Shown: piece by piece, positions 1-64,000 of the stretch
How the letters are laid out: each line of letters starts with the position of its first letter
Position numbering within the stretch: the stretch's first letter is position 1
NCBI GenBank assembly: GCA_017962085.1
Contig: JAGCWA010000017.1
Location: 62,001 to 126,000 of the forward strand
Direction of reading: 5' to 3'
DNA: 64,000 nt
Source of the DNA: Paludibacteraceae bacterium
Lineage (GTDB): Bacteria > Bacteroidota > Bacteroidia > Bacteroidales > Paludibacteraceae
Made by a program: the position numbers and the translations under genes
The notes under the pieces: generated by a model
Told to the model about the DNA's origin: nothing
The model's database searches: none
Seen by the model: only the letters and a program-made list of their open reading frames with translations

Positions 1-1464
1 GATCTTAGGCCAAATCTTTTGGTCTGACAAGTAGTTCTGGATAGTGTATGGCAATACGAAGTATCCGTCAGCCAAACCTTGCATCAATGCGGATGCTCCC
101 AAACGGTTAGCACCGTGATCAGAGAAGTTGCACTCTCCGATGGCGAACAATCCAGGAACGGATGTTTGCAACTCGTAATCTACCCAAAGACCACCCATCG
201 TGTAGTGGATAGCAGGGAAGATCATCATCGGATTGTAATATTTCACGCCGTTGATCTCGTTAGCGAACTCGCCTGGATTAACGTCCGTGATCTCCTCGTA
301 CATATCGAACAAGTTACCATAACGCTGGCGAACAACGTCGATGCCCAAACGGTTGATGGCCTCGGAGAAATCCAAGAACACAGCCAAACCAGTGTTGTTC
401 ACACCGAAGCCATGGTCGCAACGCTCCTTAGCGGCACGGGATGCCACGTCACGAGGCACCAAGTTACCGAACGCTGGATAACGACGCTCCAAATAGTAGT
501 CGCGCTTCTCCTCAGGGATGTCTGATCCCTTGATCTCTCCACGCTGCAACTTCTTAGCGTCCTCGATATCTTTTGGTACCCAGATACGTCCATCATTACG
601 CAATGACTCTGACATCAAAGTCAACTTAGACTGCTTGTCACCGTGAACCGGAATACAAGTAGGGTGAATCTGAACGTAGGATGGGTTGGCCATGTAAGCT
701 CCCTTACGGTAAGCGGCGATAGCTGCTGAACAGTTACATCCCATCGCATTGGTTGACAAGAAGTAAGTGTTTCCGTAACCACCTGTAGCCAATACAACTG
801 CGTGTGCGGAGAAACGCTCGAACTGGCCAGTTACCAAGTTCTTCGCGATGATACCGCGCGCACGGCCGTCCACCATCACGATGTCATGCATCTCGTAACG
901 GTTGAAGCTATCTACCTTGCCAGCCTTGATTTGACGGTTCAATGAAGAATATGCGCCCAACAACAATTGTTGTCCAGTCTGACCCTTCGCATAGAAGGTA
1001 CGGCTTACCTGCGCACCACCGAATGAACGGTTCGCCAAAAGACCTCCGTAATCACGGGCGAAAGGAACACCTTGCGCAACACATTGGTCGATGATGTTAG
1101 CGGACACCTCAGCCAAACGATATACGTTAGCCTCACGTGCACGGTAGTCACCACCCTTCACTGTATCATAGAACAAACGATATACGGAGTCGCCATCGTT
1201 CTGATAGTTCTTCGCAGCATTGATACCACCCTGTGCCGCAATTGAGTGGGCACGACGTGGAGAATCTTGAATACAAAAATTGAGCACATGGAATCCCATC
1301 TCAGCCAAAGTGGATGCGGCAGATGCGCCAGCCAATCCGGTTCCTACAACAATCACATCCAATTTACGTTTGTTGGCAGGATTCACAAGCTTCTGATGTG
1401 CCTTATAATTGGTCCATTTTTCTGCTACTGGACCTTCTGGAATTCTTGAATTTATTTCAGCCAT
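1..1464 (-). CDS. frdA: Fumarate reductase/succinate dehydrogenase flavoprotein subunit (partial)
   Basis: This is the N-terminal 488 codons of the FAD-carrying catalytic subunit of a type-B quinol:fumarate reductase/succinate dehydrogenase, which interconverts fumarate and succinate at the cytoplasmic side of the inner membrane. The frame stays open to the left edge, so the C-terminus lies outside the window. The product starts [12 protein letters not shown] dinucleotide-binding motif [10 protein letters not shown] is at residues 41-50, and [11 protein letters not shown] at 70-80 contains His73, the usual site of covalent FAD attachment. It lies 30 nt downstream of frdC on the same strand. 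In this phylum the order is normally frdC-frdA-frdB, so frdB is expected just beyond the left edge. Whether it runs as reductase or dehydrogenase cannot be told from sequence alone. Confidence 0.96.
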
Positions 1465-1494
1465 AATTATATATCTTATTTCTTTTATTACTTA

Positions 1495-2169
1495 TTAAAG
1501 ACTTTGAATGTATGCTGATACCACTACTGCGGCAAAGCCTAAACAGATCACAGTGGATGCAATGTTAGCGATACACTTCAGACGTGGAAACCATGTCTTT
1601 CCGTTCAAACCCATCGTTTGGAATGCACTCCAAAATCCATGTGTCAAGTGGAACCAAATAGCTACAAACCATACAAGGTAAACTAAACAAATGACAATAT
1701 TAGAAAACGTTGCCTTGATCAAAGCGGCACCATCAGCGAATTGTCCAGCATAATCCTCTTCCGCACCCATGATCTCAGGCAATTGCATCTTAGCCCAGAA
1801 GTGAGTCAAGTGAAGACACAAACCGACCAAGACAATGAGTCCCAACACGAGCATGTTTTTTGATGCCCACTCAACTTTGCCTGGCTGGTCTTGCTGATAT
1901 GCATAGCCCTGCTCTCCACGAGCCTTTTGGTTACGCAACGTAAGAATAGTCGCAAAGATAATGTGCAAAACAAATCCGCCCGCAAGTACCGCCGTACCTA
2001 CCAAAGCGTACCAATTCGCACCTAAAAACCCACATATCTCATTATACGCTTCGCCTGAGAAAATAGCGACCGCATTCATCGACATGTGAAAAATGAGAAA
2101 CAAAATGAGAAAAAGTCCTGTGATACTCATAATCAACTTTCTCCCGATTGATGAATCAATTAGCCACAT
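1495..2169 (-). CDS. frdC: Succinate dehydrogenase/fumarate reductase cytochrome b subunit
   Basis: The 224-residue membrane anchor of the type-B complex carries heme b and exchanges electrons with menaquinone. It has about five hydrophobic segments (roughly 12-34, 55-76, 105-125, 155-177 and 200-222). Histidines inside or next to them (His28, His69, His120, His123, His174, His177) are candidates for the heme ligands of a di-heme cytochrome. It is the first gene of the frdCA(B) transcript, with a good Bacteroidota-type promoter about 60 nt upstream. Length matches the family. Confidence 0.95.
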   Translation of the reverse strand: MWLIDSSIGRKLIMSITGLFLILFLIFHMSMNAVAIFSGEAYNEICGFLGANWYALVGTAVLAGGFVLHIIFATILTLRNQKARGEQGYAYQQDQPGKVEWASKNMLVLGLIVLVGLCLHLTHFWAKMQLPEIMGAEEDYAGQFADGAALIKATFSNIVICLVYLVWFVAIWFHLTHGFWSAFQTMGLNGKTWFPRLKCIANIASTVICLGFAAVVVSAYIQSL

Positions 2170-2226
2170 AAGTTTTTGAATTTTTAATTAGTTATTTTTG
2201 TTATTGTAAATTGTCGTTAATTCAGG

Positions 2227-2258
2227 CAAAAGTAAGTTAAAAACATAGAATATACAAA
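2227..2258 (-). promoter_or_regulatory. Bacteroidota-type promoter of frdCA
   Basis: Read on the minus strand, TTTG (2258-2255) is followed by a 20-nt spacer and TACTTTTG (2234-2227). This matches the Bacteroidota housekeeping consensus TTTG-N19-21-TANNTTTG. Transcription would start about 50 nt before the frdC ATG at 2169. Confidence 0.75.
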
Positions 2259-2535
2259 ATAAAACCTTATAAAAATGGCGCATTTCCGCTTTATTTCTTC
2301 GATGAAATGGTACTTTTCTCCTTTTCTATATATTTTTCTTTTCACCACTTCTGTTTTCCGTTGTTGATAAACTATTATTTCTCCTGTTGAAAATATGTAT
2401 GTTTCCTATGATAAATTTTTAATAATTAAATTTTCTTTTTCGATTTTTCTTTTTATACAATCCGCTTTTCTTATCTTCCAAAAAAGTTTTATGCTTTTTA
2501 ATAGCTTTTACTGACAGATTTTTTATTCGAAAAGT

Positions 2536-2567
2536 TGAAATTTCAGTTATTAAAATTTGTAGATTTG
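2536..2567 (+). promoter_or_regulatory. Possible promoter of the nadA operon
   Basis: TTG (2536-2538), a 21-nt spacer and TAGATTTG (2560-2567) fit the Bacteroidota consensus. It lies about 220 nt before the nadA start, so it would give a long untranslated leader. A nearer start site cannot be excluded in this AT-rich stretch. Confidence 0.4.
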
Positions 2568-2786
2568 TAGAAATGTTAGGATGGTTGATAAAGATACGAT
2601 TTCTTTTATTTTCAATACTTTATTTTTAACCATACAGGGGAGATTTTGGGGACTGGCTTTTGATTATGGATTTTACAAGAACTTTTTTAGAAAAATTTTA
2701 ACCATTTCAACACCCTATTATACTCATATCTCCAATATTTATTTTTTTAAAGTTTAAAAAGTAGATAAAAACAGAAAGGAAAAGTT

Positions 2787-3725
2787 ATGGATTTGAAAGA
2801 AGAAATTTTTCGTTTGAAGAAGGAAAAGAACGCTGTTGTCATGGCGCACTACTATACGTTGGGTGATATCCAAGATGTGGCTGACTCTGTGGGTGACAGC
2901 CTTGCGTTGGCCCAGGCGGCTGCGAAGACTTCAGCGGATATAATTGTGCTTTGCGGTGTTCACTTCATGGGCGAGACCGCTAAAATATTATGTCCTGATA
3001 AGAAGGTTCTGGTTCCGGATATGAACGCTGGCTGTTCTTTGGCCGATAGCTGCAGGGCGGAGGATTTCGCTAAATTTATTCAGGAAAATCCTGGCCATAC
3101 CGTTATTTCTTATGTGAATACGACTGCGGCCGTGAAGGCTTTGACTGATGTTGTGGTCACTTCTTCCAACGCTTTCCAAATTGTTAACAGTTTTCCTAAG
3201 GATGAGAAGATCATCTTCGGTCCGGATAGAAACCTTGGTAATTATATTAATTCGATCACGGGTAGAAATATGAAACTCTGGAATGGCGCTTGCCATGTGC
3301 ATGAGAGTTTCTCTTTGGAAAAGATTATTCGTTTGAAGGAGGTTTACCCTTCTGCCCGTATCTTGGTGCACCCTGAATGTAAGGGTCCTATCGTGAAACT
3401 GGCGGATAAGGTGGGTTCTACCGCAGCTCTTTTGAAATATGCTGTCTCTTGTGAGGATTGCTCCGATTTTATTGTGGCTACCGAAAGTGGTATCTTGCAT
3501 GAGATGCGTAAACAGGCTCCTCAAAAGAATTTCATCCCTGCCCCTCCTGAGGACGCTTCTTGCGGTTGCAACAATTGCGCTTATATGAAACTGAATACGT
3601 TGCAGAAATTGTACGATTGTCTGGTTAACGAATCTCCTGAGGTTCTTGTTGATCCAGCTATCATCGATCGTGCTTGTGCTCCAATAAAACGTATGCTGGA
3701 AATTAGTGCTAAATATGGAATCTGA
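2787..3725 (+). CDS. nadA: Quinolinate synthase
   Basis: NadA condenses iminoaspartate with dihydroxyacetone phosphate to quinolinate in de novo NAD synthesis, using a [4Fe-4S] cluster. The 312-residue product has the expected cysteines: Cys83 in AGCSLAD, Cys169 in NGACHVHE, and a C-terminal group at Cys259, Cys261 and Cys264, one of which should be the third ligand. Three similar alpha/beta layers are typical of the family (compare MAHYYT near residue 19). The start is preceded by an AAAGGAAAAG purine tract. nadB and nadC are not in the window. The following MazG-like gene overlaps the 3' end. Confidence 0.96.
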   Translation: MDLKEEIFRLKKEKNAVVMAHYYTLGDIQDVADSVGDSLALAQAAAKTSADIIVLCGVHFMGETAKILCPDKKVLVPDMNAGCSLADSCRAEDFAKFIQENPGHTVISYVNTTAAVKALTDVVVTSSNAFQIVNSFPKDEKIIFGPDRNLGNYINSITGRNMKLWNGACHVHESFSLEKIIRLKEVYPSARILVHPECKGPIVKLADKVGSTAALLKYAVSCEDCSDFIVATESGILHEMRKQAPQKNFIPAPPEDASCGCNNCAYMKLNTLQKLYDCLVNESPEVLVDPAIIDRACAPIKRMLEISAKYGI

Positions 3726-4053
3726 TATTTCTCTCCGTGACCTTCAATCTTCTGTCGATCAGTGGATTAAGACTTACGGTGTTCGTTATTTCAGTGAGCT
3801 GACCAATATGGCTTGCCTGACCGAAGAGGTGGGCGAGTTGGCTCGTGTTGTGGTTCGTAAGTTCGGTGACCAATCTTCCAAAGCTTCTGATTTGGATGCT
3901 AATTTGGAGGAGGAATTGGCTGATGTGCTTTGGGTGTTGGTTTGTATGGCTAACCAGACTGGCATTGATCTGACCGAGGCGATGCGTAAGAACTTCGAGA
4001 AGAAAACTACTCGTGATGCTCATAGACATTTGGATAATTTAAAACTTAGATAA
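3715..4053 (+). CDS. MazG-like nucleotide pyrophosphohydrolase
   Basis: This 112-residue all-alpha protein belongs to the MazG/NTP-PPase fold, whose members hydrolyse (d)NTPs to monophosphates and clear non-canonical nucleotides. Typical acidic helices are seen: TEEVGELARVV and EEELADVLWVLV, which supply the Mg-binding glutamate/aspartate set. I chose ATG at 3715; a GTG in the same frame at 3706 would add three residues. It overlaps the end of nadA by 11 nt, and deoC starts 3 nt after its stop, so all three are probably cotranscribed. The exact substrate is unknown. Confidence 0.85.
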   Translation: MESDISLRDLQSSVDQWIKTYGVRYFSELTNMACLTEEVGELARVVVRKFGDQSSKASDLDANLEEELADVLWVLVCMANQTGIDLTEAMRKNFEKKTTRDAHRHLDNLKLR

Positions 4054-4056
4054 TTT

Positions 4057-4935
4057 ATGGATCGTTTTGATGCGCTTTTCGCTAAGTATGATTTTGATTT
4101 GGATTCGTCTTCGGTTCAACAGGATGTTAAGAAAATTCTATTGGATAAGTACGATACCTATAACCAAAAATCTGTTTATAGTCAGATACTTAGCATGGTC
4201 GATATTACTTCTCTAAACCCTACTGATTCGGTTGCTTCTATCACTGAATTTGTGGAGAAGATTAATAAGTTCGATACTAAATTTGAGATACTTCCCCACC
4301 CTGCTGCTATCTGTGTTTATCCGAAGTTTGTTCAGACTGTGAAGGATAATTTGGTGGAGGATCTTGAGATTGCTTCGGTGGCTGGTGGATTCCCTGATGC
4401 GAATACTTTTATTGAGGTGAAGGTGGCTGAGGTTGCGATGGCTGTCATGGAGGGTGCTACTGAGATTGATGTGGTGATTCCTTCTGGTATGGTCTTCAAT
4501 GGTGAGTTCGAGGAGATCTATGATGAACTCTCTGAAATTAAGGCTTCTTGCCGTGACGCTAAGTTGAAGGTGATTCTTGAAACAGGTGTTTTGGTTGACC
4601 CAGTTCTTATCAAGAAGGCTGCTCTGGTTGCGATGAACGCTGGGGCTGATTTCATCAAGACTTCTACGGGCAAGGTTTCTGTTGGTGCAACGTATGAAGC
4701 TGTCTATGTGATGGCTAAGACTGTCGCTGAATACAATGCTTTGAATAATACTAAAGTGGGTATCAAGGTGGCCGGTGGTGTTTCCTCTACAGAACAGGCT
4801 GTTTCTTACTATACGATTGTTGCTTCTGTGTTGGGTGAGGATTGGTTGAATGCCTCTTTGTTCCGTTTCGGTGCAAGCCGTTTGGTCAATGCGTTGATTT
4901 CCTCGCTTTGTGGACAGGAGGTGAAATATTTCTGA
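4057..4935 (+). CDS. deoC: Deoxyribose-phosphate aldolase
   Basis: DeoC cleaves 2-deoxyribose 5-phosphate to acetaldehyde and glyceraldehyde 3-phosphate in deoxynucleoside salvage. The 292-residue protein has the TIM-barrel signatures: EIDVVI with Asp138, ADFIKTSTG with the Schiff-base Lys201, and GIKVAGG with Lys237. It has an N-terminal extension of some 50 residues compared with short bacterial DeoC. It is the last gene of nadA-mazG-deoC and is followed by a terminator. The link with a MazG-type hydrolase suggests nucleotide clean-up and salvage. Confidence 0.95.
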   Translation: MDRFDALFAKYDFDLDSSSVQQDVKKILLDKYDTYNQKSVYSQILSMVDITSLNPTDSVASITEFVEKINKFDTKFEILPHPAAICVYPKFVQTVKDNLVEDLEIASVAGGFPDANTFIEVKVAEVAMAVMEGATEIDVVIPSGMVFNGEFEEIYDELSEIKASCRDAKLKVILETGVLVDPVLIKKAALVAMNAGADFIKTSTGKVSVGATYEAVYVMAKTVAEYNALNNTKVGIKVAGGVSSTEQAVSYYTIVASVLGEDWLNASLFRFGASRLVNALISSLCGQEVKYF

Positions 4936-4957
4936 TAAGTTTTTGTGAGACTTTAAT

Positions 4958-4992
4958 AGGGTGGGGTAGTTACTGCTCCACCTTTAATTTTT
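4958..4992. terminator. Terminator between deoC and the prenyl synthase gene
   Basis: A 10-bp stem with a 3-nt loop (4960-4969 pairing with 4973-4982, with G-U pairs) is followed on the plus strand by CTTTAATTTTTTC. It ends deoC transcription and overlaps the 3' end of the convergent prenyl synthase gene. Confidence 0.7.
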
Positions 4993-5961
4993 TCTTTCGA
5001 TCACATGTTGGATCAAATCCTCCAGTGATTTCTTAATGTCTTGTTTTTTAATTATTTCTATTATTTTCACAGCCTCTTCTTTATACTTTTTCATCTTTTC
5101 TTCGGCATATTTGATGCCTCCTTTTTCTATGGCAAACTGTGTGATTTTTTGTATGCTTTCTTCTTTATCTTTCTTTGTTTTAATCAGATCGATGATAGTT
5201 TCTCTTTCTTTTTCGGTGCAATTATTCAGAGCATAGATGAGTGGAAGGGTGATTTTTCCTTCCCTGATGTCGTTACCAACTGGTTTGCCGATTTCTTTTT
5301 CTGAACTGGTGTAGTCGAAAATATCATCTCTGATTTGGAAACATATACCGTATATTTCACCATATTCTTGCATAGCCTTGCATTCTTCCTCGCTGGCTTC
5401 GCTGGTGATTGCTCCACTTTTGGTACATGTTGATAACAATGCGGCTGTTTTCATTTTGATGACTTCCAAATATTTCTTTTCGTCATAGATGCTATTCCGC
5501 ATGTTGGTTATTTGTTGAATTTCCCCTTTGGAAATCTCTTTTCCTAATTTTGTGATTTCGTCTATTATACGAATATCCCTTGTTTCACTAGCTGTGTATA
5601 ATGCTTGCGAAAGAATGTAATCACCTGATAATATGGATATTTTGTTGTTCCAAATAGCGTTGACTGATTCTTGTCCTCTTCTTTCGTAAGTTTCATCAAC
5701 CACATCATCATGAATCAGACTGGCTGTATGCAACATCTCCATTGCTATGGCGGTTAATATTGATTTTTGGTTTATTTCGCCAGTTGCTTTCGCTGATAGC
5801 AATGTCAAAATTGGCCTAATGAGTTTGCCTTTTTTGTTTAGAATGTGTTGGTGGATTTGTTGTAATATGATATTGTCGGTCTGGAATCTTTTTTCGAATT
5901 CCTTCTCGAATGTTGCAAATTCTTCCTCAATTGGTTTTATTATTTGCTTTAACGTTATCAT
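4984..5961 (-). CDS. Polyprenyl diphosphate synthase (trans-isoprenyl chain elongation)
   Basis: This all-trans prenyltransferase adds isopentenyl units to an allylic diphosphate, most likely to make the side chain of menaquinone. Of 325 residues, the first aspartate-rich motif is HDDVVDE (Asp85, Asp86, Asp89) and the second RDDIFDY (Asp212, Asp213, Asp216). KGKLIRP at 44-50 is the usual IPP-binding region. Length and motifs fit octaprenyl-type (IspB) enzymes, but chain length cannot be read reliably. It diverges from polA. A product consistent with menaquinone use would suit the frd complex nearby. Confidence 0.9.
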   Translation of the reverse strand: MITLKQIIKPIEEEFATFEKEFEKRFQTDNIILQQIHQHILNKKGKLIRPILTLLSAKATGEINQKSILTAIAMEMLHTASLIHDDVVDETYERRGQESVNAIWNNKISILSGDYILSQALYTASETRDIRIIDEITKLGKEISKGEIQQITNMRNSIYDEKKYLEVIKMKTAALLSTCTKSGAITSEASEEECKAMQEYGEIYGICFQIRDDIFDYTSSEKEIGKPVGNDIREGKITLPLIYALNNCTEKERETIIDLIKTKKDKEESIQKITQFAIEKGGIKYAEEKMKKYKEEAVKIIEIIKKQDIKKSLEDLIQHVIERKN

Positions 5962-6026
5962 ATTCTTTCCTTAATTCTACGCGAATTTAATAAATTAATC
6001 TTTATTATTTTCCTTTCTCTTCCTCA

Positions 6027-6059
6027 TTCGTTTTTTCTCTATTCATTTTTGTAACTTTG
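6027..6059 (+). promoter_or_regulatory. polA promoter
   Basis: TAACTTTG at 6052-6059 is a full match to the TANNTTTG box. A weaker TTCG at 6027-6030 lies 21 nt upstream. The start would be about 15 nt before the polA ATG at 6081. Confidence 0.6.
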
Positions 6060-6080
6060 TTAATTAAATAGTTTCTGGTT

Positions 6081-8849
6081 ATGGATAAAAAGCTTCTCTT
6101 AATTGATGCATACGCTTTGATCTATCGATCATATTATGCTTTCATTAAGAACCCTCGTATCAATTCTAAAGGTCTTAACACCTCTGCGATTTTAGGTTTT
6201 GTGAATGTGTTGCAGGAGGTTATCAAGTCTGAATCTCCTACCCATATCGCTGTGGCCTTTGATCCTTCCGGACCTACGTTTCGGCATGAGGCTTACCCTG
6301 AATATAAGGCGCAACGTGAAGCGACACCTGAGGACATAAAGCTTTCTGTTCCAATCATTAAGGAGGTTATTTCTGCTTTCAATATTCCTATTCTTGAAGT
6401 CCCTGGTTTCGAGGCGGACGATGTCATCGGTACTGTTTCCAAGATGGCTGAATCCAAGGGTTTCCTTGTTTATATGTTGACTCCGGATAAGGATTATGCG
6501 CAGCTGATTTCTGATAAGGTTCTTTTGTATCGTCCTCGTCATGGGGGTGGTTATGAAACGTTGGGTGTTTCGGCTGCTTGCGAAAAGTGGCAACTGACTT
6601 CCACTGATCAGATCATTGATTATTTGGGTCTGATGGGTGATGCTTCTGATAATATTCCTGGTTGTCCGGGGGTAGGGGAGAAGACGGCCGTGAAGTTGTT
6701 GGCCGAGTTTGGTTCTATCGATAATCTTCTTGCTCATACCGAGGAGTTGAAGGGAGCTTTGAAAAAGAAGGTAGAGGAGAATGTCGAGCTGATTAAGTTC
6801 TCTAAATTTTTGGCGACTATCCGTGTGGATGTTCCGATTGATTTTAATGAGGAGCTTTTGGTTTATAAAAATCCGGATGTTGAAAAGTTGAAAGTTTTAT
6901 ACACCGATTTAGAGTTTAAGAATCTTCTCTCAAAATTGGAACCTCAACCTGTCGTTAAGAAAAATACAGAGGCTACTCAACTCTCTCTCTTTGATGAATA
7001 TGTGGACGAACATACGGGTGAAATAAAATATTCAAATCTCAGCGACTTAACTTCTACTCCTCATAAGTATCAATTAATTGATAGTGAGGAACTTATAGTC
7101 GATTTTTTGGCTAATTTGAGTAAACAGGAATTTTTCTGTTTTGACACGGAAACTACGGGTACGAATACAATTTCTGACGAATTAGTCGGTTTTTCCTTTT
7201 CTTGGAAGGAATTTGAAGCATTTTACATTCCGATTCCGAAGGGTAGGGGTGAGGCAGAAAAATTCTTGCAACGTTTCAAACCTATTTTCGAAAATGAGTC
7301 TGTTCTGAAGATTGGTCAGAATATTAAGTTCGATTTGTTGATGTTGAAGCAGTATGGTATCGAATTGAAAGGAAAGATGTTCGATACGATGATTGCCCAT
7401 TATCTTTTGCAACCGGATCTTCGTCATGGTATGGATTATTTGGCGGAGATCTATTTGAATTACAAGACGATCACGTATGAGGAGTTATGTGAGGGACGTA
7501 ATACGAAGACTACAGATATTCGTACACTTGATATCAACAGACTATGTGATTATGCGGCGGAAGATGCGGATGTCACTTTACGTTTGAAGAATGTTTTTGA
7601 GGCTCAGTTGAAGGATAATAATCTCGAGAAAATTTTTTATGAAATTGAGATGCCTCTTATGCCTGTCTTGGCTGATATGGAGTATACTGGTGTATCCATT
7701 AATTCTGAAGCCTTGAAACAATTTTCAGTTTCGTTGAATGAACGTATTGCTGAAAAGGAAAAGGAAATTTTTAATCTTTCAGGATATGAATTCAATATCT
7801 CTTCTCCTCGTCAGGTTGGTGAGTTGATTTATGATCGTTTAAAGATTGTCGAGAAACCTCGCAAAACGAAGACCGGTTTATATTCAACTTCGGAGGAGGT
7901 TTTAGTTTCTTTGAAAGGAAAGCATCCAATCATTAATCTAATCTTAGAGTATCGTGGTCTAAAGAAATTGTTGACTACCTATGTTGATACATTGCCCGAT
8001 TTGGTTAATTCCAAGACTGGTAAAATTCATACTTCTTACAATCAGACGGTTGCCGCTACGGGTCGTCTTAGTTCTAGTAATCCGAACCTGCAGAATATTC
8101 CTATTCGTGATGAGGATGGCAAGGAGATTCGAAAAGCGTTTGTACCAGATGAGGGTTCCACTTTCCTCTCGGCCGATTATTCGCAGATTGAATTACGACT
8201 CATGGCTCATTTGAGTGATGACGAAAATTTGATTGAAGCCTTCAATAAAGGATATGACATTCATACCGCAACGGCTGCTAAAGTTTTTAAGGTGGATATT
8301 GATGATGTGGATAAGGATATGAGACGAAAGGCGAAGACGGCCAATTTCGGAATTATATATGGTATCTCTGCTTTTGGTTTGGCCGATCGTTTGGATATTT
8401 CCCGTACGGAGGCGAAACAACTGATTGATGATTATTTTTTGAGTTATCCGAAAATTAAAAATTATACTGATTCGATTATTGCTTTTGCACGTGAGAAGGG
8501 ATATGTGGAAACATTGTTTGGTCGACGAAGATATTTGCCAGATATTAATTCACACAATAGTGTTGTGCGTGGTTATGCGGAACGAAATGCGGTCAATGCT
8601 CCTATTCAGGGTACTGCTGCGGACATCATAAAGATTGCGATGATTAATATTTTTAGAAGATTTAAGGAAGAAAACATTTCATCGAAGATGATTTTGCAGG
8701 TTCATGACGAGTTGAATTTTACCGTTTTAAATAGTGAACTTGATAAGGTGAAATCTATTGTCGTTTCAGAAATGGAGCAAGCTGTTAAGCTTAAAGTTCC
8801 TTTGGTCGCTGAATGCGGAATTGGTGCTAATTGGTTGGAGGCGCACTAA
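6081..8849 (+). CDS. polA: DNA polymerase I
   Basis: The 922-residue protein has all three parts of a classical Pol I, used in Okazaki-fragment processing and excision repair. The 5'-3' exonuclease domain (about 1-290) starts KLLLIDAYALIYRSYYA and contains FEADDVIGT and the helix-hairpin-helix-like GVGEKTAVKLL. The 3'-5' exonuclease domain (about 330-520) keeps FDTETTGT and the YAAEDADVTLRL motif, so proofreading looks intact. The polymerase domain contains DYSQIELR, the O-helix RRKAKTANFGIIYG and the catalytic QVHDE near residue 876. It converges on dusB across a bidirectional hairpin and a parS-like site. Confidence 0.98.
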   Translation: MDKKLLLIDAYALIYRSYYAFIKNPRINSKGLNTSAILGFVNVLQEVIKSESPTHIAVAFDPSGPTFRHEAYPEYKAQREATPEDIKLSVPIIKEVISAFNIPILEVPGFEADDVIGTVSKMAESKGFLVYMLTPDKDYAQLISDKVLLYRPRHGGGYETLGVSAACEKWQLTSTDQIIDYLGLMGDASDNIPGCPGVGEKTAVKLLAEFGSIDNLLAHTEELKGALKKKVEENVELIKFSKFLATIRVDVPIDFNEELLVYKNPDVEKLKVLYTDLEFKNLLSKLEPQPVVKKNTEATQLSLFDEYVDEHTGEIKYSNLSDLTSTPHKYQLIDSEELIVDFLANLSKQEFFCFDTETTGTNTISDELVGFSFSWKEFEAFYIPIPKGRGEAEKFLQRFKPIFENESVLKIGQNIKFDLLMLKQYGIELKGKMFDTMIAHYLLQPDLRHGMDYLAEIYLNYKTITYEELCEGRNTKTTDIRTLDINRLCDYAAEDADVTLRLKNVFEAQLKDNNLEKIFYEIEMPLMPVLADMEYTGVSINSEALKQFSVSLNERIAEKEKEIFNLSGYEFNISSPRQVGELIYDRLKIVEKPRKTKTGLYSTSEEVLVSLKGKHPIINLILEYRGLKKLLTTYVDTLPDLVNSKTGKIHTSYNQTVAATGRLSSSNPNLQNIPIRDEDGKEIRKAFVPDEGSTFLSADYSQIELRLMAHLSDDENLIEAFNKGYDIHTATAAKVFKVDIDDVDKDMRRKAKTANFGIIYGISAFGLADRLDISRTEAKQLIDDYFLSYPKIKNYTDSIIAFAREKGYVETLFGRRRYLPDINSHNSVVRGYAERNAVNAPIQGTAADIIKIAMINIFRRFKEENISSKMILQVHDELNFTVLNSELDKVKSIVVSEMEQAVKLKVPLVAECGIGANWLEAH

Positions 8850-8861
8850 TTTTTTAGTTTA

Positions 8862-8877
8862 TGTTCCACGTGGAACA
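8862..8877. promoter_or_regulatory. parS-like chromosome partition site 1
   Basis: TGTTCCACGTGGAACA is a perfect 16-bp palindrome and matches the ParB-binding consensus TGTTNCACGTGNAACA. It lies in the polA-dusB intergenic gap, outside both genes. A second copy lies 1,065 bp away. ParB loads at such sites to build the partition complex and recruit SMC. No parA or parB is in the window. Confidence 0.85.
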
Positions 8878-8886
8878 GTGGTAAAG

Positions 8887-8916
8887 TTAAGGGTGAATTT
8901 TTTAATTCACCCTTAA
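8887..8916. terminator. Bidirectional terminator between polA and dusB
   Basis: A perfect 13-bp inverted repeat (8887-8899 with 8904-8916) with a TTTT loop lies between two convergent genes. On the plus strand it is followed by TTATTTTT. Confidence 0.8.
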
Positions 8917-8922
8917 TTATTT

Positions 8923-9909
8923 TTACACTAGATTGTATTTTTCTTTGATTCCATCGAGTATTTCAATTAGTTCATCTTTGGTTTGTGCTCGAAGGATCGC
9001 AATCCTTGTTTGTTTGAAATTGTCTATTCCTTTTAGCAGTGGGGTAGATGCTAGGTGTCTTCTGGTGTGAATGATTCCTCTTATCTCGCCCAACCATTCT
9101 ATGTTTTTTTCTATGTGTTCCTTGAGTATTCCGATATAGTATTCGAATGGTTTCTTTTCCATTCTCTCTCCATTCTTTAGGTAGTATTTGATTTCCTCAA
9201 ATATCCATGGATTACCGAATGTAGCTCTACCTATCATCACTGCATCCACACCGTATTTATCAAAACATTCTTTTGCCCTTTCAGGTGTTGTCACATCACC
9301 GTTTCCGATGATTGGTATTTTGATTCGTGGATTGTTTTTCACCTCTCCAATCAGTGTCCAGTCTGCGGAACCTGTATACATTTGAGACCTGGTTCTTCCG
9401 TGTATGGCCAAAGCTTGTGCGCCGCAGTCTTGAATTTGTTCCGCTAGGGTAGTGATGATTTTGTTGTTTTCATCCCATCCTAACCTTGTCTTTACGGTGA
9501 CAGGTGTATTTACTGCCTTTACGACTGCTTTTATGATTTCAAGCATTTTTGGTATATCTTTCAGTAATCCTGCACCACCACCTTTTCCTGCCACTTTTTT
9601 AACTGGGCATCCGAAGTTTAGGTCTATGATATCTGGATGTGCTGCTTCAGCCATCTTAGCTGCTTCAGCTATTGGTTCGGGATCTCTTCCGTATAGTTGG
9701 ATGACGACTGGCCTCTCTTCATCGTTTATATTTAGCTTTCTTTCAGTGCTTTGCACATTTCTGATTAAAGCATCTGCTGAGACGAATTCTGAATAAACCA
9801 TGTCTGCACCAAACCTTTTGCATAGCAATCTGAATGTTGGATCTGTCACATCCTCCATGGGGGCTAAGAAAAGTGGGTACTCTCCGAACTCTATATTTCC
9901 TATCTTCAT
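8923..9909 (-). CDS. dusB: tRNA-dihydrouridine synthase
   Basis: This FMN enzyme reduces uridines in the tRNA D-loop to dihydrouridine. The 328-residue protein starts with the TIM-barrel FMN motif APMEDVTDPTFR, has LNFGCPVKK with the catalytic cysteine, then GKGGGAGLL, AIHGRTR and the FMN-phosphate motif IIGNGDV. The sequence is of the DusB group; the exact tRNA position is inferred from family. It is the last gene of the mnmG-uvrC-dtd-U32-dusB series. Parallel parS-like sites lie just before its start and just after its end. Confidence 0.94.
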   Translation of the reverse strand: MKIGNIEFGEYPLFLAPMEDVTDPTFRLLCKRFGADMVYSEFVSADALIRNVQSTERKLNINDEERPVVIQLYGRDPEPIAEAAKMAEAAHPDIIDLNFGCPVKKVAGKGGGAGLLKDIPKMLEIIKAVVKAVNTPVTVKTRLGWDENNKIITTLAEQIQDCGAQALAIHGRTRSQMYTGSADWTLIGEVKNNPRIKIPIIGNGDVTTPERAKECFDKYGVDAVMIGRATFGNPWIFEEIKYYLKNGERMEKKPFEYYIGILKEHIEKNIEWLGEIRGIIHTRRHLASTPLLKGIDNFKQTRIAILRAQTKDELIEILDGIKEKYNLV

Positions 9910-9926
9910 GTTGTAATTATCTAAAA

Positions 9927-9942
9927 TGTTTCACGTGGAACA
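9927..9942. promoter_or_regulatory. parS-like chromosome partition site 2
   Basis: TGTTTCACGTGGAACA matches TGTTNCACGTGNAACA, with one imperfect pair in the palindrome. It ends one base before the stop codon of the U32 gene (9943) and occupies half of the 33-nt gap before dusB, so it lies within a transcribed operon. Confidence 0.85.
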
Positions 9943-11211
9943 TTATTCTCCTTTTATGATTTCAGATGAATCTACCCATTTGTAGAGTTTGTCTGAGTTC
10001 CTGATTTTTTCAGGAACTGCAATGGAGAACAAATCTCCTTTCTCGCATTTTTCAGCGGTTGAATCTCCGACGTGAATTTCACCGACTTTCAATTCTATGA
10101 CTCCTGTGGTTGGTCCGATGATGAGTATATCATCTCCTTTTTTGATACCGTATTTGGTCTCTACTAAGAATTCGCCTACACCTAATTTGGAGTAATATTT
10201 CATTCCTTTGCCGACATACACTTTCTTCTTCGTGGCTTCAGATCCATAGGTGGAACTCCATTCTCCTAATCGTTGGCCTAAGTAATATCCATTCCAGAAT
10301 CCACGGTTGAATACTTTTTTTAGTCTCTCGTCCCACTGCGCTATTTTCTCTTCACTGTATGTTCCGTCCAAGTAGGAATTTATCGCTTCGTCATAACATG
10401 ATACGACGGTTTTTACATATTCTGGTCCTCTTGCACGTCCTTCTATCTTAAGTACCCTGACTCCTGATTCAATCAATTTGTTGATGAAATGGATGGTTTT
10501 TAAATCTTTTGGCGACATCAAATATTGATTGTCTACTTTGATTTCTATGTCGCTTTCATCGTCCGTTAATCGGTATCCGTGACGACAAACCTGATAGCAG
10601 GCTCCTCTGTTGGCCGATGCGTTGAGCTCGTGTAGACTTAAATAACACTTGCCTGAAACCGCCATGCAAAGTGCACCGTGGCAGAACATCTCAATCTTTA
10701 TGAGCTCTCCTTTAGGTCCTTTGATTTGCTCTTCCTGGATGGCTTCCCAAATGTTCCTCACCTGGTCCATGTTACATTCACGTGCGAGGACAACTACATC
10801 CGCATATCTCGCATAGAATTTTAAGGCCTCTACATTCGCGATGTTCAATTGCGTGGAGAGATGCACTTCGACACCAATGCTATAGGCGTATGTCATCGCC
10901 GCCACATCCGCCGCAATGATGGCACTTACCCCAACTTCTTTTGCGGTTTCGATGATCTCTTTCATCAACTCTAAATCGTCATTGTAGATGACCGTGTTCA
11001 CAGTCAAATAACTTTTTATGTGATTCTCCTTGCAGATGCTGACGATTTTTCGAAGGTCCTCCGTGCTGAAATTGCTGGCTGACCGGGAACGCATATTCAG
11101 TTTTTCTATGCCGAAATAGACTGAATTGGCCCCAGCTTGGATGGCTGCTTGCAGACTTTCGTATGAGCCTACAGGCGCCATTATCTCGAAATCTTCTCTT
11201 TTTACATTCAT
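9943..11211 (-). CDS. Peptidase U32 family protein (TrhP/RlhA-like)
   Basis: The 422-residue protein is a U32 family member. These were called collagenase-like proteases, but characterised relatives (TrhP/YegQ, RlhA) hydroxylate tRNA or rRNA with prephenate-derived chemistry and an Fe-S cluster. Seen here are the N-terminal barrel start MAPVGSYESLQAA and four clustered cysteines in EMFCHGALCMAVSGKC and GACYQVC, suited to binding an Fe-S cluster. Its place between dtd and dusB, in an operon with mnmG, supports a tRNA role over proteolysis. The exact reaction is inferred. Confidence 0.85.
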   Translation of the reverse strand: MNVKREDFEIMAPVGSYESLQAAIQAGANSVYFGIEKLNMRSRSASNFSTEDLRKIVSICKENHIKSYLTVNTVIYNDDLELMKEIIETAKEVGVSAIIAADVAAMTYAYSIGVEVHLSTQLNIANVEALKFYARYADVVVLARECNMDQVRNIWEAIQEEQIKGPKGELIKIEMFCHGALCMAVSGKCYLSLHELNASANRGACYQVCRHGYRLTDDESDIEIKVDNQYLMSPKDLKTIHFINKLIESGVRVLKIEGRARGPEYVKTVVSCYDEAINSYLDGTYSEEKIAQWDERLKKVFNRGFWNGYYLGQRLGEWSSTYGSEATKKKVYVGKGMKYYSKLGVGEFLVETKYGIKKGDDILIIGPTTGVIELKVGEIHVGDSTAEKCEKGDLFSIAVPEKIRNSDKLYKWVDSSEIIKGE

Positions 11212-11222
11212 ATCTTTTCTTT

Positions 11223-11675
11223 TTATTCTCTATTTTGTGAGTCTATCCATATCGTGACAGGTCCGTTGTTGAGCAATTCAACTTTCATGTCTGCCCCGAA
11301 TTCACCTGTTCCTATCGATTTTCCGAGCTCTTTCTCTACCTGTGAACAGAATTTCTCATACATTGGTATGGCGAAATCCGCCTTGCTGGCACGTATATAG
11401 GAGGGACGATTTCCCTTTTTTGTCATGGCTTGCAGCGTGAATTGGCTTACTACCAATACCTCTCCTTCCACATCTTTCACGGATTTGTTCATCACTCCGT
11501 TTTCATCGTCAAATATACGAATGTTGACGATCTTTCCACTCAGCCATTCTATATCTTCTTCGGTATCTCTGTCCTCAATTCCTACCAAGACAAGTAGTCC
11601 GTTGCCTATCTTCGACTTCACTTTACCGTTGATAGTGACCGATGCGTGCGTGACTCTTTGTATTACAACTCTCAT
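11223..11675 (-). CDS. dtd: D-aminoacyl-tRNA deacylase
   Basis: Dtd removes D-amino acids (and mischarged glycine) from tRNA, a translation quality-control step. The 150-residue protein begins MRVVIQRV and has both active-site motifs of the family, SQFTLQA near residue 80 and GPVTIWID near 138. It is full length. It lies 32 nt downstream of uvrC and 11 nt before the U32 gene. Confidence 0.96.
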   Translation of the reverse strand: MRVVIQRVTHASVTINGKVKSKIGNGLLVLVGIEDRDTEEDIEWLSGKIVNIRIFDDENGVMNKSVKDVEGEVLVVSQFTLQAMTKKGNRPSYIRASKADFAIPMYEKFCSQVEKELGKSIGTGEFGADMKVELLNNGPVTIWIDSQNRE

Positions 11676-11707
11676 ATATTTTTTATATTAATTCTAAAAT
11701 TATATGA

Positions 11708-13525
11708 TTATTCATCTTTGTTATTATTGAAATAATCTACAATTATTCTTGCTTTATTTTGTCCAATTTCTGCGGACAGCTCCTCAAAGCTGAGCTCCTT
11801 GATCCGTTTTACGCTCTTGAATTTTTTGATGAGCGCTTCTTGGGTTTTCTCACCGATTCCTTTGATGTCCAGTTCGGTCCTGATCATGTTCTTGCTTCGC
11901 TTTTCTCTGTGGAATTTGATGGCGAAACGGTGCACTTCATCCTGGATGGATGCGAAGAAACGGAAGGTTTCATCCGTTGGGTCGAGGTTAATAATCCTCG
12001 GTGGAAAGCCGAAAATTAGTTCTTTCGTGCGGTGCTTTTCGTTCTTGGCCAAGCCTGCGATGGGTATCTCTAAATGAAGTTCGTCTTCTATCACTTCCCT
12101 GATCACCTCCATCTGTCCGATGCCACCATCGGCGATGATGAGTTGAGGTAGCGGTTGTTCCTCTTCCATCAAACGGCTGTATCTTCTTCGAACCACCTCT
12201 TTCATGGATGCGTAATCGTCTGGTCCGACCACCGTTTTGATGTTATATTTCCTGTAATCATTCTTCGATGGTTTCGCCATTTTGTAGACTACGCAGGCGG
12301 CTACCGCATCGCTTCCTTGTATGTTGGAATTATCAAAACACTCGATTTGAACGGGGATTTTGTCCAGTTGAAGCAGGTTTTGGATCGACTTCAACATCTT
12401 CGTGGCACGTTGTTCCGGATTGAACTTCTCCATCTGTTTCATGCGGTCGAAACGATATTGTTTCACGTTTTGGATTGACAGATCGAGCAGTTTCTTTTTG
12501 TCCCCTTTTTGTGGCACGGTGACAACTGCGTTTCCGAAATCGTAACCTATCTCGAACGGCACGATGATCTCCCGGGAAACACTTTTGAATCTTTCCCTGA
12601 GTTCCGTGATGGCCGTGGCCAATATTTCTTCCTTTTCCTCGTCGGTACGTATCTTGTATTCGAGCGTGTAAGCTTGTGAAATTGTACCGTTCGTCACCTT
12701 CAGGAAATTCACAAAAGCATCGTTTTCATCGATTTCTATGGCGAATGTGTCAATGTTGGTGAGCGATGGATTTACGATGGTAGACTTGGCTTTGTAGCGT
12801 GCCAAAGCGTCCAATTTATCCTTGATGGCTTGCGCCTCTTCGAACTTCAGTTCTTCCGCTAAAAGCATCATTTTTTCCTTCAGCGTTTTTTCCAGTTCAC
12901 CCAGGTCCCCTTTTAATAAAAGCTTGATTTCACCGATGTTTTTGTTGTATTCTTCCAAGCTTTGCAATCCCTCGCAACACCCTTTGCACTTCTTGATATG
13001 ATATTGAAGGCAAACCTTGAATTTTCCTTCGTTGATGTTGTCCGGCGTGAGGTTGAGCTTGCAGTTCCTGATCGGGTAGAGTTCCGAAATCAGGTCTAAT
13101 AGGGTATGTATGGCGGGAAGGTATGTGTAGGGACCATAGTAGATGGAGCCATCCTTCACGACATTCCTCGTTTTGAAGATTCTTGGAAAGAATTCGTTCT
13201 TCACGCATATCCATGGATATGTCTTTCCATCCTTCAGCAGAATGTTGTAGCGAGGCTGGTGTTTCTTGATGAGACTGTTTTCCAGCAGAAGTGCGTCTTG
13301 TTCGCTTCCGACGACGATGTATTTGATGTCGGCTATCTGTTTCACCAACACTCTTGTCTTGACGCTTTGCTGTTCTTTGTTGAAGTAGGAGGAGACCCTT
13401 CTTTTCAGATTTTTCGCCTTTCCAACGTAGATTATCTCGTTTTTATCGTTCAGATATTGGTACACACCTGGACTGTCCGGAAGGGACAAAACAATCTGTT
13501 TTACGTGTGATACCTCCTTCTCCAT
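11708..13525 (-). CDS. uvrC: Excinuclease ABC subunit C
   Basis: UvrC makes both incisions beside a lesion in nucleotide excision repair with UvrA and UvrB. The 605-residue protein has a GIY-YIG nuclease domain at the N-terminus (PGVYQYLNDKNEIIYVGKAK), a cysteine-rich segment (about 145-165), a UVR motif around EELKFEEAQAIKDKL that contacts UvrB, an RNase H-like second nuclease domain starting near 380, and a C-terminal helix-hairpin-helix pair (IKGIGEKTQEAL). It starts 1 nt after the mnmG stop, so the two are translationally linked. Confidence 0.97.
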   Translation of the reverse strand: MEKEVSHVKQIVLSLPDSPGVYQYLNDKNEIIYVGKAKNLKRRVSSYFNKEQQSVKTRVLVKQIADIKYIVVGSEQDALLLENSLIKKHQPRYNILLKDGKTYPWICVKNEFFPRIFKTRNVVKDGSIYYGPYTYLPAIHTLLDLISELYPIRNCKLNLTPDNINEGKFKVCLQYHIKKCKGCCEGLQSLEEYNKNIGEIKLLLKGDLGELEKTLKEKMMLLAEELKFEEAQAIKDKLDALARYKAKSTIVNPSLTNIDTFAIEIDENDAFVNFLKVTNGTISQAYTLEYKIRTDEEKEEILATAITELRERFKSVSREIIVPFEIGYDFGNAVVTVPQKGDKKKLLDLSIQNVKQYRFDRMKQMEKFNPEQRATKMLKSIQNLLQLDKIPVQIECFDNSNIQGSDAVAACVVYKMAKPSKNDYRKYNIKTVVGPDDYASMKEVVRRRYSRLMEEEQPLPQLIIADGGIGQMEVIREVIEDELHLEIPIAGLAKNEKHRTKELIFGFPPRIINLDPTDETFRFFASIQDEVHRFAIKFHREKRSKNMIRTELDIKGIGEKTQEALIKKFKSVKRIKELSFEELSAEIGQNKARIIVDYFNNNKDE

Positions 13526-13526
13526 A

Positions 13527-15401
13527 TTATCTGCCCATTAAGATTAAGAGAATGTTGATGTCGCTTGGTGAGATGCCTGGAATACGGCTTGCCTGACCGA
13601 TGGTTTCAGGGTCGATGCGTGTCAATTTCTGGCGTGCTTCCGTCGATAGCGATTGCAGGGTAGAGTAGTCGAATCTACCTTTTATCTGTATGTTTTCCAA
13701 GCGTTTAAGCTTGTCGGCAATCATTGTTTCCCGATCGATGTACCCTTTGTATTTGATCTGAATCTCAGCCGCTTCCGTGATTTCCTCTTTTCGGTTAAGT
13801 ATCTTATCGAGCGCCGCCTTTAGTGGTGCGATGCCTTCGGATAGTTGTTTGATGGTCAACTGAGGACGGTTCACCAAGTCCACCAGCTTGCATCCGTTCT
13901 TCAGGGCGGATGTTCCGTTTTGCTCCAAGAAGTCGTTGATTAGGTTGGCTCTGATGGAGAAATTCTCGATGAAATCGACAATTCTTTCCACCTCCTTCTT
14001 TTTCTCCAGATAGAGGTCGTAACGTTCTTTCTTGGCCAAACCGAGCTCGTATGCTTTAGGCGTTAATCTTGCGTCGGCATCGTCTTGCCTTAGGAGAATT
14101 CTGTATTCAGCGCGTGACGTGAACATTCGGTATGGTTCGTCTACCCCTTTCGTCACCAAGTCGTCGATGAGCACGCCGATGTAGGCTTCGTTTCTGCTTA
14201 GCGTGAATGGTTTTCCGCCGTGGCAGTTGATGTGGGCGTTGATACCGGCGATGATACCCTGTCCGGCTGCCTCCTCATATCCTGTGGTACCGTTCACCTG
14301 TCCGGCTAAGAAGAGGTTTTTAATCACCTTCGACTCCAGGTTGTGGTGCAATTGGGTCGGATCGAAGAAGTCATACTCGATCGCATAGCCTGGACGATAG
14401 ACGACAGCGTTCTCCAAACCACGGATGGTTTTTAACGCATTTAACTGAATATCAAGCGGTAACGATGATGAAAATCCGTTGAGGTAATATTCTTGTGTGG
14501 TTTCGCCCTCTGGTTCGAGGAAGAGCTGGTGTTGCGTCTTGTCCGCAAATGTGACGATTTTTGTCTCTATGCTTGGGCAATAGCGTGGACCGATACTCTT
14601 GATTTGTCCGTTGTAAAGGGGAGAATCAGGCAGACCCGCACGGAGAATCTCATGTGTCTTCTCGTTGGTGTGGGTGATGAAGCAATCCCTCTGTTTGAGC
14701 GGTCTTGGCTTGAAGTCCAGGTAAGAGAATTTATGGAAATCGTCCTCACCGCCTTGAACTGTCATGACGGAGAAATCGATAGTCCTACCATCGATGCGCA
14801 CCGGCGTACCAGTCTTCATCCTGTCCGTTCGGATGCCTAAGTCCCTGAGTTGTTCCGTCAATCCGTAAGATGCTGGTTCAGAGATTCTTCCTGCAGCGAT
14901 TTGCGTTCTACCGCAGTGGATGAGGCCCGTGAGGAAGGTGCCCGCCGTCAGCACGACGCACTTCGCCTTGAATGTCGCGCCCATGCTGGTGACTACGCCC
15001 TGCACTTCATTGTTTTCAATGAGGAATTGGACGACGGAGTCCTGCCAGATATTCAGGTTTTCGGTATTTTCGAGGGTGCTTCTCCATTTCTCGCTGAATT
15101 TTTGTCGGTCAGCCTGTGAGCGCGGGCTCCACATGGCAGGACCTTTGGATTGGTTCAGCAATCTATATTGGATGGCGGTGAGGTCCGTGATGATACCCAT
15201 TTGTCCGCCTAAAGCATCTATCTCCCTAACAATCTGTCCTTTAGCAATACCACCAACGGCTGGGTTGCAGCTCATTTGAGCGATTTTATGCATATCCATG
15301 GTGATAAGCAATGTTTTCGAACCAAGGTTTGCCGCGGCAGCTGCGGCCTCACAACCGGCGTGTCCGGCCCCGATGACGATTACTTCGTAATGAAATTCCA
15401 T
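13527..15401 (-). CDS. mnmG: tRNA uridine-5-carboxymethylaminomethyl modification enzyme MnmG
   Basis: MnmG (GidA), with MnmE, builds the cmnm5 modification at the wobble uridine of several tRNAs using FAD and methylenetetrahydrofolate. The 624-residue product starts with the FAD-binding motif VIGAGHAGCEAA and contains the family motif CNPAVGGIAKGQ near 45-57, with its cysteine. The C-terminal region has the helical MnmE- and tRNA-binding part (RIPGISPSDINIL). It is the first gene of the minus-strand operon and diverges from the addA-like gene. A near-consensus box GTACTTTG lies about 35 nt upstream of the start. Confidence 0.97.
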   Translation of the reverse strand: MEFHYEVIVIGAGHAGCEAAAAAANLGSKTLLITMDMHKIAQMSCNPAVGGIAKGQIVREIDALGGQMGIITDLTAIQYRLLNQSKGPAMWSPRSQADRQKFSEKWRSTLENTENLNIWQDSVVQFLIENNEVQGVVTSMGATFKAKCVVLTAGTFLTGLIHCGRTQIAAGRISEPASYGLTEQLRDLGIRTDRMKTGTPVRIDGRTIDFSVMTVQGGEDDFHKFSYLDFKPRPLKQRDCFITHTNEKTHEILRAGLPDSPLYNGQIKSIGPRYCPSIETKIVTFADKTQHQLFLEPEGETTQEYYLNGFSSSLPLDIQLNALKTIRGLENAVVYRPGYAIEYDFFDPTQLHHNLESKVIKNLFLAGQVNGTTGYEEAAGQGIIAGINAHINCHGGKPFTLSRNEAYIGVLIDDLVTKGVDEPYRMFTSRAEYRILLRQDDADARLTPKAYELGLAKKERYDLYLEKKKEVERIVDFIENFSIRANLINDFLEQNGTSALKNGCKLVDLVNRPQLTIKQLSEGIAPLKAALDKILNRKEEITEAAEIQIKYKGYIDRETMIADKLKRLENIQIKGRFDYSTLQSLSTEARQKLTRIDPETIGQASRIPGISPSDINILLILMGR

Positions 15402-15549
15402 TCTCCAATCTATTTGGAATGCAAAGTACGCAATTTTTTACTTATTAGGGTGTTAGTCGGGCGAAGTATTTTCCTTAAATGTGTTAATGGTGGGTGTTTT
15501 TTTATTAATTTGCGGATGATTTGGAAATAGGAATGCATGAACTAATCTA

Positions 15550-18500
15550 ATGGAAGAGAGAAACGAACATTTACTGAAGATATATAAAGCGTCGGCCGGA
15601 TCCGGGAAGACATACCGGTTGACGATGGAGTTCCTCAAGTATATCATTGAGGATCCCACTTGTTTTGAGCGGATTTTGGCCGTGACGTTCACGAACAAGG
15701 CGACCGCCGAGATGAAGAGCCGTATCATCACCACCTTGTACGGAATCGCCAAGAACCTAGACGACTCTCAGGGAGATATCACTGTTATTTCCAATGAATT
15801 AGGAAGTTTTGACGCTAAATTCAAGAGCCGTTCCTATATCGTCTCCCAGGCGAGAGTCGCTTTGTCGTTGATGCTTCATAACTATAGCAATTTTCATATT
15901 GAGACGATCGACTCCTTTTTCCAGACCGTTCTCCGTAATTTGGAGAAGGAGTTAGGGCTGGGCACGCACTTGAACATTGAAATCGATACAACACCAATTT
16001 TATCGGAAACGGTTGCTTCTTTGTTGGAAAATATCACAAAGGATAAGGTTCTTCTTAGTTGGGTCCAATACTTTCTTTCAGATAAGTTGGATAGTGAAAA
16101 AAGTTGGAATATTTCCGATGAAATCGTTGAATTCGGTAATGCTTTGTTTTCAGAAAAATTCAGCAGAAAATCGAAGCCATTATTCTGTTTTTTGTCGGAT
16201 AGTAATCATTCCATGAACGAAAGCAGGTTGTATGTATATCGGACGAAGTTAGAAAAGTATAAAGACGAGTGTAAGCGCAAGATTCAGGAATCCGCACAAC
16301 GTTTTTTCGAATTCAATGAGAAGCATGGATTCGATCTGTCAGATTATTATTATTCCAATAGTGGAGGTATACCAAGCTATTTCAACAAAATTATCGGAGG
16401 AGACTTGGGATGTGATAACGAAAAGGGATTGGGAAAGAGAATAGTCGAATTTATCGAAGAAAAGAAAAATTTCTCAAAGAACAATGCGTTATTACCCTAT
16501 TTGGATTATGTTCATGGCATCCTTATGGAGACTGAGGCATTACGAAGTCATTATGTCATAGAAATTAATACGGCCGATTTGATCATCAATAATCTGTTCG
16601 AGGTAGGTCTTTTGCACTATATGGATGCGTTGATGCAGCGTATTAACGAGGAGAAGAACCAGTTCATTCTTTCCGAAACGCAAGCGTTGTTGAATGAAAT
16701 GATTGCGGAAGGCGATGCTCCGTTCATTTACGAAAAGATAGGCACTTATCTGGATCATATCATGATTGATGAGTTTCAGGATACCAGTGAAACGCAATGG
16801 CTTAATTTCAAGCCGCTTATCAATGAATGTGCTTCGAGAAATAAGAGCAGTCTGATAGTGGGAGACCAGAAGCAGTCCATTTATCGATTCAGAAACGGGA
16901 AGTGGCAATTGTTAGGTGATTTGTCCGATGAAATGGCATATATTTCCCCGCAGGTTGTTGCGTTGAACACGAATTGGAGAAGTGAGAAGAAGATTGTAGA
17001 CTTCAATAATTTGGTTTTCCAATATTTCCCGGAATACTATCGTCAATCCGGCATCGAACATCCGTTGTTAGATAGTATGGTTGAAGCGTATCGTGATGTT
17101 TACCAGGAGTGTAAGAAAGGGGAAAAATCCGACAGAGGATATGTGAAGGCGCAATTCATAGAGAACACGGAGAATTATGAAGAAGATATGTTGCGTGCCC
17201 TAGCGGAGGAGGTGAAGTGGATGCAGCAACAAGGTGTCAGGCCCGAACAGATTACTATCTTGGTCAATCTGAACAAGTTAGCTCCAAAGATTGCGGAATA
17301 TTTCGCTAAATTCAAGGAAGAGGAAGGCAATGACGGTTACTGTTTCGAGTTGATTTCAGAAGAGGCATATAAGTTGGACACATCCGAAGCCATCCAATGC
17401 ATTATAAGTGCGATGCGATATATTGCTCTTCTCGGGGGAGATATTAAGGATAGGAAATCGGCAAGAAAGAATAATCTTGCCATAACCCAGCTGTTACATG
17501 CGTACGGGAAAATCGGTGGAAGTGGAGAAGCTATCGTTCCTCCCGATTTGGATCACTTGACGGAAGAACAATCAGAAATTCTCGATTCCATCGAAAAATT
17601 ATCACTTCTTCCTCTTTATGAGATGGTGGAGGAGATTTATCGGATCATGCGTTTGGAACGTCTTGAACATCAGGAAAGTTACTTCTGTTTTTTCCTGGAT
17701 AGAATCAATGAATTTTTGGTGAAAAAGTCTTCCGACTTGCGTTTATTCATGAAGTATTGGGACGAGTATTTACATAACGTTTCTATTCCGAGTGGTGAAG
17801 CGAGTGGTATCAGGATCATGAGTATCCATAAATCCAAAGGATTGGAATTCCATACAGTTCTTATTCCGTTCTGTGATTGGGAGTTAGGTTTGAAATTAGG
17901 ACGGGTTCCGTTGCTTTGGGAGGATACCGATCACTTAAGTGATCAGTTCAGCGAGTTGCCTTTAGCTGCCGTGAAGATGGTGAAGAAGATGAAAATGTCC
18001 GGGTTTGCGGATGCTTACGATAGAGAGAGTGTGGAAACTTTCATGGACAATCTTAACGTGCTTTATGTCGCCTTGACCCGAGCGGAGAAGAACATGGTCG
18101 TGTTTGGCAAGCGCAGGACCCCTGATTCCGATAAAGACACATTGATATCCCATCGTCTCGCCACCGTGTTGGCGCAGCATTCGGCAGGAAAGTGGGACGG
18201 GGAAAACCATACGTTTGTTGATGGGGAACTTATAGTGGACGGGAATGAAGCGACGCAAATAAAAACATCTAAGAATCCGTTCAAGCGTGTTCCTTGTAAA
18301 TATGATTTCAAGTGCGTCAATTATCAGCAGAAGGGTAAATTCCGTCAATCCAATAAATCCAACGATTTCATCGAGGAAAATGAGGATTCGGAGTGGGAAA
18401 AACGCAATGAGTATATCAGCAGGGGTAAACTGCTTCACTATCTATTTTCCAAGATTTCATCGGCGGAAGAGGTGGATGATGTGGTGGAAAGAATGGAATT

Positions 18501-18834
18501 CGAAGGGTTGTTTGAAAATGGCGAGCAGAAGCGAAGCATATTGGAGTCCATGCATAAAGCGATGGCGACGGAGGAGGCTAAGAAGTGGTTCCGGCCAGGG
18601 TTGAGGCTGTACAACGAGTGTTCCATTCTGTTCCGGGATGAGGAGGGAGTGCTGCAGACCCGTCGTCCGGATAGGGTGATACGGGAAGGGAACCACATGA
18701 CGGTGGTTGATTTCAAGTTCGGTCAGAAGTCCTCCAAGCACGGAAAACAGGTAGAGGAATATGTGGAGTTGTTGGAAAAAATGGGCTACCAAGCGGAAGG
18801 GCATATTTGGTATTTAAATGACTTTTTTAATTGA
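15550..18834 (+). CDS. AddA/RecB-like UvrD-family helicase-nuclease
   Basis: The 1,094-residue protein is a superfamily 1A helicase fused to a RecB-type nuclease, as in AddA, and is expected to process double-strand breaks for recombination. Walker A is ASAGSGKT (about 14-21), Walker B is MIDEFQDTS (near 410), and motif III VGDQKQSIYRFR follows. Motif V is MSIHKSKGLEF (near 757) and motif VI is LYVALTRAEKN (near 838). At the C-terminus RRPDRVI (about 1038) and VVDFKFG (about 1055), then QVEEY, form the nuclease core. An AddB partner would normally be adjacent but none is in the window. Confidence 0.9.
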   Translation: MEERNEHLLKIYKASAGSGKTYRLTMEFLKYIIEDPTCFERILAVTFTNKATAEMKSRIITTLYGIAKNLDDSQGDITVISNELGSFDAKFKSRSYIVSQARVALSLMLHNYSNFHIETIDSFFQTVLRNLEKELGLGTHLNIEIDTTPILSETVASLLENITKDKVLLSWVQYFLSDKLDSEKSWNISDEIVEFGNALFSEKFSRKSKPLFCFLSDSNHSMNESRLYVYRTKLEKYKDECKRKIQESAQRFFEFNEKHGFDLSDYYYSNSGGIPSYFNKIIGGDLGCDNEKGLGKRIVEFIEEKKNFSKNNALLPYLDYVHGILMETEALRSHYVIEINTADLIINNLFEVGLLHYMDALMQRINEEKNQFILSETQALLNEMIAEGDAPFIYEKIGTYLDHIMIDEFQDTSETQWLNFKPLINECASRNKSSLIVGDQKQSIYRFRNGKWQLLGDLSDEMAYISPQVVALNTNWRSEKKIVDFNNLVFQYFPEYYRQSGIEHPLLDSMVEAYRDVYQECKKGEKSDRGYVKAQFIENTENYEEDMLRALAEEVKWMQQQGVRPEQITILVNLNKLAPKIAEYFAKFKEEEGNDGYCFELISEEAYKLDTSEAIQCIISAMRYIALLGGDIKDRKSARKNNLAITQLLHAYGKIGGSGEAIVPPDLDHLTEEQSEILDSIEKLSLLPLYEMVEEIYRIMRLERLEHQESYFCFFLDRINEFLVKKSSDLRLFMKYWDEYLHNVSIPSGEASGIRIMSIHKSKGLEFHTVLIPFCDWELGLKLGRVPLLWEDTDHLSDQFSELPLAAVKMVKKMKMSGFADAYDRESVETFMDNLNVLYVALTRAEKNMVVFGKRRTPDSDKDTLISHRLATVLAQHSAGKWDGENHTFVDGELIVDGNEATQIKTSKNPFKRVPCKYDFKCVNYQQKGKFRQSNKSNDFIEENEDSEWEKRNEYISRGKLLHYLFSKISSAEEVDDVVERMEFEGLFENGEQKRSILESMHKAMATEEAKKWFRPGLRLYNECSILFRDEEGVLQTRRPDRVIREGNHMTVVDFKFGQKSSKHGKQVEEYVELLEKMGYQAEGHIWYLNDFFN

Positions 18835-18937
18835 TGGATGTATATTCGATTAAAGAATTTAGAAATCTGTAGGGTATATGATGGCAGACACTGATTAGCA
18901 CTAGTTTTCATATTAAAGCACTTTTCTGAGGTTGAAG

Positions 18938-18968
18938 TTTGAAATATGGTTTTATTATTATAATTTTG
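18938..18968 (+). promoter_or_regulatory. Promoter of the polysaccharide cluster
   Basis: TTTG (18938-18941), a 19-nt spacer and TAATTTTG (18961-18968) match the Bacteroidota promoter consensus fully. The start would fall about 90 nt before the first glycosyltransferase. The five plus-strand genes that follow are tightly spaced or overlapping and may form one transcript. Confidence 0.7.
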
Positions 18969-19063
18969 CCCGGGAAAAATATACAAATAAGCAGTACTGG
19001 GATGTAATGTTTATTTGGTCAGAACGTATAATAAGTCGTTGAATTGAATAATTCAATAGAGTC

Positions 19064-20176
19064 ATGTCAGACAAAAAGAAAATTGCATTTGTGGGGAATA
19101 CCTCATTTTCGATGTATAATTTCCGATTAGGTGTTATGCGTCATTTCATGAAAGATTATGAGGTTGTTGTGATAGCTCCTGAGGACGAATATTCTAAATT
19201 TTTCAAGGAAGAGGGGATTCGTTATATACCTATTCCTATGGAAACAAGAGGAACGAATATAATAAGCGATATGTGTTTAATGAAGACATTATATCGTTGT
19301 TATAAGAAAGAGAGGTTTGATTTGGTTTTCCATTATACGATTAAGCCTGTTATATATGGTTCTATTGCATGTAGGTTATTGTCTATTAAATGTATAGCCA
19401 TAACTACGGGTCTAGGTGTTGTGTTCATGAAAAACGACTTGATGAGCAAGGTGGTGAAGGTCATGTATAAGGTCGCTTTGCGGAAGGTGTGTGAAGTATG
19501 GTTCTTGAATCATGACGATTGTGATGTTTTTGTGAACAATAAAATTGTGGATAGGTCCAGGACATATATTCTGAATAGTGAGGGTGTTGATATGGAGCAC
19601 TTTTCCGAGTGCGATAAAAAGATTAATGATGGCAAATGCCATTTCCTTTTATTTTCACGGTTAATTGCGGAGAAAGGTATAAGGGAATATGTTGAGGTTG
19701 CCAAAAGGCTAAAGAAGAAGTATTCGGATATGGTTTTCTCATTACTCGGGAAGGTTGATTATGGTGGCAATATTTCCATGTCTGAAATAGAGGAATGGGT
19801 AAAAGAGGGTTATATAGATTACAAAGGGTATTCTTTGGAAGTCCGACAATATATAGCAGATGCTGATTGTATCGTATTGCCGTCGTATTATCGGGAGGGG
19901 GTTCCTCGTTGTCTGATGGAGGCGATGAGTATGAAAAAACCTATTATTACCACACATAGTGTCGGTTGTATTGAGCTAATCGAGGATGGTGTAAATGGTT
20001 ATATGGTTGAACCAAGGTCATCTGATGATTTGATGGAGAAGATGGAGCGTTTCTATTGTTTAAGTGAGGAGGAACGCTCGGCGATGGGTCAAGCAGGTCA
20101 TGATATTATTTCACGGCGATTTGACGAGAAAATAATCATTTCAAATTATGTGAAAAAAATAATGGAATATATATGA
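19064..20176 (+). CDS. Glycosyltransferase family 4
   Basis: This 370-residue GT-B enzyme transfers a sugar from a nucleotide donor to a lipid-linked acceptor in surface-polysaccharide assembly. The N-terminal half begins KIAFVGNTSFSMYNFR, a pattern seen in PglA/TuaC-like enzymes that often add the second sugar. The C-terminal domain has the GT4 donor-site signature around REGVPRCLMEAMSMKKP and the typical GVNGYMV loop. It is the first gene of the cluster, 7 nt before the flippase. The sugar cannot be predicted. Confidence 0.88.
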   Translation: MSDKKKIAFVGNTSFSMYNFRLGVMRHFMKDYEVVVIAPEDEYSKFFKEEGIRYIPIPMETRGTNIISDMCLMKTLYRCYKKERFDLVFHYTIKPVIYGSIACRLLSIKCIAITTGLGVVFMKNDLMSKVVKVMYKVALRKVCEVWFLNHDDCDVFVNNKIVDRSRTYILNSEGVDMEHFSECDKKINDGKCHFLLFSRLIAEKGIREYVEVAKRLKKKYSDMVFSLLGKVDYGGNISMSEIEEWVKEGYIDYKGYSLEVRQYIADADCIVLPSYYREGVPRCLMEAMSMKKPIITTHSVGCIELIEDGVNGYMVEPRSSDDLMEKMERFYCLSEEERSAMGQAGHDIISRRFDEKIIISNYVKKIMEYI

Positions 20177-20183
20177 TATTTTT

Positions 20184-21716
20184 ATGAATTTATTGTCCAC
20201 ACCTCGCAGGATTTCAGTGGCGTTAGGTATTTCCCGCTTTCTGAAAATGTTTTTGGGGTTGGTGGTTTTATATTTATCAGTTAAATATTTCGGGACAACT
20301 TTTCAGCGGGATTCGTGGGTTTTATCTGTTGGTTTGTTTGGAATCATTTTAGTCTTTCTATATTCTCCGATTAATGAGACTTTTCGGACAAAATATATAT
20401 TTTTAAAGGAAAAAGGTGATGAGAAATCTGCGATGAAATCGGTCAATTCTTTGATGAACCTTTTTAGTTTATCCTTTTTGCTCGTCGCTGTCTCTTTATT
20501 TCTCTTCAAGGATTCCATCGCACATATTTTAGCGCCCGGATTTGATACTTCCCAGTGTGACTTTTTATCATGGATGATATTGTCGTTGATTCCATATTAT
20601 ATCTTGCAGCAACAAGGGAATATACTGATCGCATTGTTAAACACATACGATTCGTATTTTTATCCTGAAATCATATCTTTGCTTGCAAGTGTGATAAATA
20701 TCCTTTTCATCGTGTTTTTTTCTGACTTGTTGGGGATATATTCCTTGGTGGTGGCAACGACTTTAAATGGAGTAATCCTAGTATCGTTTTTGACCTTCAT
20801 ATTAAGGCGTAAGGTGAAGTACTTCCGGCTTATATCGTTTGAGTCGCTATCTTTTTCTAAACCTTTTGTGGCATTTTCCATACCGATGTATTTAAGCACT
20901 TTTTGTAACCAGATGTATATATTGGTTGAGAAATCCTCTTGTACCTGTTTCGGGGAGGGAGCCGTATCGGTTTTTGACTATGCCCGACAGATCACCAGTC
21001 TGCCGCATGTGGTTTTTTCATCAATTATACCGATTGTAATGACCCCGCTTCTTTCGAGGTGTTTCATAAATGGAGATGAGGACTCTTTTTCCGATGAGTT
21101 GAGGCGTTTTTTGCGTTTATTATTCTATTTTACTATCATTATCGCGGTGTTGATGCAGACGAATGGTGAACAGATTTCTTATTTGCTTTTTTCCGAAAAG
21201 AACGTACAGTTTGTAAGTATTCTAGCATATTTGGGTATATCCATTGTTCTATTGGTGTTTGTTATGATCTGTGGTCAGGCCATGATCGCGCGTGAGAGGG
21301 TGATTGACTATGCGGTGTCGGTTGCCATCGGAAATGTCGTTTCCATCGTATTATGTCTGGGATTTGTAAAATATTATAGTCTAGAATATATAGCCCTTTT
21401 CTATTTAGTGGGTCAGGCGCTATCAGCGATCATTCTTTTTTGTAGAATGCAAATTAAGCGGAAATGGTTGATGTTGAGGGATGTGTTAAGCATGGTTGTT
21501 TTCTTTATTATTTCCTCTGGACTATTGATGGTACTTCAGATGTTGTTGAAGGATACGATTTTATCTTCTCAAGATAGATTGTATGCTTTATTCGATTTGT
21601 TGATATGTGGTGTAGTAGTATTTTTTATATTTTTGTGTTTCTTGTTTCTTTTCGGGAAGGAAGATCGAAAGGCGCTGTATAATTTATTATCGGAAAAAAT
21701 TAAGCATAAAAAATAA
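20184..21716 (+). CDS. Polysaccharide flippase (MurJ/MviN-Wzx type)
   Basis: The 510-residue integral membrane protein has about 14 hydrophobic segments and the look of the MOP superfamily. The N-terminus (RISVALGISRFLKMFLGLVV) and the APGFD segment near residue 115 resemble MurJ/MviN-like flippases more than classical Wzx. In this setting it most likely moves the undecaprenyl-linked repeat unit across the inner membrane. A role as the cell's lipid II flippase is possible but less likely inside a glycosyltransferase cluster. Confidence 0.8.
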   Translation: MNLLSTPRRISVALGISRFLKMFLGLVVLYLSVKYFGTTFQRDSWVLSVGLFGIILVFLYSPINETFRTKYIFLKEKGDEKSAMKSVNSLMNLFSLSFLLVAVSLFLFKDSIAHILAPGFDTSQCDFLSWMILSLIPYYILQQQGNILIALLNTYDSYFYPEIISLLASVINILFIVFFSDLLGIYSLVVATTLNGVILVSFLTFILRRKVKYFRLISFESLSFSKPFVAFSIPMYLSTFCNQMYILVEKSSCTCFGEGAVSVFDYARQITSLPHVVFSSIIPIVMTPLLSRCFINGDEDSFSDELRRFLRLLFYFTIIIAVLMQTNGEQISYLLFSEKNVQFVSILAYLGISIVLLVFVMICGQAMIARERVIDYAVSVAIGNVVSIVLCLGFVKYYSLEYIALFYLVGQALSAIILFCRMQIKRKWLMLRDVLSMVVFFIISSGLLMVLQMLLKDTILSSQDRLYALFDLLICGVVVFFIFLCFLFLFGKEDRKALYNLLSEKIKHKK

Positions 21717-21719
21717 CGT

Positions 21720-22808
21720 ATGTTTCCTTATGTGATACTTATTTTATTGGCGATTTTGTGTGCTGCGACCGATGTGGTCCCAGTAAAGAATCGCTTTGTT
21801 ATCACAGTTCCTTTTGTTCTTTTGATGTTCTTGATGGCTGCTTTCCGCGACCATTTAGGGGGGTCGGATTACGAGATGTATGAGTTGTATTACATGAAGG
21901 TTGTGGGAATTAGCGATTATTTTCGGGGATTGTACGAGCCTTTTTATCGGGTGAAATCGTTTGAGGAAGGGTTTGTCATTTTTTCTTCGATCATTCGTTC
22001 CATTGATTTCACGCATGGGCCTTATTTCTTCATGTTTGTTATTGCGTTACTCACCTTTAGCATATTCCTACCATCTTTGAAGGAGTATACGCCATACGTC
22101 TACCTCGCTATTCTGTTTTATATGTATAAAGCATATTTTTGGCATGATTTCACGCTGTCGAGGCAAGCTTTGTCCATTGCTCTTTTCACTTTCTCTATCC
22201 GTTATGTGAAGAGGAAGCAGTATTGGAAATACATCGTCTTGAATTTGATAGGAATATCTATGCATCATTCCGCCATTATATTGCTCCCGCTGTGTTTCTT
22301 CCTGAATCATAAGTTAAGCATACGGACAATCATCATCACGATGTCTGTAGCCGTCTTTTTGAGCGTCATAGGGACTCATTTGTTTAGTTTGTGCATGAGT
22401 CTGGCAGAGACGGTTGGTTTGAGCGATAGGCTTGCCTTCTATACCAGTAAAGGAACAATTAATCCACTCAATTTCATTGAGATATTCGTCATATTGTTTT
22501 GTGCCTTGTTCTATCGAAACTATTATGAAGAGAAAGAGCCTTATTTCAATATCTTCTTGAATCTCTTTATAGTTTCTTCGTTTTTGGTCATTGCCTTTTC
22601 CTCGTTTGAGGTTTTTGCCCGTTTCAAGGAATATTTTGTGGTTGCCTATATGGTTTTAATATCCTATATGATAGGCCATGTACAAAAAAATAGGAATCGC
22701 TGGTTGATATTTGCCTTCTTGTCGATTTATGTTTTGATGGGTTATTTCCGTTATATTTATGTGTTTGATGCTGGGGCATTAGTACCTTATAAATGGATTC
22801 TATGGTGA
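21720..22808 (+). CDS. EpsG/Wzy-like polysaccharide polymerase
   Basis: The 362-residue protein has about ten membrane segments. The pattern of an early charged loop (FRDHLGGSDYEMY) and SRQALSIALF fits the EpsG family of O-antigen and exopolysaccharide polymerases, in which similar segments recur. It probably joins repeat units at the periplasmic face. It starts 3 nt after the flippase gene and its end overlaps the next gene by 16 nt. Confidence 0.72.
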   Translation: MFPYVILILLAILCAATDVVPVKNRFVITVPFVLLMFLMAAFRDHLGGSDYEMYELYYMKVVGISDYFRGLYEPFYRVKSFEEGFVIFSSIIRSIDFTHGPYFFMFVIALLTFSIFLPSLKEYTPYVYLAILFYMYKAYFWHDFTLSRQALSIALFTFSIRYVKRKQYWKYIVLNLIGISMHHSAIILLPLCFFLNHKLSIRTIIITMSVAVFLSVIGTHLFSLCMSLAETVGLSDRLAFYTSKGTINPLNFIEIFVILFCALFYRNYYEEKEPYFNIFLNLFIVSSFLVIAFSSFEVFARFKEYFVVAYMVLISYMIGHVQKNRNRWLIFAFLSIYVLMGYFRYIYVFDAGALVPYKWILW

Positions 22809-24586
22809 ACAATTTAGAGGATATTTCCATTAAAAGTGTGGTGGATGAGTTGCTGGTTTTCGCCTTTTTCTTCGTCCCTTTTGTGAATTTCTCGCCAGTG
22901 GCTTGTGGGGTTGTGTTATTGTGTTCACTGGTTTCCTTATTATGGAACATATCGAAAGGCGTGGGATGGAGTAAATCAAATGTTGTGATGCTTTTTGTCG
23001 TAGCCTTTTTGGTTTATTCCTCGGTGGCTTCGCTATTGCTTGAAGCCGAAACGCATCCTTTTGTTCGTTTACAATTCCAGATCCGTTTACCGCTTTTGCT
23101 TTTTGCGCTAGCATTCTTTATTCGTGGACGAGTCGGACTGCCGTTGCGAAGGGCGATGAAGTTTTTTGCATATGGTTCTTATGGCATGGCGTTGATTGTG
23201 CTTTTGGTCTTCGCATATTCGCTGGTGATGGATTTCGACAATGTGCCGCGGTCTTTCATGAATATATCCTTATGTTTCCAGTGCGTGGTCAACATGATAG
23301 TTCATCGCACCTACATGTGCTTTGATTTGATGACCGCCCTGCTCTTGTTTTATTTCTTATTATCTGATTCTTGGAACAAGCGTAAGTTGTGCTTTTTCTT
23401 ATCTCTCTATGTTTTCACTGGCTTATTTATTTTTCTCACGGATGCTAGGATATCGTTTTTGTCTTTCCTTTTCCTTACTTTTTGTTTGTTTCTCATAGAA
23501 ATAAAAAGGTATGTCTCCGGTTGGCGCAGTTGGGTGATAATGGGGGGTATATTTATTATATTGTTTTGCTTGTTGCTTCGAAGCGAAAGAGTAAACAATA
23601 TCTTAATTTCCTTGAATGATGCCTCTTTCTCAATGGTGGAATCGGACCCTCGTTTTATGATTTGGAGTTGCGGCTGGGATTTGTTTATGCAATGTCCACA
23701 TCCTTTATGGGGATATGGTTGCGGCACGGCGAGAGAATTGCTGCAGGAGGTATATGTAAAGAAGGAATTCATTTCAGCGATCGACTCGCATTGGGAAATG
23801 CACAATCAATTTTTGGAAGTGCTGGTGGAAAATGGGGTTGTAGGTTTGTTGTTATTTTTAGGCATGTTATTGCTTCCTATGTTTATGAAGTCTTCCTTAC
23901 GCCGTTTTTATTGTATTTGGATACCGATGCTGTGCATCAATCTGTTTTTCGAATCCATGTTAAGCAGAGCTATAGGGACATATCCGATCGCGGCGATACT
24001 CTTATTGGGTGGAATATCCGATGGAAAGGAGGATTTTTCTCTGAAGAAAAGTTGGAAATTGTTTTATTTAGTATCATCATTGGTCGCTATTTCATGTTTG
24101 TCCGTTAAGTATATCCAAAAGGATAAAAAGATATTGTATGCCCCTTTCCAACGATTTTACGAACGGGTGGATGTGTTGCCGGGTAATCTTCCGGAGGATC
24201 TGACAGGTGCGTATGGCTTAAAGATAGATAATCGTACACAGTCGGAGGTATGGCGCGATTATGCGACAATGTATTACTGTTTGGATCGGCAAACGGTGGA
24301 TGAGGCGGATTCGGTCTCTTTTTCGATATATATGTATGCGTCCGAGGATTTCAGTGCGGAAACATTGCAGATTCGCGTGGAGGAACGTCAGCGGAAAGCT
24401 TATGAGGCCTCATATGATATGGGCAGAAGAGGCGAGTGGCAAAAGTTGTCTATTGGCGAAAAAGGTTTATATGGCAACCTTGTTTTTACCGTCTCTTGTG
24501 CAAAAAAAGGAGTGATTGATTTTTCTAGTATAGGTGGATTCGCTATATTCGCGCAACCAAAAATAAATGTTATTCGTAGTAAATGA
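22793..24586 (+). CDS. O-antigen ligase/polymerase-like membrane protein with extra C-terminal domain
   Basis: The 597-residue protein has about ten to twelve membrane segments in its first 430 residues. A large periplasmic loop has the Wzy_C/WaaL-type signature LWGYGCGTAREL ... HNQFLEVLVENG, with the histidine and nearby arginine pattern of ligases. The last 150 or so residues are soluble and strand-rich (ESVSFSIYMYASE-like spacing, here DSVSFSIYMYAS), resembling a small beta-sandwich that is not part of standard ligases. It overlaps the genes on both sides (16 nt and 4 nt). Ligase and polymerase functions cannot be separated by sequence. Confidence 0.72.
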   Translation: MDSMVNNLEDISIKSVVDELLVFAFFFVPFVNFSPVACGVVLLCSLVSLLWNISKGVGWSKSNVVMLFVVAFLVYSSVASLLLEAETHPFVRLQFQIRLPLLLFALAFFIRGRVGLPLRRAMKFFAYGSYGMALIVLLVFAYSLVMDFDNVPRSFMNISLCFQCVVNMIVHRTYMCFDLMTALLLFYFLLSDSWNKRKLCFFLSLYVFTGLFIFLTDARISFLSFLFLTFCLFLIEIKRYVSGWRSWVIMGGIFIILFCLLLRSERVNNILISLNDASFSMVESDPRFMIWSCGWDLFMQCPHPLWGYGCGTARELLQEVYVKKEFISAIDSHWEMHNQFLEVLVENGVVGLLLFLGMLLLPMFMKSSLRRFYCIWIPMLCINLFFESMLSRAIGTYPIAAILLLGGISDGKEDFSLKKSWKLFYLVSSLVAISCLSVKYIQKDKKILYAPFQRFYERVDVLPGNLPEDLTGAYGLKIDNRTQSEVWRDYATMYYCLDRQTVDEADSVSFSIYMYASEDFSAETLQIRVEERQRKAYEASYDMGRRGEWQKLSIGEKGLYGNLVFTVSCAKKGVIDFSSIGGFAIFAQPKINVIRSK

Positions 24587-25455
24587 TAACGGTTTTTACA
24601 CCCACGTATAATAGAGCAAAGACCCTTCCACATCTTTTTAAATCATTACTTGAGCAGACGGACAAGCGTTTTGAGTGGTTGGTTATTGATGATGGGAGTG
24701 AGGACAACACAGGGGAGCTCGTGAATGATTTTTTGGGGAAGGCTGATTTTGTTATTCGGTATATAAAACAAGAGAATAAGGGTTTATCGCAGACACTTAA
24801 TCGAGGTGTGGACTTGGCGGAAGGCGATATTTTTTTCCGTGTGGATAGTGATGATTTTATCACACCGGATGCGATAGAGCTTATTTATTCTAATTGGCAC
24901 CTTGTTGAGGCGGATGATAAGTTATGTGGATTAGTATTCATAAAGGAGTCGTTAAACCCTGATCAGCGTGTGTATTGTCCTTTCACCGATAATATCCGAA
25001 CTAATTTCTTCGACTATTACAATTTGTATGGAGGGAAGGGGGATATGGCGGAAGTAATCCGCACAGATATCTTCAGGCTATATAAATTACCGAAGTTTGG
25101 CGATGAGAAGTTTTGTCCGGAGGGGGTTGTGTGGAACCGCATGGCATCGCATTACGATGTTATATATATACCTAAACCCATTTATAAATTTGAATACATT
25201 AAGGACGGTTTCACGTTGAATGTCCATCAGAATTTAAGAAGGAACGCAATAGGTGCGTCTACTTTCTATGCGGAGAATTTTGATCATGATTTGAAGCTAT
25301 TCTTTTACCTAAAGAACGCGATTTTGTTTTGGAGATATGCGTTGTCCAATAGAAGAGGATGGAAGTCAAATTTTCATTCCATACCTTTGCCTGCCACGAT
25401 TGTTGGATTGCCTATAGGGGGATTACTTAATATATATGATCGGTTCCGCCTATAG
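24583..25455 (+). CDS. Glycosyltransferase family 2
   Basis: The 290-residue GT-A enzyme starts ITVFTPTYNRAKTL and has WLVIDDGSEDNT (nucleotide site, near 40) and the metal-binding FRVDSDD (near 90). It overlaps the preceding gene by 4 nt. It likely adds a sugar of the repeat unit. Its stop is only 5 nt from that of the convergent gene on the other strand, with no hairpin between them. Confidence 0.87.
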   Translation: MITVFTPTYNRAKTLPHLFKSLLEQTDKRFEWLVIDDGSEDNTGELVNDFLGKADFVIRYIKQENKGLSQTLNRGVDLAEGDIFFRVDSDDFITPDAIELIYSNWHLVEADDKLCGLVFIKESLNPDQRVYCPFTDNIRTNFFDYYNLYGGKGDMAEVIRTDIFRLYKLPKFGDEKFCPEGVVWNRMASHYDVIYIPKPIYKFEYIKDGFTLNVHQNLRRNAIGASTFYAENFDHDLKLFFYLKNAILFWRYALSNRRGWKSNFHSIPLPATIVGLPIGGLLNIYDRFRL

Positions 25456-25460
25456 GTAAA

Positions 25461-26366
25461 TCATGTTGTTTGGAGCAGTTTTCTCCTATATTCACTGATT
25501 TCAACCAAGCTAGGTATCAACGGATATTTCCCAGTATATTTCCTTAAACAAAGTTTCAGTATGATTCTTAGTCTGTAAAATAAGGAGATAAGATAAATCA
25601 TAAACTTATTAACGCCCTTGTATTTGTACAGGAAATATAAACTGCTTTTAGAGTATTCCTTGTCAACAAATATGTTGCTTTTCCCTGTAGTTATACCATG
25701 TTCGTGGATGACGTTCGCATCTGGGCAGAAAATAATCGATAGTCCGTTTTCCTTTATGATATGTGAAATGATATGTTCCTCGTTGTATAAAAAAGTTTTT
25801 TCGTCTAGCCTTCCAATCTTTTCGAATTTCTGGGCATTAACGGCGAAGCAGCATCCACTAACCATGTAAACGGGCATGTCCTCCTTGATTTCGTCCCATT
25901 CATATAGGCATTCGTTAATGTTTTTGAACCCTAATATCTGTTTAATGCTGGGTTCCTTCTTCCATGGCTTGTTTGTTCTATGGCCTTGAGGATCGTATAT
26001 GGAAGGTGCGGTCATCACGACATCAGGGAAGAGGCTGAAACTTGTTACCAATTTTTGTATAGAGTCTGGACAAAATATCACATCGTTGTTAGTGATGATG
26101 ATCTCTTCTATATCAGGATATGTATGGATTAGGTAGTCGAACCCGAAATTATTTCCTGAAGCGAAACCTTTATTGCTTTCCGTTTTGATTATGGTCACGT
26201 CATGTGCCGTCGCATATTCTGACTGAAGCCTTTCGTAGCTCTCATTAGGTGAAGCATTATCTACAACTACTATTTGTTTTTGTTGGAGGTAAGTGTTATT
26301 AATACTTGAGATGCATGCAATGGTTTTCTCCCATGTTTTATAGTTTAAAATAATGATTCCGATCAT
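25461..26366 (-). CDS. Glycosyltransferase family 2, rhamnosyltransferase-like
   Basis: The 301-residue GT2 begins IGIIILNYKTWEKTI and has VVDNASPN and ITNNDV, with the asparagine-aspartate pattern common in WbbL-like rhamnosyltransferases. I place the start at the ATG at 26366. The same frame is open to 26480, but the additional 38 residues are not typical of the fold's N-terminus. It is transcribed against the rest of the cluster. Confidence 0.85.
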   Translation of the reverse strand: MIGIIILNYKTWEKTIACISSINNTYLQQKQIVVVDNASPNESYERLQSEYATAHDVTIIKTESNKGFASGNNFGFDYLIHTYPDIEEIIITNNDVIFCPDSIQKLVTSFSLFPDVVMTAPSIYDPQGHRTNKPWKKEPSIKQILGFKNINECLYEWDEIKEDMPVYMVSGCCFAVNAQKFEKIGRLDEKTFLYNEEHIISHIIKENGLSIIFCPDANVIHEHGITTGKSNIFVDKEYSKSSLYFLYKYKGVNKFMIYLISLFYRLRIILKLCLRKYTGKYPLIPSLVEISEYRRKLLQTT

Positions 26367-26700
26367 GTTGTGGAGATATTTGAAGTGTTTATTGGTGGTA
26401 CAATGCGACTTAATCCAAGATAATGAATGAATCCATAGCAAAAATATAAAAAATATCCCACTTTTGTGACATATGGGCATAATTTTCAGCGTGTAACCGG
26501 ATGTGGTTTATCCATTATAAATCAGTTACTCGCGGCACATTCTTTATACTGTCGGTATATATGTTGACGGGGATGATATTGTTTGGTTCCTGCATGCGTT
26601 TTGCCATCTGTGGGTGTAGGCAATTTTGTTGTTATATATATTTAAGTGTCATGTTCTGTTGAGGGGTAATAGAATTTTATGGGAATAGCCCTCATCCTGG
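26367..26700. other. 334-nt intergenic region between two minus-strand glycosyltransferase genes
   Basis: No gene is seen. A TATTTTTG box on the minus strand (26446-26439) could be part of a promoter for the GT2 gene at 26366. Its -33 partner is not clear. Confidence 0.4.
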
Positions 26701-27450
26701 TTATTTCATTTGCTTATCCTTCCATTTCCTGAGACCCAGTTTTGAGATGAGGGTGTTGGTTGTGTTAGATCCCATGACTCGAGACAGCCATTTCCTGAGT
26801 TTCGAGGCAGCCCGTACATGCTTTGGCATCCATGAGCTGGCGTAGTGATGGATGCAGTAAGTGTTTTCAGTGATGGTTATTTTGCCTGTTTCTTGTGACA
26901 TCGGGCAAAAATATTCCGCAGGGTATATTTTTATCCCTTTTATCTCTTGTATCTCATGTGGCGTTTTAAATCCGTATTTCCCCATAATATCACTCACCCT
27001 TTCCACTACGGTTTTAAGATCCATTTTCCCGTCTTGTCCTATAAAATTCTCGTTTTCGTATGAGTCTAGAATTTCTTTGTAAATTTCCATCTTAGCTGGA
27101 CAAGCCAATCCCAATCCCGCATTCAGATCACCAAACCATTCAACACCTGCAAATGCACCTTGTTCAATTATAGGGGCTAAATCCTTTATGATTTCTACAT
27201 CTGTGTCAAAATACAAACCGCCATGTTCATATAGAATATCGAAACGTGCATAGTCACTCACAAATGCATATTTTTTAGCATCGTATGCTTGGGAGGTATA
27301 TGGGATTTTTCGGACATCGTAGTTGTCTTCGTTCCACTCTTTTATCTCGTAGTCCGGCATGTATTTTTTCCATGACTCGATACATTTTAGTGCCAGTGGG
27401 GGTAATTCTCCTTTTCCAAACCAACAATAGTGTATTATTTTCGGAATCAT
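26701..27450 (-). CDS. Glycosyltransferase family 32-like (capsular polysaccharide synthesis)
   Basis: The 249-residue protein starts MIPKIIHYCWFG, the signature of GT32/OCH1-like enzymes. YGGLYFDTDVEI-like sequence (HGGLYFDTDVE here, near residue 90) is the DXD metal and sugar-nucleotide site. I use the ATG at 27450; a TTG at 27462 in frame would add four residues. It probably belongs functionally to the polysaccharide cluster although it is separated from the GT2 by 334 nt. Confidence 0.86.
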   Translation of the reverse strand: MIPKIIHYCWFGKGELPPLALKCIESWKKYMPDYEIKEWNEDNYDVRKIPYTSQAYDAKKYAFVSDYARFDILYEHGGLYFDTDVEIIKDLAPIIEQGAFAGVEWFGDLNAGLGLACPAKMEIYKEILDSYENENFIGQDGKMDLKTVVERVSDIMGKYGFKTPHEIQEIKGIKIYPAEYFCPMSQETGKITITENTYCIHHYASSWMPKHVRAASKLRKWLSRVMGSNTTNTLISKLGLRKWKDKQMK

Positions 27451-27683
27451 TGTATTCTTCAAAATATTAGTTTTATACTATATTCTTCAATTGTTAAAGA
27501 TTAAATGTTAAAGATTAAACGTAAGCATACGGAGTTTATTATAAATGCGTCGGCAAAACTACTTATTTTTTCACAATCTGAAAATGTTTCCGTGCGTTTT
27601 CTTGTGGGCGCTTGGGGCTCTTTTTGAGAGATATGCCTCCATCACATTTTAGCGGAATCCTATGCATTAGTTAAAAACTTTTG

Positions 27684-27691
27684 TATATTTG
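27684..27691 (+). promoter_or_regulatory. -7 box upstream of the CHASE2-caspase genes
   Basis: TATATTTG is a full match to TANNTTTG and lies 17 nt before the CHASE2 ATG. The expected -33 element is weak (TATG near 27661). Nothing like the sigma-54 motif found later in the locus is seen here, so the first two genes seem to use a different promoter class from the third. Confidence 0.5.
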
Positions 27692-27708
27692 TGACAAAGT
27701 GTACTCGT

Positions 27709-29031
27709 ATGAAAAAGATTTTTAGATACATACTCCACTCGATAGGGATAATGCTGATCATTGTGGCGATATGCGCTATCGTGAACGAGTTGCGGTATAG
27801 CTCTTCCTATTTGGATCCCGTTGGTCAGATAATGGGTAACTTCACCATGACGGATAGCTATTTCCAGACGGAGAACGACAAGGCGGATCATGAGGCTGAC
27901 CTCAGTCCGGACATTATCTTGTTGGATTTGGCGCAGTGCTATTCGAGGGCTGACATCGCCGCTGGAATCGAGTACATGTGTGATGCGGGAGCCAAGGTGG
28001 TCGCGCTTGACGTTATCTTCGGCGGTGCCGGGAATGGCGATACGCTTGCCAATGATAGCCTTGAGCATGTCATCGCCCGTTGCAAGGATCACGTGATTGC
28101 GGCCTGCAGGATGGTGCCCCAATACGATCCGTTGCAGAAAGTGGCGGCCGGCGGAGACGAGTCTAAAATTAACATGTACAAGAAGGAGGAGTCCTACTTC
28201 GTGAAGAATACTGGTTGTGTTGAGGCTTGCGTGAATGTGGAAAACGAGACAATCCGTAAATTCTCTAAAACACTTACTTTCGGTGACACGACACTGAGCA
28301 CTTTTGTCCATGAGATCGTCCGGATGACTCGTCCGGATGTTTACGATTTCTGGGAGAGCCGGGAGGAGAACGAGGAGTTGATCCATTACAAGCAAACCAT
28401 GTTCGAGAAGGTCCTTCTACTTGAGGTCCTGGATATTGTGAGGGCCAAGAAAGCCATCGACGCGATGGAGGATCCGATGGAGAAGAAACTGTTTATGCAG
28501 GAGATTGAGGGGAACGACACCTATTTCCGTGAGCTCATAAAAGATAAAACCGTCTTGGTGGGAGATTATCTGGATTTGAGGGACTTCCATGACATTCCTA
28601 TTGTCATCGACGGAACAAGGCGTATTTGCGGAACGACCATCCATGGTTATGCCATCTCGACGTTGACCAAGCCTGGCAGACTGATTAACCAGATGTCTGA
28701 AAAGCAGGGAATGCTCTTGGGTCTGTTATATACTTTCTTGTATTGTTTCATCTATTGTTGGATCAACGAGAAGTACAATGACGTGTCGGGTGTGTTGTCC
28801 ACCACCCTCCAGATCATCATGATGCTGGCCCTCGTCTTTTTGGGAGGCTATTTGTTCATTGAACGCCAGTACAACATCACATTGCTCTATGCCTTGTTGG
28901 GAACAGGTTTGGCGGGATATGCGGCGGAAATCTTCTACTTCTTGCTATTCAAAGTAGAAAAGATGATAGTGAAGAAGCGGGGCGGTAAGACGCTTGAACA
29001 GGAAATTGTAGAAAACATAGAAAATCGATAA
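27709..29031 (+). CDS. CHASE2-domain membrane protein without an output domain
   Basis: The 440-residue protein has one N-terminal membrane helix (about 7-26), a large extracytoplasmic CHASE2-type sensor domain (about 30-330), then three membrane helices (about 334-352, 362-384, 390-414) and a charged tail of some 25 residues. CHASE2 traits are ILLDLAQ ... GAKVVALDVIF (70-104) and DKTVLVGDYLDLRDFHDIP with TTIHGYA (279-315). CHASE2 proteins usually end in an adenylate cyclase, kinase or diguanylate cyclase; none is present. An in-frame GTG at 27691 is less likely than the ATG at 27709. The caspase gene starts 4 nt after its stop, so the two are cotranscribed. Confidence 0.85.
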   Translation: MKKIFRYILHSIGIMLIIVAICAIVNELRYSSSYLDPVGQIMGNFTMTDSYFQTENDKADHEADLSPDIILLDLAQCYSRADIAAGIEYMCDAGAKVVALDVIFGGAGNGDTLANDSLEHVIARCKDHVIAACRMVPQYDPLQKVAAGGDESKINMYKKEESYFVKNTGCVEACVNVENETIRKFSKTLTFGDTTLSTFVHEIVRMTRPDVYDFWESREENEELIHYKQTMFEKVLLLEVLDIVRAKKAIDAMEDPMEKKLFMQEIEGNDTYFRELIKDKTVLVGDYLDLRDFHDIPIVIDGTRRICGTTIHGYAISTLTKPGRLINQMSEKQGMLLGLLYTFLYCFIYCWINEKYNDVSGVLSTTLQIIMMLALVFLGGYLFIERQYNITLLYALLGTGLAGYAAEIFYFLLFKVEKMIVKKRGGKTLEQEIVENIENR

Positions 29032-29035
29032 AAAA

Positions 29036-31057
29036 ATGAAGAAGTACTTATTGACATTGTGTTTGCTTGCGGTGGCTGTCGTGTATGCGCCGGCGCAGAA
29101 AGCGAACAGAAGCCCTAAAACGGGTAAATGGGGATTCATGAATGGCTCCACATGGGTCATTCAGCCTATTTATGAGAATTACGATCAGTTTAACGCATTC
29201 GCAGGAAAAAGATATGCTATCGTACAGTACCAAGGAAAGTGGGGTGCCATAGCGGCGGATGGGAAGTATTATTGCAAGCCAGTCTTCGCGACCAAGGAGA
29301 TGGCTCTCCGTGCCGCGAAATTAGCCGTGAAAGGTGGAGATAGAAGTGTTTTCCTTTATGCGGTCTACGATAACGCTAAGAACAGATGGGGATTTGTGGA
29401 TTACACCGGTGAAATGTATTTCCGTCCTATTTATGAGGAGGTTGATAATGAATACACGTTCGACAAGGGAAAGAGTTATGCCATTGTGAAGCTCGACAAA
29501 CAGTGGGGTGCTGTGGACCGTGAAGGTGTGATGGCCATCAACCCATATTTCACTTCGAAGGAGGATGTCCGTAAGGCAGTCAAGGAGTGGGAGATGAAGG
29601 CTGTATTGGGTGACAACATCTATATCGGTTTGAAGAACGGTGTGAAAAAGATCGGTTTCATCAACTATTTGGGTAACTGGATCATGAAGCCAGTGTTCGA
29701 GAACGTCGACAAGTCCGCACTCTTTAGTGCGACGTGCAATTTCGCTGTCGTGAAGTATAAAGGGAAATGGGGTGCCATTGACCGTGCCGGTAACTTCGTC
29801 GTTAAGCCTACATTCGCTGACATGAATGCGGCTAAGGCGGCAGCCAATAAGTGGCAAGCGAACAATCCGAAGGGAAGAGTCTCCTCTTCGCTGGTGCCTA
29901 ACTTGGAGTCGTTCGCATATAAGACCCCTAACCTTGCGGCGCAGGAGCCTCAGAAGAGACCTGACCCTACTCCTACTAAGCCAAGTGGAGGAAACACAAC
30001 GCCTGGCAAGGTGGAGCCTACGCCAACTGTCACTCACGTGGTGGAAGGCGCGCCGACCATCAAGATCTTGTCACCTAAGGATGGTTCCCAATACTCCTCT
30101 CCTGAGGTTACCTTCACCTACGAAACCTCTACCCATGATGGTAGTGAGCCAGAGATCATCGCTTACATCAACGGTGAGCTGATGCCTCGTACGAAGGGAG
30201 TGAAACGTGTCGGAAAGCAAATCACCCTCACGTTGCCGCGTGTGAGCGATTGCCGCGTGCAGTTGATCGCAAAGGATAACAGAGGACAGAATAGTGACCC
30301 TGCGGTTGTGTTGCTGCACTATCGTGGCGACCGTCCGAAACCAGCATTGCACGTCTTTGCTGTCGGTGTGAGCGATTATGACCAAGCAGACCTGAGATTG
30401 CAGCATGCGGCGAAGGATGCGGCAGACTTCATGAATACAGTAAAGACTTGCAATTTGTCTCAATATCAATCGCTGAAGACCGCCAACCTGATTCAGGATA
30501 AGACCGCTTCCGACAAGAACATCAAGAAGGGACTTTCCACTTTGGTTAACTCGGCAAGTCAGGGCGACGTGATTCTCCTCTTCTTCTCCGGACATGGTGC
30601 GAAAGAGGGTGCTGAGACTTACTTCTTGTCTTGCAATGCGGAGAGCAACGACCTCTTCTCTTCTGCGGTCGACTTCGATATCATCCGTAGCGCGTTGAAG
30701 AGAATGAAGGATAAGAAGTGCAAGATCATCATCTTCATGGATGCGTGCCACTCGGGTTCCATGTATGGCATCAGAGGCGCTGCGGAGACCTTCTCCATGG
30801 CAGAGCCTGACATCATCGGATTCTACTCCAGCACTGAGGCGCAGAAGTCCAACGAGTCCGAGCAGTGGGAGAACGGTATCTTCACGAAGGCTTTGCTTGA
30901 GGGTATAAAGGGTAAGGCAGTCGATGAGGAAGGAAACATCACGCTGGATGCTTTGGAGCTCTACATCCGTAACCAGGTAAGGCAAGCGACCAACGGAAGG
31001 CAAATGCCTATCTTCGAGAACAGACAAGGTAACTTCATCCTCTTCGAGAAGAAATAG
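29036..31057 (+). CDS. Exported WG-repeat protein with C-terminal caspase-like (C14) protease domain
   Basis: The 673-residue protein has a signal peptide (about 1-20, cut near APAQ). Six WG/KWG-type repeats follow (about 30-270: GKWGFMN, GKWGAIA, NRWGFVD, KQWGAVD, KIGFIN, GKWGAID), then a proline/threonine-rich linker (about 300-335), an Ig-like beta domain (about 338-430) and a caspase fold (about 437-673). The catalytic dyad is visible: His520 in FFSGHG and Cys571 in MDACHSG, so the protease appears active. Metacaspase-type C14 enzymes usually cut after Arg or Lys, but specificity here is unknown. It lies between the CHASE2 and FecR/DUF4384 genes. The signal peptide places it outside the cytoplasm, unlike most bacterial caspases tied to abortive infection. 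Confidence 0.9.
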   Translation: MKKYLLTLCLLAVAVVYAPAQKANRSPKTGKWGFMNGSTWVIQPIYENYDQFNAFAGKRYAIVQYQGKWGAIAADGKYYCKPVFATKEMALRAAKLAVKGGDRSVFLYAVYDNAKNRWGFVDYTGEMYFRPIYEEVDNEYTFDKGKSYAIVKLDKQWGAVDREGVMAINPYFTSKEDVRKAVKEWEMKAVLGDNIYIGLKNGVKKIGFINYLGNWIMKPVFENVDKSALFSATCNFAVVKYKGKWGAIDRAGNFVVKPTFADMNAAKAAANKWQANNPKGRVSSSLVPNLESFAYKTPNLAAQEPQKRPDPTPTKPSGGNTTPGKVEPTPTVTHVVEGAPTIKILSPKDGSQYSSPEVTFTYETSTHDGSEPEIIAYINGELMPRTKGVKRVGKQITLTLPRVSDCRVQLIAKDNRGQNSDPAVVLLHYRGDRPKPALHVFAVGVSDYDQADLRLQHAAKDAADFMNTVKTCNLSQYQSLKTANLIQDKTASDKNIKKGLSTLVNSASQGDVILLFFSGHGAKEGAETYFLSCNAESNDLFSSAVDFDIIRSALKRMKDKKCKIIIFMDACHSGSMYGIRGAAETFSMAEPDIIGFYSSTEAQKSNESEQWENGIFTKALLEGIKGKAVDEEGNITLDALELYIRNQVRQATNGRQMPIFENRQGNFILFEKK

Positions 31058-31058
31058 T

Positions 31059-31075
31059 TTGGCATGTGTTTTGCA
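31059..31075 (+). promoter_or_regulatory. Sigma-54-like promoter upstream of the FecR/DUF4384 gene
   Basis: TTGGCATGTGTTTTGCA has GG (31061-31062) and GC (31073-31074) exactly 12 nt apart, as in the sigma-54 consensus TGGCAC-N5-TTGCA. It begins 2 nt after the caspase stop codon. A start about 12 nt downstream would leave a 5' leader near 27 nt. The gene then has an AAAGGAG ribosome-binding site, which is unusually strong for this phylum. A related copy is at 32011. Confidence 0.55.
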
Positions 31076-31112
31076 CTAACTTTAGTAAACATTAATAAGA
31101 AAGGAGATCAAT

Positions 31113-31991
31113 ATGAAGAAAAGTTTTTTGATAGCGCTTTTGTCGATGCTGGTTAGCTTCGTCTGCGCACAAGATATCTACGTCTACTCCGTCATCGGGA
31201 AAGCGGAGAAGCAAGCGAACGGAAAGTGGGTGGCTCTGCAGAAAAGGGATCCGCTCCAATTGACGGATATGATCCGTGTGGATAACAACTCGGCTTTGTC
31301 TTTTATTGACCGTAAGGCGGAGAAGATCTATTCCATCTCCCAGAACAATGGACAAAAGGTGAGCGAGCTGATCGCCAACTACAAAAGCAAGCAGAGCTAT
31401 GCCTCTAACTTCGTGTCCCACGCATCCAAGTCCCTCTTCAACGGAGGATCTGACAGGATCAGCCATGAGGCCGCAGGTTGTACCTACCGTGGAGATATCA
31501 TAGAGAATGATATCGCTAAGGCTATCTTGGCAAAGCATAACGGCAGTCCATTGGGCTCCATGAACAATGCCAAGACCGATTATGCCATTTCGTTCTCCAT
31601 CCTCGACAGAAGGACTAAGGCAGAATTGGAGGGTGTAGTGGCGTTGGATAGCCAAGCTGTCTTCAGAATCAAGAACAGCAGCGACACGCCGTTGTATGTG
31701 AATATCCTCGACATCAACAAGAATGGTGAGAAGTATGATTGCTTGCCGATCGATGATGCCACGACGATGTCCCATTTGCTCATTCCGGGCAATTGTACCA
31801 TTGATTTGACGACCTATCCAGTGGAATTCTCTGAGCCAGTGGGAATTGACAACCTGATTCTCATTGCGACTGAGGTGCCATACGACCTTCGTCAGGTGAT
31901 GAAATACTTTGATAAGGCGGATGCTTCCAAGGTACAGTCGTCCAATTATCCTGTAGGTGTTTATTGTAAAAAAATTGAAGTAAAACAATAA
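31113..31991 (+). CDS. Exported FecR-like/DUF4384 protein
   Basis: The 292-residue protein has a signal peptide (about 1-19, cut near VCAQ). Residues about 22-75 (VIGKAEKQANGKWVALQKRD ... ALSFIDR) resemble the small beta domain of FecR-type proteins. The region about 180-260 (FRIKNSSDTPLYVNILDI ... LILIATEVP) resembles DUF4384, a domain often found with caspases and CHAT proteases. It has no catalytic motif that I can see. It follows the caspase gene by 55 nt and has its own putative sigma-54 promoter, so it may be made under other conditions or in excess. A role as partner, substrate or inhibitor of the caspase is inference. Confidence 0.75.
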   Translation: MKKSFLIALLSMLVSFVCAQDIYVYSVIGKAEKQANGKWVALQKRDPLQLTDMIRVDNNSALSFIDRKAEKIYSISQNNGQKVSELIANYKSKQSYASNFVSHASKSLFNGGSDRISHEAAGCTYRGDIIENDIAKAILAKHNGSPLGSMNNAKTDYAISFSILDRRTKAELEGVVALDSQAVFRIKNSSDTPLYVNILDINKNGEKYDCLPIDDATTMSHLLIPGNCTIDLTTYPVEFSEPVGIDNLILIATEVPYDLRQVMKYFDKADASKVQSSNYPVGVYCKKIEVKQ

Positions 31992-32010
31992 ATTTAACGA
32001 TTCGGAAAGT

Positions 32011-32027
32011 TTGGCACGCTTTTTGTA
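32011..32027 (+). promoter_or_regulatory. Second sigma-54-like motif, downstream of the FecR/DUF4384 gene
   Basis: TTGGCACGCTTTTTGTA keeps GG (32013-32014) and G (32025) at the 12-nt spacing; the -12 dinucleotide is GT rather than GC. The surrounding 31 nt (32008-32038) match 31056-31086 at 23 positions, including bases beyond the core. No ORF follows; a terminator lies about 65-100 nt downstream of the expected start. Confidence 0.45.
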
Positions 32028-32036
32028 CTATACTTA

Positions 32037-32135
32037 ATGGCGTTGTGAAATGCTTTCCTTATAAATTTGTAGTTTAGTTCTAATTTGCGTTTTTTAAAAA
32101 GAAAAGCCATTCCATTCGGGTGGCTTTCTTTTTTT
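32037..32135 (+). ncRNA. Putative small RNA of about 100 nt
   Basis: A transcript from the second sigma-54-like motif would start near 32037 and end at the terminator at 32103-32135. No ORF of useful length is present in it. The alternative is that the terminator simply ends the mRNA of the FecR/DUF4384 gene. No known RNA family was recognised. Confidence 0.3.
32103..32135 (+). terminator. Rho-independent terminator
   Basis: AAAGCCATTC (32103-32112) pairs with GGGTGGCTTT (32118-32127), with two G-U pairs, around a 5-nt loop. A T run (32129-32135) follows. It ends the locus begun at 27709 or the short transcript from 32037. Confidence 0.8.
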
Positions 32136-32250
32136 ATCAGGGAATATCAAAACCGATCTCTTTAGAGAATTAAAAGAAGAAGATATTTCTGTTCGGATAG
32201 TCCATATAGATTCTAACAGTAGATTCCACGTAGATCAAACAAGTTCTAAC

Positions 32251-32287
32251 AAAAAAAAGACTGACCCTTTCGGAAAATCAGTCTTTT
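32251..32287 (-). terminator. Terminator of tRNA-Phe
   Basis: On the minus strand the 10-bp stem AAAAGACTGA/TCAGTCTTTT (32287-32278 with 32264-32255) is followed by a T run (to 32251). It begins 4 nt after the tRNA 3' end. Confidence 0.8.
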
Positions 32288-32290
32288 CTG

Positions 32291-32363
32291 TGGTACCACC
32301 AGGAATCGAACCGGGGACACAAGGATTTTCAGTCCTTTGCTCTACCAACTGAGCTATGGCACC
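32291..32363 (-). tRNA. tRNA-Phe (anticodon GAA)
   Basis: The 73-nt gene folds as a cloverleaf. The acceptor stem is GGTGCCA with TGGTACC (one G-U pair) and discriminator A. The D-arm is GCTCAGTTGGTAGAGC. The anticodon stem-loop is AGGACTGAAAATCCT with GAA, and the T-loop is TTCGATT. CCA is not encoded. The T-stem (CCCGG/CCTGG) has an apparent C-U mismatch at its middle pair. Confidence 0.95.
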
Positions 32364-32383
32364 AACTTTTTGTTTTTGCTCTG

Positions 32384-32414
32384 CAAAGGTAGGGACTTTT
32401 CTTGAAGTGGCAAA
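32384..32414 (-). promoter_or_regulatory. tRNA-Phe promoter
   Basis: On the minus strand TTTG (32414-32411), a 19-nt spacer and TACCTTTG (32391-32384) match the phylum consensus exactly. The start would be about 13 nt before the mature tRNA. Confidence 0.8.
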
Positions 32415-32464
32415 TTTTTTCGGGTTATTTTTTAATATTATTTTTTACATAACTGATAATCAAT

Positions 32465-32472
32465 TATATTTG
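32465..32472 (+). promoter_or_regulatory. -7 box of the YgjP-like gene
   Basis: TATATTTG matches TANNTTTG and lies 19 nt before the ATG at 32492. Its -33 partner is only a T run. Confidence 0.5.
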
Positions 32473-32491
32473 TATATATCTTGAGAATTTA

Positions 32492-33232
32492 ATGGAGGAT
32501 GACATGGGCTATAAGGAGGATGAAATAGAGGTGGAGGGGATTGGGAAAGTTACGGTTTCCTATAGCGTGAGGGCGAAATATATATCCATTAGGGTAAAAC
32601 CGAGGGAGATTGTATTGGTTGTTCCTAGGCGGAACACCCTAAAGGATGCACTTTTTTTCTTGGATAAGAAGAGGGAGTGGATAAAAAATGCTTTGAGGAA
32701 GAACGAGGAGCGATTGTCTAAAAGTCAGGTGGCAGTGTTAGATGAGGAAAGTGAGTACAAGACGCTGACGTTTACGGTGCGTATTGTGCGGGTGGAGGGC
32801 GTCCATTTCCAGTCGTCATTGAAGGAAGGGGTGCTTACCATCTCATGTCCGAAGAGCGTTGATATAAAGGCGGAGAATGTCCAGACGCTCATTCGGAAGG
32901 TGATAGAGCGGACCATGCTAGTTGAGGCTAAGCGCGTATTGCCGGAGAGGCTTTCGTATATCGCGCGGAGGTGTGGTTTGCGGTATGTAAGTTGTCGTAT
33001 CCGCAATGTGCGGTCCATATGGGGCAGTTGCACAAAAGAAAGCCACATCAGTTTGAATTTATACCTGATGCGGCTTCCACAACATTTGATAGATTACGTT
33101 CTAATTCACGAGTTATGCCATACTGTGGAGATGAATCACAGTGATCGTTTCTGGGCTCTTGTCGACTCGTACACGGGCGGTAATTCCAAATCGCTCAGGA
33201 AGGAGCTCCGTGGTTATTGCCCTGGTTTCTGA
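32492..33232 (+). CDS. YgjP-like (DUF45) zinc metallopeptidase
   Basis: The 246-residue protein belongs to the YgjP/DUF45 family of small gluzincin-like proteases of uncertain substrate. The zinc motif HELCHTVEMNHS near 205-216 gives two histidines and the catalytic glutamate, with a third ligand likely in MNHSDRFW. The segment RSIWGSCTK upstream is the usual family marker. It has no signal peptide or membrane segment, so it is cytoplasmic. An alternative ATG lies five codons in. Confidence 0.85.
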   Translation: MEDDMGYKEDEIEVEGIGKVTVSYSVRAKYISIRVKPREIVLVVPRRNTLKDALFFLDKKREWIKNALRKNEERLSKSQVAVLDEESEYKTLTFTVRIVRVEGVHFQSSLKEGVLTISCPKSVDIKAENVQTLIRKVIERTMLVEAKRVLPERLSYIARRCGLRYVSCRIRNVRSIWGSCTKESHISLNLYLMRLPQHLIDYVLIHELCHTVEMNHSDRFWALVDSYTGGNSKSLRKELRGYCPGF

Positions 33233-33248
33233 CGGTTCCTTGTGACCT

Positions 33249-33734
33249 TTAGTCCTGCCGTTTCGGTGCGTCGACGTGCTTTAATTCGATGTAATTATCT
33301 CCTCGGCTGAGGTTACCCTCTTTGTATGCCCAATAGTCGGCCAAATCGATGTAATAATATCCATAGATATAATTGCTTGTTATCTTGGTGATATCGATGC
33401 AGGAAATATCAGACTGCCAGCGGCCTCCGTAATTTATGGCGGCTACGCTGTACGCGTCATCCAGCCAATACCAGCTGAATTCGTAAGTGTAATCATATTG
33501 GCCCTTGATGTATACTTCCTCGTAGCCATATTTGTAGCCGTTTTCCTCGTAGAAAAAGAATCTGCTGAAGTAGTTTTCCTGTCCGTAGTTTTCTTTGACG
33601 GGCAATACTCCTTCCCAACATACTCCTGTGAGCATCTTCCCTTCCATCTCCTCCTCGTTTTGGCATGAGGATAAACAACTGATGGAGATTACCGACAATA
33701 GAATGGCGGTGATTTTTTTGTGTAAAGGTTTCAT
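33249..33734 (-). CDS. Small lipoprotein of unknown function
   Basis: The 161-residue protein has a lipoprotein signal ending in CLSSCQNEEE, with lipidation at the second of these cysteines (about residue 24). The acidic residues following it suggest export to the surface. The mature part is rich in tyrosine and glycine (YEENGYKYGYEEVYIKGQY) and reads as beta-strand. I recognise no family. Confidence 0.65.
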   Translation of the reverse strand: MKPLHKKITAILLSVISISCLSSCQNEEEMEGKMLTGVCWEGVLPVKENYGQENYFSRFFFYEENGYKYGYEEVYIKGQYDYTYEFSWYWLDDAYSVAAINYGGRWQSDISCIDITKITSNYIYGYYYIDLADYWAYKEGNLSRGDNYIELKHVDAPKRQD

Positions 33735-33892
33735 ATCTTTTTCGTATTAGTTTATACTTCGTTACTGGTGGGTTGCGATGGAGTCCTTCCCATGTGGCCC
33801 ACGGTTCTATACAAAATTAAAAAAATAAATCAGAATAGCAACAAAATGGGCGTATTTTTCGAGCCTGGAGGGGCGTGTTTTATTAGTAATAT

Positions 33893-33937
33893 AAAAAAGA
33901 TAGGAGCATGGTTCTTTGGGTTTGCCATGCTCCTATC
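33893..33937 (-). terminator. Terminator in the gap between the two lipoprotein genes
   Basis: A perfect 13-bp inverted repeat (33899-33911 with 33925-33937) encloses a 13-nt loop. Read on the minus strand it is followed by TTTTTTAT, so it suits the gene at 34042-34557. The rest of the gap (33735-34041) holds no gene that I can see. Confidence 0.75.
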
Positions 33938-34041
33938 GTATTTTTGGGGGTAGAATAGAAATCGGCCATAATGAATCATCTCTTTTTTGTCCCCTTTGTG
34001 GTTGGTGAAGGGGGTGGGATTTGTCACATGGCTGTTTAGCG

Positions 34042-34557
34042 TTATTCTCTAGTTACGTCGTTCGAGTCTAGTTGGAACGAAAGTCCTTCTCCCTCTGCGC
34101 TTGCATATACGGAGTAGGTTCCGTCGCTGTTCTTGCAGATTTTTGCTTTCGCATTTTCCACTGTTCGTATCTCGTTTGAGTATTCTTTAAGAATATTCAA
34201 TTGGTTAGGTCCCATGGTGCCGATGGCGTAGCTATCCTTGCTTATGTCGGAGAAGAGGATATGCAAGGATTTGGAACCGTAGTTTTTCCCCTCGTTTAAA
34301 TCGTATTCTTTGCCCCATTCAGCGCTCTTCAGCATGAGTTTGATGGTCAAGTTTTTGCTGTCTGTTGAGGCTTCGAAACTGATGTCACCTGACTTTTTGG
34401 AGAAGGAGGCCTTAGATAGTTGGTATTCCACGCCATTCACGATGGCGAGCTTTTTGGGGGACAAGTCTTCCTCCGTGTAATCATAACCCTTTTCACAAGA
34501 GCTAAAGATGACCATACACATGAGTAAGGTCGTCCAAATGGCAAAGAAGCGTTTCAT
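34042..34557 (-). CDS. Lipoprotein of unknown function
   Basis: Starting at the ATG at 34557, the 171-residue product begins MKRFFAIWTTLLMCMVIFSSCEKG, with the lipobox FSSC and lipidation at Cys21. The rest looks like a single beta-rich domain with pairs of strands around KKLAIVNGVEYQLSKA. An in-frame upstream ATG at 34614 would spoil the signal peptide and is rejected. A TATATTTG box on the minus strand (34619-34612) lies about 55 nt upstream. No family recognised. Confidence 0.7.
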   Translation of the reverse strand: MKRFFAIWTTLLMCMVIFSSCEKGYDYTEEDLSPKKLAIVNGVEYQLSKASFSKKSGDISFEASTDSKNLTIKLMLKSAEWGKEYDLNEGKNYGSKSLHILFSDISKDSYAIGTMGPNQLNILKEYSNEIRTVENAKAKICKNSDGTYSVYASAEGEGLSFQLDSNDVTRE

Positions 34558-34961
34558 AAAATCGTATTTTGTTACAATAAAAACCACATTCATAAAGAGT
34601 TGAATGCGTTGCAAATATAATAATCTTATTTTGAATAATTATAGAAAATTATGAAATTTAAGGGATCTGCTCATGTCTTGTGCGTTTAAATGGTGTAATG
34701 TACGCTAAGGGGTATCCATTTCCCATGGTTGATAAAATTTAGTTTGTATTGATTTAATAATGAGCATTCTAATTGTTATTTTATTGCATTTTCAGTGTAT
34801 GTGGATAGGTCCGAGTATATTGCTTTTGAATATTTCTTTGGTTTTTTGTGTAAAATATCATTCGAAAATTGCGTTTTTACAATTTTAGTTGTACTTTCAC
34901 GCGTTCTTATATGGATGTGTTATTATGCTTATCAATAAATATTAATGTTGTTTATTTTATT
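34558..34961. other. 404-nt AT-rich divergent intergenic region
   Basis: This gap separates the minus-strand lipoprotein from the plus-strand amidotransferase. Apart from the lipoprotein's -7 box I see no gene or hairpin. The frame of the amidotransferase extends into it to 34869, but that part is not typical protein. Confidence 0.5.
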
Positions 34962-36017
34962 ATGGTAAAGAGATGTAGTGTATGCAATTTACCCGAAAGT
35001 TATCCTGACATTACGTTCAATTCAGAGGGTGAATGCAATTATTGTACAGCAGTTCGTGAACATTATCAGTATCCGGGTTTTGAAGCCTTAAAGAGGGATA
35101 TTGATAAAATATTGTCGCAGAGTTCCCCGGACAGGAAATACGACTGTGTGGTAGGCCTTAGTGGCGGAAGGGATAGTTCGTATCTTCTCTATTACGCGAA
35201 GGAGGTCTTACATTTGAATGTCTTAGCGTTATCTGTGGAACATGACTTTATGCCTCCTCAGACCAGGCAGAATATCAAGACAATTGTGGAGAAGCTAGGA
35301 GTTGACATCCATTATATAAAGAATGATGCGTTGAATAAGGCGAGCAGGGCGTGTGTCCGTAGTTGGGCGAAGAAACCGGATGTCGCCATGTGCGCGACCT
35401 TCTGCACGGGTTGTCGCTATGGACTCAAGAAACTGATTCCCGAGCATGTGAAGAAAGTGGGTGCTCCGTTGATGTTGATAGGTGATTCCCCTTTCGAGGC
35501 CATGGACTATCGTGTTAAGTTGCTCTGCGACGGCAAGGCTGAAACCACGAAAAACAAGATGATAGGCTATGCCAAAAGGCTTTTCAAGAACCCTTCTTAT
35601 TTCAGTTCGTTCAACTCGTTGTATTATCAGGCGCAGGACTTCGTCTCTTGGGAGAATGCGAAGGGTAATGTGATTCCTACGAGGATTCAGCCCTTTTATT
35701 ATATCGAATGGAAGAAGGATGAGGTCCTCTCGAAGATCAAGGCGTTGGGATGGGGGTATGACCAAAGCTTCAACTCCACGTGGCGTTCGGACTGTTACAT
35801 CAATATGCTAAGGCAATTCTTTTATAAAAAAGCGCTGGGATATAATGATACGGATGTTTATTATGCTCAATTGCTTAGGGACAAGGAGATAGATAGATCC
35901 GAGGCGTTGAAATGCATACAGGAGGAGGGCGATTTCAGTGAGGACGCTATCCGTACAGTCTTAAAGGATTTCTACGACGTGGATCTGGATGACGTGTTGC
36001 GTAGAATGAAGAAATAA
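34962..36017 (+). CDS. N-acetyl sugar amidotransferase (PseA/WbpG-like)
   Basis: The 351-residue enzyme belongs to the PP-loop ATP pyrophosphatase amidotransferases that convert an acetamido group into an acetamidino group on sugars of surface glycans. An N-terminal zinc-ribbon-like CSVCNLPES ... CNYC is followed by the PP-loop VVGLSGGRDSS (about 72-82). Start is the ATG at 34962. Such enzymes normally sit inside an O-antigen or pseudaminic acid cluster with two glutaminase partners (HisH/HisF-like). Here it is alone, 9 kb from the polysaccharide genes. Confidence 0.87.
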   Translation: MVKRCSVCNLPESYPDITFNSEGECNYCTAVREHYQYPGFEALKRDIDKILSQSSPDRKYDCVVGLSGGRDSSYLLYYAKEVLHLNVLALSVEHDFMPPQTRQNIKTIVEKLGVDIHYIKNDALNKASRACVRSWAKKPDVAMCATFCTGCRYGLKKLIPEHVKKVGAPLMLIGDSPFEAMDYRVKLLCDGKAETTKNKMIGYAKRLFKNPSYFSSFNSLYYQAQDFVSWENAKGNVIPTRIQPFYYIEWKKDEVLSKIKALGWGYDQSFNSTWRSDCYINMLRQFFYKKALGYNDTDVYYAQLLRDKEIDRSEALKCIQEEGDFSEDAIRTVLKDFYDVDLDDVLRRMKK

Positions 36018-36036
36018 TTTTGACTCGCATATGTGT

Positions 36037-36073
36037 GGTCCGGGTCCCGTTTGGAACCCGGACCTATTTTTTT
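36037..36073 (+). terminator. Terminator of the amidotransferase gene
   Basis: GGTCCGGGT (36037-36045) pairs with ACCCGGACC (36056-36064) and is followed by ATTTTTTT, 20 nt after the stop codon. Confidence 0.9.
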
Positions 36074-36090
36074 AATATCGAGTCTTTCTA

Positions 36091-36120
36091 TTTGGTTTTG
36101 AAAGTAATTCATTATATTTG
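36091..36120 (+). promoter_or_regulatory. Promoter of the rhamnogalacturonan lyase gene
   Basis: TTTG (36091-36094), an 18-nt spacer and TATATTTG (36113-36120) lie 25 nt before the ATG at 36146. The spacer is one nt shorter than usual. Confidence 0.65.
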
Positions 36121-36145
36121 CGACAAGAACATAACACATACCAAA

Positions 36146-38605
36146 ATGAAAAACATTCACACACTATTTTTGTCCAGCATGTTGGCGATCTTGGCGAATA
36201 TCCCCTCTTCTATGGCGGATCCTTCGCGAGGACTATGGGCATGTCAAACTGATAAGAACGACAATGTGTTCGTTAGTTGGCGAATGAGGAGTACGGATGC
36301 GCCGAAATCTACCACCTACAAGCTTTATGCGGATGGTAAGTTGGTGAAGGAATTCACCGACCGCACCAATACCACACTTTCCAAGAGCTATGCGAACTCG
36401 ACCTTCTCGGTGGAGGTCTATAACAAGGAGGGGGAGTTGATTGATGCCCAGGAGGGCGTGAAGTGTGACGGTAATCATTTTCGTCATCTCCAATTGAATC
36501 ATCCAGGCACTTACCGTCTGCCTGATGGCACGACGGTGACCTATTCTCCGTATGACTGTTCCGCCTATGATATGGACGGTGACGGAGAACAGGAGATCAT
36601 CCTTTGCTGGGAAGGTGGTACGGGTGCGTTGGCAACCGCTACGGCTCCTCCAATCTTGGATTGTCTGAAGTTGGATGGTACGTTGTTGTGGCGTATCAAT
36701 TTAGGCCCCAATGTTTTGGCTGGTTGCCGTTTCACGTTCCTATGCTACGATTTCGACGGGGACGGTTATGGTGAGTTGATCGCTAAGACAGCCCAAGGCT
36801 CGAAGGATGCAACCGGTAATTTCCTTTCGAAAGGTGTGGCGGCGGGCGCTAACCATTCCGCCTCTTCCATCAATAGCTCTGGTGTTATCACGGATGGAGG
36901 AAAAGAGTGGATCACCTGCTTCAGCGGCAAGGACGGAAGGGAGTTGGCGACAATCGATTATTGGCCATATTTCAACATCCAGCGGGATTGGGACGACAGA
37001 AGCACCAATACGGACGGTTCAACCTACGGACACCGTGGAAACTGGATGAAGGGTTGTGTGGCTTTCCTGCCTGTCAACGGTCAGCCTAAACCATGTGCGG
37101 TGACCACGCGAGGCATTTACACCTACTCGTACGCCGCTGCATACTCGTGGGATGGACAGACGTTGTCCAATCTCTGGAAGCATACCTCCGATCGTCCCGG
37201 ACAAGGTATATACGGGCAGGGTGCCCATAGCATCACGTGTGGCGATGTGGACAACGATGGTTATGACGAGATCATCGTCGGCGCCGCGTGTCTTGACCAT
37301 GATGGTTCCCTCTTGTGGAACACGGGCTTTGGGCATGGTGATGCCACCCACTTGGGAGAATTCGATCCTTCGAACGATGGCCTTGAATACTTTATGGTCA
37401 TGGAGGAGAGCACCGCTAAATACGACTGCGCATTGTTGGATGCGAAGACAGGTAGGGTGTTGACGTCGAAGAATCAGACGGGTGGTGATACCGGACGTGG
37501 ACTCGCCTTGGATTGCGACAGCACGTATGATGGTGCGGAATGCATGGAGTGGAGCGATGAAAATCTGTTCACTTGCAAAGGGCGTAACATCGCCGCATGG
37601 CATACGGGTAGCACGAAGAGCAGTTCCATCAACTACCGAATATTCTGGGATGGCGATTTGTTGGAGGAGTCTTATGACCGTGGTCATGTGGACAAATGGA
37701 ATATGTCGAGCAAGACATGGGACCGCGTTCACATTTTCGGGTATAATATCTACGTGGATGGTGTGAAGGTGGAGTATGCCGCCAATACGAACAATGCCAC
37801 CAAGTATAATCCGTGCCTACAAGCGGACATAGTGGGGGATTGGCGTGAGGAAGCCATCTTCTGGACATCGGTCAACAACAAATATTTTTTGACAATCTAT
37901 TCCTCTACCATAGAGAGCCCTTATAAGTTGCCGTGGTTGCGTGACGACCACGTGTACGACATGGCGATAGCATGGCAGAACTGCGGATATAACCAGCCTC
38001 CTCATTTGGGTTATAGCCCGTTGGAGTATTATAGAAATCTGGCTAAGATGAAGGAGCCTGCCTCCCTCGTGAAGAAGGGTGAAGGAGAAGCCTCCCAAGA
38101 GGTTACCCAGGGAGAGGAGATCGTTCCATTCTATTATACTTTCGACAATGCAAGTTCCGTCGAAGTGATCAGTTTGCCGGCTGGCATCAACTATACGGTG
38201 GAGGGTAATTCCGTATCCATCAGCGGTGTGGCGAGTGACCAGCCGGGCGAGTATGTTTATGCCATCATCGCGAAAGGCGAGGGTGGTGACGCAAGTAAGA
38301 CTGGCAAGTTCATTATCCGCGAAGGAACGGGCGTTTCCATGGTGGAGGCGGAGGATGGCTGTTTGTCCATCTGCCCGAACCCGATGACCGAAACGACGGA
38401 GGTGACGGTAAATCTGCCAGCTAAGCAGCAGGTTGACTGGGAAATCATTGATATGTTGGGCGTGCGCAGGCAGAGTGGCACGTTCTTCATGGAGCAGAGT
38501 CCGGTCCGTTTCTCCATTGACAGGAACACATTGGAGAATGGCTCCTATCTTTTGAATGTCACGGTGGATGGGAAAAGACATCAGAGGAGTTTGATGGTGA
38601 AGTAA
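36146..38605 (+). CDS. Rhamnogalacturonan lyase, PL11-like, with T9SS-type C-terminal domain
   Basis: The 819-residue protein resembles PL11 lyases, which cut the rhamnogalacturonan I backbone of pectin. A signal peptide (about 1-24) is followed by a fibronectin-like beta domain (about 25-115) and the eight-bladed propeller with calcium-type loops such as DMDGDGE, DFDGDGY and DVDNDGY. A beta domain (about 650-730) then leads to a C-terminal ~75 residues (LSICPNPMTETTEVTV ... GSYLLNVTVDG) of the T9SS sorting type. Cotranslated residues before the ATG at 36146 are not signal-like. The enzyme should be exported across the outer membrane to act on plant cell wall. Confidence 0.9.
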   Translation: MKNIHTLFLSSMLAILANIPSSMADPSRGLWACQTDKNDNVFVSWRMRSTDAPKSTTYKLYADGKLVKEFTDRTNTTLSKSYANSTFSVEVYNKEGELIDAQEGVKCDGNHFRHLQLNHPGTYRLPDGTTVTYSPYDCSAYDMDGDGEQEIILCWEGGTGALATATAPPILDCLKLDGTLLWRINLGPNVLAGCRFTFLCYDFDGDGYGELIAKTAQGSKDATGNFLSKGVAAGANHSASSINSSGVITDGGKEWITCFSGKDGRELATIDYWPYFNIQRDWDDRSTNTDGSTYGHRGNWMKGCVAFLPVNGQPKPCAVTTRGIYTYSYAAAYSWDGQTLSNLWKHTSDRPGQGIYGQGAHSITCGDVDNDGYDEIIVGAACLDHDGSLLWNTGFGHGDATHLGEFDPSNDGLEYFMVMEESTAKYDCALLDAKTGRVLTSKNQTGGDTGRGLALDCDSTYDGAECMEWSDENLFTCKGRNIAAWHTGSTKSSSINYRIFWDGDLLEESYDRGHVDKWNMSSKTWDRVHIFGYNIYVDGVKVEYAANTNNATKYNPCLQADIVGDWREEAIFWTSVNNKYFLTIYSSTIESPYKLPWLRDDHVYDMAIAWQNCGYNQPPHLGYSPLEYYRNLAKMKEPASLVKKGEGEASQEVTQGEEIVPFYYTFDNASSVEVISLPAGINYTVEGNSVSISGVASDQPGEYVYAIIAKGEGGDASKTGKFIIREGTGVSMVEAEDGCLSICPNPMTETTEVTVNLPAKQQVDWEIIDMLGVRRQSGTFFMEQSPVRFSIDRNTLENGSYLLNVTVDGKRHQRSLMVK

Positions 38606-38622
38606 AGATTCCCATAGAGATA

Positions 38623-38668
38623 AAAACGGGCGCCACTACTCATGTAGAGAAGCGGCGCCCGTTTTCTA
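38623..38668. terminator. Bidirectional terminator after the rhamnogalacturonan lyase gene
   Basis: A 12-bp stem AAAACGGGCGCC (38623-38634) pairs with GGCGCCCGTTTT (38654-38665), 18 nt after the stop. It lies between convergent genes. Confidence 0.85.
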
Positions 38669-38691
38669 TTGTATTTCGTGATGGTAAAATC

Positions 38692-39243
38692 CTAATTGGG
38701 GGAAGATACGGCGAAGAGACGCTCCTGCTCCTTGCGCAGTTTACCCTTATTCAGCGATTTCAGCATCCTGTCTATCTTCTTGCACTCCCCTAAGTAGCCT
38801 TTGTTTTGCTCGTAATAGCGTAAGGTGGCCTCCAATGCGTAATAGTGCATTTCGAAGGTGAACTCCTTCGAGGTCAGCACTTCCCGGTTGTAGCGGGTAC
38901 ATCCGCATATATAAGCTCCGAACAGGACAAGCGAAAGGTTTGTGTTGCAACTGAAGAAAGAGCCTGTGGTTTGGTTGGATACGGAGATCAATATTTCGTC
39001 CGAGGCTTGTACCCATGATGTGATGAAGCTTGTCGCCGCTTTCGCATAAGTTGCGTCTTCAGGAAGTTTCGTGGTAAAGAAGTATTGGGCTGTTTTGGCG
39101 ACCAATTCATTGTCCGCCTTGCATTCTTCCGCATTCGTATAGGTTTTGCCAGATGGAATCTCAAAATCAGGTGCGGCGGCCCATGAGGAGACAGCCATAC
39201 ACATCAGCAGAGGCAAAAGGAGTCTAAATTTTCTCATACGCAT
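38692..39243 (-). CDS. Exported protein of unknown function
   Basis: The 183-residue product has a clear signal peptide (MRMRKFRLLLPLLMCMAVSS, cut near WAAA). The mature part is helical, with a cysteine-bearing stretch (SFFSCNTNLSLVLFGAYICGC) in the middle that may be a hydrophobic or disulfide-bonded core, and a basic C-terminus (KGKLRKEQERLF). An alternative ATG is two codons in. No family recognised. Confidence 0.65.
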   Translation of the reverse strand: MRMRKFRLLLPLLMCMAVSSWAAAPDFEIPSGKTYTNAEECKADNELVAKTAQYFFTTKLPEDATYAKAATSFITSWVQASDEILISVSNQTTGSFFSCNTNLSLVLFGAYICGCTRYNREVLTSKEFTFEMHYYALEATLRYYEQNKGYLGECKKIDRMLKSLNKGKLRKEQERLFAVSSPN

Positions 39244-39508
39244 TCTTTTTATTAATTCAACCTACATCATGATACATTTCTTCTTCTATAAATGTACTAT
39301 TTTTTTTGAGAAGGACAATATTTTTGAACGCATTATTTTCCTGTAAAGGCTATAATTCTCTTATTTTGGCATATTATTTTATTTATAAACAACTAATTAC
39401 TAATCATTTACGTCGAAACACAGCCATATATCCGTATTATTGTCGTGAAAAAGCATAAAAAAAGCATAAAATGTGAACGATTTCTTTACACTTATTCATA
39501 GTCTGAAA
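39244..39508. other. AT-rich gap before the glnS promoter
   Basis: This 265-nt stretch lies between divergently transcribed genes. No gene is seen. Most of it is AT-rich. Confidence 0.5.
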
Positions 39509-39539
39509 TTGAATTTTTCACACGAAAGAGTTAACTTTG
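39509..39539 (+). promoter_or_regulatory. glnS promoter
   Basis: TTG (39509-39511), a 20-nt spacer and TAACTTTG (39532-39539) match the consensus. It would give a leader of about 100 nt before the ATG at 39648. Confidence 0.75.
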
Positions 39540-39558
39540 CGCCTAAAAATGTCTTGAC

Positions 39559-39631
39559 GTGAGTTTTGGGAACTCACTGATAGGAAAAAAGATGCGAAAC
39601 AATGGGTTCGGATAATAGTTAAAAGAACCCA
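39559..39631 (+). promoter_or_regulatory. Structured 5' leader of glnS
   Basis: Two perfect 7-bp hairpins are present: GTGAGTT/AACTCAC (39559-39565 with 39571-39577, loop of 5) and TGGGTTC/GAACCCA (39603-39609 with 39625-39631, loop of 15). A purine-rich linker (GATAGGAAAAAAGATG) separates them. The second ends 16 nt before the start codon. No T run follows, so it is not a terminator. It does not match a riboswitch I know. Confidence 0.45.
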
Positions 39632-39647
39632 CCTAAATAATGATTCA

Positions 39648-41339
39648 ATGGCTGAGAATATTCAGGAAAATGAAGAGAAAAAGAATTTGAACTTCATTGA
39701 GGAAATCGTAGAGGAGGATTTGAAGGAGGGACGTAACGGAGGCAGAATACAGACCCGTTTCCCGCCAGAGCCTAACGGATACCTACATATCGGTCACGCG
39801 AAAGCCATCTGCATGGATTTCGGTATCGCTAAGAAGTACAACGGAATCTGTAACCTACGGTTCGACGACACGAATCCTGTGAAGGAAGATGTCGAGTATG
39901 TGGACTCTATCCAAGAGGATATCCAATGGCTTGGTTTCCAGTGGGCGAATGTTTATTATGCGTCCGATTATTTTCAGCAGCTTTGGGATTTGGCAGTGCG
40001 CTTCATCAAGGAGGGTAAGGCCTATGTGGACGAGCAAACCGCCGAGGAGATAGCAAAACAGAAGGGAACGCCGACCACCCCTGGTACGGAGAGTCCGTTC
40101 CGCAACCGTCCGATCGAGGAGAACTTGCGTCTCTTCATGGAGATGTCCGAAGGTAAAATCGAGGACGGTAAGATGGTTTTGCGCGCCAAGATAGATATGG
40201 CGAACCCGAACATGCACTTCCGTGACCCGATTATCTACCGTATCATCACGACGCATCCTCACCACCGTACAGGCAATAAGTGGAAGGTATACCCGATGTA
40301 TGACTTCGCCCATGGGCAGTCAGACTACTTCGAGGGTGTGACCCACTCCTTGTGTACGTTGGAATTTGAGGTGCACCGACCATTGTACGATTGGTTCATC
40401 GACCAGTTCGCCGATACTGACTATAGGCCTAAGCAGCGCGAGTTCAATAGACTGAACATCACCTATACCGTGATGAGCAAGCGTAAGATGTTACAGCTCG
40501 TCCAGGAGGGTCTCGTGAGTGGTTGGGACGACCCGCGTATGCCGACTATCTGCGGTCTGCGCCGCCGTGGTTACACGCCATCCTCCATCCGTGAGTTCGT
40601 GAAGCGAATCGGTTATACGAAATATGACGGTGTCATCGACGTCTCCCTGTTGGAGGCCACGATACGCGAGGAGTTGAACGCAACGGCCATGCGCGCCAGT
40701 GCGGTCATCCATCCGATCAAGCTGATCCTCACCAACTACCCTGAAGGCAAGGTGGAGATGATGGAGGCTATCAATAATCCTGAGGACGAGTCGATGGGTA
40801 CGCATGAAGTGCCATTCTCCCGTGAATTATATATCGAGCAGGATGACTTCATGGAGGACGCTCCGAAGAAATACTTCCGCCTGACGCCAGGCAATGAGGT
40901 TCGTCTGAAGAACGCTTATATCATCAAATGTACAGGCTGCAAGAAGGATGCGAACGGCAACGTTACGGAGGTCTATGCTGAATACGACCCTGAGACGAGA
41001 AGCGGATTGCCGGGTAGCGACCGCAAGGTGAAAGGCACGATCCATTTCGTCTCCGTGCAGCACGCTGTTCCTGCCGAGGTCCGTCTGTACGACCGACTCT
41101 TCAACGTGGAGAATCCAGGGGATGAGAAGGACAAGGATTTCAGGGAGTTGTTGAACCCGAACTCGCTCACCATCGCGCAATCATTCGTGGAGCCATGGTT
41201 GAAGGATGTGAAGCCGCTACAGCACTTCCAGTTCCAGCGAATCGGCTACTTTAATGTGGATCCTGATTCTGCGCCGGGTAAGCTGGTCTTCAACCGTACT
41301 GTGGCCTTGAAGGATAGCTGGGCGAAAATCGCGAAATAA
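39648..41339 (+). CDS. glnS: Glutaminyl-tRNA synthetase
   Basis: GlnRS charges tRNA-Gln directly with glutamine. The 563-residue class I enzyme has the HIGH motif in PNGYLHIGHAK (47-50) and the KMSKS-like VMSKRK near 275-280. RFPPEPNGY distinguishes it from most GluRS. The beta-barrel anticodon-binding domain fills the C-terminal half. Presence of GlnS implies that the Gat transamidation route is not needed for tRNA-Gln. Confidence 0.97.
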   Translation: MAENIQENEEKKNLNFIEEIVEEDLKEGRNGGRIQTRFPPEPNGYLHIGHAKAICMDFGIAKKYNGICNLRFDDTNPVKEDVEYVDSIQEDIQWLGFQWANVYYASDYFQQLWDLAVRFIKEGKAYVDEQTAEEIAKQKGTPTTPGTESPFRNRPIEENLRLFMEMSEGKIEDGKMVLRAKIDMANPNMHFRDPIIYRIITTHPHHRTGNKWKVYPMYDFAHGQSDYFEGVTHSLCTLEFEVHRPLYDWFIDQFADTDYRPKQREFNRLNITYTVMSKRKMLQLVQEGLVSGWDDPRMPTICGLRRRGYTPSSIREFVKRIGYTKYDGVIDVSLLEATIREELNATAMRASAVIHPIKLILTNYPEGKVEMMEAINNPEDESMGTHEVPFSRELYIEQDDFMEDAPKKYFRLTPGNEVRLKNAYIIKCTGCKKDANGNVTEVYAEYDPETRSGLPGSDRKVKGTIHFVSVQHAVPAEVRLYDRLFNVENPGDEKDKDFRELLNPNSLTIAQSFVEPWLKDVKPLQHFQFQRIGYFNVDPDSAPGKLVFNRTVALKDSWAKIAK

Positions 41340-41398
41340 TAAATCACGGCGTTGTCCGTTCTTGTTAATAGATAATAAAATATTAATTATAATAAAAA

Positions 41399-44300
41399 AT
41401 GAAGCGATTCAAGTTATTGAACAACATTGTCGGGTGGGTAGTTTTCGCTATCGCCGCGGCAACGTACTTGATGACGATTGAGCCGACAGCCAGTTTCTGG
41501 GACTGCGGCGAGTTTATTTCAACTGCATATAAATTAGAGGTTGGTCACCCGCCGGGAGCACCATTCTTCATGTTGACGGCGAGGATGTTCACGCTTTTCG
41601 CGTCGGATCCGTCGCAAGTTGCCATGATGGTGAACTCGTTCTCGGCATTGTGTAGTGCGTTCTGTATCCTCTTCCTTTTCTGGACCATTACCCATATGAC
41701 CCGTAAGTTGGTCATGAACTCGGATGAAGAGGAGATGTCCGTTTCAAAGATGGTCACCATTTTGGGTGCGGGCGCTGTAGGTGCTCTTGCCTATACTTTC
41801 ACTGATACGTTCTGGTTCTCTGCTGTGGAGGGTGAGGTATATGCCTATTCATCCCTCTTTACGGCTGCCGTATTTTGGGCTATCTTCAAGTGGGAGGAGG
41901 TCGCTGACAAACCGTATGCGAATCGTTGGTTGGTGCTCATCGCCTATTTGATGGGTCTCTCCATCAGTGTCCACTTGTTGAACTTGCTGACCATTCCAGC
42001 ATTGGTATTGGTTTATTACTTCAAGAAGTATAAAGCAACCCTGAAGGGGGCGTTCAAGGCTTTGGGCGTTTCCGTCGCTATCCTTGTTATGGTCCTCTAT
42101 GGTATCATCCCGGGATTTGTCGAGGTGGCAGGTTGGTTTGAGTTGTTCTTCGTCAACACGCTTGGATTCAGTTTCAATACCGGAACGATCGTGTATGCGA
42201 TTCTGCTGATCGGTTGTTTGGTCTGGGGAATTTGGGAGACGATGGGAAGAAGTTCCGACTCCAGCTCTTTGAAGTTCAAGAAAAAGGATAATAAGAATAG
42301 CGATAACCGTAAGATAATTCCTTTCGTGTTATCTATCCTTCTGCTCGGAATACCTTTCTTGGGGGGACGTCTTAATCCGATATTGGGTTTAATCCTTACC
42401 GCCGGACTTGCTGCATTCCTGTATTTAGGAAAGAAGTTCTACAACAGCTCCATCCTTAATACGATTTTGATCTGTTGCACGGTCATCCTGCTTGGATATT
42501 CCTCCTATGCGGCCATCATCATCCGTTCGGCCGCCAATACGCCGATGGACCAGAACTCACCGGACGATGTGTTCGCCCTGAAGAGTTACTTGAACCGTGA
42601 GCAGTATGGTGACACTCCGTTGCTTTATGGAGAGAGCTATGCTTCGGAATATGAGTATAAGGCTGATGGATCGCCTAAATATAGCGAGGGGGAAACCCTT
42701 TATGCTAAGAAGGTGAAGACGAATCCGAACGAACCGGACGAGTATGAGGCATACGATACGAAGAAGGACTACAAGCATCAGCTTTGTATGCCATTCCCTC
42801 GTATGTATAGTACCCAAGCCCACCATATTTCGGGTTATAAGGCTTGGGGAGGCATCAAGGGAAGGAAGGCCACGTACATCAGTAAGGATGGGACGCGGAA
42901 GACGAAGGTTGTTCCTACCTTCGGTGAGAACCTCTCCTTCTTCTTCAGTTACCAAGTCAATTTCATGTATTGGAGATACTTCATGTGGAACTTCGTCGGT
43001 AGACAGAACGACGTGCAGTCGACAGACGGAAGCCTTGTTAACGGAAACTGGCTCAGCGGTATTAATTTCATTGATTCCCTGCGTTTAGGAGATCAGTCGA
43101 ATTTGCCTGACGAGTTGGCGAAAAATAAGGGACGTAACACCTATTACTTCCTTCCTCTCATTTTGGGTCTTTTAGGTATTTTCTATCAAATTGGCCGTGA
43201 GAAAAAGGATAACAAGTATGAGGGTGTCCAAAGCTTCGTGGTTACGCTCACCTTGTTCTTCATGACGGGTCTTGCCATTGTGCTCTATCTGAACCAGACG
43301 CCGGTGCAACCGAGGGAGCGTGACTATGCGTATGCGGGTTCGTTCTATGCGTTCTGTATCTGGGTCGGTATGGCTGTCCCGATGTTGGTGGACCTCCTGA
43401 AGAAGGTGATCTCTCCTAACATTGCTGCACCTATCGCTACAGTGATAGGCTTGTTGGCGGGTCCGGTGCTCTTGGCATCCCAGAACTGGGACGACCACGA
43501 TCGTTCGGGCCGTTACACTTGCCGCGACTTCGGTCAAAACTACTTGCTGACCATGGATCCTAATGGTGTCATCTTCACGAACGGAGATAATGACACTTTC
43601 CCTCTCTGGTACAACCAGGAGGTGGAGGGAGTCGGCACCGACCAGCGTGTCGCTAACTTGAGCTATTTGCAGATGGGATGGTATGTGGATCAGATGAGAA
43701 GGGACGCATATTTGTCCAAGGCTCTTCCTCTCACATTCCAACCGCAGCATTATATGAACGGGCGAATGGATTATGCTTACGTCGTCGACCTCGTTGATGG
43801 ACATTCCATCAGCTTGGAGAATGCTAACAGTATTTTGCTGAAGAATGATGCGGACCTCAAGCGCAAGATATTCGGTGGAACGAAGGATAAGCTTTGGTTC
43901 TATCCTGCAAAGAATGTTCATTTGGATATCAATCCGGATGAGGTAGTGAACTCCGGTACGGTGGATGCCAAGGATAGGGACAAGATCGTTCCTAAAATGG
44001 AGATCGGGTTCGGCGGAAAGAGGTTCTTGGGTAAACAAGAGATCTTCATCCTTGACCTTCTTGCCACTAACCACTGGGAGCGTCCGATGTACTTCGCGAC
44101 GACCGTCGGCAAGGAGAGCTTCACCGGTATAAACGATTATCTCCAGTTGGAGGGTATGGCTTATCGTATCGTTCCTATCAAGAAGGATCCGTTCTTGACC
44201 AACGAGCGTGTCAACACGGACAAGATGTACGATAACATGCTCCATAAGTTCAAGTGGGGTGGAATCGCGGAGAATCCGAATATCTATTTGGAGGAGAACA

Positions 44301-45037
44301 ACCTTCGCATGGTGCAGACGCACAGGTATATGTTCCTCCGTTTGGTGGATGCTTTGATGCTGGAGGCTAAGCAGGCGAGAATGAAGCGTGACTACTGTGA
44401 GTTATTGCGTTGGGCGTTGACGAGTGGCAGCGAAAGGGATAGCCGGTTCATGTCCACATATAGACAGTACACGTCTATATACTACGATAATTCACGTATC
44501 TCAAGAGGCGCTTCGGGTGGTTACTCTGATTCCACATTGCTTGCGCATGCTCGTGTCAGTGCGATAGAGATTTTGGGTAATGGATGTTCCTCTATGGGTA
44601 ATGGTGAACTCAGTGCGGCTCTTTCCAATTATGTGAATAAAATGGATACGGTTGCGCTCAAGAAGTACGCCGACGAGCGTGAAAGCCGTGCCATCGAGGT
44701 GTTGGACTTCGCCCAAAAGGTATTGCCTTCGCCTCAGGTCCCTTACACTACGGCTTCGTTCATGATGGCGAAGCAGTATGCGGAGCTTCATCAGTACGAG
44801 AAGGCGAAACCTATCCTTCAGGCTTTGAAAGAGACTTCTCTTCAGCATCTTGAGTGGATCAAAGGGTTATCGAAGCGTTGCAAGACACACTTCTCGGTGG
44901 TTGACCTGTTCAATGAACAGTTCTCCGTCTTCCATGAGATTTCACTCATTGAGGAGTCTGCGAAAGACCCTGAAGCGGAAGCGGATGCTGCGGAAGTTTC
45001 CCAATATTATGAGTTATACAAATCTTTGAACAAGTAA
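41399..45037 (+). CDS. DUF2723 multi-pass membrane protein (PMT-like)
   Basis: The 1,212-residue protein belongs to the DUF2723 family, common in Bacteroidota and distantly like protein O-mannosyltransferases and other GT-C enzymes. The N-terminal part (about 1-400) has some ten membrane segments and carries TASFWDCGEF and GHPPGAP (about 31-53), which are the conserved loop containing the probable catalytic acid. A large soluble C-terminal domain (about 650-1212) has no recognised motif. It is 60 nt after glnS and 3 nt before the deacetylase gene. Confidence 0.87.
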   Translation: MKRFKLLNNIVGWVVFAIAAATYLMTIEPTASFWDCGEFISTAYKLEVGHPPGAPFFMLTARMFTLFASDPSQVAMMVNSFSALCSAFCILFLFWTITHMTRKLVMNSDEEEMSVSKMVTILGAGAVGALAYTFTDTFWFSAVEGEVYAYSSLFTAAVFWAIFKWEEVADKPYANRWLVLIAYLMGLSISVHLLNLLTIPALVLVYYFKKYKATLKGAFKALGVSVAILVMVLYGIIPGFVEVAGWFELFFVNTLGFSFNTGTIVYAILLIGCLVWGIWETMGRSSDSSSLKFKKKDNKNSDNRKIIPFVLSILLLGIPFLGGRLNPILGLILTAGLAAFLYLGKKFYNSSILNTILICCTVILLGYSSYAAIIIRSAANTPMDQNSPDDVFALKSYLNREQYGDTPLLYGESYASEYEYKADGSPKYSEGETLYAKKVKTNPNEPDEYEAYDTKKDYKHQLCMPFPRMYSTQAHHISGYKAWGGIKGRKATYISKDGTRKTKVVPTFGENLSFFFSYQVNFMYWRYFMWNFVGRQNDVQSTDGSLVNGNWLSGINFIDSLRLGDQSNLPDELAKNKGRNTYYFLPLILGLLGIFYQIGREKKDNKYEGVQSFVVTLTLFFMTGLAIVLYLNQTPVQPRERDYAYAGSFYAFCIWVGMAVPMLVDLLKKVISPNIAAPIATVIGLLAGPVLLASQNWDDHDRSGRYTCRDFGQNYLLTMDPNGVIFTNGDNDTFPLWYNQEVEGVGTDQRVANLSYLQMGWYVDQMRRDAYLSKALPLTFQPQHYMNGRMDYAYVVDLVDGHSISLENANSILLKNDADLKRKIFGGTKDKLWFYPAKNVHLDINPDEVVNSGTVDAKDRDKIVPKMEIGFGGKRFLGKQEIFILDLLATNHWERPMYFATTVGKESFTGINDYLQLEGMAYRIVPIKKDPFLTNERVNTDKMYDNMLHKFKWGGIAENPNIYLEENNLRMVQTHRYMFLRLVDALMLEAKQARMKRDYCELLRWALTSGSERDSRFMSTYRQYTSIYYDNSRISRGASGGYSDSTLLAHARVSAIEILGNGCSSMGNGELSAALSNYVNKMDTVALKKYADERESRAIEVLDFAQKVLPSPQVPYTTASFMMAKQYAELHQYEKAKPILQALKETSLQHLEWIKGLSKRCKTHFSVVDLFNEQFSVFHEISLIEESAKDPEAEADAAEVSQYYELYKSLNK

Positions 45038-45040
45038 GAA

Positions 45041-45676
45041 ATGCTCATAGAACAATTGCCAACTGTGTACAGGAAATTTTTTCCTGGCACAGTCTGGCGA
45101 CTGCCACGAGAAGAAAAGAGGGTTTTCCTTACATTCGACGATGGACCAATCCCGGAGGTGACTGAATTCGTGTTGGACACTTTGCGGGAGCGGAACATCA
45201 AGGCTACTTTCTTCTGCGTGGGAGATAATGTGCGAAAGCACCCCGATCTGTTCCGGAAGGTGATGGAGGAGGGACATCTGGTGGGTAACCATACGTTTAA
45301 CCATTTGCAGGGTCTCTATACTACTTCCAGGAAGTACATTAGGAATGTCGAGAAGGCGGATGAACTGATCAAAAGCCCTCTTTTCAGGCCTCCTCATGGG
45401 ATATTAAGGTATATCCAGTTCATGACGCTCCGACGCAAGTTCAAGATAGTGTTCTGGGATGTCGTGACGCGTGATTATAACCGTAAGCTCAGTGGCGAGG
45501 ATGTATTGGACATCGTAAAGAAATATACTAGAAACGGTTCTATCATCGTTTTCCACGATTCCCTGAAGGCGGAGAAGAATATCCGTTACGCATTGCCTAA
45601 GGCTATCGACTATCTCACGTCCGAGGGATATAAGTTTGAAGTATTGAATCAAGAAAATTTAACTGAAGGAATATGA
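45041..45676 (+). CDS. Polysaccharide deacetylase (NodB-like)
   Basis: The 211-residue protein is a carbohydrate esterase 4 domain that removes N- or O-acetyl groups from glycans. The metal motif TFDDGP (about 29-34) and GNHTFNH (about 84-90) are present, with RPPHG (about 114-118). It has no signal peptide, so any action on exported glycan would need the cytoplasmic face or another route. It starts 3 nt after the DUF2723 gene and overlaps purD by 4 nt (ATGA). Confidence 0.9.
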
Positions 45677-46944
45677 ATATATTATTGTTAGGTTCGGGAG
45701 GAAGGGAACACGCTTTGGCGTGGAAGATCGCCCAAAGCCCTAAGGTCGAGAAGTTATATATTGCTCCTGGAAACGGAGGTACGCTCAATGTGGGCGAGAA
45801 TGTGAATATCTCCGCTAACGATTTCCCTGCCCTTAAGCAGTTTGTCCTAAGCCACAACGTGAATATGGTGGTGGTAGGTCCTGAGGATCCATTGGTGAAT
45901 GGTGTCTATGATTTCTTCGCTAATGATGCGGAGTTGAAGTCGGTCCCTGTCATTGGTCCTTCCAAGGCGGGCGCCCAGTTGGAGGGCAGCAAGGACTTCG
46001 CGAAGGCTTTTATGGTCCGTCACAATATCCCTACCGCTCGCTATAGGAGTTTCACCTCCGAGACGCTTGACGAGGGCTGCAAGTTCCTCGAGCAATTGGA
46101 GGCTCCCTACGTGTTGAAGGCTGATGGCTTGGCGGCCGGCAAGGGCGTCTTGATCATCCCTGACTTGGCTGAGGCGAAGCGTGAACTGCGCAATATGTTG
46201 GACGGTAAGTTCGGGGCGGCCAGCAATACGGTCGTCATCGAGGAATTCTTGTCCGGTATCGAGTGCTCCGTGTTCGTGTTGACGGATGGGAATGGTTATA
46301 AAATCCTTCCTGTCGCGAAGGATTACAAGCGGATTGGTGAGGGAGACACTGGTTTGAACACCGGCGGAATGGGTGCTGTTTCCCCTGTTCCGTTCGCGGA
46401 TGCGCTTTTCATGGAAAAAGTCGAAAAGCGAATCGTTATCCCTACTATCGAGGGCCTGAAGAAAGAGAACTTGACATATAAAGGATTCATATTCTTGGGT
46501 TTAATTAATGTCAAGAACGAACCGATGGTGATCGAGTACAATGTACGAATGGGTGACCCTGAAACTGAGGCTGTCATGCTTCGCATAAAATCCGACCTTG
46601 TGGAGCTCTTCGAAGGGGTGGCTACCGGCACATTGGCTTCCAAATCCTTGGAGGTGGATGATCGCGCGGCGGTTACTGTCATGCTTGTTTCCGGCGGTTA
46701 TCCGGAGGCCTACGAGAAGGGTAAGGTGATTACCGGTATCGAGGAGGTGAAGGATAGCATTGTCTTCCATGCCGGCACGAAGATTCAGGACGGGAAGTTG
46801 CTCACCAATGGTGGACGTGTCATCTCTGTCAGTTCGTATGGCAAGGACAAGGAGGAGGCCTTGGCTGTCTCGTTTAAGAATGCGCAGAAGATCCAGTTCG
46901 AGAAGAAATATTTCCGTTCCGACATTGGAAAGGACCTAAGGTGA
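45673..46944 (+). CDS. purD: Phosphoribosylamine-glycine ligase
   Basis: PurD makes glycinamide ribonucleotide in purine synthesis. The 423-residue ATP-grasp protein starts [15 protein letters not shown], has [27 protein letters not shown] and the catalytic-region GDPETEAVM motifs of the family. Length is normal. Its overlap with the deacetylase gene suggests cotranscription from upstream. Confidence 0.97.
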
Positions 46945-47001
46945 TCCGTGTGGATTCATCGCTTGGATAAAGTGGATAACCAGATTTAAAGGCAAGTCGA
47001 G

Positions 47002-48012
47002 ATGCAATATTTACAATACAAAGACAACATATTGCCTGGTGTGTCGACCATTTTGATAGGCATGGTCGTTGTCCTTGTGTTGTGGTACGAGGTCTTTTTC
47101 CCAAGCATGTCGGCGGGTGAAGCTTCGGTCGTGTTGGGGGATTCCCCGCTTGCCTCCATCTGGAATCAACATCTCCCTTTTGATAGTTGGCCGTGTCGGC
47201 TCATCGCCTTAGCGTGTCTGCTGATCACCGCTTATTTCATGATATGGTTGAATGAGACATTCTCTTTCATCAATGTGAGGACGATTCTTCCCGCCTTTAT
47301 CTTTGCGGTCATCACCTCGTTGTTGATGCGTCCTCATTGCTTTTCCACGTCATGGATCATCGTCATCTGCATTGTTTTCTATGTGAACACTACCTTTCGG
47401 CTTGTGGAGGGAAGTGCCGACAAGTTTATCATTAGGGCGTTCGACGCTGGGTTAATCATCTCCATAGCCGCTCTTTTCGCGATGCATTCATTGCTGATGA
47501 CGGTGCCGTTTTTCTTTTTGCTATATAGGTGTAACTCATTGAACGTGAAGATTGTCTTGGCGTATCTAACGGGTGTCTGCCTGACGTTCTTCTATTGTAC
47601 CCTTGTGTCGCTCTATTTCAACGATCTGCACTTGTGGACCGATTATTGGAGTTCCTGGGTGGATTGGGAAGGAACGTTCTGGGATTCTTATAATCTTGAG
47701 GGAAAGATCTATTTCGGAATTGTGGCTTTGCTCTTCATCATCTCCCTCCTGCATTTCTTCTATACTCGCTCCCATCAGAATGTGCGTAGCCGGGAAGAGG
47801 TGTTGTTCCTCGTCAGGTGCTTGTTTACGGCCTTGGTAATTATGTGTATGGATTTGGGACATGCCCAATTGTTCCTTCCTACGAGCCTATTTTTCTGTTC
47901 CTTTGTCATAGGACAATATTTCACGTTGGAATGGTCGCTTCTTTCTAAGATATTATTAGCGGTTTTTTTCGTGACTTCCATCGTCTATTTTGTTCAACCA
48001 GCCCTTTTATAA
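47002..48012 (+). CDS. Multi-pass membrane protein of unknown function (DUF6427-like)
   Basis: The 336-residue protein has about nine to ten hydrophobic segments and few charged residues in loops. It resembles uncharacterised membrane proteins of Bacteroidota that lie near purD; the DUF6427 label is a guess from length and layout. It follows purD by 57 nt and precedes the VTT-domain gene by 3 nt. Confidence 0.6.
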   Translation: MQYLQYKDNILPGVSTILIGMVVVLVLWYEVFFPSMSAGEASVVLGDSPLASIWNQHLPFDSWPCRLIALACLLITAYFMIWLNETFSFINVRTILPAFIFAVITSLLMRPHCFSTSWIIVICIVFYVNTTFRLVEGSADKFIIRAFDAGLIISIAALFAMHSLLMTVPFFFLLYRCNSLNVKIVLAYLTGVCLTFFYCTLVSLYFNDLHLWTDYWSSWVDWEGTFWDSYNLEGKIYFGIVALLFIISLLHFFYTRSHQNVRSREEVLFLVRCLFTALVIMCMDLGHAQLFLPTSLFFCSFVIGQYFTLEWSLLSKILLAVFFVTSIVYFVQPALL

Positions 48013-48015
48013 GCT

Positions 48016-48462
48016 ATGGTCGACTTTCTCGCCAATTACGGTTATTGGGGATTATTCATCGGCGCGTTCCTGGCCGGTTCGATCCTGCCGTTCAGCTCGG
48101 AGATCCTTTTGTCCGGACTGTTGCTTGCGGGAGCTAATTCGACGTTGTGTCTCGTCGCCGCCACTGCGGGGAACACGTTGGGGGGCATGACCTGCTATTG
48201 GCTTGGCAAATTGGGTAAGATGGATCTGTTGGAGCGCCGGTTCGGCATCAAGGAGGAGAAGGTCCGGTTGTGGAGCGAACGGTTACGGAATAAAGGCGCC
48301 ATTCTGGGCATATTCGGCTTCCTCCCCTTTGTCGGGGAGATTATCGAGGTGGCTTTGGGTTATCTCAGAAGCAACGCCTGGTTCGTTTGCCTATTCATCG
48401 CCATCGGGAAGGGATTGCGTTATTTTGTGTGGATGATGGCTCATATTTACTTTGCAGGGTAA
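48016..48462 (+). CDS. VTT-domain (DedA/YqaA-like) membrane protein
   Basis: This 148-residue protein has the short SNARE-associated/VTT layout of YqaA-like proteins. Re-entrant segments are seen at GAFLAGSILPFSSEILL (about 17-33) and FLPFVGEIIEVALGY (about 101-115), with a GNTLGG turn between. Family members are thought to move lipids or other small molecules across the membrane. Function here is inferred. Confidence 0.82.
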   Translation: MVDFLANYGYWGLFIGAFLAGSILPFSSEILLSGLLLAGANSTLCLVAATAGNTLGGMTCYWLGKLGKMDLLERRFGIKEEKVRLWSERLRNKGAILGIFGFLPFVGEIIEVALGYLRSNAWFVCLFIAIGKGLRYFVWMMAHIYFAG

Positions 48463-48483
48463 GTGATTCTGCTATATTTTTTT

Positions 48484-48491
48484 TATTTTTG
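48484..48491 (+). promoter_or_regulatory. -7 box of the DUF6242 lipoprotein gene
   Basis: TATTTTTG matches TANNTTTG 17 nt before the ATG. No clear -33 partner is seen. Confidence 0.4.
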
Positions 48492-48508
48492 CATATAAAT
48501 TTATAGGT

Positions 48509-49795
48509 ATGAAACATAAGTTATTTGCCCTTATATTATTGAGTGTATTGGGTGCATCTCTTGTCTTTGTGGGATGTAAGGACGATGAAACCGTTGATGA
48601 GTCAAAGAATCTTAGTGACCCTCGCATTAGAAGTATGGTGATCAGTCCGACCTCAAAGATTGTTGTGAATGATTTGGATGCCATCATATTTAATTATGAT
48701 TCATTGGATATGGGTACGAACCTGTCGTTTGTCCGCACTTACTTTTATGGATATGTTTCCCAACCGACCATCAAGTATCTGAAGGATGGCGAGTGGGTTG
48801 ATTTCAAGAATGGCTCATCGCTTGATTTGACCGATAAGGTGGAGATTCTCAGCACGTCGGAGGACAAGAGCCAGCAAAAGAGGTATACGATCGAGATTCG
48901 TGTCCACAATTATGATGTGGCGGCTTTCACATGGCAGGATTTCTCCAGTTTGGATCTCTCTTCCCGTATCACGTCCCAGAAATCGTTCACGTACGGAGGG
49001 AAAAACTTGTGGTTCTACTCCGACGAAAGTGGAGCATGTGCGCTTTATTCTTCTGCCGATTTGAAGAGTTGGGAGAAAAAAGCGCTTAGCATAGAGGGAG
49101 CTGATTGGAGTTCCTCGGCTATCATGGGCGATTCGATATTCGTGCAAAAGAGCAATGGCGACTTATATGTTGCCCGTCTCGATAATTTGCAATTCACCGC
49201 ATGTGCCTCTGCCGTTAAGCTGGAGAAAATACTTTTCACGATAAAATCAGCCATTTGGGCCATCGGTAGCGATGCGAACGGGCGGGCTATCTATTCGAAG
49301 AGTGCGGGTGATTTCCAAAAGCGTGCCGCGCTTCCTGAAAACTTCCCGTCTGAGCATATCACCACATTTACCTCTCCTTCGGGCTATACCTCCCTTGGAT
49401 ATATCTATGCCTCCCAGAATGGGCAGGGCACTATATGGTCGATAGATGGCAAAGGAAATACTTGTCAGCTTCAAAAGGCTGATGGCAGCATACCATCCCT
49501 GAAAAACCCTAACGTTTTCTTCTATTCCGGAATGTTGGGTATTGTTGGTGGAGAAAAGGAGGATGGCACCTACTCGACGATGTGTTACTCTTCCAAAAAC
49601 GGAGGTGTCTCATGGCAACATGACTGGCACAAGGATTTGTCTGGCGATGGCTTGGCTAACTCGGGAACATTTGTCTTTTCCGATATGGGAGAGATCGTCT
49701 TCGTGGGCGGGAATACCCTTGCTGGCGTCTCCAATAAGGTGAGGAAGGGCGTCCTGAACAAGTTGACCGCAGATGACTTGAACTATCAAAACTAA
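48509..49795 (+). CDS. DUF6242-like lipoprotein
   Basis: The 428-residue protein has a lipoprotein signal with lipobox FVGC and lipidation at Cys23, followed by acidic residues (KDDETVDE), which suggests surface exposure. The first part is Ig-like (about 40-135); the rest looks like a beta-propeller with aromatic-rich repeats (about 140-425). It is similar to lipoproteins labelled DUF6242 in Bacteroides. Function is unknown. Confidence 0.75.
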   Translation: MKHKLFALILLSVLGASLVFVGCKDDETVDESKNLSDPRIRSMVISPTSKIVVNDLDAIIFNYDSLDMGTNLSFVRTYFYGYVSQPTIKYLKDGEWVDFKNGSSLDLTDKVEILSTSEDKSQQKRYTIEIRVHNYDVAAFTWQDFSSLDLSSRITSQKSFTYGGKNLWFYSDESGACALYSSADLKSWEKKALSIEGADWSSSAIMGDSIFVQKSNGDLYVARLDNLQFTACASAVKLEKILFTIKSAIWAIGSDANGRAIYSKSAGDFQKRAALPENFPSEHITTFTSPSGYTSLGYIYASQNGQGTIWSIDGKGNTCQLQKADGSIPSLKNPNVFFYSGMLGIVGGEKEDGTYSTMCYSSKNGGVSWQHDWHKDLSGDGLANSGTFVFSDMGEIVFVGGNTLAGVSNKVRKGVLNKLTADDLNYQN

Positions 49796-49799
49796 TACA

Positions 49800-50732
49800 A
49801 TGAGAAAAATTATCGGTGTCGGGGAAACCGTTTTCGACATTCTGTTTAAGGAGGACCAACCCGTAAGCGCTAAACCGGGCGGATCGGTCTACAATGCCTT
49901 GATTTCCTTGGGAAGATTGGGCTTGGAACCCATCTTCATCAGCGAGATAGGAAACGATAGGATTGGTATGATCATCAAGGACTTCCTCGACAAAAACAAC
50001 GTGAAGACAGAGTTCATATATGCTTTTGATAGGGGGAAAACTCCATTGGCTTTGGCGTTCCTCGACGAGAAGCAGAACGCTGACTATCTTTTCTACAAAG
50101 ACTATCCTCATGACAGGTTGGACTATATCATGCCTGATATCCAGGCGGACGATATCCTGATAATCGGCTCCTACTTCGCCTTGAACCCTGTTCTGCATGA
50201 TAAATTGGTGGACTTGCTGGACGTGGCGAAGGCTAAGAAAGCCATCATCTATTACGATGTGAATTTCCGCAAGTCACATATCAACGATGTGCGCCACCTG
50301 ATGCCGACCATCCTCGACAACTTCGAGTATGCGGACATCATCAAGGGATCCGACGAGGATTTCCTCAATATCTATGGGGAGACGGGCGCCCAACAAATCT
50401 ACGATGACCATGTGAGCTTCTATTCCAAGAACTTCATCTATACGCTTGGAGAGAAGGGTGCGCATGTGTTCGGCGAGAAGTTCAGCAAGACCTACTCCGG
50501 CAATAAGATCACGCCGGTCAGCACTGTCGGCGCGGGCGATAATTTCAATGCGGGTATCATCTATGGCCTTATTAAGGAGAATGTGACGCTGGAGGATCTG
50601 AAAGCTGGCATCTCAAGCGCGCGATGGGACAACATCGCCCGTTATGCGATAGACTTCTCCTCGTACGTCTGCACCACGTTGGAGAACTATATCACGCCAG
50701 AGTACGCGAAGCAATTCGTTGGGAAGAAATAA
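49800..50732 (+). CDS. PfkB-family sugar kinase
   Basis: The 310-residue protein is a ribokinase-fold kinase of the fructokinase-like group. GGSVYNALISLGRLG near 27-41 is the sugar-binding motif, and VGAGDNFNAG near 243-252 has the catalytic aspartate and anion hole. The sugar (fructose, ribose or other) cannot be fixed. It starts 4 nt after the DUF6242 gene. Confidence 0.9.
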   Translation: MRKIIGVGETVFDILFKEDQPVSAKPGGSVYNALISLGRLGLEPIFISEIGNDRIGMIIKDFLDKNNVKTEFIYAFDRGKTPLALAFLDEKQNADYLFYKDYPHDRLDYIMPDIQADDILIIGSYFALNPVLHDKLVDLLDVAKAKKAIIYYDVNFRKSHINDVRHLMPTILDNFEYADIIKGSDEDFLNIYGETGAQQIYDDHVSFYSKNFIYTLGEKGAHVFGEKFSKTYSGNKITPVSTVGAGDNFNAGIIYGLIKENVTLEDLKAGISSARWDNIARYAIDFSSYVCTTLENYITPEYAKQFVGKK

Positions 50733-50759
50733 TTATTACAACTAATAAACTGATACGAT

Positions 50760-51392
50760 ATGAGCAATGTTCAAAATCTGATCGCTGAGAAACTGCTCGG
50801 CATCAAGGCTGTCAAGGTTCAGCCTTCATCTCCTTTCACGTGGGCTTCCGGGTGGAAATCCCCTATCTACTGCGACAACCGTAAAACGTTGGCTTATCCG
50901 GAAATCCGCACCCTCATCAAAGAGGAGTTGGCGAACATTGTCCGTGAGAAATATAAGGATGTGGAGGTGATCGCCGGTGTCGCTACCGGTGCCATCGCAC
51001 AGGGTGTTCTTGTGGCTGAATTGCTCGGCAAACCGTTTATCTATGTCCGTTCCTCTCCTAAGGACCATGGAATGGGTAATATTATCGAAGGTGAATTGAA
51101 GGCGGGCCAAAAAGTGGTCGTTATCGAGGACCTCATCTCCACGGGCGGCAGTAGCTTGAAGGCTGTCAACGCGCTCCGTGAGGCTGGTGCGCAGGTGCTT
51201 GGCATGGTGGCTATCTTCACATACGGATTCCCTCTTGCGGCTAACCAATTCGCCGAGGCTAAGGTGGAACTGACTACCCTCTCCAACTACGAGGCGGTGC
51301 TGCAACATCTTTTGGATACGAAATGTATCGGAGAGAGCGAGATGGCTACATTGAAGGAATGGCGTAAAAACCCGGATGTTTGGGGCAAATAA
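50760..51392 (+). CDS. pyrE: Orotate phosphoribosyltransferase
   Basis: PyrE makes orotidine monophosphate in pyrimidine synthesis. The 210-residue enzyme has the PRPP-binding motif VVVIEDLISTGGSS (about 119-132) and the family start region SPFTWASGWKSPIYCDNRK with the conserved lysine. Together with carB at the right end, two pyrimidine genes lie in the window but not in one operon. Confidence 0.96.
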   Translation: MSNVQNLIAEKLLGIKAVKVQPSSPFTWASGWKSPIYCDNRKTLAYPEIRTLIKEELANIVREKYKDVEVIAGVATGAIAQGVLVAELLGKPFIYVRSSPKDHGMGNIIEGELKAGQKVVVIEDLISTGGSSLKAVNALREAGAQVLGMVAIFTYGFPLAANQFAEAKVELTTLSNYEAVLQHLLDTKCIGESEMATLKEWRKNPDVWGK

Positions 51393-51401
51393 TTTCATGA
51401 T

Positions 51402-51821
51402 ATGACAACTATAGAGAGTAACATCACAAAATCAACTTATAGTGACGAGAAGATATTCAGTGTCATCTCTGACCTCAGAAACCTGGAGCGTGTTAAGGAC
51501 AAATTGCCTCAGGATAAGGTTCAAAACATCACTTTCGACGCTGATAGCTGCGGGTTCGATATCCCTCCGTTGGGCCAAGTGAGCCTAAGGATCATCGAGC
51601 GGGAGCCGAACAAGACTATCAAGTTCGGGTCGGACCAGGCGCCGATCGCCTTCAATTTGTGGGTGCAGCTCAAGGCTGTCGATGTGAACGACACCCGCAT
51701 CAAGGTCACGTTGAAGGCTGAGATTAATATGATGATCAAGATGATGGTGGAGAAGCCTATCAAGGAGATGCTGAATAAGATGGCTGAGATGTTGGCGTCG
51801 TTGCCTTACGACGAATTATAA
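51402..51821 (+). CDS. SRPBCC-family protein
   Basis: This 139-residue protein has the helix-grip fold pattern of SRPBCC/START-like small-molecule binding proteins, with ESNITKSTYSDEKIFSVISDL at the start and a long C-terminal helix. The ligand is unknown. It begins 9 nt after pyrE, an arrangement common in this order. Confidence 0.8.
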   Translation: MTTIESNITKSTYSDEKIFSVISDLRNLERVKDKLPQDKVQNITFDADSCGFDIPPLGQVSLRIIEREPNKTIKFGSDQAPIAFNLWVQLKAVDVNDTRIKVTLKAEINMMIKMMVEKPIKEMLNKMAEMLASLPYDEL

Positions 51822-51842
51822 GCCATTGACCAATTATAACAG

Positions 51843-51882
51843 CGGAGGGCATATCCATGAGCGGATATGCCCTCCGTTTCTT
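51843..51882 (+). terminator. Terminator of the pyrE transcript
   Basis: A perfect 14-bp stem (51843-51856 with 51863-51876) with a 6-nt loop is followed by TTTCTTT. It also lies between convergent genes. Confidence 0.88.
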
Positions 51883-51900
51883 TCCATGCTTTGTTATGAT

Positions 51901-52812
51901 CTATTGCCCCTCTTCGGGGTTGGATACGCTTCCTCCCTTGTATTCCGCCATAATCATCCCAACCACGATGGCGAATGCTCCGATAAGCGCCACCCACGTG
52001 ATGCGCTCGTCCAGTGCGATCACTGCGGTGATGATCGTGACGAGCGGGATCGAATAGATATAGTTGGAGGCCAATACTGTCCCTAAGTTCTTCAGCACGA
52101 GGTTCCAGACCAGATAGCCGAACAGCGACGAAAAAATGGATAATAGCAGGAAGTTCAGGATCACAGCAGGCGCCTTGAAGTTTTCCCACGGGATGTCCGA
52201 CCGTTCGATGAGGAGCATGGGGATGGCCGTCAGGCAGCTGTAGAAGAATATTTTCCTCGTGATGAATAGGCTGGAATACTTCTCATGTAGCCTTTTCACG
52301 CTGATGGAGTAGATAACCCATGTGATCGCCGCCCCTAAGGCGAGCAGGTCTCCTTTGGGTGAGAGGTGCAGATAGAAGTGGCCGTTCAGCACGACAAGAA
52401 TCATCCCTAAGAACGTCAACAACGACCCTATCACCTGCCGTCTATTGAGTGGTTCTTTTTTGAACAATAGGCTGACGACGATGAAGATCATCAACGGATT
52501 CGTGCATACGATGAGGGAGACGTTCGAGGAGGGGGAGTGCATGAGGGCGGTGTTCTCCAGCCAGAAATAGAGCGTGCCGCCCATGATTCCGCCCAAGAAC
52601 AGAAAAAACTCATCCTTTTTGTTCTTGGAGAATAGGGTGTCATGCGACAATAGCAGTAGTAGCAGATAGGTGAAGATGAACCGGACGACAAAGATGAATA
52701 TGGCGGAGAATCCATAGCTGAGCAACACTTTTGTGGATACAAAACTGGTACCCCAAAATATCATTGTCACAATTGCCATCAAATGCCAAAAATTGCGCCC
52801 TTTATCCCGCAT
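51901..52812 (-). CDS. EamA-family transporter
   Basis: The 303-residue protein has ten membrane segments in two EamA/DMT repeats (about 10-140 and 150-290). IFWGTSFVSTKVLL at the start and the mid-protein GDLLALGAAITWVIYS are family marks. Such proteins export metabolites, but substrate is unknown. It converges on the pyrE operon. Confidence 0.9.
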   Translation of the reverse strand: MRDKGRNFWHLMAIVTMIFWGTSFVSTKVLLSYGFSAIFIFVVRFIFTYLLLLLLSHDTLFSKNKKDEFFLFLGGIMGGTLYFWLENTALMHSPSSNVSLIVCTNPLMIFIVVSLLFKKEPLNRRQVIGSLLTFLGMILVVLNGHFYLHLSPKGDLLALGAAITWVIYSISVKRLHEKYSSLFITRKIFFYSCLTAIPMLLIERSDIPWENFKAPAVILNFLLLSIFSSLFGYLVWNLVLKNLGTVLASNYIYSIPLVTIITAVIALDERITWVALIGAFAIVVGMIMAEYKGGSVSNPEEGQ

Positions 52813-52843
52813 TTTCGTATATATTGTTATTGGTTCGTTCGAA

Positions 52844-53290
52844 TTAGTTTATCACAGTGATGTATTCTCCTGTGTCTCGGATGTTGTGGTACATCCTGAG
52901 AGGTGTTTTCGATTGGCCTCCCACAGGATTGCCCGCACCGTATGACAGGTCGAATTTAGAGCCACAAAGCGGACATGTGGCGAATGGCATGGAGATCTGC
53001 AACGGATTCATCCTTGACCTGTCGTTCGGACATGCCAAGTCGCAGCAACCTAATTTGCCCTCCAAATCACGGAAAATCGCCACACCTCCATAGCCCAACT
53101 TGAAATTGGAGGGATAGAGTCCGTCATACTCATATGCTACAGCGTGATTCGGCGTCCGCAGCTCATTGTACTCGCTCGTGCGTGTCTTCACGTAGACCTC
53201 ACTGTTAGGGACAAGGGTTTCGTCGTCTCTGCACGAAAAAAAGATTACGGCTGATAATACCAGAGAATAGTATATGAGACACCTCTTCAT
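52844..53290 (-). CDS. Rieske-like lipoprotein with altered cluster ligands
   Basis: The 148-residue protein has a lipoprotein signal with lipidation at Cys20 (FFSC). Residues 82-114 (CCDLACPND ... CPLCGSKFD) align with the Rieske CTHLGC and CPCHGS loops. However, the first His ligand is Asp84 and the second is Cys109; Cys82, Cys87 and Cys106 remain, while the disulfide cysteine is Leu108. So four cysteines (82, 87, 106, 109) could bind zinc or iron in another way. It may have lost the 2Fe-2S cluster. Function is unknown. Confidence 0.7.
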   Translation of the reverse strand: MKRCLIYYSLVLSAVIFFSCRDDETLVPNSEVYVKTRTSEYNELRTPNHAVAYEYDGLYPSNFKLGYGGVAIFRDLEGKLGCCDLACPNDRSRMNPLQISMPFATCPLCGSKFDLSYGAGNPVGGQSKTPLRMYHNIRDTGEYITVIN

Positions 53291-53307
53291 TTTGGATCTG
53301 TTTTCCG

Positions 53308-53315
53308 CAAAGATA
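53308..53315 (-). promoter_or_regulatory. -7 box of the Rieske-like lipoprotein gene
   Basis: TATCTTTG on the minus strand lies 17 nt upstream of the ATG at 53290. The -33 element is not clear. Confidence 0.5.
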
Positions 53316-53435
53316 ATGATTATTTGGCAGAAGATGAATGGGGTGTTTTGTTAAGTGATATTAAAGAAAGATATGGATGAGTTGGGGGACTCATCTTTTT
53401 ACGTTGGCAATAGGGTGATTTATGCGGTGGAATGG

Positions 53436-54593
53436 TTATTTTTCGCCAATGTAGCCTTTGCAGTTCACAACTGGATTGGCGTAAATCCGAAGGAAGATTT
53501 GTTCCAGTTCCGATGGTTCCGCCTCAATGCCGATATGGGCCAATCCATCGTTCATATAGGCGATGAAATCCTTCTTTTCGTCTGCCGAGTATTGGTCGGC
53601 GAACGCATTCCCACCATTGAGGATATCGTATGCGATATAATTCGTTTTGAACAATTTGTAACTCTTGTAGATGCGTTGGTCGATTAAGGATGCCAAGGCG
53701 ACCATCTTCTCATTTTTCTCCTTTTCATCGCAGATTTCGAGCTCTTTTCTTGAGATTGGCTCCGTCATGGCGAGGTGTATCTTTCCCTTCTTCTGCTGGA
53801 TGCCCGTAAGGATGCTGTTCAGGTCCTCATTCTCTCCCTTCACGTACTTTTGGAGCCTGGAGATGTATAGCTCCGCTGTTTTGAGGAAATCGCAAGGCTC
53901 GTATTCGTAGGAGACGGCGACGGGCGTGATGCTCAGTTCATCGAGGTTGTCCACGAACCCCTTATCGCTGCTGAGGGAGAACATCTTCAGAACCCCCATC
54001 TCCGTCTTGTCGTTGCCATCCTTGGTCCGGCCATTGCGTTGGGCGATCCATACCGACTCGTCCAGCTCGGTCACCACGTGGCGCATATAGGCGGAAACCT
54101 CCAATGAGTTTCTGTAAAAGTCTTTGATGTTACCTCCGCGGATAATGCGGAACATCTTGTTCAGTTTGCCGATGTTGATGACAAGGTTCCCTTTCATCAG
54201 GTTGCTGCCGAAAGTGATTTGGCATGTCTTGATCTTATGTTCGTACAGCAGCAGGTCCAGGATCGCCGAATCCAGGGCGATGTCGCGGTGGTTGGCGATG
54301 AAGATATGACGCTTCACATCGTCAATTTTATCGAATCCATCGAAGGAAATGCCATCTGTGCTTTTTGAGATGACAGCTTGGATGGCTGGGTACATGACGC
54401 GGGTTTGGAACTCATCGACCGTCTTAATCTGCGATAATGCACGATTCACTTCATCGATGTTCGCATCGGGCAAACAATACTTCACCACCATCGGGAAGAA
54501 TGGATCCTCGATGATCGCCTTCATTGCGGCGGGAACCTCCGAGTCGTTGTAGGGGCGAACTGGTTCGAAATTGAAAGTTCCAATCATAGTCAT
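53436..54593 (-). CDS. Glycerol-3-phosphate/lysophospholipid-type acyltransferase
   Basis: The 385-residue protein is a PlsC/LPLAT-type acyltransferase. FIANHRDIALDS (about 92-103) contains the catalytic HX4D motif, and VWIAQRNGRTKDG (near 185-197) is the second motif with its arginine. The C-terminal third has no recognised domain. Its ATG overlaps the stop of the PaaK-like gene (ATGA). The acceptor is unknown; the operon suggests a lipid with a glycosyl part. Confidence 0.83.
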   Translation of the reverse strand: MTMIGTFNFEPVRPYNDSEVPAAMKAIIEDPFFPMVVKYCLPDANIDEVNRALSQIKTVDEFQTRVMYPAIQAVISKSTDGISFDGFDKIDDVKRHIFIANHRDIALDSAILDLLLYEHKIKTCQITFGSNLMKGNLVINIGKLNKMFRIIRGGNIKDFYRNSLEVSAYMRHVVTELDESVWIAQRNGRTKDGNDKTEMGVLKMFSLSSDKGFVDNLDELSITPVAVSYEYEPCDFLKTAELYISRLQKYVKGENEDLNSILTGIQQKKGKIHLAMTEPISRKELEICDEKEKNEKMVALASLIDQRIYKSYKLFKTNYIAYDILNGGNAFADQYSADEKKDFIAYMNDGLAHIGIEAEPSELEQIFLRIYANPVVNCKGYIGEK

Positions 54594-55885
54594 TTTCTTT
54601 TATCGATAAACTTAACGGGTTTTCTATTCATCTCAGGGAATTGGATCTTGTGGATCTCTTCGATAGGCTTGAACATCACATCCGGCGCCACACGCAGTTT
54701 GGCCCTGAAATGGTCTTTCAGGTCTTTGATCATGTTCTCGTTCGGATTCTTCACGCCGATGTATACGGTGAGATGGTCCATCCCTATTTCGTTGGACGAT
54801 ACCTCGACCAGGTAGTTCTCCACGTAATCCGCGTTATCCAACACGTCGAACACGGAGGCTGGATAGAGCGTCGTGCCCTTAAACTTGATCATCTGCTTTT
54901 TCCTGCCGATGATCGGGCTGATACGCATGGTGGTGCGTCCGCAGGAACATGGTTCGTAATGGAACCTCGCCACATCGCCCGTACGGAAGCGAAGCAGTGG
55001 CATGCCCTCCACGCCTAACGTTGTGACGACCAACTCGCCGGCCTCTCCTTCGTTCACAGGATTGCCGTTTTCATCGATTAATTCGCATATAATCAGTTCC
55101 GGATGATGGTGGCCACCTTTTCCTGCCGAGCACTCACAGAAAGAGGTGCTCATCTCGGTGGAAGCGTAGGTGGAGTATAATTCGATGTCCCATTTCTCCT
55201 TGATTTTCGTTCCCAACAGATTCAGTGAGAAATCGTCGTTTCGGAGATTTTCTCCGATGCAAACGGCTTTTTTTACACTGCAGTTCTTATAATCGATGCC
55301 GTGTTCCTCGGCAAATTTGATGATGCGTAGGATAAAGGAAGGGACGCAGATGATTGCGTCCGGTTGGATTCGCTTGATGGTGTCCCATTGCAGCTCTGGG
55401 ATGCCATTGCCGACGCGCACCAAGCCCGCACCCATCATACGTATGCCCAAGCAGTAGGCGTATCCCGCCATAAAGCGTTTATCGATCGTCGTCATCAACT
55501 GGTATATCTCGCCCGGGTGTCCGCCTGTCCCTGTGAAGGAGATCGCCTCATTGTAGGCGAGGCGCACGAGGTCTTTCTCCGTCATGGCGAAGGTGGTCGG
55601 GTCGCTCAATGTGCCGGAGGTGGTGATGTAATCCCTGATCTCGGAAGGCTCGACGCAGAAGAAATCCTTGTTCCTCGTCTGCAGGTCCTCTTTGGTTGTG
55701 AAAGGGATCAGACGCAAGTCCTCCAAGGTCTTAACCTTTGCCACATCGATATGGTTTTTAGCGAATAAATCTTTGTAAAACAGAGATTTGGAGGATAGGT
55801 AAGCTAAATCCTCCCTCAACTTCTCCTCCTGGAACGCTTTGATCACGTTCCTTGGCTGAAATTCAATTTCTGGAACCAAATTCAT
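54590..55885 (-). CDS. Phenylacetate-CoA ligase-like AMP-forming enzyme
   Basis: The 431-residue protein is an adenylate-forming enzyme of the PaaK group, which activates a carboxylic acid with ATP. Marks are YITTSGTLSDPT (ATP-binding loop, about 87-98), YSTYASTEM (about 236-244) and FRTGDVARF (about 305). Start is taken at the ATG at 55885, with an AGGAGG tract 9 nt before it; a GTG at 55891 is in frame. The true acid may be a fatty or aromatic one. Confidence 0.85.
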   Translation of the reverse strand: MNLVPEIEFQPRNVIKAFQEEKLREDLAYLSSKSLFYKDLFAKNHIDVAKVKTLEDLRLIPFTTKEDLQTRNKDFFCVEPSEIRDYITTSGTLSDPTTFAMTEKDLVRLAYNEAISFTGTGGHPGEIYQLMTTIDKRFMAGYAYCLGIRMMGAGLVRVGNGIPELQWDTIKRIQPDAIICVPSFILRIIKFAEEHGIDYKNCSVKKAVCIGENLRNDDFSLNLLGTKIKEKWDIELYSTYASTEMSTSFCECSAGKGGHHHPELIICELIDENGNPVNEGEAGELVVTTLGVEGMPLLRFRTGDVARFHYEPCSCGRTTMRISPIIGRKKQMIKFKGTTLYPASVFDVLDNADYVENYLVEVSSNEIGMDHLTVYIGVKNPNENMIKDLKDHFRAKLRVAPDVMFKPIEEIHKIQFPEMNRKPVKFIDKRK

Positions 55886-55906
55886 ATACACGTCCTCCTT
55901 TTTTCT

Positions 55907-56779
55907 CTATTTATTGGGCAAGAAACCGTTTTGGATGAGCCATTTCTTAAACAGCAATCCCCATTGGTTGGTCTCCGCGGATCTTGTCCGTATCATGCCG
56001 AACCCATGACCTCCCTGTTCGAACAGATGGAACTCGCAGGGTATGTTTTTTTGTGCCAACGCATTGCGCAACACAACGGTATTTCTATAATCGACCACAT
56101 CGTCATCCTTGCAGGCGAGCAGGAAAACGGGTGGCATATTTTCAGGAATTTGCCTTTCCATCGAGAAACTGTCCGCCATCGCTTTCGTAAAACCTTCGCC
56201 GAGGAGGTTTCTCCTGGACTTCACATGGGCGATGCTATCCTGCATGGAAACGACAGGGTAGATGGGGCAGACGAAGTCGGGACGCAGGTTAACGGTGGTA
56301 TGTACCCCCCGATCGGCCAAGAAATCGTGGGAAGCGAAAGCGCCACCCATTGTGACCAGATGACCTCCGGCGGAAAAGCCCATACAACCCAATTTGTGCG
56401 GGTCGATGCCGAATTTATCCGCATTCTCGCGCAAAATCTGTACAGCACGCTGGAAATCCTCGATCATGGATGGATGATGGTTGCCACGCATGGCGACGCG
56501 GTAACGCAGCACCACGGCGGTGATTCCCCACTGTCGCAGGTATTCCGCTACTTCCGAGCCCTCGTTGCGAAGCCCCAAATGATGATAGCTGCCCCCTGGG
56601 CATATCAGGACACAAGTGCCATTACGCAAAGAATCGGCCGGAGCGAATACCCTCAGTTCCGGACGCTTCTCCTTACGGGTGGGATGATTGTCCCACAATT
56701 TAACAACCTCATATTGGGCGTGTATGCACAAGGAGAAAGACAGCAACAAAAGGAAGTGTGCTAATCTTATCATGGGCAT
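55907..56779 (-). CDS. Exported alpha/beta hydrolase (acetyl xylan esterase-like)
   Basis: The 290-residue protein has a signal peptide (about 1-21, cut near HAQ) and an alpha/beta hydrolase fold. An oxyanion-type loop LICPGGSYHHL (about 58-68) and the nucleophile motif GFSAGGH (Ser about 139) are present; ACKDDDVVDY and GGHGFG carry the acid and histidine. It resembles acetyl esterases acting on xylan or glycans. Its ATG overlaps the stop codon of the glycosyltransferase gene by 1 nt. Confidence 0.88.
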   Translation of the reverse strand: MPMIRLAHFLLLLSFSLCIHAQYEVVKLWDNHPTRKEKRPELRVFAPADSLRNGTCVLICPGGSYHHLGLRNEGSEVAEYLRQWGITAVVLRYRVAMRGNHHPSMIEDFQRAVQILRENADKFGIDPHKLGCMGFSAGGHLVTMGGAFASHDFLADRGVHTTVNLRPDFVCPIYPVVSMQDSIAHVKSRRNLLGEGFTKAMADSFSMERQIPENMPPVFLLACKDDDVVDYRNTVVLRNALAQKNIPCEFHLFEQGGHGFGMIRTRSAETNQWGLLFKKWLIQNGFLPNK

Positions 56780-57909
56780 TACTGTATGAGTAAATCATAT
56801 TCTTTCATGATGACTCCTTTGATTCGTGTCATCGTGAATTTCTCCGCGATAAGGTTGTGGGCCCGCTCGCCCATTTTGTCACGGATATTGTCTTTATTCT
56901 GCAATAGTTTGTCGATAGCTTCGGCGAAAGCCTGAACATCGCCATTGGCGACTTCAATGCCGGTGGTGCCGTTCTGATTCAACCAATTCACACCAGATCC
57001 TTCGATGGAGAACAAGACAGGCGGCGTTCCGCAGTACATCGCTTCAGCCAATACGATACCGAACGCTTCGTTCTTCGTGATGGAAGGGAAGGCGAACACA
57101 GAGGCCGCACGCATATACAAACGCACCTCGTCATCGCTGATTTTTCCGATGAAATGGATTCTTTTGGAGTCGGTATTCGCTTTCAGTTCGTTTGACAACG
57201 GACCTTCGCCCGCAATCAGGATCACACAATCTGAAGTGATTTTCTTTTCAGCCGCGATCAATCGGTCGATGCCTTTGTACGCCACATGGCGGCCCATGAA
57301 GAATATAATGTCCTTGCCATCGTACTTGCGCTTGATTTCCGCTATCTTCTCGTCATCCCCTTCCCGAACGGAAATCTTCTTTTCATTGATTCCGTTAGGT
57401 ACAATGATCACTTTATTCTTGAATTGCTTTAGTGGAATGGAGTGTTCCGCATAATTCGGACTTGTAGCGAAAATGGAATCCGCCCGCTCCAGCAATTTCT
57501 GTTCGAAAGGCTTGAACGCGGTGTAGGTGAACTGTTGCTTCACAATGTCGGAGTGCCAGTGCACAATCAATTTCACGTTGTCCGGAATATAGTGGCAAAC
57601 AAGCAGGGAGGCATACGGATTAGGCGTATGGAGGTGTATGATGTCGGGCTGGAATTCCCGCAATATCTTCTTTAACGCATTGGGATAGGAGAATGAGATG
57701 GGCTGGCTGTATTTTTGCATCTGCACGCCCAAACGATACACCTGAACCCCTTCATATTGTTCTTCAACAGTGTTCTTCCCTGTATTAAAGCACAATACGC
57801 AATGTTCATAATCAGCCATGGAGCTGACGATGCTATAACATACGTCCTCGATTCCCCCTTTATAAGGAGGATAAAATTTCGATATATGTAAAACCTTCCC
57901 TTTAGACAT
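56779..57909 (-). CDS. Glycosyltransferase family 4
   Basis: The 376-residue GT-B enzyme starts MSKGKVLHISKFYPPYKGG, a common GT4 beginning. It has GRHVAYKGIDRLI and the donor-site motif EAFGIVLAEAMYCG (about 288-301). I use ATG at 57909; a TTG at 57927 is in frame. It is the first of four overlapping genes (this, esterase, PaaK-like ligase, acyltransferase). The acceptor may be a lipid. Confidence 0.88.
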   Translation of the reverse strand: MSKGKVLHISKFYPPYKGGIEDVCYSIVSSMADYEHCVLCFNTGKNTVEEQYEGVQVYRLGVQMQKYSQPISFSYPNALKKILREFQPDIIHLHTPNPYASLLVCHYIPDNVKLIVHWHSDIVKQQFTYTAFKPFEQKLLERADSIFATSPNYAEHSIPLKQFKNKVIIVPNGINEKKISVREGDDEKIAEIKRKYDGKDIIFFMGRHVAYKGIDRLIAAEKKITSDCVILIAGEGPLSNELKANTDSKRIHFIGKISDDEVRLYMRAASVFAFPSITKNEAFGIVLAEAMYCGTPPVLFSIEGSGVNWLNQNGTTGIEVANGDVQAFAEAIDKLLQNKDNIRDKMGERAHNLIAEKFTMTRIKGVIMKEYDLLIQ

Positions 57910-58038
57910 CAGCCTCACATCCAACAATTACCGCTCTATCGTCGTCTCTCATCGATTTACAACAGATGTTGTCTATGGTAAAACGACACTAACCACAGTT
58001 AGTTTTGCGAGTAAAATTACTCAAATTATTTATGGATG

Positions 58039-58046
58039 CAAAGATA
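58039..58046 (-). promoter_or_regulatory. -7 box upstream of the GT4-acyltransferase operon
   Basis: TATCTTTG on the minus strand lies about 130 nt before the ATG at 57909. The -33 partner is weak. Confidence 0.45.
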
Positions 58047-58144
58047 GGAAATTTAGTCTTATATTAAAGAATATGTTTCTAGATTATTTCTTTTATGGGG
58101 AGTCTGCTTTCGAAATAACTATTGCGAGACCATTAATCGTCTTG

Positions 58145-60355
58145 TTAGAATTTCAATATCTGGCGACTTTTAGTCCCTGATTCGTCTTCTATCACAATCA
58201 TATATATTCCTGCCTTCCAATCTTTTAGATAAAAATAGGCATCTGGTTGTTTCAAACGACGGCTGATCATCTTTTTGCCGTTAGGGGCATAAATCCTAAT
58301 CGATGATTTCCCGCTTAATCCCTCGATGTATAGGTCTCCATCCGTATACTTGGGGTATATGGTCAGGTGATCCTCTTTTACGGCAGGGGAGGAGACAATC
58401 TCCGTGTTCCTCAGTTGTACGGGCGTGGCGGCGCAGACATTGCCGCATGATACCCGCCAATGATAGAAATAGAGATACCAAGGCTTATTGTTGATCCAAG
58501 CCAGATTTGACCCATCCAAGGAGATCAGTCCTTCGATTTCATACGGGAAGGCAATATCATCGTCCGTGTGGGAGTGGTACAGCGGGGCTGTGGTTCCCTG
58601 GGCATCCATCCGGTACTTGCCTGGCGCCAATGTCACGCCGATAGCCAATCGATTCTCTCCCGGAGAGAGGTTCTCGAAGGTGCGGGAGGAGACCACCTCG
58701 CCTGTGGCGTCGTCCAACACTCGAATGACGGCGGTCAGATTCTTGGAGGGATAGATGGAGAGCGAATCGATGGTCAGCTCCTTGTAGACCGTGAAGAGCA
58801 TCCATTCGGAGAAATCGGTGCGGGTCCATGCATTGGTGGTGAGCCGTTTCTTGCCTACATAACCCGTATAGGCGGAGGCATCCTTCACGTAGAGGTAGGA
58901 GGATTGGGCAGGAATCGCATACGTGCATAGATTGCCCTCTCCGACTTTCTCCCGTAGCAGGGAGTCCTTGTACCAGACATAGTTGCCCTCTCCCGTTACC
59001 TCAAGCGTCACCATATTGCCGGCGACTCCCTCGGCGTCCTTCACATCCAGCAATCCGGAGGTAACCGTCACTTCGTCGGAAGCTGGCTCACATTGCGTGG
59101 AGGAGAGCGTCAGACGATAGACGCCCGCATCCTTCACTTGCAGGGATGGCTCCGCATTGTCCAGCAAGACACCATCTTTTCTCCACTCATATTTGAGCAG
59201 AGAGGCATCATCGGTGATGCCAGCCTGCAGCGTGGTGAAGGAGGTGGCGCAGAGCATCCGGTCCTCTCCCAAATCGGGCTTCAAAGAGGAGAGCAGCGAG
59301 ACCGTGTCACGCCTACTACACCAGGCGCTATCTGCGACCAACACATACGTTCCCTCTTCCCATACCGAGATGGAAGGGTCTTGGGATATGCGCTTCCCGT
59401 TCCGCAGCCATTGGTAACGGAAGGCGTTCGACTGCCAATCAGGGGCGAACTTATATGACTTGGAGCCTGTGCACAACGTCTTATCCATGCCCAATTCAGG
59501 CTTACGGCAGGATTGGTAGGCCACATCCCCATAGGTGGTCCCTATGCGGATATCGTCCAGCCATGTATAGCACGTTTCGGTGGGGCACCATGTCTCGTCA
59601 TCGCCTCCGTGGAAGGTGGAGATGTAGAGATTATCCACTTTGTCGCCATTGGAGGTGAAACGCAGTCCTTTCAGCAGCAAAACCTGCTTCCCATTCACCC
59701 AGATCTCCACCTCGCCGTCATAGGTCTCTCCGTCTGTGTTGATCTTGACACGCTCCGCTATATGGTACCATTTGCCACGTTCGAAAACAACAGAAGAACC
59801 ATCCGGATAGAGAAGATCATGGTCCTCCCCGTATTTATCCGGCTTATCCATGTGGTAGAGATAGAGCACCGCCTTGCCGCCCGCTCGCCACATCAGGCGT
59901 GCGGAGAAACCGTTCGTTCCGTCGCACAGATCGCCTCCGGAGCAGCAGGCGCCACCGCATAGGCCAGGCAGTTTGCCACCGTAGCTGGTGGTGCCCCATG
60001 AGAAATTATCGGAAAAGCGTAGGTTGTAAGAGGCATAGGCCTCCTCCCTGCTCGTGAACATCAGCTTTACTTGGCAACCCGTCTCCTCAGGGCCATAGCC
60101 GCCCTTCGGGTAGGTGATCCGCATGGATTGCAGGCCAGAAGCCGCTTGGGTGGAGTCAATGACGGTGCGGGTCTCCAAGGCGTTGTCCCACGAATCGGTT
60201 TGGAAACCATTCTCTTGGAACAATGTGCGGGACATAGGGGTTCCAGACCGCTGTTTCTCGAAATCGGTGGAGGAGATCATTGCGGCGGATAGGGTATTCG
60301 GCAAAACGAACGCCCCCATGGCGAGCAACCAATATTTAGCTTTCCGGCATTTCAT
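58145..60355 (-). CDS. Polysaccharide lyase 14-like protein with T9SS-type C-terminal domain
   Basis: The 736-residue protein has a signal peptide (about 1-25). Residues about 26-282 form a jelly-roll like that of PL14 alginate lyases: YASYNLRFSDNF, GGKLPGLCGG, LYLYHMD and YISTFHGGDDETW, with several cysteines that could form disulfides. Two Ig-like repeats with paired cysteines (about 285-435) follow, then a beta domain (about 440-640) and a C-terminal T9SS-type sorting domain (about 660-736, ending AGIYMIVIEDESGTKSRQIL). It should be secreted to or beyond the cell surface. The substrate is inferred from the fold only. Confidence 0.82.
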   Translation of the reverse strand: MKCRKAKYWLLAMGAFVLPNTLSAAMISSTDFEKQRSGTPMSRTLFQENGFQTDSWDNALETRTVIDSTQAASGLQSMRITYPKGGYGPEETGCQVKLMFTSREEAYASYNLRFSDNFSWGTTSYGGKLPGLCGGACCSGGDLCDGTNGFSARLMWRAGGKAVLYLYHMDKPDKYGEDHDLLYPDGSSVVFERGKWYHIAERVKINTDGETYDGEVEIWVNGKQVLLLKGLRFTSNGDKVDNLYISTFHGGDDETWCPTETCYTWLDDIRIGTTYGDVAYQSCRKPELGMDKTLCTGSKSYKFAPDWQSNAFRYQWLRNGKRISQDPSISVWEEGTYVLVADSAWCSRRDTVSLLSSLKPDLGEDRMLCATSFTTLQAGITDDASLLKYEWRKDGVLLDNAEPSLQVKDAGVYRLTLSSTQCEPASDEVTVTSGLLDVKDAEGVAGNMVTLEVTGEGNYVWYKDSLLREKVGEGNLCTYAIPAQSSYLYVKDASAYTGYVGKKRLTTNAWTRTDFSEWMLFTVYKELTIDSLSIYPSKNLTAVIRVLDDATGEVVSSRTFENLSPGENRLAIGVTLAPGKYRMDAQGTTAPLYHSHTDDDIAFPYEIEGLISLDGSNLAWINNKPWYLYFYHWRVSCGNVCAATPVQLRNTEIVSSPAVKEDHLTIYPKYTDGDLYIEGLSGKSSIRIYAPNGKKMISRRLKQPDAYFYLKDWKAGIYMIVIEDESGTKSRQILKF

Positions 60356-60482
60356 AAATCGTATTTATTTATCTAGCATAAAGATACGAAAAGAGTTAGA
60401 AACTATTTACTATTTAATGATTTACTATTTACAATTAGTGATTTTCATAATCAAGAGCCAATCACGCCGGCGCAAAAACTAA

Positions 60483-60520
60483 GGAAGGGAACCCATCCTT
60501 TGCAGGATCGATTCCCTTCC
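60483..60520 (-). terminator. Terminator of carB
   Basis: A 9-bp outer stem GGAAGGGAA/TTCCCTTCC (60483-60491 with 60512-60520) encloses a smaller inner hairpin. Read on the minus strand TTAGTTTTT follows. It begins about 25 nt after the carB stop. Confidence 0.7.
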
Positions 60521-60545
60521 CCTATAATTACACAATAGAACTGAA

Positions 60546-63500
60546 TTAATATTCTTGCCAAGTCTTGATCTCGATGTCAGTCTCCTTCATGTTGCAGAAT
60601 GCTTTGATGAAGGCGCTTGCCAAACGAGCGTTCGTCATCAACGGTATGTTGTGGTCGATCGCGGAGCGGCGGATCTTGTAACCGTTGGTCAACTCACGTC
60701 TAGTTTGGTTCTTAGGGATATTGACAACCAAATCAACCTGATGTTCCTGTAACAACGAAATGATATTCGTATTGTGGTTCTGCTCATCTGGCCAGCTAAC
60801 CACTGTGGCTTCAACGCCATGGTCTGCGAGGAATTTCTGCGTTCCCTCCGTAGCGTAGATCTTGTAACCGCCAGCGGCGAGCAACTTGCATGCGTCGAGC
60901 AAATCCACCTTGCCTCTGATATCGCCGGAGGATACCAAAATACCCTTCTTCGGAACGACATATCCTACTGAAAGCAGGGAGGTCATGATCGCGCTGTCGA
61001 AGTCCTTTCCGATGCAACCAACCTCACCCGTAGAGGACATGTCCACACCCAAGACAGGATCCGCCTTATGCAGACGGGCGAAGGAGAATTGGGAAGCCTT
61101 CACACCTACGTAGTCGATATCGTAAGTAGAAGAGTCCGCCTTCTCGATCGGTGCATCCAGCATGATCTTGGTAGCTGTTTCGATGAAGTTGCGTTTCAAT
61201 ACCTTGGAAACGAATGGGAAGCTTCTCGAAGAACGCAAGTTACACTCGATCACCTTCACCGCATTGTCCTTAGCCAAGAACTGGATATTGAATGGACCGC
61301 TGATGTTCAGCTCCTTTGCGATCTTCTTGCTGACCTTCTTGATCTGACGTACTGTCTCCAAATAGATCTTCTGTGCAGGGAATACCAATGTGGCGTCACC
61401 TGAGTGGACACCCGCGAACTCCACGTGCTCGGAGATAGCGTATTCGATGATTTCACCATTCTTAGCAACTGCGTCGAACTCGATTTCCTTAGCGCCCTGC
61501 AAGAAGGAAGAAACGACAACCGGATACTCCTTGGATACCTTAGCGGCCATCTTCAAGAATGTCTCCATCTGCTCACGGTTGTAGCAAACGTTCATCGCCG
61601 CACCGGACAAGACGTATGAAGGACGAATCAAGACAGGGAATCCAACCTCCTTGATGAAGTTGTCGATATCCTCTGAGCTGGTCAACTCACCCCAACGAGG
61701 CTGGTCGATGCCCAACTGATCCAACATGGCGGAGAATTTGTGACGGTTCTCCGCACGGTCGATGGAAACTGGGGAAGTACCCAATACCGGTACGTTCTGA
61801 CGATAAAGCTTCATCGCCAAGTTGTTCGGAATCTGACCACCCACAGAGACGATCACGCCCTTAGGAATCTCCAAGTCGATGACATCCAACACGCGCTCGA
61901 AGCTCAACTCGTCGAAGTAGAGGCGGTCGCACATGTCATAGTCGGTGGAAACTGTCTCAGGGTTGTAGTTGATCATGATAGACTTATAACCCAATTGACG
62001 GGCTGTCTTCACTGCATTCACGGAGCACCAGTCGAACTCTACGGAAGAACCGATGCGGTAAGCTCCAGAACCCAAGACAACGATGCTCTTATCGTTTCTG
62101 TATGAATAATCGATGCTATGCTCGGTCTCGCCATAGGTCATGTACAAGTAGTTGGTCAACTCAGGATGCTCTGAAGCGACCGTGTTGATGCGACGTACGG
62201 CTGGTACGATATTCTGTTTCTTACGAAGGGCGCGTACACGAAGAATCTCCTTCTCCATGTTGTTCGTAGGGTTCTCGGAGAAACGGGCGATCTGGAAGTC
62301 GGAGAAGCCAAGGCGTTTTGCCTCCTTCATCACGTCTGCCGGGATATCCTCGATCTTCTTGTATTGACCCAACACCTTCGTGTAGTCCACGATGTTTTTC
62401 AACTTACCGATGAACCATTTGTCGATCTTCGTCAAATCGACGATCTTCTCGATGGAATAGCCCTTCTCCAAAGCTGCTGCGATGGCGAAGATACGCAAGT
62501 CGGTAGGGTGTGACAATTCCGTATCCAAGTCGCCGAACTCGATGTCATGGTTGCCCACGAAACCGTGCATACCCTGACCGATCATACGAAGACCCTTCTG
62601 CATGATCTCCTCGAAAGACTTACCGATGGACATGATCTCGCCGACTGACTTCATGGAAGAGTTGATCTCACGGTCAACGCCCACGAACTTGGACAAGTCC
62701 CAACGAGGGATCTTCACGATGATATAATCAACCGATGGAGCGACGTAAGCCGAGTTAGGCGTACCCATCTCACCGATTTGGTCGAGGGAATAACCCAAAG
62801 CCAACTTAGCGGCCACGAAAGCCAACGGATAACCGGAAGCCTTGGAAGCCAAAGCGGATGAACGGCTCAGACGAGCGTTGATCTCGATAATACGATAGTC
62901 GTTTGTCTCAGCGTTGAACGCATATTGGATGTTACACTCACCGACGATACCGATGTGGCGTACCACCTTCTTGGAGATCTCCTGCAGCATGTTGATCTGC
63001 TCCTGGGAAAGGGAGATGATCGGAGCTACCACGATACTCTCACCCGTGTGGATGCCAAGCGGGTCGAAGTTCTCCATCGGAACTACCGTGAAGCAGTGGT
63101 CGTTCTTGTCACGGATCACCTCGAACTCAATCTCTTTCCAACCCTTCAAAGACTCCTCGACGAGGATTTGCTTGGAGTGGGCCAAGGCGCTGTCGCAAAG
63201 CTCGACGAACTCTTGCTCGTTGGCGCAGATACCTGAGCCCAAACCACCCAACGCATAAGCGGAACGCACCATCACCGGATAACCGATGCGGCGAGCCACC
63301 GTCAAAGCGTCCTCCATGTTCTCAACCGCCTGTGAAACAGGGGTCTTCGCCTCGATCTCCTTCAACTTCTTCACGAAGAGGTCGCGGTCTTCCGTAATCA
63401 TGATAGCATCCACGGATGTGCCGAGCACTTGGACGCCATACTTCTTCAAAGTACCAGAAGTGTACAGTGCGGTACCGCAGTTCAAAGCGGTCTGTCCACC

Positions 63501-63773
63501 GAAGGCCAACAAGATGCCGTCAGGCTGCTCTTTTTTGATAACCTCCTCAACGAAGTAAGGAGTGATAGGCAAGAAATAGACCTTATCCGCCACACCCTCT
63601 GACGTCTGGATTGTCGCGATGTTTGGATTGATCAAAACTGTGGAGATACCCTCCTCGCGCATTGCCTTCAATGCCTGCGAACCGGAATAGTCGAACTCTC
63701 CCGCTTGCCCGATCTTCAGGGCTCCGGAGCCAAGCAAAATGACCTTTTTTAACTTCTGACTCATATCATTCAA
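60546..63773 (-). CDS. carB: Carbamoyl-phosphate synthase large subunit
   Basis: CarB makes carbamoyl phosphate from bicarbonate, ATP and ammonia supplied by CarA, feeding both pyrimidine and arginine synthesis. The 1,075-residue protein has two ATP-grasp halves: the first begins VILLGSGALKIGQAGEFDYSG, the second VLGSGAYRIGSSVEFDW near 562. A C-terminal MGS-like allosteric domain (about 940-1075) is present, so regulation by UMP or ornithine is possible. carA is not in the window and may be upstream beyond the right edge. A leader ORF and a terminator lie just before the start. Confidence 0.97.
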   Translation of the reverse strand: MNDMSQKLKKVILLGSGALKIGQAGEFDYSGSQALKAMREEGISTVLINPNIATIQTSEGVADKVYFLPITPYFVEEVIKKEQPDGILLAFGGQTALNCGTALYTSGTLKKYGVQVLGTSVDAIMITEDRDLFVKKLKEIEAKTPVSQAVENMEDALTVARRIGYPVMVRSAYALGGLGSGICANEQEFVELCDSALAHSKQILVEESLKGWKEIEFEVIRDKNDHCFTVVPMENFDPLGIHTGESIVVAPIISLSQEQINMLQEISKKVVRHIGIVGECNIQYAFNAETNDYRIIEINARLSRSSALASKASGYPLAFVAAKLALGYSLDQIGEMGTPNSAYVAPSVDYIIVKIPRWDLSKFVGVDREINSSMKSVGEIMSIGKSFEEIMQKGLRMIGQGMHGFVGNHDIEFGDLDTELSHPTDLRIFAIAAALEKGYSIEKIVDLTKIDKWFIGKLKNIVDYTKVLGQYKKIEDIPADVMKEAKRLGFSDFQIARFSENPTNNMEKEILRVRALRKKQNIVPAVRRINTVASEHPELTNYLYMTYGETEHSIDYSYRNDKSIVVLGSGAYRIGSSVEFDWCSVNAVKTARQLGYKSIMINYNPETVSTDYDMCDRLYFDELSFERVLDVIDLEIPKGVIVSVGGQIPNNLAMKLYRQNVPVLGTSPVSIDRAENRHKFSAMLDQLGIDQPRWGELTSSEDIDNFIKEVGFPVLIRPSYVLSGAAMNVCYNREQMETFLKMAAKVSKEYPVVVSSFLQGAKEIEFDAVAKNGEIIEYAISEHVEFAGVHSGDATLVFPAQKIYLETVRQIKKVSKKIAKELNISGPFNIQFLAKDNAVKVIECNLRSSRSFPFVSKVLKRNFIETATKIMLDAPIEKADSSTYDIDYVGVKASQFSFARLHKADPVLGVDMSSTGEVGCIGKDFDSAIMTSLLSVGYVVPKKGILVSSGDIRGKVDLLDACKLLAAGGYKIYATEGTQKFLADHGVEATVVSWPDEQNHNTNIISLLQEHQVDLVVNIPKNQTRRELTNGYKIRRSAIDHNIPLMTNARLASAFIKAFCNMKETDIEIKTWQEY

Positions 63774-63797
63774 ATTTTAAACATAACATTCGTAAAC

Positions 63798-63829
63798 AAA
63801 AAAAATGCGTTGAAGAAAGTCTCAACGCA
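63798..63829 (-). terminator. Terminator hairpin directly upstream of carB (possible attenuator)
   Basis: On the minus strand TGCGTTGA (63829-63822) pairs with TCAACGCA (63813-63806) around an 8-nt loop, followed by eight T's (63805-63798). It lies only 24 nt before the carB ATG. Either it ends an upstream transcript or it controls readthrough into carB. Confidence 0.75.
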
Positions 63830-63832
63830 ACA

Positions 63833-63949
63833 TCAAAAAACAATATTAAAAAAACAGAATGAATCGACAACTTTCATTGTCTCTCCGAAATCTATATCCT
63901 TATGTATTCCTTTCAAGTTCACTCCGTTTTTTAAATTTTCTGCATCCAT
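63833..63949 (-). CDS. Putative 38-residue leader peptide upstream of carB
   Basis: An ATG at 63949 opens a 38-codon frame (starts MDAENLKNGV, ends SFCFFNIVF) that stops with TGA (63835-63833) 4 nt before the terminator stem. The last codons contain runs of seven and six T's, where RNA polymerase could pause at low UTP. A promoter box lies just upstream. It resembles no protein I know. It could equally be an untranslated leader. Confidence 0.4.
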   Translation of the reverse strand: MDAENLKNGVNLKGIHKDIDFGETMKVVDSFCFFNIVF

Positions 63950-63963
63950 TTCTAAAATTTCGG

Positions 63964-63971
63964 CAAAGGTA
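63964..63971 (-). promoter_or_regulatory. -7 box of the carB leader
   Basis: TACCTTTG on the minus strand matches TANNTTTG. A T run lies about 19 nt upstream in place of a clear -33 element. Transcription would start near 63957. Confidence 0.5.
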
Positions 63972-64000
63972 GTGCTTTTGTATGAAACTGAAAAATAATA

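What the first reader, a model, noticed from the sequence alone, without database searches (positions are those of the whole stretch)
27709..31991. CHASE2 / WG-caspase / FecR-DUF4384 module acting outside the cytoplasm
Seen: three consecutive genes for a CHASE2 membrane protein, an exported WG-repeat protein with an intact caspase dyad (His520, Cys571), and an exported FecR-like/DUF4384 protein. The first two are 4 nt apart. Known: CHASE2, caspase/CHAT and DUF4384 domains are often found near each other, but most caspase systems studied act in the cytoplasm. Inference: here all three parts face the periplasm or beyond. This suggests an envelope-stress or signal-driven proteolysis switch, with CHASE2 as sensor, the WG repeats as a binding platform and the DUF4384 protein as partner or substrate.
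Basis: partly seen in the sequence, partly recalled or inferred. Interest (0 to 1): 0.75.

Follow-up and report, generated by a model that had tools for sequence, protein, structure and literature searches.

The report
Exported caspase module, sigma-54-type small RNA
A gut bacterium carries three co-inherited genes that seem to build a protein-cutting switch outside the cell's inner compartment, and right beside them lies a small RNA gene of a family that the RNA library searched here does not contain.

Summary
In detail: CHASE2 (27709-29031), exported WG-caspase with H520/C571 (29036-31057), exported DUF4384 protein (31113-31991). The 'FecR-like' label is not supported (0 of 16 homologues). 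The module is real: the same order in all 12 same-genus genomes that have the caspase, with differing flanks. Of 36 strong relatives 25 have all three genes within the fetched stretch, in four orders. The dyad is invariant in 26 of 26; CHASE2 has no recognised output domain (21 scanned). I read it as an extracytoplasmic proteolytic switch; cue and substrate are unknown. It is a new variant: the published CHASE2-caspase link I saw is a fusion predicted to keep its caspase in the cytoplasm.

Outside the given coordinates, sigma-54-type sites precede the DUF4384 gene (31059) and a small RNA gene (32011), each in 12 of 12 genus loci. The RNA has a covarying GNRA hairpin, no Rfam match, and relatives in all 31 sampled family genomes with a close caspase, unlinked in 19. 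Shared ancestry could explain that.

The parts
27709..29031 (+). CHASE2 membrane protein, 440 aa: N-terminal membrane segment, CHASE2 domain (aa 78-340), C-terminal membrane segments, no recognised output domain
   Evidence: Pfam 2.3e-9; 21 of 21 homologues match CHASE2, none a signalling output domain; hydropathy
29036..31057 (+). Exported WG-repeat caspase, 673 aa; Peptidase_C14 at aa 442-662, His520 and Cys571
30359..31021 (+). Caspase (C14) domain of the protein
   Evidence: aa 442-662
31059..31075 (+). Sigma-54-type promoter-like site (GG-N10-GC), 37 nt before the DUF4384 start codon
   Evidence: one of 3 exact genome matches to TTGGCAYN5TTGCA; GG-N10-G[CT] in 12 of 12 genus loci
31113..31991 (+). 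Exported protein with a diverged DUF4384 domain (aa 183-256), 292 aa
32011..32027 (+). Second sigma-54-type promoter-like site (GG-N10-GT)
32032..32136 (+). Candidate small RNA: 5' GNRA-loop hairpin (32039-32054), core (32073-32093), terminator hairpin with T-run; the 5' end is a guess from the promoter
   Evidence: no Rfam match

Best explanation
The three genes most likely form a signal-gated cysteine protease that works outside the cytoplasm. SHOWN (by sequence): three genes kept together, an intact and strictly conserved caspase dyad, export-type N-termini on the caspase and DUF4384 proteins of the window, a CHASE2 membrane protein without any recognised cytoplasmic output domain. INFERRED: since CHASE2 has no output domain, its evident output is physical contact with the caspase on the same side of the membrane; a ligand or envelope cue bound by CHASE2 changes the recruitment or activity of the caspase; the WG repeats bind a partner or substrate; the DUF4384 protein is the caspase's regulatory domain on a separate chain (a fused domain in published cyanobacterial orthocaspases) and acts as adaptor, inhibitor or chaperone. 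In the window's genus the DUF4384 gene has its own sigma-54-type site, so its dose could rise independently of the protease. An invariant acidic residue, Glu607, may set a preference for cutting after Arg or Lys (analogy recalled from metacaspases; equivalence not tested).
For: Gene order CHASE2-CASP-DUF4384 in 12 of 12 same-genus genomes that have the caspase, and in L046 and L047; flanks differ. Of 36 strong relatives, CHASE2 within the stretch in 34, DUF4384 in 26, all three in 25; the order varies (CH-CASP-D, CH-D-CASP, CASP-CH-D, CASP-D-[TPR-CHAT]-CH) but the set persists. In genera g4 and g5, 9 of 10 genomes with a close caspase have a DUF4384 homologue on another contig. Three same-genus genomes without the caspase (G003, G005, G011) also lack DUF4384. 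H520, C571, D461 and E607 invariant in 26 of 26. Export; no NCBIfam model but a sub-threshold caspase one was hit, so no type IX sorting domain was seen (that NCBIfam holds such models is recalled). Fusions in print: CHASE2-metacaspase (PMC3501461, passages; PMC2853523, passages), DUF4384-orthocaspase (PMC7475262, passages).
Against: No structure or complex could be predicted. At the set hydropathy threshold an N-terminal segment was found in only 19 of 26 caspases and 13 of 16 DUF4384 proteins (L190 and L193 may have a wrong start). L167 has no CHASE2 in its 14-kb stretch, and G018 no DUF4384 match in its genome. DUF4384 is separable from the other two in g4 and g5. The sigma-54-type site before DUF4384 seems confined to the window's genus: not found in g5 (0 of 6), G020 of g6 or G034 of g20, doubtful in three g4 genomes. 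The published CHASE2-metacaspase fusion is predicted to keep the caspase in the cytoplasm, opposite to here.
Confidence: 0.5

Rival explanations
1. Anti-phage defence or programmed cell death: the caspase kills or arrests the cell, or a neighbour, after a signal.
For: The caspase domain matches the PADLOC model 'caspase' (9.8e-16); an extracellular role in death or fratricide was proposed for metacaspases with extracellular domains (PMC3501461, passage).
Against: The window's CHASE2 and DUF4384 proteins hit no PADLOC model, nor do 21 of 21 CHASE2 homologues; the caspase tree shows no sign of transfer into the genus (no species tree was built); an exported protease has no evident route to cytoplasmic targets. 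The flanking genes were read by eye only and not scanned for defence genes.
Confidence: 0.1
2. Housekeeping envelope processing: the caspase constitutively matures or turns over periplasmic or outer-membrane proteins, with WG repeats and DUF4384 as substrate holders and CHASE2 as plain membrane anchor, without signalling.
For: One match per genome; parts extracytoplasmic by hydropathy; no output domain on CHASE2.
Against: No caspase match in 4 of 16 same-genus genomes (one of them, G008, is cut at a contig edge inside DUF4384), and a match at E up to 1e-40 in only 37 of 300 family genomes, so it is dispensable; the site before DUF4384 argues for inducibility in the genus.
Confidence: 0.2
3. 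The three genes are neighbours by chance or only co-transcribed.
For: Gene 3 has its own promoter-like site and is on another contig in genera g4 and g5.
Against: The set persists through changes of order and of flanks, and DUF4384 is mostly kept when unlinked.
Confidence: 0.05

Closest known systems
Metacaspase-CHASE2 fusion of Trichodesmium erythraeum (PMC3501461 and PMC2853523, passages seen)
   Same: CHASE2 with flanking membrane helices coupled to a caspase-type domain
   Different: There one chain with the caspase predicted in the cytoplasm; here two chains with the caspase exported, plus WG repeats and a DUF4384 partner
Cyanobacterial orthocaspases with DUF4384 or WD40 (PMC7475262, passages seen)
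   Same: Caspase linked to DUF4384 and, in other members, to propeller-type repeats
   Different: There fused; here DUF4384 is a separate exported protein and the repeats are WG
Metacaspases with an N-terminal helix that may be a signal peptide (46 sequences in PMC3501461, passages seen)
   Same: Exported prokaryotic caspase relatives are therefore not new as such
   Different: No linked CHASE2 and DUF4384 genes are described in the passages seen
EACC1-associated caspase systems (NCBIfam NF047832; related TRADD-N systems in PMC8195603, one passage seen)
   Same: Caspase domain of the same broad family
   Different: 77.3 bits against a cut-off of 140
Burkholderia LysM-FecR plus CHASE2 histidine-kinase operon (PMC5192318, passages seen)
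   Same: CHASE2 membrane sensor encoded beside an exported partner protein
   Different: There CHASE2 has a kinase output; here none, and no FecR match
FopS and GibS small RNAs of Bacteroides (PMC11697453, PMC7366714, passages seen)
   Same: Bacteroidota small RNA with a terminator hairpin; FopS is multicopy
   Different: FopS has canonical sigma-ABfr promoters and an unpaired 5' stretch and is said to be in Rfam; the RNA here has sigma-54-type sites, a 5' GNRA hairpin and no Rfam match

Membership tests
CHASE2 (PF05226) | Profile match over the curated cut-off | tested here: met
   37.6 bits against 26.3; 21 of 21 homologues match at E up to 0.01
CHASE2 receptor | Extracytoplasmic domain between an N-terminal and C-terminal membrane helices | tested here: met
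   Hydropathy: 21 of 21 have an N-terminal and at least two C-terminal segments; orientation not computed
CHASE2 receptor | Cytoplasmic output domain (kinase, cyclase) | tested here: not met
   None in 21; besides CHASE2 only one single match each to TctB and YibE_F
Peptidase C14 (caspase) | Profile match and His/Cys dyad | tested here: met
   26 of 26 match C14
Peptidase C14 (caspase) | Peptidase activity | not testable with these tools
   needs an assay
WG repeat (PF14903) | Repeats over the curated cut-off | tested here: met
   54.5 bits against 25.6; 21 of 26 homologues match at E up to 0.01
DUF4384 (PF14326) | Profile match over the curated cut-off | tested here: inconclusive
   Window protein 14.6 bits against 27; 15 of 16 homologues match at E up to 10, best 3e-6
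FecR (PF04773, accession recalled) | Profile match | tested here: not met
   0 of 16 at E up to 10
Caspase, EACC1-associated (NF047832) | Score over the curated cut-off | tested here: not met
   77.3 against 140 bits
Anti-phage defence system (PADLOC) | More than a lone caspase-domain match among the three proteins | tested here: not met
   Besides the caspase domain only a JAB match at E 0.047; 0 of 21 CHASE2 homologues; flanks not scanned
Sigma-54 promoter | GG-N10-GC at -24/-12 (consensus TGGCACN5-7TTGCT in PMC12316311, passage) | tested here: inconclusive
   GG-N10-G[CT] 12 of 12 at both sites, but -12 is GC in only 3 of 12 (DUF4384) and 1 of 12 (RNA); some RNA copies in other genera have the full TTGCA; one RpoN in the genome
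Any Rfam RNA family | Match in Rfam 15 | tested here: not met
   Window 31000-32600 at E up to 1: only the tRNA and a chance match opposite it at 22 bits against 65.7; 0 at gathering level in five loci of relatives

The most novel reading that the evidence does not exclude
The exported CHASE2/WG-caspase/DUF4384 protease switch and the neighbouring multicopy small RNA family belong to one RpoN-controlled envelope programme of Paludibacteraceae: an RpoN activator raises DUF4384 and the small RNA together, so that envelope proteolysis and post-transcriptional control are coupled.
Probability: 0.2. Interest if true: 0.75.

Novelty: new variant of a known kind. Interest (0 to 1): 0.52.

Why it matters
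Bacterial caspase relatives are mostly discussed (general knowledge) as cytoplasmic death or immunity proteases, although exported ones have been listed (PMC3501461, passages). A conserved, compact system in which sensor, protease and accessory domain all sit outside the cytoplasm would make extracytoplasmic caspase signalling testable with three genes. The small RNA next door appears to be a family without an Rfam entry, with a sigma-54-type promoter and up to four copies found in one genome (G019), reminiscent in layout of the sigma-54-driven quorum regulatory RNA of a Vibrio symbiont (PMC10162802, seen only in a search listing; the multicopy comparison is recalled).

Tried and rejected
Small RNA pairing with the starts of the three module mRNAs: no signal, z-scores from -1.23 to +2.39 over 36 gene starts in 12 loci (mononucleotide shuffles; three of the starts, in L040, L041 and L042, were not ATG and are probably mis-set). 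Small RNA outside the family: R2 matched 5 of 393 genomes drawn from the order under stricter filters; one is the window's, the other four are marginal (E 4.9e-4 to 9.8e-4) with neither promoter nor core motif in their loci. R1 also hit G026, G239, G343 and G346; the three that I read (G026, G239, G346) have the promoter but not the core and are negative with R2, so I do not count them; G343 was not read. Sigma-54-type site before DUF4384 as a family-wide trait: rejected. Genome-wide excess of the site at up to one mismatch: little (44 hits against 35 for the reversed control); the case rests on exact matches and conservation. Single-sequence folding of the RNA is only modestly better than shuffles (z -2.03; 8 of 200 as good). 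FecR label: dropped. Solved-structure searches: only metacaspase-type and one GSU0716 match to the caspase core, none for DUF4384, nothing significant for CHASE2. Papers: searches showed in their listings no description of this exported three-gene module or of this RNA; the library lacks most subscription papers, and held 18,957 papers of which 10 were listed.

Full report
WHAT IS THERE. The three genes are at the stated places. CHASE2: 27709-29031; WG-caspase: 29036-31057; DUF4384 protein: 31113-31991; gaps 4 and 55 nt. Pfam supports CHASE2 (2.3e-9), caspase C14 (1.3e-18) and WG repeats (1.1e-14) above cut-off; DUF4384 in the window protein is below cut-off, but 15 of 16 homologues match it. 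FecR is matched by none of the 16. The dyad is His520/Cys571. The window's genome has one CHASE2 match and one match to this caspase.

HOST. Relatives named by the genome collection are uncultured Paludibacteraceae and Bacteroidales, many from rumen, yak and water-buffalo gut and horse faeces, with deeper kin in Paludibacter sp. 221 and Candidatus Tidjanibacter. The window's own record is unnamed; I call its family Paludibacteraceae because contigs of the same lengths as those of its unnamed relatives bear that name.

THE MODULE IS A UNIT. In the genus sample, 12 of 16 genomes have the caspase and all 12 have CHASE2-CASP-DUF4384 in this order; the genes on either side change between sub-groups. 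Of the other eight fetched loci of unnamed relatives (L043-L050), L046 and L047 have the same order, L050 has CHASE2-DUF4384-CASP, L043, L044 and L048 have CHASE2-CASP only, L045 CASP-DUF4384 only, and L049 starts inside the caspase. In the named collection 57 stretches gave 56 loci. The 36 strongest (L153-L188, E 1e-71 or better) contain CHASE2 in 34, a DUF4384 homologue in 26, and all three in 25; nine have CHASE2 and caspase only, one caspase and DUF4384, one is cut at its contig start. The other 20 loci are weaker or generic caspases, with neither partner found by the two profiles, and are left out of that count. Several named loci are the same contigs as the unnamed ones, so the two sets are not independent. 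Orders among the 25: CH-CASP-D, CH-D-CASP, CASP-CH-D, and CASP-D-[TPR-CHAT with export-type N-terminus]-CH. In genera g4 and g5, 9 of 10 genomes with a close caspase have a DUF4384 homologue on another contig (none found in G018); I looked at the caspase's surroundings in four of these ten (L043, L044, L048, L049). G003, G005 and G011, which lack the caspase, lack DUF4384 too. In the caspase tree the window genus's six rows form one clade (100/99) inside an 18-row clade of gut Bacteroidales (100/99); nothing suggests transfer into the genus, but no species tree was built.

ANATOMY. CHASE2: 21 of 21 homologues have an N-terminal and at least two C-terminal hydrophobic segments, and none a recognised output domain. 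Caspase: 26 of 26 C14, 21 of 26 WG repeats; invariant columns include H520, C571, D461 and E607. Distant relatives in Desulfobacterales and Saprospiraceae, with export-type N-termini by eye, have WD40 repeats and a Big_7 Ig domain before the caspase (two proteins scanned; N-termini), so a repeat platform followed by Ig and caspase recurs. Export rests on N-terminal hydrophobic segments in 19 of 26 caspases and 13 of 16 DUF4384 proteins. No NCBIfam sorting model was hit, so the periplasm is the likeliest place (inference).

HOW IT MAY WORK. See the best explanation; linkage, dyad and export signals are shown by sequence, while the switching, the partner roles and the cue are inferred. Literature fusions tie the same domains together, but the published CHASE2-metacaspase fusion is predicted to have a cytoplasmic caspase.

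NEXT TO IT: SIGMA-54-TYPE SITES AND A SMALL RNA. TTGGCAYN5TTGCA occurs exactly three times in the 3.37-Mb assembly, once in the 55-nt gap before the DUF4384 gene. GG-N10-G[CT] is kept there in 12 of 12 genus loci, and again just after the DUF4384 gene in 12 of 12. In the window, the pattern TTGGCAN4TTTTGYA with up to one mismatch gave 2 matches, both exact, against 0.24 expected (4 of 100 shuffles reached two). The second site is followed by about 100 nt with a 21-nt core kept almost unchanged in the genus, ending in a terminator-type hairpin. A covariance model found it in 13 of 16 genus genomes, once each; in G008 the contig ends inside the DUF4384 gene. In other genera of the family it has the same promoter type, a 5' hairpin with a GNRA loop, and the core or a second sub-type of it. 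On a 10-sequence alignment all 5 hairpin pairs show changes on both sides; the covariation score is 0.916 against 0.351 in shuffles (0 of 500 as high) and at most 0.129 when slid; two weaker measures were reached by 14 and 9 of 500 shuffles; one row, L041, is misaligned at the hairpin and was kept. There is no Rfam match. The own genome has one RpoN match and eight activator-domain matches, three of them strong.

CO-OCCURRENCE. In a 300-genome family sample, 31 genomes have a close caspase (E up to 1e-140): 12 in the window's genus, 4 g4, 6 g5, 1 g6, 8 g20. All 31 have the RNA (24, the eight of g20, one seen in both); in G123 and G153 only the second sub-type was seen. In 19 it is on another contig or, in G128, about 265 kb away. 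Six genomes with more distant caspases have none; neither have G003, G005 and G011 nor 13 other family genomes without the caspase (31 genomes in all; the ninth match is G008). This is suggestive, but the carriers' caspases that are in the tree fall into one clade, so common descent explains it as well. The RNA shows no pairing signal with the module's own gene starts. I therefore keep module and RNA as two findings that share a locus and a promoter type in one genus.

VERDICT. Module: real, conserved, a new variant of known caspase-CHASE2-DUF4384 associations; mechanism plausible, not shown. RNA: a convincing structured RNA family by covariation and conservation, not found described in the searches named; transcription is not shown.

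Noticed in passing
window 32011-32136; L133-L144, L147-L150, L152, L216-L226, L229: Small RNA family with sigma-54-type promoter, GNRA 5' hairpin, conserved core (or a second sub-type) and terminator; several copies per genome in some genera, including tandem copies in G019 and G153.
   Followed up: yes
L187:8384-11170 and L188:8279-11089: TPR-CHAT protein with export-type N-terminus (CHAT E 1.2e-52 and 1.1e-56) between the DUF4384 and CHASE2 genes of the module in two rumen Bacteroidales: a second caspase-like protease in the same set.
   Followed up: partly
L051:1145-9515 (genome G029, same family): Small caspase gene with an export-type N-terminus in a cluster with two protein kinases (one with BspA-type leucine repeats), two FHA proteins and a PP2C phosphatase.
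   Followed up: partly
L189:4129-7080, L192:4237-7101: WD40-Big_7-caspase proteins with export-type N-termini in Desulfobacterales and Saprospiraceae, without CHASE2 or DUF4384 homologues in the fetched stretches.
   Followed up: partly
L093, L094, L095 (own genome C52:165769, C46:18659, C43:30695): Sigma-54-type near-matches 345-481 nt before genes for similar exported-looking proteins (N-terminus like MELKK...ANAQ), perhaps an exported-protein regulon.
   Followed up: no
L091 (own genome C49:113138): TTGGCACGGTTTTTGTA site with no same-strand ORF of 60 aa or more starting within 600 nt downstream in my ORF set: possibly another RNA gene.
   Followed up: no
window 32290-32363: tRNA-Phe (GAA) on the minus strand between the small RNA and the YgjP-like metallopeptidase gene.
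   Followed up: no
L036, L149: A gene that looks like rpoN by eye (starts MLQQKLQQK, 492 aa, not scanned) lies about 2.5 kb from the small RNA in two same-genus genomes; in the window's genome rpoN is about 100 kb away on the same contig.
   Followed up: no
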